Source: Salvia splendens (Eukaryota > Streptophyta > Magnoliopsida > Lamiales > Lamiaceae). Taken from it: DNA of 64,000 nt. The number at the start of each line of letters is the position of its first letter. Position 1 is the stretch's first letter. Positions 1 through 64,000 of the stretch are shown here, piece by piece. Under the pieces are notes generated by a model, which searched no databases, was not told the origin of the DNA, and worked only from the letters and a program-made list of their open reading frames with translations. The DNA lies in NCBI RefSeq assembly GCF_004379255.2, contig NC_056041.1, forward strand, positions 5,456,001-5,520,000, written 5' to 3'. The translations under genes were made by a program, and so were the position numbers.

Positions 1-230
1 CCATCCCTCTTCTTTTTTCTCTGTAAAAGCAAAAAAATTGCAGCCAACCGGCGAACCAGGGCGGACGGCAACAGGTAAGCCCCCGATCCGTCTCTCGCTC
101 CAGTCGCCCCGACCGCCCAGAGCGCGCCCCGACGGCGCCCCACGTATCTCGCTCGGCTCACCCATGTTGGGGCGAAGCCGGGCTCGATCATGTTTACCCG
201 CGCCCCGAGCGCGCCGCAGGCGCGTTTTTG
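1..230. other. GC-rich segment at window edge, unidentified
   Basis: The first 230 bases are much richer in G and C than the AT-rich sequence that follows, with repeated GCGCGCC and CGGGCTCG words. An 82-codon open frame at 38-286 has no recognisable domain and runs on into AT-rich sequence, so I do not call it a gene. The composition resembles the GC-rich cores of the PIF/Harbinger derivatives at 49.7, 58.0 and 60.3 kb, but no terminal inverted repeat is visible, so membership is only a guess. Confidence 0.3.
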
Positions 231-982
231 ACAACACTGATTGTACTACAAATTCTAATAAATATACTATTTTCTTATTTGTCTAGTTTAACAATGATCA
301 CTTATTCTCTTTTAAAAATAAATCTTTTTTATAACATCAAATACCATCAACTCTAGAACTAACAAAATTTGATAACTTTAAGTGATTTGACATAAAAAAA
401 AAAAAAGAAATACCCCACAACCCTTCTATATTATGATTTCCTATTACAAAATAAAGGAGTATGATTTCCCATTAACAACCACGATAACTAAATAAAAAAA
501 AGTGATTTAAATACTCAAAATCAAAATCAAATAACAAAGCTACGAGAAAAATATAGTACTACTATTCATATTATATTGTCAAATATTTAGGCTAAATTTT
601 TTTATAAGAATGTCCCTTTTGGTGCAACCATATTCAATGATTTCAACAAAATATGACAATAAACTACTCCTTAAAGATAATAATGAGTCAATTACTATAG
701 TATTGAAGGCTCAAAGCTCAGTTACTCAACCAATCCATCTCAAAAAGAGAAAACCATTACATAAAAAAATTTCAGCAAGATAAAGGCAACAACTTGTTTT
801 TATCCAACTGCAGTAAAAACACTGTCTTCACCAACAAGTCCTGTTACAACAGAAAAAGTATGATTTCCCATAACACGATCCAACAAATAAAGGTAAATTA
901 AATTAAGGAAAATCAAAATTGAGAAGAAAAAATACATGCGCTGCAAGAAGTGGGAGGATCCTTCTGCAAATGTCAACAACTC
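231..982. other. AT-rich intergenic sequence, no gene seen
   Basis: Low-complexity AT-rich DNA with short A and T runs. I see no coding potential, RNA gene or clear repeat here. It lies downstream of the decayed Mutator-like transposase that reads away from it on the minus strand. Confidence 0.6.
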
Positions 983-2300
983 CTACATAACACGACCGAC
1001 TGAGCAATTTCTTCGGTCATGCCCCTCTACGCCGCAATTCCTGCACTTGCGGGGAGCTCTCGGTTCATCTTTCTCGCGGACATCCATTTGATTAGGAATC
1101 CTCCTTGTTCTGCCTCGTGCTCAGGGGTGATACGCAATTTCCATCCAAGTTTAGCCCAATAATCTTCGTGTTTTGGTGCATGAAATGGGCCACCAGAGTA
1201 CTGTGCTTCCCATGTAGCTTTGTGGTTGTATTTATCAACGAGTTCAAACATAGCATTATCTCTATCTCTAGCAACGACGCAAGCATGTGAACAAGGAACT
1301 CTCCACATTTGACATTTCCCACAAGTGCACTTTGAATCCCTAAACTCGACCTCTTGTTTATTGTTGCCCTTTGCCTGTCCATTTTCTATTCGTGGACGAC
1401 TTAGAATTTGGTAATGACCAAGTTCTCGGTCAAGTACTGAACAATAATGTTTTTGCCCCTTTGCATAATTCTAAACAAGTTTGTCCCTCGCCCACGGGGT
1501 TAACCGACCTCCGGTTTGTTGTATTTCTATTTTTCTATATGTCCACCATTGCACTGTTCTCCAAAATGTCAGATCAACTAAAGCTCTAATCGACAACTCT
1601 CTTACACCTTTCAACACTTTGTTGTAGCTCTCTGACATGTTAGTTGAGGTCACCCCCATCTCAGTTCATCATCGTAACAAAGAGACCAATTTTCTTTTTT
1701 GGCTTTATTGAGCTCTTGTATCGCAACAAGACTTTCCTCCCGTAGTGCACGTCTCCTTAGCATGTATTTACGTACTTGAGTTGTGACACCCAATGCCCAT
1801 ACCATGCCTTTCACATTAGTGCCCTTACATTTCTTCAAGATATTTTTCCTCAAATGGATCAAACAAAATTTGTGGTGACATATCAACGGCTTTTTCCATT
1901 CATCAGAACGCATAGCCTTAATGATTCCTTTATGCCTATCCGATATGATGCACACCCCCCTTGGTATTTCACCACATGAATTCTTACATGATCCAAAAAC
2001 CACTCCCAATTGTCGCCAGTTTCTTCATCAACAATAGCATATGCAATCGGCAGGCATTTTTTGTTAGCATCAACACCACAAGCAACAAGCAACTTACCTT
2101 TAAATCTTCCTCGAAGGTGAGTCTCGTCTATTGTTAAAACTGGTTGGCACTCTTGGAAAGCATGTATAGCAGACCCAAGTGCCCAGAAAACGTAATAGAA
2201 GACTTTATTACGTCTCTGGCTCAACAACTCATTGTGCCTCCACACAACAATTGTGCCTGGATTCCTTGAGTGCAGTTCAAGCATGTAGTTTGGAAACTGT
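983..2300 (-). pseudogene. Decayed Mutator-like (MULE) transposase
   Basis: Minus-strand fragments in different frames line up in the order of a MuDR/MURA-type transposase. First (about 2284-1960) is the DDE core with LTIDETHL and a GDNWEWFL block. Next (about 1950-1650) is the second catalytic Asp in VCIISDRHKGI and the Cys/His helix that follows. Then (1659-1471) comes the STNMSESYNKVLKG block. Then a SWIM zinc finger CTCGKCQMW..PCSHAC (about 1350-1275). Last is a CCHC knuckle CRNCGVEGHDRRNC (about 1050-1000) ending at a stop at 983-985. Two of the frame breaks fall in or beside G/C homopolymers (1952-1957 and about 1650-1655), and a stop lies just before the first fragment, so the gene is disrupted and truncated at its 5' end. 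No terminal inverted repeats were found. It sits about 230 bp upstream of the PPR gene. Confidence 0.85.
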
Positions 2301-2530
2301 CTAAATGACTCCTCTCATCCACCAAATACAATCTCTATAGCACTTATCTGTGCATACCATACCTTTTTATAACTGATTACCACATTAAATCTGTCATGAA
2401 CAAAAAAGAATTAACCCGATTTTTTACCGATGATTTGATTTTGAGTATAAATATCAACATTTTTAAATCCTCTAACAACAAATCCCCAATTTCATTCACT
2501 CTCCAAATTCGACGAAAACAGAAGCAGAGA

Positions 2531-3496
2531 ATGTGGCGTCAAGGGCGGAATTTGCTACGGCGCCAATTGCATTCGCACACTGTCGATTTAAGGCGCGCTG
2601 CGAGCGGCGCGGCCTCCAGCCCTATCTTGTCGATATGGCGGCGGAGGAAGGAGATGGGGAAGGAGGGTTTGATGGTGGCGAAGGAGCTCAAGCGCCTCCA
2701 TTGCCACCCCATGCGCTTCGAGCGCTTCACGAAGACTCATGTCTCACGCCTCCTCAAATCCGACCTGGTTGCCGTGCTTGCCGAGTTTCAGCGCCAAAAC
2801 CTCGTTTCTCTCTCGTTGAAGGTTTTATATACTTTTTCCCCTCTTTGTTTGTCGTTTTGAGTTTAACTAATTGAATCAGCTGCTGATGAAGTTTTATGAT
2901 TGCTTTGCATTATCATTTGACATGATCTATAGAGAGGTGTAGTCTGTGATTCGATGACTGATTTAGTGATTTGGATACATTGATTGTTTGCTGTGTGTAG
3001 TTTATCTGGTGCATTTTTGAAATAGAGTGATTCCCTAGAGTAACATGAATGTTTCACTTTGGTTTATCTATGACAGCTGTATGATGTGGTGCGGAAGGAA
3101 ATATGGTATCGACCGGATATGTTTTTCTATCGTGATATGCTGATGATGCTTGCCAGAAACAAAAAGGTTGATGAGGCTAGGATGGTTTGGAATGATTTAA
3201 AGGGAGAGGAAGTCCATTTTGATCAGCATACATTCGGGGATCTTATCAGAGCCTTTCTGGACAATGGATTGCCAGATGAAGCTATGTGGATATACGATGA
3301 GATGAGAAGTTCACCTGATCGCCCACTATCATTGCCTTATCGTGTCATATTAAAAGGGCTTATCGCGTACCCTGATTTGAGGGAGAAGGTGAAGGATGAC
3401 TTTGTGGAGTTATTCCCTGACATGATTGTTTATGATCCTCCAGATGATCTTTACAGTGATGAAGGCCATTCAGTAACGGATTTTGAGGAGGATTAG
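2531..3496 (+). CDS. PPR-like protein (At1g62350 / THA8-like family)
   Basis: Two exons, 2531-2821 and 3077-3496, encode 236 residues; the intron is GT-AG in phase 0. The N-terminus is rich in Arg, Ser and Leu without acidic residues, as in an organelle transit peptide. It is followed by SIWRRRKEMGKEG, which I recall from the small PPR family that includes At1g62350 and the THA8-like proteins. The second exon holds two or three degenerate PPR helix pairs (RPDMFFYRDMLMMLARNKKV, then FGDLIRAFLDNGLPDEAMWI). Relatives bind organellar RNA and aid group II intron splicing; that role here is inference. The C-terminus is acidic. The start is the first in-frame ATG before the presequence. A possible 3'-UTR intron (donor near 3737, acceptor near 4222) lies downstream. 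Confidence 0.85.
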
Positions 3497-5186
3497 AATG
3501 TATTGCTGTTATATTATATATAGTCACGCACTTGAACATGCGAAAGTGATCAGCTGACCAACTAACTGGGTTGGTTACAGAATTGAGATAAAGCTTCAAT
3601 GGTTCTGCAGAGTTGCTCAACAGTACTGCCACTTTGGAGTTTGAGGGTCCATTTGAATCATTGGGGAAATCTGTATTTGATGGCACAGCTGCAGCTATTC
3701 ATCATAAAAGGGGTCCCTAAGATTATTGGCATCCAAGTACGTTCTGCGCCTCTTCAGATTTTAGTCCTCATTGCATGACTTTTTTTTGTATCCGATCTTC
3801 CGGTTAAGGATGGTAGATTAACCACTTAAGATGCTGTTTTTAACCATGACGAATGTTATTTTACCATTGCAAAAAAATCGCTTTAATTTGATTTAGAGAG
3901 TGTCTAAACTTTTGTAACAGAATGTGGCATAGCTTATACTGAACTCGTAACTTCCTCATTTTGGTCGTTAAATGGAAAATCTGGTGTTTGACTGATGAAC
4001 AAAATAAGTTTGGACCTAGCTGATTACAGAAGTTTCAATATGATAATATCTCAGTTGTATCATTTTTCTGTAACCTTTTGTGGTTTTGTGTTGTTCATTA
4101 TGCGGTGCAATCTGCAAGGATTCTATTCGGCAAACAATTTTGAAAGTTTAACCAACTAATACTACTATAATTCTCTCTTTCTTATGTTGTGTTTTGTTTG
4201 TCTCTCTGTTCAACACTGGCAGAATCGGAGAAGGACGACGATGGACGAGGCCATCGTAAACAGTTGAAGTAGAAAGATCAGGGTGCCATCAAGTTGCATC
4301 TGCTGTATGACTTCTTCAACTTGCTGACTTTCCCGTTGCCATGCGTTCTTTAAAAGCTTTTGGATCCAGTTACATTACTGAAAAATGATCGTATTTTATC
4401 ATAAAGCAATGCCATTAATCTTAATTCCCTTTGATTGATCAATGCTCAGTGAAATTATTTTATTGATAATTTAGCATTATCTCTACTTCCTTTTTGATGT
4501 GTCCTATCAACTAATATACGCTGTCAATCATTGTACATGAATTTAAAGATAAGTTAACTAAATTCTTTTTGGATATTATAGTAATGACAATTAATTAGAT
4601 CTAACTAAAAATAAGATAATTTTGCTGTTATTTTATAACATAGGAACGACTTTGCCCGATCTTTCAATTACTATATTATTTCCATATTTTAAATAATCAT
4701 ATTTTTCTGTAAGAATTTATTTATCTTTGATTTTGGCTGATATCCCTATATTATCTAGGAAAATATGATCATATATAAAGATAACATTCTGACTTAGCAT
4801 CAAGGTTGCGAAGGAAAAGTGGAACGATTAAACATGAAGAGTTGGCTTATGAAGTACTACAAAATAAATGTTGTAGAATTTTGACCCCATGTTTAGGATC
4901 CTAAATTCATGCATCACAATATATTGACATTAGATCTTCACAATCAACAAACTGATCACAGTTTGAATTCACCATAATATGGTATAGTATATTTAGAAAA
5001 AAAGTTGAATTTCATTTTGCTCCCTATCTTCCCTTCCTAAAATCTCTGCAATGGAGCGACATCCATCTCCCTCCCCTCTCTCCTCATTACTCTTCTCCAT
5101 GCATACTTCTCTCTCCTCCCCTTGTGATCTCACCACCAAAAAAAACTCCCCCCGCCCGCCCTCTTCCCCAGGGCTCCCCAATTCCA
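3497..5186. other. 3' region of PPR gene and promoter region of the kinase gene
   Basis: About 1.7 kb without a convincing coding region. It holds the PPR 3' untranslated region (possibly with an intron ending near 4222, followed by a purine-rich stretch) and AT-rich sequence leading to a C/T-rich leader at 5060-5180 just before the kinase ATG, typical of a plant 5' untranslated region. Confidence 0.5.
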
Positions 5187-7318
5187 ATGGGCAACTGCTT
5201 CTCCCAAGCCGCAGAAGATGCCCAGCCCGCCACCGACGACACCGCCCCCGCCCCTGCCCCTGCCCCCGCCGATGAATCCTCCCCCATGACCCCTCCCCAA
5301 ACCGCCACCACCACCCCTGCCTCCCCCAAAGCGGCGGCCCCGGTTGGTCCGGTCCTGGGACGGCCCATGGTCGACATCAGCGACTACTACACGGTGGGGA
5401 AAGAGCTGGGTCAGGGGCAGTTCGGTGTGACCCACCTCTGCATCGACAAGCACACGGGGGAGCAGTTTGCGTGCAAGACCATCGCGAAGCGGAAGCTGGC
5501 CAACGAGGAGGACATGGAGGATGTTCGGAGGGAGGTGCAGATCATGCACCATCTCATGGGGCAGGCCAACATCGTCGACTTGAAGGGGGCCTACGAAGAC
5601 AAGCACAACGTCTATCTCGTCATGGAGCTCTGCGCCGGCGGGGAGCTCTTCGACCGCATCATTGCCCGAGGCTACTACACTGAGAGGGCGGCCGCGTCTC
5701 TCATGAGGACCATTGTGCAGATCGTACACACCTGCCATACCATGGGAGTCATTCATAGGGATCTCAAGCCCGAGAACTTCTTGCTCTTGAATAAGGAAGA
5801 GGATTCGCCTCTCAAGGCCACAGATTTCGGCCTCTCCGTCTTCTTTAAACAAGGTAAAAATATAACCATCAATATTTGGTATGGAATTGTTGTCTATATA
5901 TCTGAACGTATTAATATTGAGATGAAATGTTATTGCTTTTGGCAGGAGAGGAATTCAAAGATATTGTGGGAAGTGCATATTACATAGCACCAGAGGTGTT
6001 GAAAAGAAACTATGGACCTGAAGCTGATGTTTGGAGTATTGGTGTCATGCTCTACATTCTTCTCTCTGGTGTCCCTCCTTTTTGGGCAGACTCGGAGACG
6101 GGCATATTCAACGCGATTCTACGAGGACGCGTAGATTTCACATCGGACCCATGGCCGTCCATTTCAGACGGGGCGAAGGAGCTAGTGAAGAAGATGCTAG
6201 CTTCAGACCCCAAGCAGAGGCTCTCAGCAGCCCAAGTGCTGAGTATGGTCTACTACCTCTCACAATTTACGAAATATTATAAATGCATAACATGATATTT
6301 TATCCGATTCTATATACACAGATCATCCTTGGATTAAGGAGGACGGAGACGCACCGGATACGCCACTTGACAACGCGGTCTTCAACAGACTCAAACAATT
6401 CAGAGCTATGAATAAGTTCAAGAAAGCAGCATTGCGGGTAAGTATGATTTTATGTTTTGACACGTTCTTTATAACAAAATGAGTGCTACTAAAACATGGA
6501 TGAAAAAACGAAGGTTATCGCGGGTTGCTTGTCGGAGGAGGAAATCATGGGTCTGAAAGAAATGTTCAAGGGAATGGACACAGACAACAGTGGAACAATA
6601 ACGTTGGAAGAGCTGAAGCAAGGGCTGTCCGAAACGGGATCAAAGATAACAGAGTATGAAGTCCAACAGCTGATGGAGGCTGCCGATGCTGATGGCAATG
6701 GCACCATTAGCTATGAAGAATTCATCACTGCAACAATGCATATGAACAGAATGGATAAAGAAGAGCATCTTTACACAGCATTTCAATACTTTGACAAAGA
6801 CAACAGCGGGTAATTCTCATTTGATCAATCCTGTTTTTGAACCTAAATGCACGAAGTTTCGCTCCATTCTGACCAAAAATGACATTAAGTTTGTGTATTT
6901 ATTCACAACTTCGAGAGTTCACGTGCAAAATCAAAGTACATACACCGTTCGTGTATTTTACGTGTTTGCTTTTGTTGGCATCATCAGGTACATTACGATC
7001 GAAGAACTAGAGCATGCTCTCAAAGAATTCGGCATGGGTAATGACAAGGACATTAAGGAAATCGTCTCCGAAGTTGATGCTGATAATGTAAGAATTACTA
7101 TCATTGTGCTTCATAGTTCATTAATTCTAGACAATCTTTCAACTTTATATAGTACTGTATATAATAAACAAATTCAAATTGGATGTTTTAAAAATGTGCA
7201 GGATGGTCGGATCAACTATGATGAATTTGTAGCGATGATGAAGAAAGGTAATCCAGATATGGCAGTAAATAGCAAGAAAAGAAGAAGTGGTGTTTTTACT
7301 GAGGTCCCCGAAGAATAA
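5187..7318 (+). CDS. Calcium-dependent protein kinase (CDPK/CPK)
   Basis: Six exons: 5187-5853, 5946-6242, 6322-6437, 6514-6809, 6988-7087, 7202-7318, giving 530 residues, the usual CDPK size. MGNCFS carries Gly2 for myristoylation and Cys4 for palmitoylation, so a membrane-attached Ser/Thr kinase is expected. A Pro/Ala-rich variable region runs to about residue 55. The kinase domain shows GQGQFG (75-80), Lys97, HRD with Asp192, DFG at 213-215 and APE. The autoinhibitory junction has [15 protein letters not shown]. Four intact EF-hand loops lie at about 382-393, 418-429, 454-465 and 489-500. The sequence around [18 protein letters not shown] and the MMKKGNPDM ending recall the CPK3/17/29/34 side of the family, but I do not assign an orthologue. 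Calcium binding to the EF hands releases the kinase. Confidence 0.96.
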
Positions 7319-8512
7319 TTTATGATATACAAATATATTATCACCTTGATAGAAGGAATAGATAGGCTTTTATGTACAACTATATTTAGATTTGTAGCAT
7401 TTTTAACATGTGTACGGATGTATCTAAAAGGGGAAAAAGAAAAGGGACGAGTTTTCTTCTTCTGTTCCTTTCAGTGACTGAGTGAACTCGGTGTGTAGCA
7501 TTACGACTAATATTCATTAGCATTTAATATATGAATAGTATTTTTCTGCTCATTCTCTATTTATAAATTTAGCCCATTTGAAATAAAGTCTACGAATTTC
7601 TTTCTAAAAGTTGATGATGAGCTAAAGAAAATGAAAATTACAAATTATGAATAAATCCATCGTTTTAACTCTGTGGAACAGAAGAACACACATTTGTAAT
7701 CATTTTTTATAGAATGGAAAAAGCTCAAACCCAAAGAGATAAGCGTGAATTCTACACAATCAACAACACAAATAAACAAAATAGCAAGATACAAGAAGGT
7801 GAACCACAAAGAACATAGATTCATTGTCGTATAAAGCTCTACCACATTTATTAAATTAGCTATAGGAATAGGAGTGAGTATATGTGGAGCATTTTTTAAT
7901 TTAGACAGATATAAGAAACTTAAGTTTTATAGAAAAGCGAACTTTAACTGAATTATTCTAAACTAAATATTAAAACCAAAAAAGTACAAGTTGTGTTACC
8001 AAAAATAATGGACTTATTTGTCAAAAACAAGTGTGTTTCAAAAGTAAATATTACTTTATAGTACTGTATAAAATTTTTTATTTTGTGCCTATTTTAGGGG
8101 GGGGGGGGGGGGAATGGAAGAATGATGAGGCACTAATAAAAATTTACTTGGTCGTTGGAGTATTTTTTAAGCGCTTAATATAAAAATATGTTATCTTTAT
8201 TTTAGAGTATACGTCCCAAATTAATTCAGCCCATGCAATTAAACCTAATGGTTTACAATTTATAGTATACGACTATGTGGTTTAATTAATTTTTGTTAGA
8301 GAGAGGGAGAGAGTTGACCATTAAATTTTAGTGGTGAAAGCTGGTAATTCTCCTTTCGTTACATATTTGGCGAGGAAACTGAGTGGTTGAAGTGAATCCA
8401 CATACTTATTTTGTTTGTTTGTGAATCTCATGATCATATATATACATCATATACATATTTTTTGTATGATGATTCACAAAACATAAAGAGTTAGGCGGTT
8501 TGATCTCTTTCC
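7319..8512. other. Intergenic, with a 16-base G tract
   Basis: AT-rich spacer between the kinase gene and the NOI gene. The kinase 3' untranslated region should occupy the first few hundred bases. A pure run of 16 G lies at 8097-8112. A GAGA-rich stretch near 8300 may belong to the NOI promoter or leader. No other gene signal is seen. Confidence 0.5.
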
Positions 8513-9520
8513 ATGGACATCAGGGTGGTAGGCTTTACATTTTTATCCAGCTATTAATACATGAAATAGCTTATTGATAGAAATTCATGGGTTCCATCCT
8601 AAAACCAATTGGTCTTAGGATGGAACCCACGGATTTCTATCATAGTATCAGAGCGGGTCGCCGACTGTGGGTCATATTTAACTGACCCAGCAGTATATCT
8701 GGGCTGAAACCGAAAAAAATGATTGACCCAGCAGTATAACTGGGCTGAAAATTTGGGCCAAGTGGTCCCAACCGATCGAAAAAAATTGGACCGATTGTCC
8801 AATCGATTAGAAAAAAGTCCAACCCCTCCAAGGTTCACCTTGAAGGGTTTGAGGGAGGGTGTTGGCAATTGAAACTAAAAATATAACATATAACTGTCCC
8901 ACATCGGTGTCAAGATAAAACTGAAACTAGTATATAAGTCTCATGGGCCCCTCCTCCTATCACCAATTGGTTTTATGATGAAACCCACGGATTTCTATCA
9001 CTTATGATAATCAATAATGAATATTCAAGAAATTAACCTATATATTTATACATAGTTAAAATATGTAAATATTTGGCAGAAAACTCGGGTGGGATCAGTG
9101 CCTCAATTCGGAGCATGGGACGATGGAAAGAGTGAAACCAACTTCTCCGACCTGTTCATGAAAGCTCGCGAGAGAAGGAAGCATAAACACTTAACCACCC
9201 GCCATAGCTTCAATAAGACCCCTCTCATGCCCGTGGTAGTACTAACACTATCTCTTTCATTTTTGTACCTACTCATAATCTTCACAACATATATATTCAA
9301 TCCCATCAATTTAATTATTACTCCAACGATGTTACTCTTTCATCATGCACAATATCCCAACAACTATTATTAAAATTTATGTCACACTTGTTTAAGTCTT
9401 TTTTTTGCAGCTCAATTGACTCCTATTATTTTGCAGCAACGAGCGAAAGGAATGGAGAAAAAGAAGAAGAAGAAGAGGAGGAGGAGTGTTAGTTGGTTTT
9501 GTTGTTTATTTTGGTCTTGA
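8513..9520 (+). CDS. Small NOI-domain (RIN4-like) protein
   Basis: Predicted exons 8513-8524, 9080-9232 and 9437-9520 encode 82 residues. Exon 2 carries SVPQFGAWDDG..NFSDLFMKAR, the NOI signature (VPxFGxW, then a tyrosine or phenylalanine and KAR) found in RIN4 and small NOI proteins, which are plasma-membrane immune regulators. Exon 3 encodes a Lys/Arg-rich stretch and ends SVSWFCCLFWS; basic residues plus paired Cys fit the C-terminal acylation site of this family. Exons 2 and 3 are well supported. The four-codon first exon (MDIR) with donor AGG|GTGGTA is the weakest part and was chosen because it keeps frame. Intron 1 would contain the whole TRIM retrotransposon at 8575-9000. Confidence 0.65.
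8575..8642. repeat. Palindrome formed from the LTR terminus
   Basis: The arms 8575-8608 and 8609-8642 match at 31 of 34 positions; the three differences are all transitions. The centre is CCAATTGG (8605-8612), a sequence the LTR carries anyway. Each arm is the LTR 3' end, so the inverted arm begins TGATAG and still offers the TG...CA ends needed by integrase. Confidence 0.95.
8575..9000 (+). mobile_element. TRIM (short non-coding LTR retrotransposon) with aberrant 5' end
   Basis: A 141 bp 3' LTR (8860-9000) begins TGTTGG and ends TATCA. Just before it is a polypurine tract GAGGGAGGG (8851-8859). At the left, TAGTATCAGAGC (8643-8654) differs by one base from the initiator-tRNA-Met primer site TGGTATCAGAGC. 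The internal region is about 217 bp and non-coding. The whole unit is flanked by a perfect 5 bp duplication CTTAT (8570-8574 and 9001-9005), so it is a complete insertion. Instead of a full 5' LTR the left end is a 68 bp palindrome (8575-8642) made only of the last 34 bp of the LTR and its inverse. It lies in the predicted first intron of the NOI gene. Confidence 0.85.
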
Positions 9521-10857
9521 ATTCCAAATTTTGTTGGTTATAATATAGTCAATACTCGATAGTGATTGAGCAAATATTGTAACCGAGTTTCTTCCTCCCA
9601 TTTTTCAAATAGAGCGCCATGATTTTTGACTTACGCATACATATATATATATATACATTATACAAATGCATAATACATTTTATCCTCAATTATTATTTTA
9701 TTCTAAGATAGTTGTGATTTATGATTCCAACTTTAAAATGATCCGCAAACGAACTCTAAAAAATGAAAAAAAGAGAAGAAGGTCTAAGCTCATTCAGAAC
9801 TTTAGTGTCAATATTTTGTGAAAGTTCATAAATTTATTGCATTTTTATAATGGTAGGATATTTTTTCAAATCACTCCAAAATTTGACAAATTGTTTTACC
9901 TCATTTCTAAATTTCGCTGGAATTTATAAGAATAGTTATTAAAAAAACCAAGTTATACAACATTTAATATTGTAGTTATAAATACTCCTAAGTAGCGTTG
10001 TGTGCCAAGTTTTATACATATTTCTCTGAGGTTGGTGACCCCACTTTGATAACTAGAAGTCTAGAACTCGTCTACTACTAGCAAAATGTGACGTACCCAT
10101 TAGCTAAAATAGTCAAGAAAAGTAGTAGTAGTAGTAGTACTGCAATGATAGTAAACCACTCAATTTACAAATTGTCAAATTTCATGAATAAGACTAACTA
10201 TAGAATATAAAATTTGTGAAGACTCGTCATCCTTACATTCACAGTTTCACACGCACAATTCTGCAAATCATACGAAAGATAAATCATACTGTATTTAGAA
10301 AAAAAAATTCAAAGATGAGGAATTCAAGTTTATAGGAAATTCACTTGATTTGTAGTACTTCATTTTGGTGTGAAAAATAACACCTCAAAGAGATTAAAAT
10401 GAAAAAGATATTCAAATTTATGTATCTATACCATAAGAATAAATTTTTAAAAAACTCTAATTTGATAGGTAAAAGAAAATCTCATAGGGGCGACCTGAGA
10501 ACACATGAATCGCCGGCCCTCGATTGAGCTAAAAGTGCAATGTATGTACTCTCATGACACCCCTATAGGACTTTTTCACCATCTTGAATCCATTGTGCTA
10601 AAATATTTATACCAATCACACTCTGATTTGTTTCATTATATAGGAATCCCAAATCCAAACAATTGGTTGTACTACAACTTTGGTACTTGAAGGAAAGAAT
10701 GTACATAATGAATATAAAATATGTACTAGGCTTGTACATCATGTTTGTAGTTTCTTCCGTGGAAGGAATGAAGAATATTCAACTTCGGTCAATGGAATTT
10801 ATTCAAAAATCTTCATGTATTTTGGTAATTTGGTTAATTATTATTTGTATTATTTTG

Positions 10858-10893
<36 letters not shown>

Positions 10894-11313
10894 TCATGTT
10901 CTTTAGTCTAGGTGATATTTCAATTTTTGAAGTTTAATTTTTTGAAACTTTAGTGATTTCTTTATTTTATTTTTGTTTAAAAGATAATTGGTATAAAAAA
11001 TTAATACTTCATTTTGATTTTTATGTTTTGAAGTAGTTATCCGAAAATAATTGATTTCGAACTGTCTAGATTGGAGGGAAAATTCATAAGGTGAAAATAT
11101 TAATAGTAAATAATACAATTGGTAAATTAAGATAAATTAATAAATTCTACTAAATTTTAAGATAAAATTGAAAAAAATCGTTGAATAAATTCGATTATAA
11201 ATTTCTAATGATATTTTTAGCCCTAATATTTTGTGATCTCTTAAACCTGTCAACTGCAGTCTTGGTGCCTGTAAATTCAAAACTAGAAAATCGAGAAGTG
11301 TTGAGAGAGAGAG
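9521..11313. other. AT-rich intergenic with microsatellites
   Basis: No gene is visible. Two simple repeats stand out: (TAG)n near 10119-10139 and about ten ATT units at 10858-10890. Short open frames here translate to Ile/Tyr-rich low-complexity peptides and are not credible genes. The last hundred bases hold a GAGAGA-rich leader before the methyltransferase ATG. Confidence 0.6.
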
Positions 11314-14300
11314 ATGGACAGTGGAGAGGAGAACGATATCGTTTGCTTGGATGAATCTTTCTTCATCAACGACAAGTATTCCTCCTTTTTAAATGCGCTA
11401 CATTCACATCCTTGTTTCTAAACGTTTTTTTCCCTAAAGATTTAATTTTTTTATGCTTGCAGCTACCAAATCGCAAGGTTTACATTTGGGTCACAAATTT
11501 TGGAACTCTACTGCCTTCAGTCCGCCTCAAGTGAGTTTCCCTATTCACTTCTGACAAAAATAATCAGATTCTTGAACTGATGCTTACGTGAAAAGCCTGC
11601 TTAAGTGGTAAAAGGGAATAATCTGTGATCTTGTAGCTTGTGAAATAGGTAGCATATACTTTAATAAACCTTAATATGCACTCCAATGTATTACAATTGT
11701 GGTAAGATTGGGGGGGTTGGAGCATTTTAAGAGTGAGCTAAGAATTTTTACAAGTTGAATGGTTTCTGGGAATGGCCATGGTGCTTATGGTGGTGGAGGC
11801 TGTTGCTGCATTTCTAGTGGCAGCTCATTGTAATTGTATGATTCCCGTGCAGTTTGTTGCTCAAATGCTCAGTTGTTTTGACAATTCTAACAGATAGTAC
11901 AATGTTATTACCTTGTTAGTGGCGTCCCGTGCTGTTTGTTGCTCGAAAGGCTCGATTTTTTTGAAAATTCTGTTTCTAGCATAATAATACATTATGTAAT
12001 TGTTAGTGGCTTCCCGTGTTGTTTGATGCAAAAAAATGCTCATTTTTTAAAATTCTAAATAATAAAACGTTGTGAACTTGTTGGTGTTGTTTCGTGATGT
12101 TCTGTTTGTTGCTCAAAATGGCCAATTATTTTAAAAGTTTAACATAATAAAATGTTATGAACTTGTTAGTGGTGTCCTCTGCTTCTGTTGCTTAAAATGC
12201 TTGATTCAGTTGCCTGGCTTCAGAAGTTATGTGATTGTGACTGAGATATATGTCTGATTTCTCTAGTCTTCATCTGCTTTGTGTTTTGTAAACAATTGAA
12301 CAAGAAGAGGCGGTGGAAACTGGAAAGTGAAGGGTCATAAATTACAGATTCAATGTATATAGTTGATCATATCAATGTTTTTTTGTGCAAGCTTTAAGCT
12401 TTTCAGGATAGATAAATTACAGCCTTAACTGAGAAGGGTCACAAATGTAGCATCAATGTATATTTTACATAATTCATAAGTGAGGTGAAAATAGAAATGT
12501 GACATAGTATTACGAAAAGATATGTTACAGCATTGATATCTTGTGGCTTTATACATCATTGGAGGATATAATGCACAAAGGTCTGACCGATCTGTGTGGC
12601 AGCTGATTTTGATTTGACAGGGCAGATGGTATGGCCTGGAGCGGAGCTCTTGAATGATTATCTCTCAAAGAATTCTGACATTCTGCGAGGATGTTCTGTT
12701 ATTGAGCTTGGCTCTGGTGTTGGTGAGTATCTGTTGCTTAAATTTCAAGGATCGGCCATAACATTCTGTTTCTGCTGCTGATGGCAAAGAATAGGAAGAA
12801 GAATCTGTCGTTATCTCCATATTCATTACATGTCACGTGCTCGATTATATTGGAACTTCCAGTGTAGCTTTGAGTGTAGCTATGTGACTACCTTTCAACG
12901 TAGAAAGAAAAAGGAAATTGGTGATAACTCTTCTCCAAAAGAGGAGATTGTGATGAAATACTTTTCATAGGGGGATGCCATTATTAACTTCACAAACTAT
13001 AACAAACTCCGTCTTTTAACCAAAATGATAATCTTGGTCAAAAAATACATGAACTTTATATGCTCGATGATACTTTTCTAATGGTACCCATATTGTTGGA
13101 TTTAGCCACAGAAAGTTTGCCAGTTAGCTGTACTTTGGATTTTTTAACTCGTACCATTATAAAGCTAACGTTGAGAGCTTTCTCATGCTGAATTGTGGAG
13201 TACTAATATTTACAAATTTTTTCCATCTATCAACCAAGATTATTTATAAATATTAAAAAAATGATCCGGCCATGGTTTGCGTATTTACAGGCAATTAAGC
13301 CTTACATTAACGGATGTTTATAATATTGATCTTCTAGAAAATGAATGAACTGCTACATACATGAACTCTGGGCCGACATTATTATGCTGTCGCTCGAGAA
13401 TGAACTTTTTTCACTAAACTCGGTAGTGCAGGCATTACGGGGATACTCTGTAGCAGATTTTGTAGGGAAGTAGTTATGACTGACCATAATGATGAGGTTC
13501 TTAAGGCAAGGTTATGCAATATTCTCATCGCTTGAATGTCTTTGAAGTTTAGATCTCTTGCTGACATGCTCACTTATGTCGAAATATTCAGATCCTAACA
13601 AGGAATATTGAGTTAGCCGACTCTTCGAAGAATTCAGCTTGTTCTGCCAGTAAGTGAACTTGCTTCAGGATCCTGTCTCTATGCTTGAGAGTCGATTGAT
13701 ATCTATTAATTGACAGTTTTTATTTCAGTATTGAAATCTGCAAAGCTAGAATGGGGAAATTCTGAGCAACTCGATGACATATTGCAGAGGCATCCAGAAG
13801 GATTTGATCTTGTTGTTGGAGCTGATATCTATATCCTATTCTATATATTTATCTATTAATACTTGTTACATTTTCATGTTTATATATGGTTTTTTTTCCT
13901 ACTTTATTATCTCTTTTTCTCACTTAAAGTGTTGGCTGGTTTTGTTTTATGAGAAAATCAAGGTAAAAGCGCGTAAAGTTTCAATCCTTCTGATACTCCT
14001 TTCTATACTTTGATGCATATTCTAAAAATGTAGTCTTTTATCCCGTACGAAGTCTAAAAAGTGATATCTTATCGTTCATTTACCTAGTCCTCAACTTCTT
14101 TATTGCTATTGCCTTAACAGTTTTGCAAGCTTTCAGCAAGCCAGTGTTCCTCTGCTCTTTCATACTGTGAAAAGGCTCCTCAATGTCGGCCTCAAGAAGA
14201 AGTGTCGGTTTATACTGGGCTACGTGTCACGAGCCAAAGTGTAAGTATTCCTCTGGATTTAGGATATTCTCAACAACATTATCACGAGTCGTGGTTTTGA

Positions 14301-14458
14301 GCTTGTACACATGCTTGATTTACTGTATATTGTGCAGAATGGACGATATGGTTATAGGAGAAGCCTCTCGACATGGACTGCGTATAACTGAAGTTGCTGG
14401 AACTCGTGCTGAGATAAGAAATCTTGGTGGAGTTATTTATGAAATTACTTGTCCATGA
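11314..14458 (+). CDS. Class I SAM-dependent methyltransferase (Methyltransf_16 / METTL21-FAM86-like)
   Basis: Eight predicted exons: 11314-11375, 11463-11530, 12603-12722, 13432-13505, 13592-13649, 13729-13830, 14129-14240, 14338-14458, giving 238 residues. TDFDLTGQMVWPGAELLNDY precedes motif I VIELGSGVG (about 76-84) and GITGILCSRFC; VVMTDHNDEVL is the post-I acidic motif, and GFDLVVGADI is motif IV-like. This order is that of the lysine methyltransferase-16 family, which methylates lysines in proteins such as elongation factors or chaperones; the substrate here is unknown. Intron 4 starts with GC (AAG|GCAAGG) and intron 6 looks U12-type (separate entry). All joins keep frame and conserved motifs. 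Convergent with the F-box gene. Confidence 0.88.
11850..12205. repeat. Degenerate 80-85 bp tandem repeat in methyltransferase intron 2
   Basis: The phrase GTTTGTTGCTCAAA-ATGCTC with its following TTTT..AATTCTA..ATAAT..TTGTTAGTGG.GTCCCGTG recurs near 11855, 11937, 12021, 12104 and 12182, giving about four and a half copies that have drifted apart. It lies wholly inside the intron 11531-12602. Confidence 0.7.
13831..14128 (+). other. Putative U12-type (minor spliceosome) intron
   Basis: After the codons for GADI the exon must stop before an in-frame stop, and no GT donor is available there. The sequence at 13831 is ATATCCTATT, matching the U12 AT-AC donor ATATCCTTT in its first seven bases. 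Near the other end, TGCCTTAAC (14110-14118) matches the U12 branch site TTCCTTAAC at all but one base. The next exon is in frame only if it starts at 14129, so the intron would end CAA, 11 bases after the branch A at 14117. Using the AG at 14128-14129 would shift the frame and hit a stop. Confidence 0.7.
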
Positions 14459-15123
14459 CAAAGGCGAACCCACGACTCGGATGGAGATTGATATCTGTTC
14501 ATGATGATTTTGATAGTTTTTGTTCTCTTGAAAGTCGTTTTGAATGAATTTGATTAGAAATTTTCTTCCCTAATCTTTTCACCCGATTTATTTGAGTAGA
14601 CATGTCTGGGTTTAGACTGGATTGACATCTCTAATCCAATATGGATGGAAGAGCTAAGTGATTTAATGAAGCAGATTTTGCTATAAGCAAATAAGTTATG
14701 ATTTATTAATCTGTTTGTTATTTATATGCTGTCTATAGAGATAATGGAACAAAAGTGCTGCACAAAAGTAGAAGAAAAGCAAAGAGAGGAGAGTATTCCA
14801 CAAGTTGTGAGGAACTTACCAAAGAGAATGAGAGGATATACAATCATTCTTAGCACTTAATTTCAGTGTTATTAGTCCATAAGTATGATGTAAGTCAGTC
14901 ACCAGTAAGATACAAAATGTGGAGATACTGAATCCAAAAGTGGTATACTTGCAATTATATGATCAAAAGTGGATACATGATAGTACTTTATACATTTGTA
15001 TATTCCCACTTGGGGTTTACCTTACATCTAAGAAATAATGGAGGCATCATATAATAATGATACAACCTCAAAATAATTTACCTACAACAAATAATGTAGT
15101 AACTACTTTTCTTCAACATTTTA
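14459..15123. other. Convergent 3' intergenic spacer
   Basis: About 665 bp between two genes that converge. It must hold both 3' untranslated regions and polyadenylation sites. AT-rich; no other feature seen. Confidence 0.6.
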
Positions 15124-17502
15124 TTACTGTAAAACTTGAGCAGGCCACAGCTTCTTCCACATAGAGATCTCTTCTTCCCCTCTCAGTTTCCGAATCCCTC
15201 CGTAAAACCCATCCGTCTCGTTTCCTTCCTCTCTGTGCTCTCTCCGGTTGATGAATTTTTGCCTCCAATGGGATCCCAGTGTGTACTGCCTGAACTCCAG
15301 CACCACCGTGTCTGCACCGTTACCAAATCTCCACAAGTTACTTAAACATAGCTTATAAATGTGACAAATTCAAAATCTGCAGACAGTTTATGCATTTACT
15401 GGCAGTTAAACAAAGCAAAAATTCAATCTTGTTGTCATTTTAAGGTTCATGATGAAACTCTAAGTTTAGTTATATAATCTTAGACTACACCAGTCATCAG
15501 CGACTCAGACTCAACGCGTTGCAGATAAGTGAAAAGCACGACTACAACAAATAAATATTAGAACTATAAAGACAGAAACAAAAAACAAAATAAACATAAA
15601 GAAAAGTAAAGAAGTCCCCTTCATATTGGTTGGCCATAAGCATCACATTGAGACAGCACTCATGAGTTTGTTGGTCGAGATTACGACAGGCTTAGTCACG
15701 AGCTATTTTAATGGTCCAACTATAGGCACAAGGGGAGCCCCACAGTGCATGAAAAATGGGAGCCAAATGATATGTAATGACCTCCTTCTTTAAAGAGATA
15801 TAATATGGCTTTATGAGTGATGAGAATGAGGTCTCACAAATGATATTTAGACACACATGACCTCTCAGTATCCCTTGCCTAGTATTCCTACTTTTCGATA
15901 AGTTTACTTCATCTCCAGTGTTTTACTATCAGGGGGTGTTTATTTTGATTAATTGTGAGTTTGTTTGACAGTTTTACCAACGAAGAAGATATGGCAGCAA
16001 ACTCACCACTATCATGACACCGGCAGTAGCTGGTGTTCCCATCGCAAGTTTCAAAGTGGCCTATAACACCATACCACCAACCTGCACACATTTGCAACAC
16101 ATTTTCCATTCAACTTGTTGTATCATCTATTCGAGATAATTTCTAGGTAATTCGATAGGAATTTTTAAACAAACGACAAACGAGATGCGTTAAGAGTTGA
16201 CAAGAACTTCCCACCAAGCAAGAATGAAAAGACATGCCACCTTCCACTTTAAGAAAACAAGGTTGAATATATCCAAAAGTTTGAAGAAGTCAATTATGGT
16301 GTGAGTTGAAAAGGAAAGGGTAAGTTATAGGCTTGGTCTTCAAACTCCTTTTATGAAGCTTCTTGGTAGATATACCACTCACACCTACCACACACATACC
16401 ATGTGATGCAAATGACAACTCTAACTCACACACACACCATATGGAAAAAAGCTATCAACACCAACTCGTGTGTGCCAAGAGAGAGAAATCAATACCATAT
16501 GATGCAAATGAAAGAACTAACTCATACAACTGCGTAAAAGAGTATGAACAATACCATATGGGAACTCTTTGTTTCGTCTCCATTGGATCTCGATGTGATC
16601 CTCAGGGTGGAGGTCGTGCAAGCAATCCGAAATGTGAAGATCGTGCGGTGAAGTGTGGATAAGGGGAGCCCTCAACCTATCCCATGTCACACCACTCTCA
16701 ATAGCACTTGCTCTTGCTCCATGAGCAGGATATCTACACACCAACACCAACAAATCAAAACTACAAACTTTCAACACTATGCATCATCACAAAATCCTCA
16801 GCTTCAATCAATTATATGTAAGATTAACCTGGCATTGAAGGTGTCAGTTTTCCTATCATAGCTCAACATAGCATCATAGCAAGACAACATAAATCCCACA
16901 TGACCATTCTGCACACACACATCAACACCAAGATCAATCAACACTTCTCTATGATAGAAATCCAAGAAATCAACACAAACCTCACGGTTATAAACTTGAG
17001 CAGGAAACCAGAACTTTCCAGACTCAAGAGCAAGATACTTGGACATAACCGAATCAACGGCCGTGAAGGAGGTCCTCCTCCTCCCACCACCGCCGCTCAA
17101 GCCAGATCTAATCAACCCCCACAAATACCCCACCACCCCCTTCTGCAACTTCCACTCATTCAAGAAAGAAAGGTCTTTTCTTGAAGCTATAAAACACTCC
17201 CATTCATTCGCCGCAGCAGCCCCAAAAATCCCACCCCATTTCCCCTCCATATGCTTCCGCCAGAGATGATCGCTCACGCAGCCGTCTCTCAGGGAGGTGC
17301 ACACGCTTGCCATCCTGCACAGCCCCTCCGGGGGAAGCTTCTCGAGGATGCATTCCAGCACCAGGTCCGGCAACTCCAGCACCGACATCGCCGGCGCTGC
17401 GGCGGCGGAAGGCTTGGATTTGGGCGACATTATTGAAGTGAGGAATAATGAGAAGAGGAATAAGGAGAAGGAAGTGATGAAGAAGAGGAGACAGTGTAGC
17501 AT
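15124..17502 (-). CDS. F-box protein (At2g26850/At2g32560-like)
   Basis: Four minus-strand exons: 17502-16829, 16733-16555, 16081-16007, 15311-15124, giving 371 residues. A hydrophobic leader [12 protein letters not shown] is followed by an F-box ([20 protein letters not shown]). The downstream family-specific region has [45 protein letters not shown] and [11 protein letters not shown], and ends [12 protein letters not shown]-box proteins are substrate receptors of SCF ubiquitin ligases; the target is unknown. Homologues I recall also carry a hydrophobic N-terminus, which favours the ATG at 17502. A TATA-like element at about 17526-17535 lies only some 25 bp upstream, so the ATG at 17430 (MSPKSK) is a real alternative. 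Confidence 0.9.
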
Positions 17503-20500
17503 TTCACTATCTTGCTCAACTTGAGGAATATATAGAGAGAGAGACAGAGAGAAGAAAAAACACCCCACACACACATACACGCAAGTATACGTGTGTATTG
17601 TAGAGTCAATTTACAGTGGGAAAATTCTTGAAGTGAGTTGGCTTTTAATTGGCCAATTAGAGTGGGATTAGCAGAAGCCCACCTAACTAAAACTGTGGGG
17701 CTATGAACAAAGAGGCAAGAAAATCTTTTTCTAGTAATAAAACAGGATTATCTTCAGACACGTATAAAGATCCTTTCTCTACGAAATGATCTTTGCCTTA
17801 AGCAGGCACGGAATCTAAGAAACACCCAAATTGTAGCATTCGAGGTCGGGTAACTTGATATTGAATTGGATTCGAATCAAATACCCGTATTTAAGAATTC
17901 GGAATTGACGAGATTCAATGTATATATAAACTGGAAATGGGTTTTTGATTTAATAAAGTACTGTCCACAAAAAATGGACACGATTTTCTTTTCAAATTAT
18001 TCATTAGAAATTTGCTATTTTTCGTTTATGGTAATACGATCAGAATAATTATTATTACTCCATAATTAAGATGACACTCAATCTTCACTCACACAATAAT
18101 AGTATTAAAATGGTGGCAAGAAAAAATTGGACAGATGGATATTTGACATGAAAAAATTGTACTACTTCATTTGTGTACAACTATTTCCGTTGGTCCATAA
18201 TGTAATATTTCTATTTTATTATATGTCATGATCACTTGCACATGCTTACTTTTGTATTTCATTCATCTAGTTGGTATAGTATGTTTTTTGAAACAATAAA
18301 TTTGGGGTTTATGTTTACTGGAGTACTAATATTCACTTGAATATCATATTTAAATTTCAATTATTTACAATATTTTATAATCACTCCGCAACTCTTTTCA
18401 TTTATGTATTAAGTGCACTTCCAATTTATATCATTTGATACTACAAAGTACAAACCATTCTACCTATGATATCTATCAATTAAGAAAACGTTAATTGGTT
18501 GCAAGGCCACCAATAATTAGTATTTTATGATAATTTATAAACTCTTTGTCTAAAAACATAAACTTTTATGAATCTTCCTACGAATTCTAACTTCACCTCA
18601 ATGTATCACTAAATTTGATGATATGGCAGTAGAATAAATGAGGTGGAAAGTTCAATATTCAAAACAATTAATATCGTTTTAATTATTAATAGAGATTTAA
18701 AAGATAATCAGTTTTCAAGTAACTTCTCTTTTCTTATCCATTGTAATCCGCGTGGACCAGCGTTTGTTATCCCAAATCTTGTTCACCAACCAAATAATGC
18801 AATTTACTATTCTTTAGTTCCTAAAAAGAAGTTATTGATTATCATTATCCTAATATAAGAAGATTTAGTAGAACCTACAAATCCATAAAACTAAACTTAT
18901 AATGAATTTATTAGACAACTAATGTGATTCTCGTGACTAATAGTAGATTCCGATGATCCATGAGATCGGTGAGCTTGGCGGTATTAAATTAAATCAAAGT
19001 TAGGTAACACAAATGCTATGCCAATAATTCAAGAGAATAATTGTAGTTGATTGCATTTCTTTTTAAGTGATTGTACAAATAAGTGACACATTGTGAATCT
19101 CATGTGATATTGCGCAATTCGACTAGCTTAGCAAGTTGGTACAGATTGGCATATCTAACTGGGTCCGGAAAACTCAATTAATTAAAGCATTTACAACAGT
19201 CATCGACCTCATTGTACGACAACTCTGGCCCAACCGTTTGGATTGAAATTCACTTTCAGGTTTTTTTCATCATTCATCGTCTAGCAATGACCTTTGTATC
19301 ACCTCTGAATTCAGATACTAGAGACAACTTTCTTTGTTGTGTCCGACCCTACGAATTTCATTTCAAATTTGCAGCTAGAATGCACGATAGTCGATCTATT
19401 TCTCCATCTTCTTCTCCGTGAACTCAACGCCTTCGAGATTTATATTGCTCACTTGACTCATCTAATCTAATATCATTGACTCATATCTGCCCAAGCATTC
19501 ATCATAATTAAGGTTTTGGGATAGAGTAAAACCACCTATTATAAATTTAAACAACTAAGCATACTGTTTTAGATATGAGGAGAATTTGAGTTAGCAAGCC
19601 CAAACACCTAATGAATTTTTTTAATGAAAACATGGGCTTTTATAGGCCCAAACATGAATCCCACTTTTCTGTCTCTACCTAAATATTTCAGAAAATAAGA
19701 ATCATAAAGACCCAAACTTGAAGCTAATTTTTTTCATTTTTCGTGGCATAACCTAAAAACAACCTCATAAATAGCATTGATTATTTCTAGCTACAAAGTC
19801 TAGCATGAGAGTGAATATTCAAAGAATCCATAAAAGCATTACCCATCATAATTTTGAATCCATAAATACATCAATAAATGTTGATTGTAGACTAGTAAGG
19901 TAAAAGAGGTTCTATTCTATGCCTAACAATATGCAATTTTTTTAACAAAAACTTTATATTTGACAACACTTATCGATTATACATCAATCATTGCAAACGA
20001 TTATTCTTCAAAATATCATTCGATTCTTGAATTAATGAGCCCCTTTTATTCAACCCCCATATAAGTTAAGCCAAATGCCTTGAGCCGGATTCAAAACAAA
20101 AATATTGAAAAGGTATCCTATGCTATTGGATTTTCATTATAGGTGTAAAACAAAAATAATTACAAATCAAAACAAGCTGCATAAATGACTGATAGTGATT
20201 GAAAAAAAAATATCGAAATTGATAGTACTCTAAAATTACTCTCTTTTCGTTTTCTCTTAACAGATTGTATAATCGGGCTTGGTTAAGTACTATCCAAAAA
20301 AAAAAAATCCGCTACTTGACCCAATTTATTTTTAACGAATCACATATGAAACTCTACTTTGATTATTTTAATCGTATATTAGGATACAAGAATATCATAA
20401 TTTTTAAAAATATAAATATCAGGCATACCTAATTTCCAAAAATATATAATTATTGTCATCAAAACTGACAGAAAAGGATCGGATTATACCCGATTACTCA

Positions 20501-22125
20501 GTAGGATACAAACAGCTCTAAAGAATAACATGTTTTTTGTGACATGAATCAATATTAAGTGAAACCTAGGTGATTTCAATAAAGAAAGGGAAAAAAAGAT
20601 GAAAATTTGAAGTCTAAGCTAAAACAACACTACATAATGATTGGTTAGCCCAATACACAGTTCACTTCTCAACTGCTCTCTCCTTTTTGGTTATTATTTT
20701 CTTTTTTTTATTACTACTATGATAATGATACTATCCCCTATAATTTCTTTTATTAGTACAATCAAATACTTCTACTTAGTTCAACCTAAAAAACTTTTAA
20801 TTAGAAAGTAGATCTATACATTTTAATCATGACCTTTATCAATTCAATATATGACAATCTCAAGTTTAAAGAGACTACTTTAAACTTACATACCGAGTTT
20901 ATGGCTTTTTTAGGCATTTTCATTTATTCATAATTTTCTTGACGAAAATCTTGTTATTACACGTGTATTGTGACTGTAATAATGTGGATATTCAATTTAA
21001 TTTTCGTTAAAATAGAAAAATGGAGACAACACAGCATGAATTGCAGTGTAAAATAGTTGATGTGCAATTATAGGGAAGAAGGAAACATACCCCTTTGCCC
21101 TTACCTTTCATTGGCTTTCTAAAAGCAAACAGAGTTCATTTAACTTTATCTTCTCTCTCAGCAATCACATGTATCCTCAATCCCTTTACATTCAAGCACT
21201 GTTTCTAGACTTCTAGTGCTCCTGTTTATCACTTCAGTTTTAATTTCCAAGAACCACGTCTACCTCCACTTCACATTGCATGATCTGGGAAAATTAGTGT
21301 GGGTTAGTTTTTTTATTTTTTGTCCTAATTAATTGATTCATCCAAAAGATTTTCTTGCTTGACATATATTTGATGTTTATGCTGATTTTCTTGGGATGTT
21401 GGTTATAGCCTCTCAGGCCATTTGGTGGTTTTAATTACTACATTTGCGCTTCTGTAATATTATTAGTTAAAAAATGTATTCAATGGGATACTAGTGAAAA
21501 GACTGAAAATCAAATCGTTTATTTTTGGTGATTTGCAAATTTGCAATGGTAAAAATCCATTCTTTTGTGGTAAGACGATGATACTTTTTTACCTTTCCTT
21601 AAATGTTTTTTTTTTTTTGCATTTTCCATCCGGACATGAGTATTACGTTTGCTGTCAGATAATTGGGAATTTGCTTGGATTAGGGTTATGTGAATTGGTG
21701 GTTTTGGTCATTATAATTGCGTTTTATGTAACATTATTTGTCAAAAATGTGTTCAATGCTATAGTGGAAAGACTAAAAATCCAATCTTTTGGTGTATGCT
21801 AACGATTCTACTACTATATTTTCCCTTTTTGTTCTTGATTTTTTTTTTGCATTTTTAATTCGGACAGAAGTGTTACATTTACTGCCTAATTAGGACTTTT
21901 TGCTTGGTTAAGGGTTCTCTGTGTGGTGGGTGCTTAGGTAGAAAAGGTGCTGCTATGCAACAAGAATTAGTTAATGTTGTGGTAGTGGTTAATTCCTCTT
22001 TAGTTTGATAGTCTGCATTTTCACCATAGATTTTTTTTCGCATTTCTTCTGATAAATTTGGTATTTTGGTTGAATAAAGCAAGCATCTGAGCAAAACGAG
22101 AAGGTTAGGGTCACAAATTATAGTA
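17503..22125. other. Large divergent intergenic region upstream of F-box and SCAB1 genes
   Basis: About 4.6 kb, strongly AT-rich. A TATA-like TATATAT at about 17527-17535 serves the F-box gene. From about 21130 a C/T-rich stretch (CTTCTCTCTCAGC) and the long interval before an acceptor at 22543-22545 suggest the SCAB1 5' untranslated exon and intron. Between 18000 and 21000 I see only short unrelated open frames and no identifiable element. Confidence 0.5.
21405..21925. repeat. Degenerate 230-275 bp tandem duplication upstream of SCAB1
   Basis: The order GCATTTTCCATCCGGACATG, then TTACGTTTGCTG, then TTGCTTGGATTAGGGTT seen from about 21619 recurs from about 21849 as GCATTTTTAATTCGGACAGA, TTACATTTACTG, TTGCTTGGTTAAGGGTT. 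The segment with ATGT.TTCAATG, then GAAAAGACT.AAAATC.AATC, occurs near 21467 and again near 21745. It lies in the probable 5'-UTR intron of SCAB1. Confidence 0.6.
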
Positions 22126-22375
22126 CTCCCTACGTCCCCATTTTTAGTCCACTTTGTGTTGGGCACGGGTTTTAAGAAAAATAATGAAAAATGAGTTGAA
22201 AAAGTTAGTGGAATGTGAGTCTCATTTTTATATATTAGTTGTATAATAAAATGTGAGTAGAATGAGTTAGTGGAATGTGGGGCCTACTTACCATTTATGG
22301 TAAAATGTGAAAGTGGACATAAATGGAGGACAAACGAAAATGGCAAAAGAGGAGAAAAATGGGGGACGGAGGGAG
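22126..22375. mobile_element. Stowaway-like MITE (CTCCCTACGTCCC termini)
   Basis: A 250 bp non-coding element starting CTCCCTACGTCCCCATTTTT and ending AAAATGGGGGACGGAGGGAG, with TA on both sides. The termini are inverted repeats of the Tc1/mariner-related type common in dicots. It lies in the presumed 5'-UTR intron of SCAB1. The elements at 50.6 and 63.0 kb share the termini. Confidence 0.85.
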
Positions 22376-22546
22376 TAACATTTTCTCAGTTTGTATGTTT
22401 CCTATGACAATCAAAGATGCAAAGATATGTCATTAATTTTTGTTTTACCCAAACGTTGATCTGAATCAAGTAAAAACACTACGGTGATTTTGTTAACAAT
22501 GCTAATGTAAGCTACTCTATGGCCGATTTTTAGGAAAAATTTCAGA

Positions 22547-25500
22547 ATGACAAGGTTTGCCCGAGGATTTAGTTACACGGTGCAAAAGGATGCCGTCTCA
22601 CCGGTGTCAGCAGATGTGGTTTTTGCCTCTACTCGTTTTCCAAGATACACCATTGGAACGAACAATCAGATTGTCGAGGTCAAAGAAGATTTGAACACGC
22701 TGTCTACAAAGGACTTGGTTGCACGAGAGAATGCATTGTTTCTGGAGCAGCAGCAACGCCTCTCAGTACGTGATCTTGCTAGCAAATTCGAGAAGGGTTT
22801 GGCAGCCGCTGCAAAGCTATCCGATCAGGTCATCTGTCATTAACTTAGCTGATTAATGAATTGATTTTTAAGATGTGGAACCACTATATGGTGAGCTCGG
22901 GTTTGCATGTGTTGTTCTTGACAAGCATTTGAATGTCGTTTATTGCAATATTGTTGCAGGCGAGACTTAAAGAGGCAGCTTCGTTGGAGAAACATGTGAT
23001 TCTGAAGAAACTCAGGGATTCTCTCGAAGCTCTGAAAGCCCGAGTTGGTGGCAAGAACAACGATGATGTCGCAGATGCTATATCCATTGTTAGTTATCTC
23101 GTTCTCCTTTTCTATACATATCTCTCAACCGTGTTCTTATCCACATGTCAAGATTTTTTTTCTGATTTATGCCTAAAAGAGGGCTATTATTCGTGCGCGA
23201 CCAAATTACCTTTAACAGTTATTTTTTATTGAACAAGATCGACTATGTGTGTTTTAAGAACTGCATATTTGCATCATGTGAAAAAAATGAAACATTTATG
23301 TGGATAAATTATAGCTACTCGATTCCATTTGCTATGCTATTGAAAATGGCCGCGAAAGCTACTTATCTGCTTACTTTGTATCTCACTTTTCCCCATATGC
23401 TCTCTTTTGTTGTTTTCAGGTCGAATCCCTAGCCTTTCATTTGACTCAGAGGGAAGGTGAGCTTATTCAAGAGAAGGCTGAAGTCAAAAGGCTCGCTACC
23501 TTTTTAAAGCAGGTAAAACTACCAAATGTGTTTAGTAACCAGACGTAATCTCCCTCTTCGCATTTACATTTTTTATTATCAGACTGTGTCCGTTGTCTTT
23601 TATTGCTTCTTCTCTTCTCTGTAAGTATTTCTTCTTAATTTTTCGGGGAGTACCTGGATCAACGACTGACAATGTAAGACTCGTTGCTGTTGTGCAAAAA
23701 TGTTATGATATTGGTTAAGGACTTCTTCTTGTACAAATTTTTTCTTGTTATCTCTTCATCTTCTACTGAAAGATACCTTCTCTTGCAGGCTTCTGAAGAG
23801 GCTAAAAAGCTTGTCGATGAAGAACGAGCTTTTGCAAAGGCAGAAATCGAGAATGCTAAAGCCGCAGTGCAGAGAGTGGAAGAAGCTCTTCAGGAACACG
23901 AACGAATGTCTAGAGCTGCAGGAAAGCAGGTCATTTACTTAAAAAAATATGTGTGGTGATACTTTGTTTTTTCAAACAAACCTGAAACAAAGATTGAAAA
24001 GTAATGCGTAGTTTATATTTTGATATATAACGTGGCATTCTGTTTTTGGAATCAGGACTTGGGTGAGCTGATGAAGGATGTCCAAGAGGCTAGGCGGATC
24101 AAAATGCTGCATCAACCTAGTAAGGTAATTACATCTGTACGCAATATGCTATTTCATTTTGATGCTTTTTATTTTCAATGAATGCACAAACTGATCGTAT
24201 AAAAGTAGTATATGAAAACTATGATGCTACTACAAATATAATTCACCTACCTTCGGTTACACCATTCCTTCATCTACAATAGTTAAATTTTTAAAAAAAT
24301 TTATTCTGTATTGTGTATTGTATACCTATTTCTAGTGATACGCAAATTTGTTTTCCAGGTCATGGACATGGAACATGAATTGCGTGCATTAAGGACTCAA
24401 CTTGTGGAAAAGTCGAAGCATTCACTGAAGCTCCAGAAAGAGGTTTCTCTTTTTTCTTCTACATCAGTTTCCAACTTTTCATCCATGATTCCTCCCTTAC
24501 AATGGTGCAATCATTATCACATGGTTTGCTTAATACTATGTGCTCGTTAATTTACTATACACAAATTCTCTCTTCTCCAGTTTAGTCGTCTAACAATACT
24601 TACCGTCACTAAGCTAAAATGCAATGACAGATCTCAATTAATATGCCACATCAAATATAGAATAATAAGTGGAAAGGCTATTTAAATGGGGGTGGTGGGT
24701 TTTTTTTAGTAATGTGATGTAACCGTTTTGGCAAATGAAAATGTTAATTGTCATGTTAGGCGCCTTCTGTTCGTAGCCCAGGTCGTTATACAAAGTAAAA
24801 TGCTCATGCTGACAATAATGAGGATATTGCTTTTTTACTCCTGGAAATAAAACCAATAGCTAAGATGCACTTTGATATTGATATTTGCAGCTTGCAAGCA
24901 AAAAGGGCAATGAAAACTTGCTTCGTTTGTACGATATAGATGGCACTGAGGCACTGGGTTCATGTCTGCGGATATATCCTTGTTCTGATAGTGCTCCAGA
25001 GCTTTCTGAATGCACTATTCAGTGGTTTCGCACTACTTCTGAGGATGGCAAGAAAGAACTTATATCAGGTATCTGTATGTTAATAGTTAATGATTTGACT
25101 CACAATGTCATAATCATACAAGTCGTAGAATATTCAGATGTATTTACAAGCTCGCAGATTGTTATGACCTTTCTGGCTATTGTTAAATAATGGGGTAACA
25201 GCGCCTAGATACACGGACTTTCATCGAACTCCGGTTCTGCACATTAATTGAAAATTTGCCTTCTGAATACATAACTTTCAGTTAATCCAAGTATTCAAAC
25301 AGTTGTCAATTGCTTTAAAGGCTGGTGCACTAAATGAAGTGGTTAGATGTCAATGCTCAACTAGTCATGATGTCATTAATTTGCCATTTCAGTTGGCCAC
25401 ATTGAAAAATATTTGGAACAATTGAAAGTTTGTGTATCTGGAGGCAAATTTTTTAGTTCATATGTAAAACCAGCATTTTTTGACTGGTGAAAGTTTGTGT

Positions 25501-27205
25501 ATTTAGACGCCATTACCCCTTGAAGAAAATCCCATCTCCTTTTAATGTGTACTACTAGTATTATATACTCCATATAGTAAGTTTGGCTCTCTGTCTGTGC
25601 TGTAGATATCTTATTGAAATTGAGGTCCTTGAGTCTCTCACTTATTCGTGCAGGAAATAGCATACTCTCATAAAATTATTTCTCTCAAAAGCTTTAATGT
25701 GTTTGTTATTTACTGGCTTATGCACTATGTCAGGGGCCAACAAATCTGTATATGCTCCGGAACCTTTTGACGTTGGAAGAGTACTGCAGGCGGATATCTC
25801 GACTGATGATCAGACCATTACTTTATCAACTTCTGGTCCTATTGATCCTGGTCTGTAAAAATATTTTCCTTTCCTTTTCTTTTTTGTTCACTAATCATAG
25901 TTAATTTTGTGTTCTAAGTTCTAACACTAAATAACTAAATCTATTTTCACAACAGCTGCAGGATTGGGAAACTACGTGGAGGCATTGGTGCGGAGGCATG
26001 ACACCGAATTCACTGTATGTTTATTTATCTTGTCGATTGAAAAATTTGGCTTTCATGATGCATGTGTTTGTTGGCAATGCGCCTAATATTAATGGCATTA
26101 CTTTCCCTGATAGAAAGTTCATGTTTCTTTGAAATAATCCGCTGGATTACTTTGACTTGTCTCATTGATTACTGATCGGAGGATGCCAAGAAAATAATGG
26201 CCATTTTGATATTGTAGAGACAAAAAAGCAGCCATGATGATTAAAGAGATGAAAAATAGCCCTTCTCTGTTAAATTTATAAATTTCCACAAAGCAACATG
26301 TCTCCATAAATTCACATAAAGGAGGGTAAATAAATAGTTTAGGTGGCTATTTATATATATTAAGATTGTGAATTCATTGTTGTGTAAGATTTTTTTCCGA
26401 CCTATTGCATGCGCGCGAACTGTATTTGGGTTGGTTCTCATTTCATTACGTGTTTCCCAAATCGTATAAGAAAGGACCTTTCTCTGCAGGCTCTCCTTAT
26501 CCAGATGAATGGAGAAGATCATCCTTCACAGTCAATCCATGTGCTTCATATAGGAAAGATGAGAATAAAACTCAGCAAAGGGCAAACAACCATAGCTAAG
26601 GAGTACTATTCCAATTCAATGCAGGTAGTCGTCCGACTTTAGCAAAAACTAGTGTTAAATTATAGTCCGAACTTTGACCATATGGCAACTATTTAGTCTG
26701 AATATAAAGGTATTACGGATATAGTCTGCATTGTTGCCCCAATCACGATTCTCGAGCTTTTTGCTGGCTATCTTTCACCTGAGATAACACAAATATTATT
26801 AAGTGGAAGATGCTCTCATCAAGGCTATCTTTTACTTGAGATATAATTACAATTCCATTTTTATATGCCTCAGCTTTGTGGAATTAGAGGTGGTGGGAAT
26901 GCTGCAGCTCAGTCAGTATATTGGCAAGTGAAGACCGGATTGTCCTTCATCTTAGCATTTGAATCAGAACGAGAAAGAAACGCAGCCATCATGCTGGCAA
27001 GAAGATTCGCATTTGATTGCAACGTAAGCATCATAATCTTGAAGGAGAAAGCAAAATTTTATGTCCATTTTAGTCACATTTTCTCCATCATGATGCATTT
27101 TGTTCGGAAATTTATCTCGAAAAATGATCATAACACGCGATGCTTTTATTCAAACAGATTGCGCTTGCTGGGCCAGATGACAGAACTGGTGAAGGAAGAT
27201 GCTGA
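22547..27205 (+). CDS. SCAB1: Stomatal closure-related actin-binding protein 1
   Basis: Twelve coding exons: 22547-22828, 22960-23088, 23420-23512, 23789-23929, 24056-24124, 24359-24442, 24891-25068, 25734-25850, 25956-26014, 26490-26624, 26874-27023, 27158-27205, giving 494 residues, close to Arabidopsis SCAB1. Landmarks in order: the actin-binding N-terminal region (SADVVFASTRFPRYTIG), coiled coil (LSVRDLASKFEKGLAAAAKL, then heptads through ASEEAKKLVDEERAFAKAEI and RRIKMLHQPSK), an Ig-like part (LYDIDGTEALGSCLRIYPCS, VYAPEPFDVGRVLQADI) and a PH-like C-terminal part (IHVLHIGKMRIKL, AFESERERNAAIMLARRFA). SCAB1 bundles and stabilises F-actin and is needed for normal stomatal closure. The ATG follows two bases after an AG acceptor, so a 5'-UTR intron is likely. 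Confidence 0.96.
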
Positions 27206-28101
27206 GCTTTTTTAGAGTCTCTTTTACCAGTTCCCATTTTTCCAGTGAATATATTTGAAGCTCATTGTCTTTGTTGTGTTAGCAGCTTGGTTTCCTTGTT
27301 CCTATTTGTCCCATTTTTATTTTATTGATTGATTTATTTTCATTTCAACTGTCTGATAGAGATCTTACAGAAGTACTGAGAGAAATATCTGGTTATGACT
27401 ATTGTGTAATGACTATAGTTCGTGTCTTGCGACGAAGTGGTATCCCGCGTTGAACTGATGTTTTTCTTTGATTTCGATTTTTTTTTCTCGAGCGATGCAT
27501 GGAGAATTTTATGGTCTTTAATAGAATGCGTGGTTTGCTGTGACATGTTGATTATATTAGACTTCTGCACAGGTGATTTTAAATTTCTGATGTCATATTG
27601 TTCTGCTTGAGGAAATGGAGACGACATGACACGGCACGACACGAGCACCAAAGGAGCTAACGAGAGCTTGGTCGATCGGGGCAAAACCACTCCTACTCGA
27701 CAAAGATAGCTTATAATCATTTTGCACATTTTGTAATGGTATGGCACAATCCATCAAAAATTTCATATACTATAGGTAATACTGTTTGTCTCTCATCATT
27801 GTTCCAAAACAAAACAAGATTTTCCCAATTATGTGTTCAATCTTTGAAATGCAACACACTACATTGAATAATGTGTTATTCCTTATACACATAACTATTA
27901 AAAAGGCACACCACCTTACAAGAAAACTATCTATGATCCTCCAATCTTCACACCAAGAAATGAGCTCAAAACTGCGGAAGCCAATGCTCCTCTCTCGGAA
28001 GAAAAAGATCCCGCGAGAGAAGCCAAATCAACGAAAGAATGACAAATCCATCAATTTATACACTTGAATCTAAAATTCACTCTTTGAGATCGCTGCGTGA
28101 T
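27206..28101. other. Convergent 3' intergenic spacer
   Basis: About 900 bp between convergent SCAB1 and CIPK genes. It contains both 3' untranslated regions. Open frames on either strand here have no family features and are not called. Confidence 0.6.
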
Positions 28102-31075
28102 TTACTTCATTTGTTGCATATCCTCTTCAGTTTTCCAAACTACATCCTCAAGGCATGTAGAGAGGTTCTTATAGAACTGCATTTGAAGAACATCACTGAT
28201 TTCTGAGTTGAGATCTTGCACATATTCATCATTTTTACACGAAAATACATTTAATGTTCTTTGACATATGTAATTATTTGTTAAATGCTTCATACATTAT
28301 CTTCACAAACATCAAATAAGGTTATTTTAGTAAAAGAAATTTTTATAAGGCAATTCAAATTAAGAAAGTGGACGACATCTAAATAAGGAATATACCGCTA
28401 CTAATTTCGTGGAACGAAAGGAGTATATGCTATAAACACACTTTCAGCCGAATAATGTACCTTATGGAATTCAAGAGTATCTCCCTTTGCTTTCCTAACC
28501 TCGACCATGTGCAAAGAAGGCGCGACTTGAAAAACCTAAATTAAAGCACATTAATTCAGATCACATACCGAACAAACAATGTACGAAAACTTTCCATACA
28601 CCCGGTTAACGTATAATATACAAACGACATACCTCAGTTGCAACATTGAGGTACCCTTTCCTTCCCACTTTTGAATTTTCTAGCCTCATCTGGAAATGTT
28701 TGGAAAAAGATTACCAAAAAGGAAGCACGAAACAAGGTTGCTCGTTGAGTTTGTAACTAAAGAATTAACCATTACCTTGTAGTTTTTCTTTTGAACATCG
28801 AAACCAAGAGGTTTTGCAGCTTGTTCGATCTTTTTGATGATATCATTTGCTGAGGATTTAGACGTGAACCTAGTTTCCTTCTTATACCCCTGTCGTTGAA
28901 GACATGAGAATCGGGTTAGTCACTGTCGTGCTTATTCTGAGAATCACTGCATACAACACCTCACGTGACGTTTACTTTTCATGATTGATAAAATACATTA
29001 TGATTTGAGTATTTTATCTCATTACTAAGATTTCTCCAATCCTAACTAATATAAGTAAAGAGTTTTTGCATTCAAAGTTCAAACCTGTTCATCATCAAAT
29101 AGATTCCCGAGATTGAGACCTTTCGACATCGAAATCAACTCAAAGGCATTCATTGCAGCCGGCTGTTGCTCTTTCTTCTCCGTCACGAGAAATTCCTGTT
29201 GTAAATAAATTAGTGAGATGCTTTCTACGAATCAAAACTATTAGCAAACCGAAATATGTGGAGATTTAACTGTGCATATGTACCTCTGAATCCTTGAACA
29301 CAGCTTCTACATCATCCAAACTTGCATCTTCTTTCTCGTCAAACACTGCGGGCTTGTAATCTTTCTTAAACCACTCGTCCTTCAATATTTCGGGGATTGT
29401 AATTCGCTGAAAAAATGCAGAAGCTGATGACTTAAATTTCTGAGAGAGATGATGGTGAGAGCATAAACCAAATAGGTTTTTGTATAGCGATCGACTAATG
29501 TTCTCACTTTAAGAGGGTTCGGCTCCAAGATTCGAGTAATCAACTTCATGGCACCAAAGGAAAGCCAAGGAGGACATGTGAACTCAGCAGAAGATATCTG
29601 GACATGTCAAACAGCAAATGATCAAAACTGTAGCAGAACTAAAAAACGAGCAAAATGTCCGAAAAATCACCAAAAATGCTCACCTTTTTATACAGGTTTA
29701 TAATATTGGAATCATCGAAAGGCAAGTAGCCCGCAAGCAATACGAAAAGTATGACTCCACAAGACCACAAGTCTGCATTTGCTCCATCATATCCTCTATC
29801 ATTAAGTACCTATGAAGGTTTCAACAAAATTAGCAAAAAACTACAACGGAAATGGAGAGGCGAAGAGAGGCATAATGTATACCTCCGGAGCGACATAATT
29901 TGGTGTTCCACAGGCGGTATGCAGCAAACCGTCATCCTGCCAAAATTATATCAATAAGTAATCTTTTTCCACTAGTTGGAAATTACAAAAATGGCAACTG
30001 TTTCTACACTTTTTATCAAAACTAACAGAATTTCCTTTTGCATTTGAACAAAATGGGCAGTAAAAGTATTACTAGTAGTTATTAACCAAATTTTTACATT
30101 ATGAAGTTTACCCTGACTTGCTGGGACAGAGCACTCAACCCAAAATCGGAAACTTTGAGGTTTCCACCAGCATCTAATAGCAAGTTTTCCGGCTGCAACA
30201 GAAGGATACAGAATCAAGCATAATAGTAAAGTTCTGAACATTCGTGGAATATTTAGAAGGAAATTCAAGTACCTTTAGATCTCTATGGAAAACCCCCCTA
30301 CTGTGGCAATAATCGACAACGTGAATAAGTTGTTGAAAATACTTTCTAGCTTCATCTTCTCGCATCCTTCCATGATTTACCTTTATAGTAACATAATTTA
30401 GTTTTGATAAGATAATAGAAATGTATTGCTAGACGACATACTTCAGATTTCAAATACGAATCCTTAAATGAAGAACAATCAAAATGTCGAGGATTGAAGG
30501 GGTTAAAGTTCTTGTCTTACTATTTTGTCGAAGAGCTCTCCTCCGGTAACAAATTCCAAAACGATGAATATCTTGGTCTTGCTTGCCATTACCTAAAGAA
30601 AAAAGAGATGATTAGACGACCACAAGCAAATATTCTTGCATTTATTGCTAATGCGCTATTCATTTACACAAAAACAGTCGGTCAAAATCATTTACACAAA
30701 TATGTATTCAGAGAGGGAAGGGAAGCAAGATACCTCGTATAGCTGAACAACGTGAGGGTGTTTGATCAACTTCATTGTAGCAATCTCTCTCCGGATCTGC
30801 AAAATCAATAAAGCAATGAGTACATTAACTCGGGCTTCAAAATCAAATCTGACTAAAGTGAAAACTAGCAAGTTATGAAGGTTAAAGCAAAGATCAACAA
30901 CCTGCTCAGCCATTTTGTGCTTAAGAACTTTATCTTTGTCAAGAATCTTGATCGCCACAGGCTGCCCCGTCTCAGTGTTCTTTGCGAATTTCACTTTTGC
31001 AAATGTGCCCTCCCCGATTGTCCTTCCAAGCTCATACTTCCCGATCATACGCTTCACTTTTTTTGGTTGATTCAT
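28102..31075 (-). CDS. CBL-interacting protein kinase (CIPK, intron-rich clade)
   Basis: Fourteen coding exons on the minus strand: 31075-30902, 30796-30734, 30592-30521, 30380-30273, 30192-30112, 29936-29883, 29809-29684, 29597-29508, 29406-29284, 29195-29085, 28889-28776, 28689-28633, 28535-28461, 28176-28102. All joins are in phase 0 and give 440 residues. The kinase domain has [10 protein letters not shown], Lys43, HRD with Asp137, DFG at 155-157, the activation loop ending [10 protein letters not shown], and the regulatory NAF motif [15 protein letters not shown] (Asn313), which binds calcium-loaded CBL proteins. A PPI-type C-terminus follows. Closest in wording to the CIPK3/9/23/26 group. 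The ATG directly follows an AG acceptor (TTGCAG|ATG), so a 5'-UTR intron is expected. Likely role: calcium-dependent control of ion transport. Confidence 0.96.
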
Positions 31076-32892
31076 CTGCAAACTTGATTCAAACTCAAAT
31101 CCGTTTTTCCAGAAAGAAATCTCTGCAAATCAGTGGCACCTACTTCGACTGCAAAAACTGAAAAGTGCATCCATTCAAACTCAGAGATCATGAAAACGGA
31201 GTGCCTCAATGAAGATTCGTTTCAAAAGCAAAGTATCAATCATATAAACACTTTCAACTATGTAACATTTGGAAGCCAACTAAACTTTTTTTTCTCTCTT
31301 CAAATTATCTTATTTGTCTCTGTTTCTTACTTTCTTCATTGTTTTTTTTACCAATTCTTCAGAATTGTATAGGCAGATAACATTGATCAACTACAATAAG
31401 CAGTGAGAGTATCATTTGAGGAATCAACAAATCAATAAAAAAAAAAAACTGACCAAATTAAAAAAATTAGAATTCAAATCGAAGCAAAGAAAGGGTCAAA
31501 GCGAATCACAAAAAACTAATCATGGTTACAGATTAATCACGTGTATTAGTATTATACAAAATTAAACCACGACATGCATTTCAAAGTTCAAGGTGACTTT
31601 GGTTTAGTTTATTTAACTAATGCCTAAGAAAAGGACCCAAACAACATTAAACAAAATGAAAGGGAATAAAAAAATTAATGACCACTGAAAGATCCCAAAC
31701 CTCTGCTGGCAAATTTCAAGATTTACAATCACAGACAGAGCAGCTAAAAAACTCAGCCGCAAATCAATTCTACTTCAAAAGAATCACCCCCTTTTCAACC
31801 CAAATTCCCAAATCCCAATTCAAAAGAATCACTCCCTTTTCAACCCAAATTCCCAAATCCCAAATCCAAGAAATCCGAAACCTAGTTTCAAGACAGCGCC
31901 TTTTTAGGGGAAAATGTTCGAAAACAGATAAAGCACATCTCTCTACAACACACGTATATATATACCTATGAAATGAAACTGCGGGTGTGACAGAGAAACA
32001 AGGGCACAACAATCCAAAAGGATAGACTCAAATATTGTGAGTTGTGAATATTAATCGAAGCTCAATGATATGATCAGATCAGGAGCTGCAGCAGTGCGGC
32101 TCTTGGAGTATGCAAAGGGTCAAATAAAGCTCAAAACTTTTTTCAAGATTTGCGTGTTTGTGTGTGTGTGAGAGAGGGAGGGAGAGAGACAGAGAGAAAC
32201 ACTGGCCCCCAATTGAGAAAAGGGCAGGAAACCAAAAGCAGCAATCACACATGAAAAGAAAGGGGTTCCTAAAAAGATCAACATGAATTTAAAAAGCTTG
32301 CCATCCTCTTCACCAGAATGATTACTATTTACAGTTGGCAATAATGGTATTTGTTTATTCTCTTTTTCAGAAGCTTCCAAGAAATTAAAGCGGCTGTTAG
32401 CTGATTATAAAATTGGTTTCTAAGATATCGCGAAGTAAAAATTAGTGGTAATTGAGCTGGATTAGATTGAATGATTGAATTGAAAAGAAGGGGTTAAAAA
32501 ATTGATGCGAATATGCGCGTGAATCTCACAGCAACTGTGGAGGTGGGGACGGGAGTTCGACGGGCCAAGGTCGTGAAATGCATGGGAGGAGAGGGGTACG
32601 TATGCAGTGATAACAACCACCATTTTCTGCATCTTCTCTTTTTTTAATTGGTAGGCGCCAACATCAATTTTTCGACCTTTTTTCATTTATTTTCTTCCGA
32701 CAGTGACATTTTGTTTCACTTTATTGTTTTACAAGTTTACAATTTTTTATAATACTACTACTTATTATGTATAGATTATAATGTGTTTGATTTTAAACTT
32801 TTATGTTTTGATTCTGTTAAATTAATCACTCTTTTATCGGGTGTTCTACGTAAGCAAGTTGTGCAGTATAGAGATAGCTCAATCGGGTGTTC
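31076..32892. other. 5' region of CIPK gene
   Basis: Holds the presumed 5'-UTR intron and promoter of the CIPK gene, which reads leftward. A GT/GA-rich tract (32155-32200; CT-rich on the transcribed strand) looks like a leader. Two copies of ATCGGGTGTTCTAC lie 48 bp apart near 32837 and 32885, at the edge of the palindrome described next. No coding region is seen. Confidence 0.45.
31774..31863. repeat. 45 bp tandem duplication
   Basis: TTCAAAAGAATCAC followed by a C/T-rich tract and AACCCAAATTCCCAAATCCCA occurs twice in a row (31774-31818 and 31819-31863) with almost no difference. It lies in the CIPK 5' region. Confidence 0.9.
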
Positions 32893-33415
32893 TACACACA
32901 TTTCACACACTACACACATTTCACACAATACACATATTGCACACAAAATGTACACATTGCACACACTTACAAATTTTACACAAAATACACACACTACACG
33001 CACACTTCACACAAACTGAAATTTCAAATTTAGTTCAATTTTTCAGTTTTACGGTTTGATTCAGTTTAAACTTTTGAAAAATTTCAGTTTTTCGATTCAG
33101 TTCGGTTTGAATCGAAATGAAAATTCGAAAAGCTGAAAAAAATCAAAAAAAGGATGCTTGTGCAAAATGTGTTTGTAGTGTGTGAATTGTGTGCAGTGTG
33201 TGAAATTTATGTAATGTGTGTAGTGCATGAAATGAGTGAAAAGTGTGAAATATTTGTTGTGTGTAGTGTGTAGGTGGGTTAAGTATGTGAACTGTGTGAA
33301 GTGTGTGTAGTGTGTGAAATGTGTGAATATTTGTAGTGTGTGTAGAGTGTGAAATGTGTGTAGTGTGTGAAACGTGTGAAATATGTGTAGTGTGTGTGAA
33401 ATGTGTGTACTGGGT
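32893..33415. repeat. Large imperfect palindrome of AC/GT-rich minisatellite
   Basis: The left arm (about 32893-33018) consists of irregular CACACATTTCACACACTA units. The right arm (about 33161-33415) consists of the inverse, GTGTGTAGTGTGTGAAAT. The roughly 140 bp between them is also partly self-complementary (AAATTTAGTTC / GAATCGAAATG). The arms are of unequal length. Short peptides read from it are Thr/His-rich artefacts. Transcription through it would give a long hairpin. Confidence 0.8.
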
Positions 33416-35446
33416 ATATAGTGAAGCCATCCAATTTTGTAACTATTTGAAATTCCAATTTTCTACTTTTGATATGGAATTCAAATCATGGAATTGAAAA
33501 ACTTGGAATTATAATTCAATTCAAATTCTATACATTTTTGTGATACCAAACAATGGAATAAAAATTGGAGCCTCCAATTCCAATTCCAATTCCAATTCCA
33601 ATTCCATAGCTCCAATTTCATGTTCCCAAACACACCCTATTCACGTTTGAACTTGTGATGGAAAAGGGTGTATCGTGTACATAGGATATCCTAAAATGAA
33701 TATATTTCATCCAATTAAATACTCGATGTGTGAAATCATTCACGAAGAACTAGTATTATAGTATATCATATAAAAGAATGAGTTTATTCGTAAGAAATTA
33801 TAACAATATAGAAAATAAACGTTACTCTATAAAAAAGACTAACAATTGAGAAAAACGTAAAAAGCGTAACTTCGTTTGAAAACAATTTTAACAATATATT
33901 GGTTTTATATTTTTACAAATTTAATAGTATCAATAGTTTAGAATATATATTTGCGACTCAAGTTATAGTTTAAGCATTTAATTGATATTTATTCTGATTG
34001 CAAAACGATATTAATGATGAAATATGATTGTTTTAGTTATTGAGATTTTGATAAGTGATAAGCCATAGTATACTTACTATATATGTACTCTCTCACCTAC
34101 ATCTCTCTGAATACACCTCACTTTTCGCACTTGTTTTTGGCAAAGTAATCACTTTCTTTAATTTTCATCAATGTAGATTGATATGAAATTATTCATGATA
34201 TCATGTTCAACTAACAAAATAATGGAAATGCGTTTCTATATTAAATTCATTATAGAAGTACTGATATATACATATGAAATCGTTATATCCACAAATACTG
34301 CCTACCACCCTAGGATTTAGTATCGATATATTTTGCATTCCCTTCTAAATTCTAATCATCATTTCATTCTCCACTGATTTAATTACTAAGTAGTACTGCA
34401 AAATAATACTCCCATCTGAAATTTTTAAAAAACTTAGAACCCAGAATTAGAAAAATTCATACCAAATTTTAAATTTCAGTTTGGTTCAGGTCAAAATTTT
34501 GGACTTACGATATTTTAATCACCTCTATGGATCCGCCACAGTCCAAAATGCCCATTTAAACTTTATTAAATTTGTCTTTTGAAAATGCAACACACCCCAT
34601 GCACGATGTAATAACTGAACGATGACCGTTGCACTGCCTCTTTTTTAACATCGACGATCCCATTCATTATATTTGTAACATCGACGATCCCATTCATTAT
34701 ATTTGCATCCGAATCTACAAACTTGATTTTCTAAATTCATCAATGTATATATGTCCTTACATTACATACAACATATTGTTAGTTATTTTATGAATCACCA
34801 AATATGTACAATTTAAATGTGAATGCGACACAATATATAGTGATAATAAAATATCATGTATGTAAAACTGACGGCGAGTATATTGGTATTTAATTCTGAT
34901 AGGTAGCCAATTGAATATTCCTTTTACCTAATAACCATTAAATATCCTGACTATTTTCTACTAGGTCTTTATTAGGGTTTTTTTTTCTAGTTTGTGAATA
35001 CGATGCATTGATATTGGTTAAACCACATTATTTTCCTAGTCATTTTTTATTGGATCCAAGAAAATCGCAATTCTTATTGCTTTCAACAATTCAACTCTCC
35101 ACTATCATGCCTTCACAAACAATACTTATGTTAATCAAATTTGGATGCATATGGCATGCCTAGTTGAACGAAGAAGAGATCAATTAAACTTTAATAATGT
35201 TATAACCCTAAAATAAGTAGCAATAAAAGGAAGGACTCACTTAGTATTTATATTTATATTTATATTTATCTCTTTTCATTTTATATTGTTGATATAGAAC
35301 AACTCATCTATGAATATCCCAATATATATACAACAATGCTAATATTCTCTGTTCTTTAACCCATACTTATATGATTAGTATTAGTAGTAGTGTAGTACCA
35401 TATTTTCATCAAGAAAAAAGAATTCAAACAATGGATCCAGAGTTAG
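33416..35446. other. Intergenic with short tandem repeats
   Basis: About 2 kb without genes. Contains (CCAATT)n at 33574-33606, a perfect 30 bp tandem duplication at 34646-34705 (TAACATCGACGATCCCATTC and onward) and TTTATA repeats near 35250-35275. It ends at the target-site duplication of the retrotransposon. Confidence 0.6.
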
Positions 35447-35451
35447 GTGCT

Positions 35452-36122
35452 TGATGGAGTACGTACTAAACAAGCCCAACAGCAGTAAAGCCCAAGACAG
35501 AGTATCAGTTCGGCATGACTAAAGAGTATCAGTCCGGCGTGACTAAAGAGTTCAGTTCGGCACAACCAAAGAGTTCGGCCCCAGCCTACAGCTCGGTGAA
35601 AGCCAACTCATCAAGCTCTGCTCTCAGGTCGGCATCAAGCTCTACTCTCAGATCGGCAAAAGCTGCTCGGCAATAATTTAGCAGTTCGGTCTCAGTATTC
35701 GACCGAACTAGGAGATAGTGGACTCATGCAAGATTTCCACCTCCACTACACCGACGATCTATTTAGTGGTGTCAAGCAGTCATTAACTCATGCAGGATAG
35801 TGGACCCATGCAAGGTCGCCACGATCTCCACGACATCCACTACCTAATAAATGCTGCATGCCACGATCTTGGTTCACTGTATAAATAGAACCTAGGTCAG
35901 ATAGATAACTTCTTCTGAAAATTCTAAAAAGCTCTCTAGAGAGAATATCATAAAGCAGGCCAGTGTTGTAAGCTGTAATTCGCAGATCAAGCAATACAAA
36001 CCTGCCCCCATTTCTCCCCGTGGACGTAGATTTACCTCAGTAAATCGAACCACGTAAAATCTCTGTGTTGATCTTCATTTATTTCCTGCATTTACAAACA
36101 TCAAAAATTCGCCGCTTCATCA
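35452..36122 (+). repeat. 5' LTR
   Basis: 671 bp, TG...CA. U3 carries about three tandem 24 bp units (AGTATCAGTTCGGCATGACT and variants, 35502-35580) and two of another 24 bp unit (TCAAGCTCTGCTCTCAGGTC, about 35608-35655). A TATA box TATAAATAG lies at 35880-35888. Confidence 0.98.
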
Positions 36123-36123
36123 C

Positions 36124-36140
36124 TGGCGCCGTCTGTGGGA
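36124..36140 (+). promoter_or_regulatory. Retrotransposon primer binding site
   Basis: TGGCGCCGTCTGTGGGA begins two bases after the 5' LTR end. TGGCGCC is the usual start of the tRNA-primed site in plant Ty3/gypsy elements; I do not assign the tRNA. Confidence 0.8.
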
Positions 36141-36196
36141 AACAGAGAACAAAATTTGTGATAAAGCGAATTTTTGACCCTTTTCCACCCCAAAAA

Positions 36197-38275
36197 ATGC
36201 ATACCAGATCACATAACACTCATAATACCGTTCGTGATAACCGTGAGGAAGCTAGTCCAGCTCGTAGGTCTGAAAAACGGCCTCGGGAGACATCTACCTC
36301 CGGTTCTCACGAAGAAGGAGCAAGCCACTCCAGGAGTCATCGCACCGAGTCTTCCCAGCAGCCCAATTTAAATGAAGCTGTCAAGCTGTTCTTGGCCGAG
36401 AAGCAGGAGGAGTTCTTAACCTTCCTGCAGAAGAGCCAACAGCCGGAGAAGACAACGGCGGATTCTCCCTCCTCATCCAGACATGAAAGTCACTACCGCA
36501 GTAGTGACGTGTCTTCCAGGAGAAAGAATCCTCAACCTCAACATGCTCCTGCTCCTCCTCGGTACCGGAACCACAGGAGAACTCCATCTCCTCCGTACCG
36601 AAGAGATGTCGGGTTCGCCATGTACGGAGCATTAAAGACTCCGTTCTCGGACGATATCACCCGAACTCCTTTGCCGCGGAACTACCGGACACCGTCAATG
36701 ACTTATGACGGGCTGGAGGATCCTCATGACTTCCTGGGACGCTATCAATATAATATGGCGAACCAGGGTCTCAATGAGGTCCACATGTGCAAGCTGTTCC
36801 CCGAGCTGCTCATCGGGAACGCCAGAAGGTGGTTCGACAGCCTTCCTCAAGGCTGCATCAGATCCTACCGAGATCTCATGGATGCTTTCCACAGGAGGTT
36901 CTTTCAGAAAGCGGAAGCCCGAATCACTTCGGCTCAGCTGCTTTCTATACGTCAAGGTCGCGACGAAAAGATCAGCGACTTCCTGACGAGATTCCATAAG
37001 GAATGCCTACAAGTAGATAATCTCAATGATCTACTTGTCATCTCGGCATTCCAAAATGGAATCCTGCCCGGAGCTCTCTACAGAAAGCTCGTGGAGTGCG
37101 GTCCGCAAACAGCTCAAGAAATGTGGGACATTGCGGACCAGTTTTCTCGTGCGGATGAGGCAGACCGTCGAAAACGGTCGTTAGACAGCTCATCCCAAGG
37201 AGACAAAAGGAAGCCCGATCAAAGCGACCAGGTGCTTCCTCGCCGAACTCCTTTTGAAAGAATTCAAAGGGCACCGGTACAAGGCAGATTGGGGCCACGT
37301 CTCAATCCTGAGAAGCCGCCCGCTCAGTTCGTACCATTAAACAAGTCAAGAGCGGAAATTTTCGAACTACATTCCGATATGTTCGAAAAACCAAAGCGGA
37401 TAACGAAATCAGCCGCACGGCGACTTCAGGATCAATATTGCTCCTTCCATCAAACCCACGGTCACGATACCGAGGAGTGCCGAGATTTGGCTGCAGGTAT
37501 TGATGTTCTTGTGAAAACAGGAACGTTAAAAAAATACCAAAGCAAGCAGCCGAAAAAGAACAAAAGGCAGAGAAGTGCGAACTGCAATCCTCAGGATCCG
37601 AAAAGGCATGAGGATCCCGAAGACGACGACGAGCCGCAATACGATGGAGTAATCCTGACTATTGATGCTCTCCCAGCCGGGAAGACTAAGTCGTCCCTAA
37701 AAGCAGAACGCAGAGGTTCCAATCAAGAGGAACCAACACATAAAAGGCTGAAGAAAGACGAAGTGATTACATTTTCAGATGCCGATCCCGTCCCAGCCAT
37801 CTCTCCTCACCAAGACGCTATTGTCATTCAAGCCGGGGTGGCAAACAAACTGGTCCACAGAGTATTTGTGGATACAGGAGCGTCAGTCAGCATTCTTTTT
37901 AAAGAATGTTTCGATAAAATGGAAGTGGATCCAGCTCGGCTCAGTCCGGCTCCACTTCCTCTGAAAAGTTTCGCCCAGGAGGACACCCGCCCTGAAGGTA
38001 TTATCAGCCTTCCGATCACGGTGGGAAAAGCGCCTACAAGCTCCAATACGATGATCGAGTTCTTTGTGGTGAAAGCTCGGTCTCCGTACAACGTCATCCT
38101 GGGGAGGGACTGGCTCAACACAGTTCGGGCCGTTTGCTCTACTTATCACCTCACCATCAAGATCCCCACTAAAGGTGGGATAGCGGTCATCCGAGGTGAT
38201 CAAAAGAGAGCAAAAGAATGTCTGCAGATTGCGCTTAAAAGTGCCGAGCAATCAGTTCGGCATCATCAAGCATAG
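36197..38275 (+). CDS. Retrotransposon Gag-protease
   Basis: From the first ATG after the primer site the frame encodes 692 residues. A basic, Ser-rich N-terminus is followed by the retrotrans_gag core (ARRWFDSLPQGCIRSYRDL, then FHRRFFQKA and ISDFLTRFHKECLQV). A zinc-knuckle-like CSFHQTHGHDTEEC lies at about 415-428, in which the second Cys is replaced by His as is common in this lineage. The aspartic protease active site VDTGASVS has Asp at about residue 559. The frame ends at TAG 38273-38275 and continues open in the same frame into pol. Gag forms the virus-like particle and the protease cuts the polyprotein. Confidence 0.95.
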   Translation: MHTRSHNTHNTVRDNREEASPARRSEKRPRETSTSGSHEEGASHSRSHRTESSQQPNLNEAVKLFLAEKQEEFLTFLQKSQQPEKTTADSPSSSRHESHYRSSDVSSRRKNPQPQHAPAPPRYRNHRRTPSPPYRRDVGFAMYGALKTPFSDDITRTPLPRNYRTPSMTYDGLEDPHDFLGRYQYNMANQGLNEVHMCKLFPELLIGNARRWFDSLPQGCIRSYRDLMDAFHRRFFQKAEARITSAQLLSIRQGRDEKISDFLTRFHKECLQVDNLNDLLVISAFQNGILPGALYRKLVECGPQTAQEMWDIADQFSRADEADRRKRSLDSSSQGDKRKPDQSDQVLPRRTPFERIQRAPVQGRLGPRLNPEKPPAQFVPLNKSRAEIFELHSDMFEKPKRITKSAARRLQDQYCSFHQTHGHDTEECRDLAAGIDVLVKTGTLKKYQSKQPKKNKRQRSANCNPQDPKRHEDPEDDDEPQYDGVILTIDALPAGKTKSSLKAERRGSNQEEPTHKRLKKDEVITFSDADPVPAISPHQDAIVIQAGVANKLVHRVFVDTGASVSILFKECFDKMEVDPARLSPAPLPLKSFAQEDTRPEGIISLPITVGKAPTSSNTMIEFFVVKARSPYNVILGRDWLNTVRAVCSTYHLTIKIPTKGGIAVIRGDQKRAKECLQIALKSAEQSVRHHQA

Positions 38276-38281
38276 CAATCA
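38273..38281 (+). promoter_or_regulatory. In-frame TAG with TMV-type readthrough context
   Basis: TAG CAA TCA matches the leaky stop consensus UAG-CARYYA. The eleven codons between this TAG and the ATG at 38309 are open and in the same frame as both flanking coding regions, so readthrough would yield a Gag-Pol polyprotein. Confidence 0.75.
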
Positions 38282-38308
38282 CAGCAACCGGAGTCGGAGG
38301 CAAGCGAG

Positions 38309-41300
38309 ATGACCGAAGTCACTTCAGAGCCGAACTCAATGACCGTTCAGTTATACGAAGATGATCCATCCAGAACGGTCAACGTCGGCTTCGCAGGAAC
38401 GCCTCTACTCCGGGAAAAGACCATTCAACTCCTCAAGGAGTACAAAGATGTCTTTGCATGGTCTCCGTTGGACATGACCGGAGTGCCCCCCGAGGTAATC
38501 ACTCATCGGTTAAATATTGATCCTTCAATCCGGCCAGTAAAACAGAAGCAAAGACTCTTTGCGGCAGAAAGAAGCCAAGTCATCCATGACGAAGTCCGCC
38601 AATTACTAAAAGCGGATGTACTATTCGAGGTGAAATATCCTTCTTGGGTGGCCAATCCTGTGATGATCAAGAAAAAAGGAGGAGGATGGCGGATGTGCAT
38701 AGATTTTACCGATCTAAACAAGCACTGTCCAAAAGATTGCTATCCCCTTCCGAATATAGATAAAAAAGTAGAAGCTTTGATCGGCTTCGAAATTTTCTGT
38801 TTTCTTGATTTATACAAAGGATATCACCAAGTGTTGATGGATGAGAGTGACGCTCCGAAAACAGCTTTCATTACCGATTTCGGCATTTTCGCTTATAAAA
38901 AGATGCCATTCGGTTTAAAGAATGCCGGAGCCACTTATCAAAGGATGGTAGACAAGCTTTTTCGGCACCTAATCGGGAAACAGGTTGAAGTGTATGTCGA
39001 CGACATAGTTGTCAAAAGCAAAAGCACTTCGGAGTACGAAGACAACCTCAAATCCACTCTCAACGTGCTCCGAAAAGCCAACCTCAAACTCAACCCCCAA
39101 AAATGTACCTTTTTGGTAGATTCGGGAAAGTTTCTGGGTTGTTGGGTTTCAAAGGACGGACTCAAGGCAAATCCCTCAAAAGTTCAAGTCGTTCAGCACA
39201 TGGCAATGCCGAAGTCCATACATGACGTGCAAAGGCTAACCGGATGTCTAGCCGCACTGAATCGATTCCTTTCCCAAGCAGCCGAAAAGCAACTGCCATT
39301 CTTCAAGGTGTTGAAAAAGGCACCAAAGTTCGAGTGGGGAGCCGAGCAGAAAAAGGCCTTTGACGAGCTCAAAAGTTATCTAGCCGAGCTTCCTATTCTC
39401 TCTGCTCCAACCGAAGCCGAAGTAATATTCTTATACTTAGCGGCATCAGATCAAACCATCAGCGCGGTGCTTGTACGAGAAGAAGGCCTAAAGCAGCTTC
39501 CCATCTACTTTACAAGCCGAGCATTAAGAGGTCCAGAAACAAGGTATCAACCTCTGGAAAAAATTGCTCTGGCGTTAGTAAATGCAGCAAGGAGACTGCG
39601 GCCATACTTCTATGCTCACAAGGTATGCGTCTTAACCGATCTGCCTCTTCGGCAAGTTTTGACCAAGCCAGAAGCATCAGGCAGAATCGCCAAATGGGCC
39701 ATAGAGCTGGGAGAACACTCAATCGAGTACCTACCTCGGAAAGCCATCAAGGGACAAGCCTTGGCAGATTTTCTTACAGAGGCCAAGTTCGATCAAGCAA
39801 TCCCTGTCATTGCCGAACAGAAAAAGTCTGCCAATACCGAACTAGCACAGCCCTTGAAATCCGAAGTAGAACCGCCAGACTGCTGGAGCGGATTCGTAGA
39901 TGGAGCTTCAAACAAGATGGGAAGTGGAGCTGGTATTTTACTCGTCGCTCCCGACGGACACGAGGTAACCTACTCACTTCGGTTCCTATTCCCCACTACT
40001 AATAATGAAGCCGAGTACGAAGCCCTCCTTGCCGGACTCCAGTTAGCGCAAAGTCTGCTCGTCAAATCTCTCAAAGTCCATTGTGATTCACAAGTCATAG
40101 TAAATCACATGTTGGGTACAAGTGAAGCTCGTGACGAGAGAATGAAGAAGTATTTGGACAAAGCGCAAAGCATCAGCCGAAGTTTTTCCTATTTTCGGAT
40201 AATCCGCGTTCCCAGAGCGGAAAATAGCCGAGCAGATACCTTAAGTAAATTGGCCTCAGATCCGAGCTCAAAGGCAGAAGAATTAATGCATCGAAGCATT
40301 GATGAAGCCGAAGTACATTCAGTATCCAGCTCGCCGAACTGGATGACGCCGATCTTGCAGTATCTGGATCAAGGACAATTGCCCGAGGATAAGAGAGAAG
40401 CTCGGAAGATCACGTGCCGAGCACTTCGGTACGAACTTCATGAAGGAGTCCTCTTTAGAAAGTCTTACCTCCAGCCGTTATTGCGGTGCGTAGGACCAGA
40501 AGAGACGGACTACATCCTCAGAGAAGTTCATGAAGGATCGTGCGGCAGCCACATCGGAGCTAGAGCTTTAGCTAAAAAAGTTCTAAGATGGGGATATTAT
40601 TGGCCAACCTTGGTACAAGAAGCAGTGCAGCTCGTCAAGACATGCCCGAAGTGCCAAATCCATGCAAATATCCCAAGGATGCCGCAGACCGATCTATCCA
40701 CTATGCAAAGTCCTTGGCCTTTCATGCAATGGGGCATAGACATAGTGGGACCACTTCCTCAAGCTCCTCGGCAAATGAAATTCCTAATCGTTGCCGTGGA
40801 CTACTTTACGAAGTGGGTGGAAGCTGAACCATTAGCTACGATAACGAGCTCGAAGGCATTGGATTTCGTCTGGAAGAACATAGTGTGCCGATTTGGCATA
40901 CCCCACATCCTCATCTCGGATAACGGGACTCAGTTCACCGACAAGACGTTCAAGAATTGGTGCCAAGAGCTGAATATTCAACAGCGGTTCACTTCGGTCT
41001 CTCATCCACAAGCAAACGGACAAACGGAGGTAACAAATCGTATCCTGGTGAAAGGGTTAAAAGCTCGGTTAGAACAAGCCAAAGGACAATGGGTAGAAAA
41101 TCTCCCTCAAGTCCTATGGTCCTACCGAACTACACCCACAACCTCCAACGGTGAAACTCCGTACAGTCTTGTGTACGACACTGAAGCCGTAATTCCGGTG
41201 GAGATCGGCATGCCCAGTCCTCGAACTCTAAATTTCTCAGCAGAAATGAATGACAACGGACTGAAAGCTGAGCTAGATCTTGCCGAAGAAAGAAGAGAAT

Positions 41301-41572
41301 TGGCATGCATAAAAGCAGCCAAGTACAAGGAGCAAGTAGCCCGGTATTACAACCAAAGGGTGAAGAAGCTGCAATTTCAAGTGGGAGATCTCGTCTTGAG
41401 AAACAACGAAGTAAGCCGAGCAGAAAAGCTGGGCAAGCTCGAACCCACATGGGAAGGTCCGTATCGGGTGTCAGAAGTCCTCGGCAAAGGGTCTTACAAA
41501 TTGGCTCACATGTCAGGAGAACAGGTACCCCGAACATGGCACATTTCCAACCTCAAAAAGTTCCATTTGTAA
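38309..41572 (+). CDS. Retrotransposon Pol: reverse transcriptase, two RNase H domains, integrase
   Basis: The open frame is 1087 codons from ATG 38309; translation probably begins by readthrough from gag rather than at this ATG. Reverse transcriptase has FLDLYKGYHQV, MPFGLKNAGATYQ and catalytic YVDD at about residues 229-232. The first RNase H follows (LAASDQTISAVLVRE..PLEKIALALV). The second, archaeal-type RNase H has GFVDGASNKMGSGAG, NNEAEYEALLAGL and HCDSQVIVNHM. Integrase has an HHCC finger (HEGSCGSHIG...CPKCQIHA) and a DDE core (GIDIVGPLP, ISDNGTQFT, HPQANGQTEVTN). No chromodomain is seen at the C-terminus. No internal stop or frameshift is present. Confidence 0.96.
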   Translation: MTEVTSEPNSMTVQLYEDDPSRTVNVGFAGTPLLREKTIQLLKEYKDVFAWSPLDMTGVPPEVITHRLNIDPSIRPVKQKQRLFAAERSQVIHDEVRQLLKADVLFEVKYPSWVANPVMIKKKGGGWRMCIDFTDLNKHCPKDCYPLPNIDKKVEALIGFEIFCFLDLYKGYHQVLMDESDAPKTAFITDFGIFAYKKMPFGLKNAGATYQRMVDKLFRHLIGKQVEVYVDDIVVKSKSTSEYEDNLKSTLNVLRKANLKLNPQKCTFLVDSGKFLGCWVSKDGLKANPSKVQVVQHMAMPKSIHDVQRLTGCLAALNRFLSQAAEKQLPFFKVLKKAPKFEWGAEQKKAFDELKSYLAELPILSAPTEAEVIFLYLAASDQTISAVLVREEGLKQLPIYFTSRALRGPETRYQPLEKIALALVNAARRLRPYFYAHKVCVLTDLPLRQVLTKPEASGRIAKWAIELGEHSIEYLPRKAIKGQALADFLTEAKFDQAIPVIAEQKKSANTELAQPLKSEVEPPDCWSGFVDGASNKMGSGAGILLVAPDGHEVTYSLRFLFPTTNNEAEYEALLAGLQLAQSLLVKSLKVHCDSQVIVNHMLGTSEARDERMKKYLDKAQSISRSFSYFRIIRVPRAENSRADTLSKLASDPSSKAEELMHRSIDEAEVHSVSSSPNWMTPILQYLDQGQLPEDKREARKITCRALRYELHEGVLFRKSYLQPLLRCVGPEETDYILREVHEGSCGSHIGARALAKKVLRWGYYWPTLVQEAVQLVKTCPKCQIHANIPRMPQTDLSTMQSPWPFMQWGIDIVGPLPQAPRQMKFLIVAVDYFTKWVEAEPLATITSSKALDFVWKNIVCRFGIPHILISDNGTQFTDKTFKNWCQELNIQQRFTSVSHPQANGQTEVTNRILVKGLKARLEQAKGQWVENLPQVLWSYRTTPTTSNGETPYSLVYDTEAVIPVEIGMPSPRTLNFSAEMNDNGLKAELDLAEERRELACIKAAKYKEQVARYYNQRVKKLQFQVGDLVLRNNEVSRAEKLGKLEPTWEGPYRVSEVLGKGSYKLAHMSGEQVPRTWHISNLKKFHL

Positions 41573-41894
41573 GAGACAGTCCGGTCAGTCTGTCTTGTGT
41601 TTAGTTCGGTCCTAAGGCTATGTGCGTTTTTTGTCTCTGTGCTTTATTTGGCTTACTTGGTCTTTTTTTTTTTTTTTGTCTCTGTGCGTTTTTGTCTGTC
41701 TGTTTCGTCTCTCTGTGCGTGTCGTCTCTTACAAATGTTACTGAGGTATCTTGTTCTTCGAAGGCTGATCCCCTTCTTAGAACATGTACAAGCCCACGAT
41801 TGTGCGTCAAAGCTTCTAAAGAGGATACAAGACCACAATTCAGCTTAAACAAGCACTTCGTCTGAAACGAACTGCAACAAAAGTCCAATTCTCG

Positions 41895-42180
41895 CGATAA
41901 AACTTGCCTGAATTAGGACTAGGGAAAGTCCGATCCACGCGATAAAACTCGCCGAATTAGGACAAGGGAAAGTCCGATCCCCAAATTAGGACAAGGGAAA
42001 GTCCGATCCCCAAATTAGGACAAGGGAAAGTCCGATCCCCAAATTAGGACAAGGGAAAGTCCGATCCCCAAATTAGGACAAGGGAAAGTCCGATCCCCAA
42101 ATTAGGACAAGGGAAAGTCCGATCCCGAAATTAGGACAACGGAAAGTCCGATCCAAGCGATAAAACTCGCCAAATTAGGA
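41895..42180 (+). repeat. 29 bp minisatellite before the 3' LTR
   Basis: AATTAGGACAAGGGAAAGTC plus CGATCCCCA is repeated head to tail; AGTCCGATCC occurs eight times, and six internal copies are nearly perfect. The array is bordered on both sides by GCGATAAAACTCGCC. It lies in the untranslated stretch between pol and the polypurine tract. Confidence 0.95.
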
Positions 42181-42273
42181 CACAAACCAAGTCCGGTCAA
42201 AGAAGAGTTCACTTACCCCATACTTTTATCCAGAATGCCGAAGTGATTCACTTCGCTTTTCGGGGGGGGGTAG

Positions 42274-42944
42274 TGATGGAGTACGTACTAAACAAGCCCA
42301 ACAGCAGTAAAGCCCAAGACAGAGTATCAGTTCGGCATGACTAAAGAGTATCAGTCCGGCGTGACTAAAGAGTTCAGTTCGGCACAACCAAAGAGTTCGG
42401 CCCCAGCCTACAGCTCGGTGAAAGCCAACTCATCAAGCTCTGCTCTCAGGTCGGCATCAAGCTCTACTCTCAGATCGGCAAAAGCTGCTCGGCAATAATT
42501 TAGCAGTTCGGTCTCAGTATTCGACCGAACTAGGAGATAGTGGACTCATGCAAGATTTCCACCTCCACTACACCGACGATCTATTTAGTGGTGTCAAGCA
42601 GTCATTAACTCATGCAGGATAGTGGACCCATGCAAGGTCGCCACGATCTCCACGACATCCACTACCTAATAAATGCTGCATGCCACGATCTTGGTTCACT
42701 GTATAAATAGAACCTAGGTCAGATAGATAACTTCTTCTGAAAATTCTAAAAAGCTCTCTAGAGAGAATATCATAAAGCAGGCCAGTGTTGTAAGCTGTAA
42801 TTCGCAGATCAAGCAATACAAACCTGCCCCCATTTCTCCCCGTGGACGTAGATTTACCTCAGTAAATCGAACCACGTAAAATCTCTGTGTTGATCTTCAT
42901 TTATTTCCTGCATTTACAAACATCAAAAATTCGCCGCTTCATCA
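42274..42944 (+). repeat. 3' LTR
   Basis: 671 bp, same length and, by eye, same sequence as the 5' LTR; its TATA box falls at 42702-42710. Followed directly by the target duplication GTGCT. Confidence 0.98.
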
Positions 42945-42949
42945 GTGCT

Positions 42950-43832
42950 CACACAAAGTCTTTTTTTAGGTAGCATATGTAGCATTTATGTGAATTGAAT
43001 CATTGAAAAATGTATACAAAAAATTAACATTACTCTTGGAGAGTATGATTAGCGTGACCATAATAAATATTAACTGTCAAACGTCAACTAAAATATGGAT
43101 TAATTAATTTTTACGTAAGTTTGTATGCTATTTGGCCTAGACCACGATCGAACTTTCTAGAATCACAACAAGAAACGTCTTCCATTGGCCAACCTTTATT
43201 AAAACGACAAGAAAAAAAAGTAAAGAAAAAAGCATATTAGAAATATGTGAGCTTAGTATATTTATTAATTTATATGTGAGCTTTAGTGGATGCTGTCTAT
43301 TACGTGTAATTTATAGCTTATCTTTCAGCTTTTGATATACAATGCTATTAAAAAAAGGTATGTTTAAGACAAAAAGAGAAGTGAAGAAACTGAGCGATCT
43401 CCTCTATCAATAGATAAGATATTCGAGTTATCATGGAATAAATAAAAACTATAATTAATTATATTTTTTAAATTCGAGTTATCATAGAATAAACGAAAAC
43501 CATAATTAATTATCTTTAAAAAAAATTAGTGAATAATCCATCATTATCCTAAATTGAGTCATGCATCCCCTGATTTCAACTAGATTTATTTTTCGAGAAC
43601 AATGGGCTTACAAGGCCCACAGTTCTACACTTATGGCATATCGAATTTGATTGAAAAAGTAGGATGGCCCAATACGTGAATTAATTGAAGATCTAAAGCC
43701 CAATTAGTGCTCTTCGTATTATCTGGAAAACCCAATTCAATCAAAGCTCTCCCTCTCTCTCTCGCACTGGAAAATCCCCTACACACTCTGGGTTTACACG
43801 AAATTTTCGGTAGAAAAGGATACTAAATCGCG
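42950..43832. other. Promoter region of CSN2, with a 50 bp tandem duplication
   Basis: AT-rich spacer. ATTCGAGTTATCAT.GAATAAA then CATAATTAATTAT occurs twice in succession at about 43421-43520. A CTCTCTCTCTCGC tract near 43750 is probably part of the CSN2 leader. Confidence 0.6.
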
Positions 43833-46800
43833 ATGGGTTCAGGTAATGCGAAAAGTCTAGGTTTTGATCCTTTCTTTACTCAATCAGGCCATTTGTTTTA
43901 ATCGTATAATAATATGGTGCAGATGCTGATATGGAGGATTACGGGTTTGAGTACTCCGACGAGGAGCCGGAGGAACAGGATGTTGATATCGAAAATCAGT
44001 ATTACAACTCTAAAGGTACAATTAGGTTTCTGAATTTAACCCTCTTTTACCATTTTGATTACTTGTTTCGCCAATTTCTGTATACCCTATATTTGCGTAC
44101 AATACATTATTTGAATTTGGGAATTTGGGGTAGATGAATGGGTTAATGACTTGGCTACGCTATTTCTGAGCGAAACTCATTTTTATAAACTGTTGCTAGT
44201 AGTTTTGCTATTTGTAAATGTTGGCATGACTGTTTTTTGTTTTTGTATAGGGTTCGTAGAAACAGACCCTGAAGGGGCGCTTGAAGGTTTTGCAGAAGTG
44301 GTGCGTATGGAACCAGAAAGGGCTGAATGGTAATCGATCACTTGTTACTTATTTTTCTTGCAGCTTTGTGGCATTTAGTTTTTTTATGATCTCTGTTTTT
44401 TAAGCTGATAAAGGAAACCAGCATGTTCCCTCAAGTCTCATCCATTGCTTTATTCAACTTTGATAAGGGTTTTCAAGTTTCAGAATATGGATATGTATGT
44501 AACGGTGAAAGTGAAAGATCTTTGTGGAGTGTGTTTTTAATTTTTTTTTCTCTTTTCCAATTTTCTGATTACTTAAACGGCCATTACGGAAATCATCTTC
44601 TAATCATAACTCAGTTCATGTTTTGAGGGCTCATGTCGGTCTTTATGGAGGAGACAGCTCTATTCACAAGCCATCTGGTTTATTTCTTTTGTTTTGTCAC
44701 GTGCGAGTAGAACACCGTGTCTTCATTTTCCTGCTAAAATTTCAGAGTCTGTTTGCATGAACTGGGAGTCTGTTTGTTCCTTAAGTTTTTCTGCTAACAA
44801 GCATTGTTGTGGGAGGGAAATTTTATCAGCAGTAGGTACTTTAAACTTGAGTACAGATCATGCTGTTTTTTGGATGACGGGAGCTTAAAAGAATGACACT
44901 CTAGTTTTCTCAATTTGAACAGTTTGAAGTTCCTTACCTGAAGCTATGTTAAGTTATTCAAAATAATAGGTGGTACATGCACCTGGTCGGGTAGATGCGA
45001 TACTTGTTGGCACTATGCATCTTGAATGGTTTGCAGTCTTTGACTGTTGGTTTCTTGTTTATGTTCAGGGGATTTAAAGCTTTGAAACAAACTGTTAAGC
45101 TTTACTATAAACTTGGGAGGTACAAGGAAATGATGGATGCCTACAGGGACATGTTAACTTACATCAAGTCTGCAGTCACTCGAAATTACAGTGAAAAATG
45201 CTTAAACAATATCATGGATTTTATCTCTGGATCTGCCGGTCAGAACTTCAATCTGCTGCAAGAGTTTTACCAAACCACCCTGAAGGCGCTTGAAGAGGCA
45301 AAGAATGAGGTGAAGGGTTGTTTTGGTCTAAATTAAGTTTTAATTATTTAATTAACTTGTTTTTTTTTCGTTTGTGGAAATTCTCATGTTATTTTTTATT
45401 TGCTACAGAGGCTATGGTTCAAGACTAATCTAAAGTTGTGCAAAATATGGTTTGATATTGGCGAATATGGGCGGATGAGTAAGGTATTTCTGAAGGTTGC
45501 AAATTAATACACTTGGTTCAGAATATTTTTATTCAAATTTCAGAATTCTTTTTCAGATTTTGAAGGAGCTTCATAAATCTTGTCAAAAAGAAGATGGTAC
45601 TGATGATCAAAAGAAAGGCACACAATTGTTGGAAGTGTATGCGATTGAAATCCAAATGTACACTGAAACAAAAAACAACAAAAAACTGAAGGTGCAGTAG
45701 CATATTTCTACTTTCTGATTAAAAAAGTTTGCTGATGAATGATGATTATAATATTTTGACCTTCTTGTTTAATTATTGCTTTGAATTATTCCAGGAATTA
45801 TACCAGAAAGCACTATCTGTCAAATCTGCAATCCCTCATCCAAGAATCATGGGTATAATTCGTGAATGTGGTGGGAAAATGCATATGGCAGAGAGACAAT
45901 GGCCAGATGCAGCCACTGATTTCTTTGAAGCTTTCAAAAACTATGATGAAGCTGGGAATCAAAGGCGCATCCAATGCCTAAAGTATGCCTGTGACTTAAT
46001 TGTATTCATGTTACTCTGAGAATACCTATCTGGATGAAAATAAGCTAAAACTGACTGTTATTTGCCTCGGCCCTCTTCCTCTTATCTAACATGCAGATTC
46101 CAGTTTAAATGCTATGTTGGATGTGCGTCTAGGACTCTAGGTTGTTTGCGTTGTGTGTGGATGTATTGTCTTCTCAAATGTATACTTACATTTCTATGTA
46201 TTTTGTCTCTAATGATTGCCTATCTAATGGACATGTAAGGTTTTCTATTTTGAAGTCAGTTATATGTGCTGTTATGTTTTTAAGCATAAAAGATTGGAGA
46301 ACGTTCTGTAGAAGAAGCTGTCACCCCGAGTTGTTATTTGAATGGCTGGTGAGCTATTTCAGCAACTCTATGCCAATTCAAGTGGAAACCATTGCGAAAT
46401 AATGATAGTATCATAGTATGTGCATATAGGCTGGTCGGTACGGTATATCTTGATAGTTGGCATGCTCAAGTTATCTTCTAGCTGGATATATGATAGATTT
46501 AATTTAATTGATTTTGGGTCATGTTGTTGATGTATTTTTTGAAATTGCAAAACATGAATATCCTTCTGATTAAATTTTAGTATGCCCATTGAATTCAATC
46601 GCAACATGTTAGGTACTTGGTTCTGGCAAATATGCTGATGGAATCAGAAGTCAATCCATTTGACGGTCAAGAGGCAAAGCCGTAAGTTGTTTGGTGAACT
46701 TTAGCATCTCAGTGTTATTCAAGCTTATATTTTTGAAACTCAACTTAGTTGCCTACTTGCCTCATTTGCTATGTAGATACAAAAACGATCCTGAGATTCT

Positions 46801-47670
46801 AGCAATGACAAACCTAATCGCAGCTTATCAAAGGAATGAGATTTTGGAGTTTGAAAAAATTTTAAAGGTATGCTTTTGCCAAAACATGTTATTGCCCTGA
46901 ACACTTTTGACCCTTCATAAACTTATGCACGTAACCCCGTAATAATTTGTTGGAAATGTTGCAGAGTAACAGGAGGACAATTATGGATGATCTGTTTATT
47001 CGCAATTACATTGAAGATCTCTTAAAGAATGTGAGAACACAAGTGCTGCTCAAACTCATCAAGCCTTACACACGGATTCGTATCCCCTTCATATCAAAGG
47101 TAAAAACAAGTCTCATGTGCTTAGCTAGGAACCCTTTCCTCCCCCCTGGCTCTCTCTATTATACCATTTTGCTTGGTTTGTTTCCACATCATTGGTAGAA
47201 TTTAAAAAAAATAGGGAAAGGTACAGACAGTAAAGTCCATTTGTTATGATATTTCTGAGAGCAGCAAGACATTTCTTGTGAAGCTGATTCTCATAGACAC
47301 AAGTTGGATTTTCCTTTTTTTTTGTTACCAAACACTGTTTCAATTAACAAAGCTTACAACACGCAGGAGCTTAATGTCCCAGAGAAGGATGTTGAAGAGT
47401 TGTTGGTGTCACTCATTTTGGATAATCGGATTACTGGGCACATTGATCAAGTGAATCGGCTGTTGGAGCGTGGTGACAGGTTGAGCTTCAAATTTGACTA
47501 AGCCTCAATAATACTAATCGATTTCATTATCTACACACTTCAAACCATACAAAATTGAGACGATATGTTATGGTTGCAGGTCCAAAGGAATGAAAAAGTA
47601 CACTGCAATAGACAAATGGAACACACAGCTGAAGTCACTGTATCAAACTGTTGGGAACCGAGTATGTTGA
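43833..47670 (+). CDS. CSN2: COP9 signalosome subunit 2
   Basis: Twelve exons: 43833-43842, 43923-44015, 44251-44329, 45069-45309, 45409-45483, 45557-45691, 45795-45982, 46613-46681, 46777-46867, 46965-47099, 47367-47479, 47580-47670, giving 439 residues, as in Arabidopsis CSN2 (FUS12). The acidic N-terminus ([20 protein letters not shown]) is characteristic. Helical repeats follow ([31 protein letters not shown]). The PCI winged-helix part runs through [20 protein letters not shown] and [20 protein letters not shown] to QTVGNRVC. The first exon holds only ten coding bases (MGS plus one base). CSN removes NEDD8 from cullins, and CSN2 contacts the cullin ligase. No disruption is seen. Confidence 0.97.
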
Positions 47671-48454
47671 GTCAGTCCCACACAAAAAGTACAGAAATTT
47701 ATGATGTTATTAAGCGTCTGATTTTGGGATCTGCTGCTGTAAAAGTATTACTACTACATTGTGTATCAGTAAGAATATTAGGAGAGTACATTCTCATTCT
47801 TCTCTCTTTTGACATAGATTTTGGTCACTCAATTATCCATAAAAAATGATTTTGCTTCTTTTCCTCCATGAATTGTTATGCTTTTTTTATTAGTATGTAT
47901 TAATTAAAGTTTCCATGGTGGAGTTAAACGTATTTATTGAGACTTGGAAGTGGGATTGTTATCATATTTTCGCTAGAATGCAACTGTGAAATTTTGGGTC
48001 AAGTCATTATTCTCTATTCAAGTTAAAATCAGAACTTCATTGATACTATAGTTGAAAAGATTAGTGTGATCATATATATAATCGGCTGTGACAATGAAAA
48101 GGGCAAGTCTCGTCCAAAATCTTATAAGCTGAGTGTTCAAACTAAATTTCTCAACTTGAAGAGTAATTCATATAGAAATTTAGGAACAACTTTAGAAATA
48201 CAAAATCACAATTTGTATATGTATAAATTTCTGAAAAAAATACCATAAACATAATAATTTTTGAGTCACACTCACACACAAATGTGAGCTCTGTAACTTA
48301 CATAACATGGTCCAACTTATATGACAATACATCGAAACCAATCTTTATAGTATAAACTTTGTACAATGCATCATCCAGTGTAATTGGGATTCATGAATCT
48401 CCAATTAGAGTTTATTAATCACAATTTAGATTTAATCAGGACAGATTGATAAAT
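47671..48454. other. Convergent 3' spacer
   Basis: About 780 bp between convergent CSN2 and the C2H2 gene, AT-rich, no gene. An 11-base G run (about 48470-48480) straddles the C-terminal codons of the C2H2 gene. Confidence 0.6.
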
Positions 48455-48961
48455 TTACCTTTCATTAAGGGGGGGGGGGAGTTCATTGAGATCAAAACTA
48501 AACATCTTAGCTTCATTTTCATTAACAATGGGGCCTTGGCAATGCCGCCTATGCCCACCAAGAGCCTGCCCTTTTGAGAACTCTTTGTAGCAAAACATGC
48601 ACCGGTGCACTGCTCCGCCACACACGGCCACCACTTCTTCCGGAACTCCATCGTCTCCTCTGCCGGCCGCCTTGTTATGGTGGGCCTTGTGGCCACCCAA
48701 TGCTTGGTAGCTACTAAAAGACCTCTTGCATATGTTGCATCTATGGTGCTTTGTGGACATCTTGTAACTCAAAATTTTCCCATTTCTTTCACTAGTTGAC
48801 TCCAACTTCCTCTTCTTTGGTGGGAGATTCTCCGTCGCTAATTCGTCGTGATGAGCCCGCACCGCCCTTGTCCTTCTGCCCGTTTTGGACCATCTGGACA
48901 GTTTCGGATTGAACTGGCTTCCCTTCGGAGCGAGTTCCTTCCCGAGAATTTCGAGCTCCAT
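48455..48961 (-). CDS. Two-finger C2H2 zinc-finger repressor (C1-2i/ZAT type)
   Basis: Intronless, 168 residues. A basic cluster PPKKRK near residue 48 is a likely nuclear signal. Two plant-type fingers carry the QALGGH motif: Cys75-His95 and Cys121-His140. An EAR repression motif FDLNELPP lies near the C-terminus (156-163). This layout is that of stress-responsive ZAT-type transcriptional repressors. The C-terminal PPP codons lie in a G homopolymer on the plus strand, so the last few residues depend on the length of that run. The start is the only ATG that leaves a usual-length N-terminus. Confidence 0.93.
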   Translation of the reverse strand: MELEILGKELAPKGSQFNPKLSRWSKTGRRTRAVRAHHDELATENLPPKKRKLESTSERNGKILSYKMSTKHHRCNICKRSFSSYQALGGHKAHHNKAAGRGDDGVPEEVVAVCGGAVHRCMFCYKEFSKGQALGGHRRHCQGPIVNENEAKMFSFDLNELPPPLNER

Positions 48962-49725
48962 TTTTTTGTGAAAATGCCAATTTGAGTGAGGCTGGATTGA
49001 TTAGCATGTGAGATCTATTTTGTGATTTTTTGTAATCTAAAGCTGGACTTGTTACAAGATTGTGATATTTCAATGAAGAAGGGAATCATAATTTAAGCTG
49101 ATGTTACTAACCAAAAAAGTTGCAACGGATTGTTGAGTGTTAGGCATCTTAATTTAATATTCATTAAAGAGTGATGAGATTTCAACTTTGGAGAGTAGAT
49201 AATTAAGCTGTTTTCGGTTTCTTTAGTGTTGTTTCAGTATAATAATGGTTTAGTAATTAGCATAGTCGCCTTAAATTTGTAAACTTTTGTAACTTGTAAT
49301 TTCTTGTGTGTTAGAATTATGTGCATTTGCATGAGAGCATTGGGACTACATAATCTTGTTTGTAGAATTGCTAATCTTATTGCAATGGTCTTCTTCCTAT
49401 TCCTAGTATTTTATTGCAATTGTTGAAATTATTGCAATTAACTGTATATAGAGCACGGAATAGGTTTTGAAGATAATGTTTAATTATTGTTATTACAATA
49501 TAGATTTATATAGTCTCATTTTATTATCCTAATATTTTCTTATACAACTCCTTTTAAAAAAATTCTTGATAAATGAACAAAATTTGAAGGTAGGTATAGT
49601 TGTGGTACACAAATTTTCACGAAATTCCAGTTTGGACATGAATTCTATGAATTTTCAACTATTCTGATTATTCCAAAACTAATGCTGAAGTAAAAACTTA
49701 GTATAGTTAACAATTGTACTCCTAA
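48962..49725. other. Upstream region of the C2H2 gene
   Basis: AT-rich; presumed promoter of the C2H2 gene (reading leftward). No further gene or repeat is seen up to the transposon at 49726. Confidence 0.55.
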
Positions 49726-50596
49726 GAGCATCCCCAATCCTATCTCAAATTAAGGTCTCAAGTCCCCTTCACGTCATCATTCTCCTAAATTTGAGTCTCA
49801 GACTACAACTCCTCTAACTCTGCAGGCCCCAACTCGGGCCACAACTATTAAATTGTAATATTCACAGCTCCAACCTATTTTACTCGTAAAATAGAATACG
49901 TTGAACAATTAAAACTGGGAAAATTCATTGTTCAGACGAAAAAAAGAAAATTACAAATCCTAGAAAAAGAAAATTACATATCCTAAAAAATTTTAAAAAC
50001 TACTTCTTCTTCATTTGTGCGCGAAGGTATCCGATCATCTCACGGTGCAACTCAAGCTCGAACTCCGACATTATTGAGGTATCCCTCGATGTCAACTCCG
50101 TCAGCTGACCAATCTCATGGTGCGATGTTATTTCCATGTTGGTAGGCAACCCCGGACTAGGCGTTGCATTTGGGTCGGGCGTCGGCGGCACGTGCCAGTT
50201 GTTGGCGTTGACGAAATCGTCAATCTGTCGTTGGTCGTTGTTAAACCAATCCATAGAAGCGGGAAATATTGGAATACAAGAGGAATGAAATTGAGTTTGT
50301 GTGGAAGAGTGGTAGGATGGAGCACAAGAAGTGTATAAATAATAGGCAAACAAAATTAAAAAAAAAATAAAATTGAGGGGACTTGCGGCCCGGCCCAAAG
50401 ACATCTAACGCCGGGTCGGGACTCGCTCATTGCGGCACGGGCGTCGTTAACCCTGAGCAGGGTCGGACCGCGGGCGCAGCCCCGGGACGCAACTGCGACC
50501 TCGAGACTGTCCCAGGCCGCAACTCGTCGACGTTTAACGCAATGCCCGGGCCGAGACTCGCTCATTGCGGCCCGGCCCCAAGCGTAGGGGATGCTC
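49726..50596. mobile_element. PIF/Harbinger-type non-autonomous element
   Basis: 871 bp starting GAGCATCCCC and ending GGGGATGCTC, flanked by the 3 bp duplication TAA (49723-49725 and 50597-50599) typical of PIF/Harbinger. A minus-strand open frame at 50254-50000 (84 residues, MDWFNNDQRQ to LRAQMKKK) may be a fusion of the start of one element protein with the end of another, left by internal deletion; no catalytic residues remain. The right quarter (50390-50580) is very GC-rich, with internally repeated GACTCGCTCATTGCGGC. Confidence 0.85.
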
Positions 50597-50602
50597 TAAA
50601 TA

Positions 50603-50796
50603 CTCCCTTTGTCCCATTAGAAGTTAAACGTTTTTTTTTGTCCTATTAAAAATGAAACCTTTCCTAAAATGAAAACAACACTCTCTCTAATTTTTCATCT
50701 CTCTTACTTTACTTTCTCTCCATTAACTCACAAAACAACACTATATAAAAACTCGTGCCGAAAACCAAATGTATCATATTTATTGGGACAGAGGGA
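50603..50796. mobile_element. Stowaway-like MITE (CTCCCTTTGTCCC termini)
   Basis: 194 bp from CTCCCTTTGTCCCATTAG to TATTGGGACAGAGGGAG, flanked by TA. Same terminal family as the elements at 22.1 and 63.0 kb. It abuts the Harbinger element with only a few bases between. Confidence 0.85.
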
Positions 50797-51319
50797 GTAT
50801 ATGTGATTATTGAATATCTACATCAACTAATCGCAGTGACTTTATTTGTCAATTAATTCGCCAAAAATTGATGATTGTGTGAAAACCCAGAAATAGGTAT
50901 ATCACACCAAAACAATTTCAAGATTAATAAGACAACAAATAAAACCCAACACCCGTGCAATGTCTCAATCATGGAGTATTCAATGCAAGTAAAGAAAGAA
51001 AGAAAGAACCAAAATACTTAACAAAATGGAATATCAACAAATTCTTCACGGATGATTAAAAATCAAAGCACAATGTTCTCCAAATGTTGTAGACACAAAA
51101 TACTGAAGGGAAATAGAAGCAAAGACTAAAATCTGGGACACCAAAAACAAGCATATATTGAAAAACAGCACTGTGAAACAATGCAAACAGGTAAAGCTAA
51201 TAATGTCAAAAGCACATCTAGCAGAAACAGAAATCTCATCAAACTTAATCCGCTCTCTGTTTCATTTTTTGATCAATCTTAAATACTTAAAAAATCAACA
51301 TGGGGAGTTGGTTCCTTCC
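50797..51319. other. 3' region of calmodulin gene
   Basis: Presumed 3' untranslated region of the leftward-reading calmodulin gene; an AAAGAAAGAAAG tract lies at 50992-51006. No gene seen. Confidence 0.55.
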
Positions 51320-52702
<1,383 letters not shown>

Positions 52703-52812
52703 CTCTTCTCCTCACGAAGCTTTTTTCTGTTAGACGATTCTACAAAATCAGTGTGGAATGGGTGTAGACAGAAGAGAGAGAGACCGAAGAAATGTAGGGA
52801 AAGTGTGGGGCT

Positions 52813-52822
52813 ATTATATAAA
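52813..52822 (-). promoter_or_regulatory. TATA box of calmodulin gene
   Basis: The minus strand reads TTTATATAAT about 110 bp upstream of the calmodulin ATG, a suitable distance for a plant gene with a leader of about 80 bases. Confidence 0.6.
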
Positions 52823-53377
52823 ATCGGCATGTAAGATGGATTCTTTTTCATTTTTACTTTTTTTTATTAGTATTATTTTACATCTGTACAGCAAACTCAA
52901 TTTATTCTTATTTTACTGCTATTCTAAATTATGAAATCAGTGGAGTTATTTTGATCGTAGATATTGATTTCAAATAGCCCATTTTCAATTTTGACACGAT
53001 TGTCCTACCCTTTATACTGATATATTGATTGGAAAATGGTTATTACGTTCATAAATATCCCTCTCTTTTTTTGGAGCATTCCATATATCACCGTATGGGA
53101 TATTGATATGATAAAAAAAAAATTGTTTTCTTATAGATAAAAAAACAAAAATCCTAAGTTGTTGTAATTTAAAAAATCTTATTTAGTTTCTTTTATGATG
53201 AATTTGCATTTAAAGGGAACTCGCATTTAATGAGAACTCACATTTAATGAGAAACTACAAGAAAAATGTAGAGGCGATTTTGCGCCATTGAGGACTGAAT
53301 TTAGAAATTGAAATAATAATACTCCCTATATTTTTTTAGGTCAAATTAGATTGTACATTTATGTGTATATACATACA
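52823..53377. other. Intergenic, AT-rich
   Basis: Upstream of the calmodulin promoter. A short direct repeat (GGGAACTCGCATTTAA / GAGAACTCACATTTAA) lies near 53216-53250. No gene seen. Confidence 0.5.
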
Positions 53378-54131
53378 TAGGGGTGGGGAAACGGTCGGTT
53401 CGGTTATAACCGAACCAATTAGTTGGTTAACCGACTCCTTTTTTCAAATACAAGAACCGTAGCCGAACGTTTAGTCGGTTCGGTTCCTTGAGGAACCGAT
53501 CGGTCACAACCGACAGGTTCTTCGGTTCCAACGAAGGAACCGAAGGAGAGAGTAGCGGCGTGGAGAGTTAGACAACAACCCCGTCGTCACTGGCATGAGA
53601 GAGAGCAGCAACCTCTCGTTGCCTTGTCCGAGAGAGCAGTGCAGCGAGGAGAAAGCAGCAGCCTCGCCGTCGCTGGCGTGGGAGAGAGCAGCGGTGCTGG
53701 CGTGCTAATATTTAGATGAGAGAGCTCACGTGTTATTAGAATTGACTTCATTGTAAACACTTGGTAATTTTTTTATGGAAGATAAGGTAATGTACCTATA
53801 TCAATATGGGATTTACAAGTTAAAGTATATGTTAATGCTCCATATTTATCTAATACGTTGTTGTAGTTCCAAATTCAATAAACAAAGTAGCTGTAATGAG
53901 ATTGATTATTGAATTAGAGAGATGATTTGTGTTTTCTCTTGTTTGAAATGTTGACAAATTATAAGCACATAAGAGTTTGGTTTCTATCAAAGTATTCTTT
54001 GAAACTTGAAAGGTGTGTAAGGTTTGTGAAATTAAAATGAATCTATAAAAAATCAAAATTAAACCTACTAATCGGTTATTCGGTTCTAACCTTTCGGTTC
54101 TCGGTTAGAACCGAGAACCGCCCAAATCCTA
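53378..54131. mobile_element. Possible hAT-like non-autonomous element
   Basis: The left end TAGGGGTGGGGAAACGGTCG followed by repeated TTCGGTT/AACCGAA words, and the right end with GGTTCTCGGTTAGAACCGAG then CCGCCCAAATCCTA, resemble the ends of plant hAT elements. The inverted match is imperfect and I find no 8 bp target duplication. A GC-rich block with repeated AGAGAGCAGC words sits inside at about 53540-53705. Confidence 0.45.
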
Positions 54132-54275
54132 AACTCACTAACCAAATTCAAAGTGGCAAATATTTCTAGATTAAATTAGAAAAAAAAGGTTTAATGGATA
54201 AGAATTATTCTCTAGTTTTCCTTAAGACCACCTAAGTGAATTTGACAATTCAAAACATGATTAATCTAAAAAAAA

Positions 54276-55074
54276 GTAATGCTATGTGGCCATAATGTGG
54301 CCAGCCACACAATGACATTTTTGTAAATAATTATTAAAATCAATGCAATAAATTAATAGTAATAGTTAGTGCTAAGATAATTTACTTAATTACCCTTTTC
54401 TCAATTTTTTACTTCAAATTTAAATTTACAACATTCTCTCTCCATAATAATTTATGCACAATTTATTTTGACTTACCTTTTAATTTGTCTATTTCTAATC
54501 ATTATTATTTAGCATTCTCTCTCCATAATTATTTAGCATTCTCTCTACATTTAGCATCACAATTTATGAGCCCTATCAATAATTTATGTATTAAACACTA
54601 AGGTGTATTATAATCTAATAATAATATATTATAGTGTACTATGATATACGATTATTAGATTGTGAAATATTATGACAACATAGTATTGAAACTTAATATT
54701 AAGTTAAAACTAAATTATGAATTTATGATAGCTTTTTCGTCATACTTAATTTATAAAAATAAAAATAATAATAGTAATGATAAAAATATTTCTTAAGATT
54801 ACAGTATATGCCGAGTAATATTATTTTAAATAAACATCTGAATAAAAAGCAAAACGATATAAAGTACTCTAATAAAACGTAAATATCTTCTAAAAATAAT
54901 AAAAACATTGTTGGATGGATGAGTATAAAGTATTTACTTTATAAACTAAGGTAGGGGGTAGAGTTGTCTTAAGAGTTTTGATACTTTTAAGGTGAGTTAA
55001 TTATTAAGGGAACTTATTTAATTTTTAGCTAAAAGACAAATTATGACTGGCCATAATATGGCCATTTAGCACCA
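54276..55074. mobile_element. Non-autonomous DNA transposon with 28 bp inverted ends
   Basis: TGCTATGTGGCCATAATGTG (54280 on) at the left pairs with the inverse of CATAATATGGCCATTTAGCA at the right, about 24 of 28 matching over the full repeats. Both ends are bordered by CTAAAAAAA, which could be a 9 bp Mutator-type target duplication, although an A-rich word is weak evidence. The inside is AT-rich and non-coding. Confidence 0.65.
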
Positions 55075-55084
55075 CTAAAAAAAC

Positions 55085-55844
55085 TTTCTCCATGAGGAAT
55101 TATCATTCACCTAAGAATCTGACAAGGTGACTCATCATTTCGTCATCCAATTATGTTAATTGGAACATTAATCACACTTTTTATAAGGTTTGATTTTGTG
55201 AAGAGAGAATTTAGTTGCAAGCATGTTTCAAAATACAATAAAAAAATTGGTATGCAAACATGATTTATTCTAAAAACAATTATGAACTATCCCATTTGCA
55301 TTATTAATACTACACATTTGATTCAATTGCTCAACTTGACTCAGTTGAGGCTGTCAATGAGTAAAAACAAATCTTATGCCAGACCAACAGATTCGAGGAG
55401 AGGTGTAGCAATTACTATAAAATGCTTCAAAATTATTTGATACAAATGTTATGATTTTATCCTATTTAAGAATTATTTAAAAGATGTTGTGCGCACCTAA
55501 GGAATAGTAGCTTAGCAATGGAACCAATAATTTTATGTATTTAATTACTATCAAAATCAACATAAAAATGTATGTGCTCTTTCACCTCCAATCAAACAAG
55601 TAGATATGAAAAACAACTTATAAACTTTGCATTGATTTCAATTATGAATAAATTATAAACAAATAAAGAAAAATTGTCAAGCGCAATGACTATCGGGCCA
55701 GGCCGTTTTAGGTCGATTTTTACAGCTCGATCCATTTTCATTGGACTTTAAATGGATCATACAGTATTCAACAGCCCATTATATATTCATAATATTTGGA
55801 AGGGGAAATGGTAATTTCATACTAGCCTCTTACAAATTTGGAAT
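55085..55844. other. Intergenic, AT-rich
   Basis: No gene or element recognised. The last 55 bases (from about 55790) form the left half of a tandem duplication completed on the other side of the next element. Confidence 0.5.
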
Positions 55845-56375
55845 TAGGGCTGACAATTTTCGACACGACACGATAATCTGACACGAATCCGTACGAAATT
55901 ATTGGGTTAGGGTCAAGTCTTATTGGATCCGTGTTCTTATAGGGTTGACCCATTAAGAACTCGATAATTTCGGGTTGGGTTCGGGTCGGATGCGGGTCGG
56001 CTACGGGTAACCCATTAAGGAATAATATTATTATTTTTATTATTATTTAAAAATATATATATATTACTTTAATTTTTTAATTTCTTATAAATTAGGTTTA
56101 AATAGTATAAAATGAATTTTAATTGTGTAAATTAGGTTAAAAATTAAGGTTTAATCATGTAATATTAGGTTTTAATCTTGTAATATCAGGTTCGGGTTGT
56201 TATCGTGTCGTGTCAACCCATATTATATCGTATCGATAACGGTTTCGTGTCGGGTGCGGGTCGTGTTCGGATTTACAGTTTCCTTAATAGGTCGGGTTCA
56301 GGTTATGCCTTATTAGGTTGAGTCATTATCAGGTTGACCCGATATCGACCCAATCCGCACGATTTGCCAGCCCTA
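55845..56375. mobile_element. hAT-type MITE
   Basis: 531 bp starting TAGGGCTGACAATTTTCGAC and ending ACGATTTGCCAGCCCTA, with inverted ends TAGGGCTGRCAAWT. Flanks are TTTGGAAT and TTTGGAAG (8 bp, one mismatch), as expected of hAT. The interior is full of GGGTCGG/GACCC words and has no coding capacity. A longer flanking duplication is also present (see findings). Confidence 0.8.
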
Positions 56376-56383
56376 TTTGGAAG

Positions 56384-57998
56384 TGGGAAATGGCAATTTT
56401 CATACCATATATTAGCCTCTTACAAATTTGGGTATTGTACCAATATATCATATCTATACCTAATACTACAAGCTATAGATAATTAAATGTATCCTGCCAA
56501 ATATAATATTGATATGCAATAGTCTAAAACGAAAACATATATTGTGACATGTGACTTATCTTAATATTTATGTCCCGCTATTAGTAGTATAGACCTATTA
56601 CTATTAGCTCGTAGAAGGAGAAAATTTTGTAATACACATATATTGATGAACAATTCAAACATATGAAATGGTTAAATTAAAGTCCAATTGACAGCGATTT
56701 AATGGTTGTCTATCAAATGTTTATACCGTTTTAATGTCAACTAATGGATGTTACTGTTGTGCAATATGATTGAATAGTTTGTTTTCTGAAATATATATAA
56801 ATGAAGGCGTATTAAATAATTTATACATCTATTTTTGACTTCTTACGTTCAATGCAAACTACAAAGATGTTTCTCATTTTTTTAATACTCCTTTATTTCA
56901 TGAATTTAACTAAAAAATTACTAATAATTGTATTTGGTCTAATATTTGGACTCCATCTTTTGCCCGTTTTGCTATTCATACATTTTGGACTCTAGCTAAC
57001 ATTTTATATGGAGTATTTGTTTTATCAGTTCGATATAGGAGTAGATATTTGTTTTAGCTCACTAAGTATTCATAATTAATAGTAATTTATTAAATACTTC
57101 CCTCGTACCATGAAATAATCCACTTTTTGCTATTTTTTTCTCTCCCTCAAATTACTGCACCTTTTTTCCCAGTATTTTTTTTTACTTATTTGTAATTTTA
57201 CTACAATGATTTACCTTTTCTTCACTAAAAATTTATAAAAATTGGAACATACTTTATTTGATAATATTGACACTTGTGTCACATTGGATAATATTTTCTC
57301 CAGTTCACTATTTCAGTTCCCACATCCCATTCCATTCCAAAAAAAAGAAGAAATTCCCACCTATCATTTAACATGATTTTTATTGAAAAATAGTAAAATA
57401 TATGGATTACCATTGCATATATTATGAATCACAGGAGTAAACTTTTAGGGCATCACAACGGCCGCATAGGTCGGACCGCTCAGAGGGGTGTTGTCCGCTA
57501 CTTCTCGCGTTGCTAAAACGTTCGATCAGACCACTGGGGTGCAGATGAAATTTATTTTCTTTAGAGAATATGTATGTGATTGTAGAAGTTGTAATTTGAC
57601 ATACTACTATAAATTTATTCTCGACATCGCTCGAGGGGAGTTTGTTAGTAAGATGAAACAATGTTGAGCATTGTTGTGTTTGTTCAGTTCGTTAACTCTT
57701 AATTTTGAAAATAAAATAGTGGAGTATGTTATTTATAATCATTAATGATTGTATTAAATCTCTAACTATATTTTTCTTTGCAAGATATACTACAAATGAG
57801 TCATATATATTAGGTTGTCGTCTAACTTGAAAGCAAAATAAGTTGGAATCACTTTACTACTTTTAGCCTTTTAGCACATGCAAACGATAATACAAACCAA
57901 TCATCCACCCAAATAGAGAGAGAAGAGATGGCATTACCCTGAAAAAAAAGGCTACAAATGACAGATCTTTATCGCGACGAAAACAGTCCTTGTAATTA
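56384..57998. other. Intergenic desert
   Basis: About 1.6 kb, AT-rich. A short GC-richer patch at 57448-57545 starting AGGGCATCACAACGGCCGC might be a relic of a PIF/Harbinger end, but no partner end is seen. No gene. Confidence 0.5.
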
Positions 57999-58737
57999 GG
58001 TCATCCATAGTAGGAATAACCCAGCAATAGCCCAGCTATAACCTAGCTACAAACTCCTCCTGCCACATCATCAACACTAAAAATCCTCCTGCCACATCAT
58101 AAATAGCTCAGCCATAGCCTAGCCACATCATAAATAGCCCAGCCACATCAATAGCCACATCACTCAAAATTATATAAAACAAATAATTAACAATCATACA
58201 AAATACGCAATTTAATTTACGATACATATACGAGAAAATTCAATAATATGATTAAAATTTAAAAAGTACATTAATTAAAAAAATTACATAATTAACAAAA
58301 AAACTACTGCCGTGCAGTCCTCCGCGCCCATAACTCTTCAATTAAATCATTTTGGAGTCGAATATGAGCCTCCGTTTGGCGCATGTCGGCATGTGCTTGG
58401 AGGCGGCCGTCTTCATCATGAGGTACCCCACTCCGTACGTTGGGGGCGGCCACGCCTTGGCTTGGACCGGCTTCATTATCATCGTGAGGACGGGCAAGTC
58501 CCGTATATATAGTGTTTCGGAAACAAAAAAAAATTAAAAATTCGCGCTAGGCGGTGCGCTAGGCGATTCGGACGCTGCAATAGCGCCTAGCTGATCGCCT
58601 AGCGCCACGGAATCGCCGCTGAGCGCTAGGCGGTTTTTTTCCGCGAAAATCGCTGGGCGGCTGCAATAGACCGCCTAGCGCACCGCCTAGCGCCGGCGCT
58701 CAGCTAGGCGGTGCGCTAGGCGCTATTGTGGATGCTC
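57999..58737. mobile_element. PIF/Harbinger-type element with transposase remnant
   Basis: 739 bp from GGTCATCCATAGTAGG to CTATTGTGGATGCTC, flanked by TTA (57996-57998, 58738-58740). On the minus strand 58510-58302 reads as a peptide with HADMRQTEAHIRLQNDLIEE and then LWARRTARQ before a stop; this resembles the C-terminal tail of plant Harbinger transposases. The right third is extremely GC-rich and built of CGCCTAGCGC / GCGCTAGGCG inverted words. The left part has tandem AGCCCAGCCACATCA-like repeats. Confidence 0.82.
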
Positions 58738-58740
58738 TTA

Positions 58741-59124
58741 CAGTTGGAATTGGTGATGACGATGAAAAAGTAGCATTACTTTTTTGCAAATTTAAAGCTA
58801 CATCTTACAATTATTGGAGTAGTATTTTTGGCAAATAATTTAGCTATAGCGTAACACTTCAATTTACAGACACCTTATTCTACCAATAATAATCAACAGT
58901 AGATGAAATCGCTATAGAAAAATTACACTGATAATTAATCTGCTGCAACTTCAGTATATGAAGATGAATTCCCTCCGCCGCAGCTCCGACCTTCATCCGC
59001 ATTGACCTGAAAATCGTCGCAATTTGCAAAAGGAGGAAAAGGAAATGGTAAATCCGAGAGAATTGAATTAAGGAGCTAGCTGCTGTTTATAGTATACTTG
59101 AATCAAGGTGTTGCTATTCTGAAA
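58741..59124. other. 3' region of proline-rich gene with a possible extra exon
   Basis: Downstream of the proline-rich gene (reading leftward). At 59006-58935 a minus-strand stretch after a TTTTCAG acceptor reads VNADEGRSCGGGNSSSYTEV and three more residues to a stop. It could be an alternative terminal exon or untranslated sequence. Confidence 0.35.
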
Positions 59125-59688
59125 TTAAAGGAGTAAAAAGAGTGAAATCGCAATGAGAAGAGGGAGAAATTTGGAGTGAGTTTTCAATTGAGCGGAATTG
59201 TAATCGCCGATGTGGGGGTTGGACGGCGGCGGATTGTAGTAATAGAAGGGGAAATACGGCATAATTGGATTCGGCGGCGTCGGAGTGGGGTAATCGGTGG
59301 AGCTAGGGTTTGGCGGTGGATAGTACGCTCCGCCGCCGGAAGGTGGTGGATAGTAAGAGGTTTGCGCTGGTGGAGGCGGCGGATAGTAGTAGACGCCTCC
59401 GCAGCCTCCGCCGCAGGGCGGCGAAGGCGGAGGGGGACAATTGACACCGTATGGCGGCGGCGGAGATGGTGGCGGAGGGGAGGGGACCGGCTCCGGCGGT
59501 GGAGGAGAGAGGACAGGCTCCGGCGGCGGAGGAGAGAAGATCGGTTGGCAGGGATTGTCGCAGGATGAGCACATTGTGCAGGCGATCTGGTCTCTGGTGA
59601 TGGCGGTTATGGCGGTGGCGGCGAGAGAGGGCGCAGGGAGGGAGGCGGAGATGAGAGAGAAGACGAGGAGTGAGAGAGCGGCGGCCAT
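59125..59688 (-). CDS. Secreted proline-rich / extensin-like protein, probably GPI-anchored
   Basis: Intronless, 187 residues. The start (MAAALSLLVFSLISASLPAP) is a clear signal peptide. A short Cys cluster CTMCSSCDNPC follows, then a Pro-rich region with SPPPPEPV repeats and PPPPSPPPP, a Gly-rich CGGGCGG spot, YYYPPPPP, and Tyr/Pro repeats. The C-terminus is hydrophobic (FLPLLIAISLFLLL), as in a GPI-anchor signal. Such proteins are hydroxyproline-rich wall or plasma-membrane-surface proteins. A TATA-like TATATAAAAC (minus strand, about 59721-59730) lies only about 35 bp upstream of this ATG, which was chosen because the signal peptide starts there; upstream in-frame codons lack such features. 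Confidence 0.88.
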   Translation of the reverse strand: MAAALSLLVFSLISASLPAPSLAATAITAITRDQIACTMCSSCDNPCQPIFSPPPPEPVLSPPPPEPVPSPPPPSPPPPYGVNCPPPPSPPCGGGCGGVYYYPPPPPAQTSYYPPPSGGGAYYPPPNPSSTDYPTPTPPNPIMPYFPFYYYNPPPSNPHIGDYNSAQLKTHSKFLPLLIAISLFLLL

Positions 59689-59864
59689 GGTTTGGGGATG
59701 AGAGAGAAAGGTGTTTGACTGTTTTATATAGAAAAGGAGAAGAGAGGGAGAGAGAGAATGGTGCATGTGCATAGAGATTAGAGAGACTCTCCCATCCATG
59801 GTATTTTTATCGTCTACGCAACCAATATCTTTGCTAGATGAAAATGTAAAATTAAATTTTATGT

Positions 59865-60190
59865 AGTGTGGACACGATTGTTTTGTCATTTCTATAACAT
59901 TTGAATTTAAATTTAAATTTCGGTGGTGTTGTCAATTTTATTTACTAAGATGAGATGTTAATATTTGGTTGTGTCAGCCTGCGCTGCTCTTAGCATTCTA
60001 AAAAAAAAAACTTTTAACACATTTTAATTTTATAATGTGAGTTCAATTTTTTGTAAATTGTTAGTTCATTTTTTGCTAAACATTTGAATTTAAATTTAAA
60101 TTTAAATTTCATTGGTGGTGTCATTTTTATTTACTAAAATAAGGTATGAATATTAGGTTGTGTCAGCATACACTGTTTTTAGGCTTTCGG
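59865..60190. repeat. Left copy of a direct duplication
   Basis: The block beginning TAGTGTGGACACGATTGTTT and continuing with AACATTTGAATTTAAATTT, GGTGTTGTCA, TTATTTACTAAGAT and TTGGTTGTGTCAGC recurs at 61008-61330. Within this block the second half repeats the first (60080-60180 versus 59900-59985). Confidence 0.75.
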
Positions 60191-60319
60191 CAAAAACCTT
60201 TGCCTATTTCAAGTTCGTTTATCATTCTAGTAAGTAGTAAGTATCGTAGCGAACTAAAAGATAATTATAATTATATTTATAATATTTTGTTGAAAATAGA
60301 TTAATTGTTTGGATGATTA

Positions 60320-60949
60320 GAGCATCCGCGTCGCGTTCTCGATGCGGGCTCGGTATCGTTTCGGCGAGACGAGGCGGCATCGAGACGGCGATGCGGGTGC
60401 TCCGTCTCGTCCTGTGTGCCTCCGCCAAGAGATGGTTGGCGAGCTGTCTCGCCACGCGCGTTGGCCACGTGGCGAGCTCCCCTGCGGCCGTGACGCCCAC
60501 GAGTGAGCGTCGTTTGTACCCGTTAAAAATATTTTTTTAAAATTCTGACAAAAATCGAAAATTAAAAAAAAATCCCCAAAAATTCTAGTTGTTTTTCCAA
60601 TATTTTGATTTTTTTTTCCTATTTTTTAAGCCCAGAATCACTTCTATAAATATTATAATTTCAATTATGTATTTTTCGTATTTTCAGATGTTGTAATTTT
60701 AGTGGTTTTTAATGATTTTATGAATTATTAGTATTAATTTAATATTTCAATGAAATATTAATTGAATTTGTTGAAAATAAAAATAAAAAATGAAATTAAA
60801 TGAATAGTTAAGGGATGAGATGGTTAAGATATGAAGGGATGCATGTGTTGTCTATTAGTTAAGAGATGGAATAAAAAGTATAGTGGGACCCATAAATAGT
60901 TAAGGGATGACGTGGTTAAAAGACAGTATTGAAATAGAGATGGATAGCC
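60320..60949. mobile_element. PIF/Harbinger-type MITE
   Basis: 630 bp, left end GAGCATCCGCGTCGCG, right end GAGATGGATAGCC (degenerate inverse), flanked by TTA (60317-60319 and 60950-60952). The left 190 bases are GC-rich; the rest is AT-rich with repeated GTTAAGGGATGA..TGGTTAA words. The inverted ends match only partly, so the right border is less sure than the left. Confidence 0.65.
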
Positions 60950-61007
60950 TTATAATTTATAAATATATGAACACAACCAAATCATCTTAGTTAAATTTAA
61001 TGTATAT

Positions 61008-61330
61008 ATAGTGTGGACATGATTGTTCTGTCATTTCTTTAACATTTGACATTTTGTTTTTGCTAAACATTTGAATTAAATTTTAGTGGTGTTGTCAATT
61101 TTATTTACTATTGCATTCTAAAATAAGAATAATGACTTTACCCATTTTAATTTTATAATATCATTTCATTTTATTGTAAATTATTACTAGTTCATTTTTT
61201 GCCAAACATTTGAATTTAAATTTCATTGGTGTTGTCATTTTATTTACTAAGATAAGGTGTGAATATTAGGTTGTGTCAGCCCACGTTGTTTTTAGACGCT
61301 CTGCATTCTAGAACAAAAATTTAACTTTGC
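61008..61330. repeat. Right copy of the direct duplication
   Basis: Starts TAGTGTGGACATGATTGTTC and repeats the motifs of 59865-60190 in the same order, including GATAAGGTGTGAATATTAGG followed by TTGTGTCAGC. The Harbinger MITE sits between the two copies. Confidence 0.75.
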
Positions 61331-61644
61331 CCATTATTATTTTATAGTATTAGTTCATGTCATCAGGTAGTAGTAAATTATATTTATATAAAGAGAAAAG
61401 GACAAATACAAATTTTATTTTATTTTATTTTTATAATATATGAATCGTTTGGAAACTTATAAAAACTTAAACACAACCAAATCTTATAGGAGTATAATGC
61501 ATAATGTGAGAGCATAAACACGTTAAGTCCTTAATATTTGAACACAAGCAAAATATAAATCACTAGTAGTTTGAACATAAATATGGAAGAGGGGTTAATA
61601 TTTGAAGGATCTTGAGCTACTCGTGCTTCATTGCTATATACGAA

Positions 61645-61845
61645 GGTGGCGTTCGGTTGTCATGACTAATATCATGAGACTATCCATCTAGGATTAAGTT
61701 GTGGGATTATTTTAGTTAGAGGGGGAGGCTATGACTAATTATCATGAGACTATCCATCTAGGATTAAGCTGAAGGATTCAATTTTATGAACCAAACATGA
61801 TACATATTTAATCATGAGATTTAATCTTGTCAACCGAACACCCCC
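61645..61845. mobile_element. MITE with GTTCGGTTG ends
   Basis: About 200 bp; GGTGGCGTTCGGTTG at the left mirrors CAACCGAACACCCCC at the right. GAA occurs on both sides and could be a 3 bp target duplication. Inside, ATGACTAAT.ATCATGAGAC followed by TATCCATCTAGGATTAAG is present twice in tandem. Confidence 0.75.
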
Positions 61846-62958
61846 GAAATGAACAATATCATGATGAAGCAGATACAAGAAAAAGTGGACATGAACCAAA
61901 AAGCAGAAGCAACTACTAAAAATATGGGCTTCAGCCGCGAAGCAGACCGACTACATAATTTGCACTATCCTTTAATATCTTGTTTATTAATCATATATTG
62001 TTTCTTATGTTGAGTGATGCATTATAGTACACTTAATTAAATAATTTAAAATAGATAAATAACTCACTGACTTTATCATTGAGATCCGTTTGTTTATTTA
62101 TAAATTGATTATAACGAGCTTGTTTATTATAAAGGTTAATGTTAACTGTTTAGTAAGTAAGCTTCATTAAATAAGCTCAATGAGCTTTTATCAAATCTAA
62201 ATCCGTATAAATTCATAAATAGTTTGATGCAACTACTGCGAATTTAGATTAGTTATTACTCAAATTAAAGTAAGATGAATTTGCTTTTACCCATCAAAAA
62301 GTCCATGAATGAAAGAGCTGCACGTGAAATGCATGGATCCAAAGAAGAGTACGACTCCATTTAAAGTTTGAACTTATTTGTTTTTTTCCAAAATAAATTA
62401 TTACAAATGATGAATCTGAAATAAATTCTCGAGTGCCGACATGGATGAGGAATGCAATATGCTCATATGCATGCAGTGTCGTAACAGAATTAATAATAAT
62501 TTCTTTGTTTTTATATACGTGCATCAATAATTTGGGAACTAAAAATATACTCCGTATCCTGTAATGTGCCCAAATTAACAGTAACAATAATTCCTTTTGT
62601 ATTTATATAGGTTGGCCTTTCTCCACCATCGAATGAAAAATAAACCTTATTTTTTAAATAAAATGGGCCGAGCCAGTATGGGCCTTGACCCATTTTAAAT
62701 ATTTATAAGTGCAAGTAAATAAATAATAAAAATGATTAATTTTATTTAATCCTCAAATCTTTTTTAAATTATTACACTTATTTCATTTTATTCTAAAGAG
62801 TGAAAATCATTTGAGTTTATTAAAACTATAAGAAAATTATGTAGTAGCCTATTATTTAAAATAGTAGTAATATATTTTGTTGAATAACCAATAAATGAAA
62901 GTGTTTAGTAGGACCAAAATTATCATAGTGAATGACAACATTCTTGAATAAAATCATA
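61846..62958. other. Intergenic, AT-rich
   Basis: No gene or element recognised. Short open frames on the minus strand (62294-62693) have no family features. Confidence 0.55.
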
Positions 62959-63180
62959 CTCCCTCCGTCCCTCAAGAATATGCAATCTTTTTTTAGTCCG
63001 TCCCGCAAGAATATGCACTTTCTAATTTTGGAAAGTCTTTTTACTCTAATGAGGTGAGACTTGTTCTTCACTAAAAATACTTTATTTACTTTTTTTCTCT
63101 ACTTCTTTCTTATTTCACCAATTTTACATTAAAACTCGTGTCAACCCCAAAGTGTATATTTTTTTTTATGATAGAGGGAG
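62959..63180. mobile_element. Stowaway-like MITE (CTCCCTCCGTCCC termini)
   Basis: 222 bp from CTCCCTCCGTCCCTCAAG to ATGATAGAGGGAG, flanked by TA. Near the left end AAGAATATGCA is repeated. Same terminal family as 22126-22375 and 50603-50796. It lies about 250 bp upstream of the histone H1 gene. Confidence 0.85.
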
Positions 63181-63430
63181 TATTAATTTGAGAAGTTTTG
63201 ATGTTATAAAATCATTTTAAAAACTCTGCCAAATAAACCACTCACAGTCAGCTATCAATTTTTAAGGCGGGAAAATATGCGAGCAAATTTTGATGAATTT
63301 TCCGCCTAAATATGGTTTCGAAATTTGAAAATTTCAAACATGGCTATATTTTTATCAGTTTTCTCACGTTCATTTCTACCGCTCTCATTCTCGAAAACTG
63401 CAAATTGAAACTTCCACTAAAAGGGAAAAA

Positions 63431-64000
63431 ATGGTGAATGCGAAGAAGGATTCCACTAAGAAGAATGACGATTCTTCCCATTCGTCTCTCCATCCGCCCT
63501 ACTTTCAGGTGCTAACTACATTCCAATTTTTATCAATCATTTCGTATTATACCACAAAACGCGATTTCAATTTGTTATTAGAACAATTTTGACCGTGTAT
63601 TCTTCAACTGAGCCCTGATTCTGGTAAAATTTCAGATGATAAGTGAAGCCATAACCGAGATGAAGGAACGCAGCGGCTCAAGCCAGCCGGCGATCGCGAA
63701 ATTGATGGAGGAGCATTACGCGAAGCAGCTTCCCCCAAATTTCAAAAAAAATCTCTCGATTCAGTTGAAGAGGCTCGTGAAATCCGATAAATTAGTGAAA
63801 GTGAAGAACTCGTACAAGATATCCGCGGCGGAGAAGGCGAAGAAACCCGCCAAAGCTGCTCCGGAGAAACCGCAATCGGAGAAAGCGAGCAGCAAAGAGA
63901 AGAAAGATGGGGAGAAAGCGAAGAAGACCAAGAGGCTGAGCCAGGTGAAGACGCCGGAGGCATTGAGGAAGAAGACCAAGGCGAGGAGCGGCGATGAGAA
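63431..64000 (+). CDS. Linker histone H1 (partial, cut by window end)
   Basis: Exon 1 is 63431-63508 (26 codons) and exon 2 runs from 63636 past the window edge. After a short Lys/Ser N-terminus comes the globular H15 domain: HPPYFQ, MISEAITEMKERSGSSQPAI, then LPPNFKKNLSIQLKRLVKSD and LVKVKNSYKIS. A long Lys/Ala/Pro/Glu-rich tail follows and is still open at base 64000. The intron within HPPYFQ|MI is where plant H1 genes usually have one. H1 binds linker DNA and compacts chromatin. Confidence 0.93.

What the first reader, a model, noticed from the sequence alone, without database searches (positions are those of the whole stretch)
38273..38281. gag-pro and pol joined by one leaky-looking TAG in a young retrotransposon
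Gag-pro stops at TAG 38273-38275, and the next eleven codons and all of pol are open in the same frame. The six bases after the stop, CAATCA, fit CARYYA, the context that makes the tobamovirus UAG leaky. The rest of the coding region has no disruption, so this single stop is more likely functional than a decay mutation. It would set the Gag to Gag-Pol ratio by readthrough in a plant Tat element.
Basis: partly seen in the sequence, partly recalled or inferred. Interest (0 to 1): 0.75.

Follow-up and report, generated by a model that had tools for sequence, protein, structure and literature searches.

The report
Possibly leaky stop in plant retrotransposon
A recently inserted plant retrotransposon has one stop codon between its structural and enzyme genes, in the setting that some plant viruses use to let ribosomes read past a stop; it may set the ratio of the two products, but close sister copies could not be checked.

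Summary
The element at 35452-42944 has two identical 671-bp LTRs and a 5-bp target duplication. Its 1792-codon coding region has one internal stop, TAG 38273-38275, followed by CAATCA, which fits CAR YYA. The stop lies in the linker between protease and reverse transcriptase.

CARYYA follows only 5 of 1792 in-frame codons. Of 762 other possible single-base nonsense changes, 32 fall in the linker and 1 would give TAG+CARYYA. A 19-pair hairpin (38227-38280) encloses the stop and uses CAATC in its 3' arm; its window ranks 2 of 591 against synonymous shuffles.

Against: among the 120 best-listed pol relatives (45-55% identical), 93 run through the linker as one open protein, so a stop here is not a rule of the lineage, and a young nonsense mutation remains possible. 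The deciding test, sister copies in the host genome, could not be run: that search did not complete, and the other collections gave no close copy.

Best reading: tobamovirus-type UAG readthrough sets Gag-Pro to Gag-Pro-Pol (about 0.65). If true, a new variant of a known kind.

The parts
35452..36122 (+). 5' LTR, 671 bp, TGATG...CATCA
   Evidence: identical to the 3' LTR at 671 of 671 positions
36123..36141 (+). primer binding site (begins 1 nt after the LTR, TGGCGCC...); tRNA not identified
   Evidence: position directly 3' of the 5' LTR; assignment is inference
36197..38275 (+). gag-pro ORF from the first in-frame ATG, 692 codons plus TAG: capsid, zinc-knuckle-like C..H..H..C, aspartic protease DTGAS
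   Evidence: Pfam Retrotrans_gag 60.3 bits; gag-asp_proteas 22.2 bits, below its cut-off of 28.2
38210..38377 (+). linker between the protease end and RT, as delimited here
   Evidence: 56 residues in the window against a median of 50 in 93 relatives; bounds set by me
38227..38280 (+). predicted RNA hairpin of 19 pairs in three stems; U38273 and A38274 bulged, G38275-C38280 paired with 38227-38232
38273..38275 (+). TAG stop between gag-pro and pol
38276..38281 (+). CAATCA, fits CAR YYA and the CAA UYA form of tobamovirus-type leaky UAG
   Evidence: consensus from passages of PMC2754532
38276..41572 (+). pol, same frame, 1098 codons plus TAA: RT (YVDD), RNase H, second RNase H (RVT_3), integrase
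41920..42183 (+). array of 29-bp tandem repeats between pol and the 3' LTR
42274..42944 (+). 3' LTR; preceded by a purine tract with nine G, followed by the GTGCT duplication

Best explanation
The element is a young LTR retrotransposon of the plant Tat group whose full-length RNA is translated into Gag-Pro, ending at UAG 38273-38275. The UAG followed by CAAUCA is read by a near-cognate tRNA in a minority of passages, giving Gag-Pro-Pol through a normal-length linker, so the stop sets the Gag-Pro to Gag-Pro-Pol ratio. Shown: the reading frames, the stop, its context, its place in the protease-RT linker, LTR identity, and an unusual predicted hairpin around the stop. Inferred: that readthrough happens, that the context causes it, and that the ratio matters to the element.
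For: Single stop in 1792 codons and exactly at the functional boundary. The context matches CAR YYA, reported as essential for TMV readthrough; a TMV context gave 32% in a transient assay and 6-10% in transgenic plants, and a BNYVV context of the same type 11% (PMC2754532 passages). Among 762 other single-base nonsense changes 32 are in the linker and 1 gives TAG+CARYYA; among 164 transitions 7 and 0. The linker, stop aside, has 56 residues against a median of 50 in 93 relatives, so both sides form an ordinary linker. Identical LTRs and flanking duplication. Hairpin 38227-38280 enclosing the stop: z -5.24 for 38160-38280, rank 2 of 591 windows against synonymous shuffles.
Against: 93 of 120 listed relatives are open through the linker without a stop. 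No copy with the same stop was found; close copies could not be searched. The downstream 70 nt alone folds no better than shuffles (z 0.15). The hairpin is not unique: four of 359 windows score better by dinucleotide shuffles, and one of 591 by synonymous shuffles. A stop inside a stem is not the TMV arrangement, where a short linear context suffices. The linker is glutamine-rich, which raises both the local rate of CAR and the number of codons one step from a stop.
Confidence: 0.65

Rival explanations
1. Nonsense decay: the family encodes one Gag-Pro-Pol ORF, like most relatives seen, and this copy gained a stop after insertion or just before it, possibly while being moved in trans by intact copies.
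For: 93 of 120 listed relatives have one open protein through the linker; 37 of 63 recently active Retand clusters, and 83% of the eudicot ones, are reported with one gag-pol ORF (PMC11963269 passages). Chance of at least one nonsense change since insertion about 0.16. The linker is rich in glutamine codons, one transition away from a stop.
Against: Joint position and context are improbable: 32 of 762 for the linker, 1 of 762 for TAG+CARYYA elsewhere. No other disabling change in 1792 codons.
Confidence: 0.2
2. Pol is made by reinitiation or internal entry at ATG 38309, 33 nt after the stop, not by readthrough.
For: An in-frame ATG follows closely. Some listed relatives are pol-only proteins that begin at or near the linker (22 of 120), though start sites there are gene-caller choices.
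Against: The eleven codons between stop and ATG are open in frame, which reinitiation does not need. Known plant gag/pol alternatives with internal entry or bypass are Sireviruses, with pol in another frame (PMC2829016 and PMC5009743 passages).
Confidence: 0.08
3. The stop is removed by splicing of a small in-frame intron in part of the transcripts, as in Ogre.
For: [quoted passage not shown] 135 frame-keeping GT-AG pairs of 60 nt or more span the stop in the stretch scanned, as any sequence would offer.
Against: There is no spacer: the two frames abut at the stop. No splice-site model was run, so no pair is singled out.
Confidence: 0.04
4. The stop is a sequencing or assembly error.
For: Only one copy was seen; no reads are available.
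Against: No sign of poor sequence around it: no frameshift, no N in the window.
Confidence: 0.03

Closest known systems
SIRE1 (soybean Sirevirus, Ty1/copia), pol/env stop suppression
   Same: plant LTR retrotransposon whose downstream product is reported to be made by suppression of a stop (PMC2829016 passages)
   Different: there the stop separates pol and env, here gag-pro and pol; other superfamily. That SIRE1's stop is UAG with a CARYYA-like context is recalled, the original paper was not held
Tobamovirus leaky UAG (TMV type I, CAR YYA)
   Same: UAG followed by a hexamer fitting the consensus; A just before the stop as in TMV (the TMV bases are recalled, beyond the flanking CAA codons)
   Different: virus replicase, not gag-pol; no hairpin around the stop is needed there: 25 nt suffice (PMC2754532)
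Murine leukaemia virus gag-UAG-pol
   Same: in-frame UAG at a gag-pol junction that sets Gag to Gag-Pol (PMC5009743 passages)
   Different: stimulated by a 3' pseudoknot; in the window the protease is upstream of the stop, and no 3' pseudoknot was tested
Retand/Ogre elements with two ORFs
   Same: Tat group; GAG-PROT in ORF1 and RT-RH-INT in ORF2 in some (PMC6317226, PMC11963269)
   Different: Ogre ORFs are split by about 274 bp on average with an intron; how two-ORF Retand clusters cross the boundary is not stated in the passages I saw
Verticillium VdLTRE5 and Candida Tca2
   Same: gag and pol in frame, separated by one stop (PMC3441728 passages; PMC2194720 abstract start in listing)
   Different: UGA, no CARYYA in either according to PMC3441728; fungal Ty1/copia

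Membership tests
Tat group of plant Ty3/gypsy elements | second RNase H (aRH) in the polyprotein | tested here: met
   RVT_3 at residues 541-659 of pol, between RT_RNaseH and integrase; criterion from PMC6317226
Retand subclade | aRH between RH and INT (shared with Ogre) | tested here: met
Retand subclade | long POL-3'LTR region (2,933-6,566 bp) with antisense TRP28 ORF | tested here: not met
   701 bp between 41573 and 42273; no minus-strand ORF of 150 aa or more there; criterion from PMC11963269
[quoted passage not shown]
   frames abut at the TAG
Tobamovirus-type (type I) readthrough site | UAG followed directly by CAR YYA | tested here: met
   TAG CAATCA
Tobamovirus-type (type I) readthrough site | conserved in relatives | tested here: inconclusive
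   distant relatives mostly without a stop; no close copies reached (none; the genome search unanswered)
Tobamovirus-type (type I) readthrough site | measured readthrough | not testable with these tools
   needs a reporter assay or ribosome profiling

The most novel reading that the evidence does not exclude
Stop, CAAUCA and the surrounding hairpin form one recoding element: the hairpin ties up the leaky context when the RNA is folded and frees it when ribosomes pass, linking the Gag-Pro to Gag-Pro-Pol ratio to how heavily the RNA is translated. It would be a gag-pol readthrough site of plant-virus type in a plant Ty3/gypsy element.
Probability: 0.15. Interest if true: 0.65.

Novelty: new variant of a known kind. 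Interest (0 to 1): 0.42.

Why it matters
How plant Ty3/gypsy elements with one reading frame get more Gag than Pol is poorly known. A gag-pro/pol UAG of tobamovirus type would give a simple, testable answer for one family, and would show the same solution at the same boundary as in gammaretroviruses. In the passages I saw, plant elements are described mainly as single-ORF, +1-frame (Sireviruses and one other type, PMC5009743, PMC2829016) or spliced (Ogre, PMC6317226). My searches listed no paper that I recognised as reporting this arrangement in a plant Ty3/gypsy element; I opened passages of only some of the listed papers, and supplements could not be read.

Tried and rejected
Frameshifting: not needed, because pol is in the gag-pro frame.

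Ogre-type spacer: rejected, because the frames abut. A small intron stays open: 135 frame-keeping GT-AG pairs were enumerated, a filtered part was printed and none was scored.

3' stem-loop or pseudoknot right after the stop: 38276-38345 folds no better than shuffles (z 0.15); 38276-38395 is moderate (z -2.19, 2 of 200 shuffles as good), from a stem that begins about 50 nt downstream. Pseudoknots were not modelled.

Sister copies: only one copy in the window; none in viral contigs. Genome contigs kept the best 80 of 462 relatives; I opened only L001, a distant Tat-like stretch with one open frame over the whole 4661-base contig. Plasmids and phages gave only weak hits, at most 63% of the query at 30% identity. 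A profile search for gag-pro relatives gave 2 proteins, neither useful for the junction.

Motif check: my pattern for the integrase HH pair found nothing, but the Pfam H2C2 profile matches above its cut-off.

Full report
What is there. The window holds one complete LTR retrotransposon, 35452-42944. The LTRs (671 bp) are identical, GTGCT flanks both ends, a primer-site-like TGGCGCC follows the 5' LTR and a purine tract with nine G precedes the 3' LTR. Gag-pro runs from ATG 36197 to TAG 38273-38275 and pol from 38276 to 41572 in the same frame. Pfam finds gag, RT, RNase H, a second RNase H of RVT_3 type, integrase zinc-binding and core domains; the protease profile matches only below its cut-off (22.2 against 28.2 bits), but the DTGAS motif is present. 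YVDD and the integrase core motifs are present. The second RNase H between RH and INT places it in the Tat group, with Ogre and Retand (PMC6317226 passages). It lacks the long POL-3'LTR region and antisense ORF described for Retand (PMC11963269 passages) and the spacer of Ogre, so I do not assign a subclade.

Is the stop more than chance? CARYYA follows 5 of 1792 in-frame codons, 3 of them in or beside the linker. Leaving out the stop codon itself, 762 single-base changes could create a stop in the coding region: 32 lie in the linker 38210-38377 and 1 would be TAG followed by CARYYA; of the 164 that are transitions the figures are 7 and 0. So random nonsense puts a stop at this boundary about 4% of the time and with this context more rarely still. 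These figures were computed after the pattern had been seen, and the linker bounds are mine. With 0 of 671 LTR differences, a flat prior and equal rates, about 4 substitutions are expected in the coding region since insertion and the chance of at least one nonsense change is about 0.16. Youth alone does not exclude decay.

Relatives. A search with pol returned 4297 proteins (only 7966 candidates were scored), of which the best 120 are listed; the listed identities are about 45-55%. By local alignment 93 of these 120 carry both the protease end and RT in one protein, 22 begin at or near the linker, and 5 fit neither class. The 93 have a median linker of 50 residues against 56 in the window; a few odd lengths (below 15 or above 100) are probably gene-model effects. 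Many of the 93 are annotated gene models in which a stop could have been skipped; 18 of them come from ena, jgi or lgn sources (my count), and I did not verify that those are uninterrupted DNA. So a sense linker is common in distant relatives, as the Retand survey reports for eudicots (83% with one ORF; 59% overall). Two-ORF forms also exist there, but the passages I saw do not say how they cross the boundary. The gag-pro search found 5 proteins; the closest, P0001, is a partial protein filed under Escherichia coli that stops at the protease motif and so does not show the junction.

Structure. The RNA around the stop folds into a hairpin, 38227-38280, of 19 standard pairs in three stems. G38275 and CAAUC 38276-38280 pair with 38227-38232, and U38273 and A38274 are bulged. 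Folding z is -5.24 for 38160-38280 and -3.62 for 38226-38345, 0 of 200 shuffles as good in each. Along the coding region the best 60-nt window ranks 5 of 359 by dinucleotide shuffles and the best 120-nt window 12 of 355; by synonymous redraw, which keeps the protein, 38222-38281 ranks 2 of 591 with 0 of 200 as good. It is unusual but not unique, and with no relatives there is no covariation test. A ribosome at the stop would have opened it, so I do not count it as a readthrough stimulator.

Mechanism. I favour readthrough of UAG in the CAR YYA context, as in tobamoviruses, where the six bases are reported as essential and tyrosine is inserted (PMC2754532 passages). The product would be an ordinary Gag-Pro-Pol with a normal linker. 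Shown: frames, stop, context, location, youth, hairpin prediction. Inferred: that readthrough occurs and matters. Weighing the improbable joint position and context against the mostly stop-free relatives, I put 0.65 on readthrough, 0.20 on nonsense decay and the rest on reinitiation, splicing or error.

Known or new. In-frame gag-pol stops read through are known in gammaretroviruses (PMC5009743) and proposed in fungal Ty1/copia elements (PMC3441728); SIRE1 is reported to use stop suppression for its envelope-like protein (PMC2829016). [quoted passage not shown] My paper searches listed none that I recognised as describing a CARYYA stop at the gag-pro/pol boundary of a plant Ty3/gypsy element; two key papers were not held (Gao 2003; Havecker and Voytas 2003). 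If confirmed, it is a new variant of a known kind.

Noticed in passing
41920-42183: Tandem array of 29-bp units (7 overlapping 90-nt matches at 29-bp spacing) between pol and the 3' LTR.
   Followed up: no
38250-38281: AGCAATCA occurs twice, 27 nt apart in frame: once in the hairpin loop region (38248-38255 by eye) and once at the stop.
   Followed up: no
L001 1-4661: A contig filed under Streptomyces clavifer is one open Tat-like gag-pol frame along its whole length, probably plant contamination.
   Followed up: partly
P0001 (protein, no window place): The closest gag relative seen (62% over the aligned capsid-protease piece) is filed under Escherichia coli on a 2245-base contig, probably plant contamination.
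   Followed up: partly
5124-7315 (+): Protein kinase domain followed by weak EF-hand matches, like pieces of a calcium-dependent protein kinase gene.
   Followed up: no
16807-17580 (-): F-box protein ORF.
   Followed up: no
48458-48961 (-): Two-finger C2H2 protein with a C-terminal DLNELP stretch, like plant ZAT-type repressors (family name recalled; Pfam zf-C2H2_6).
   Followed up: no
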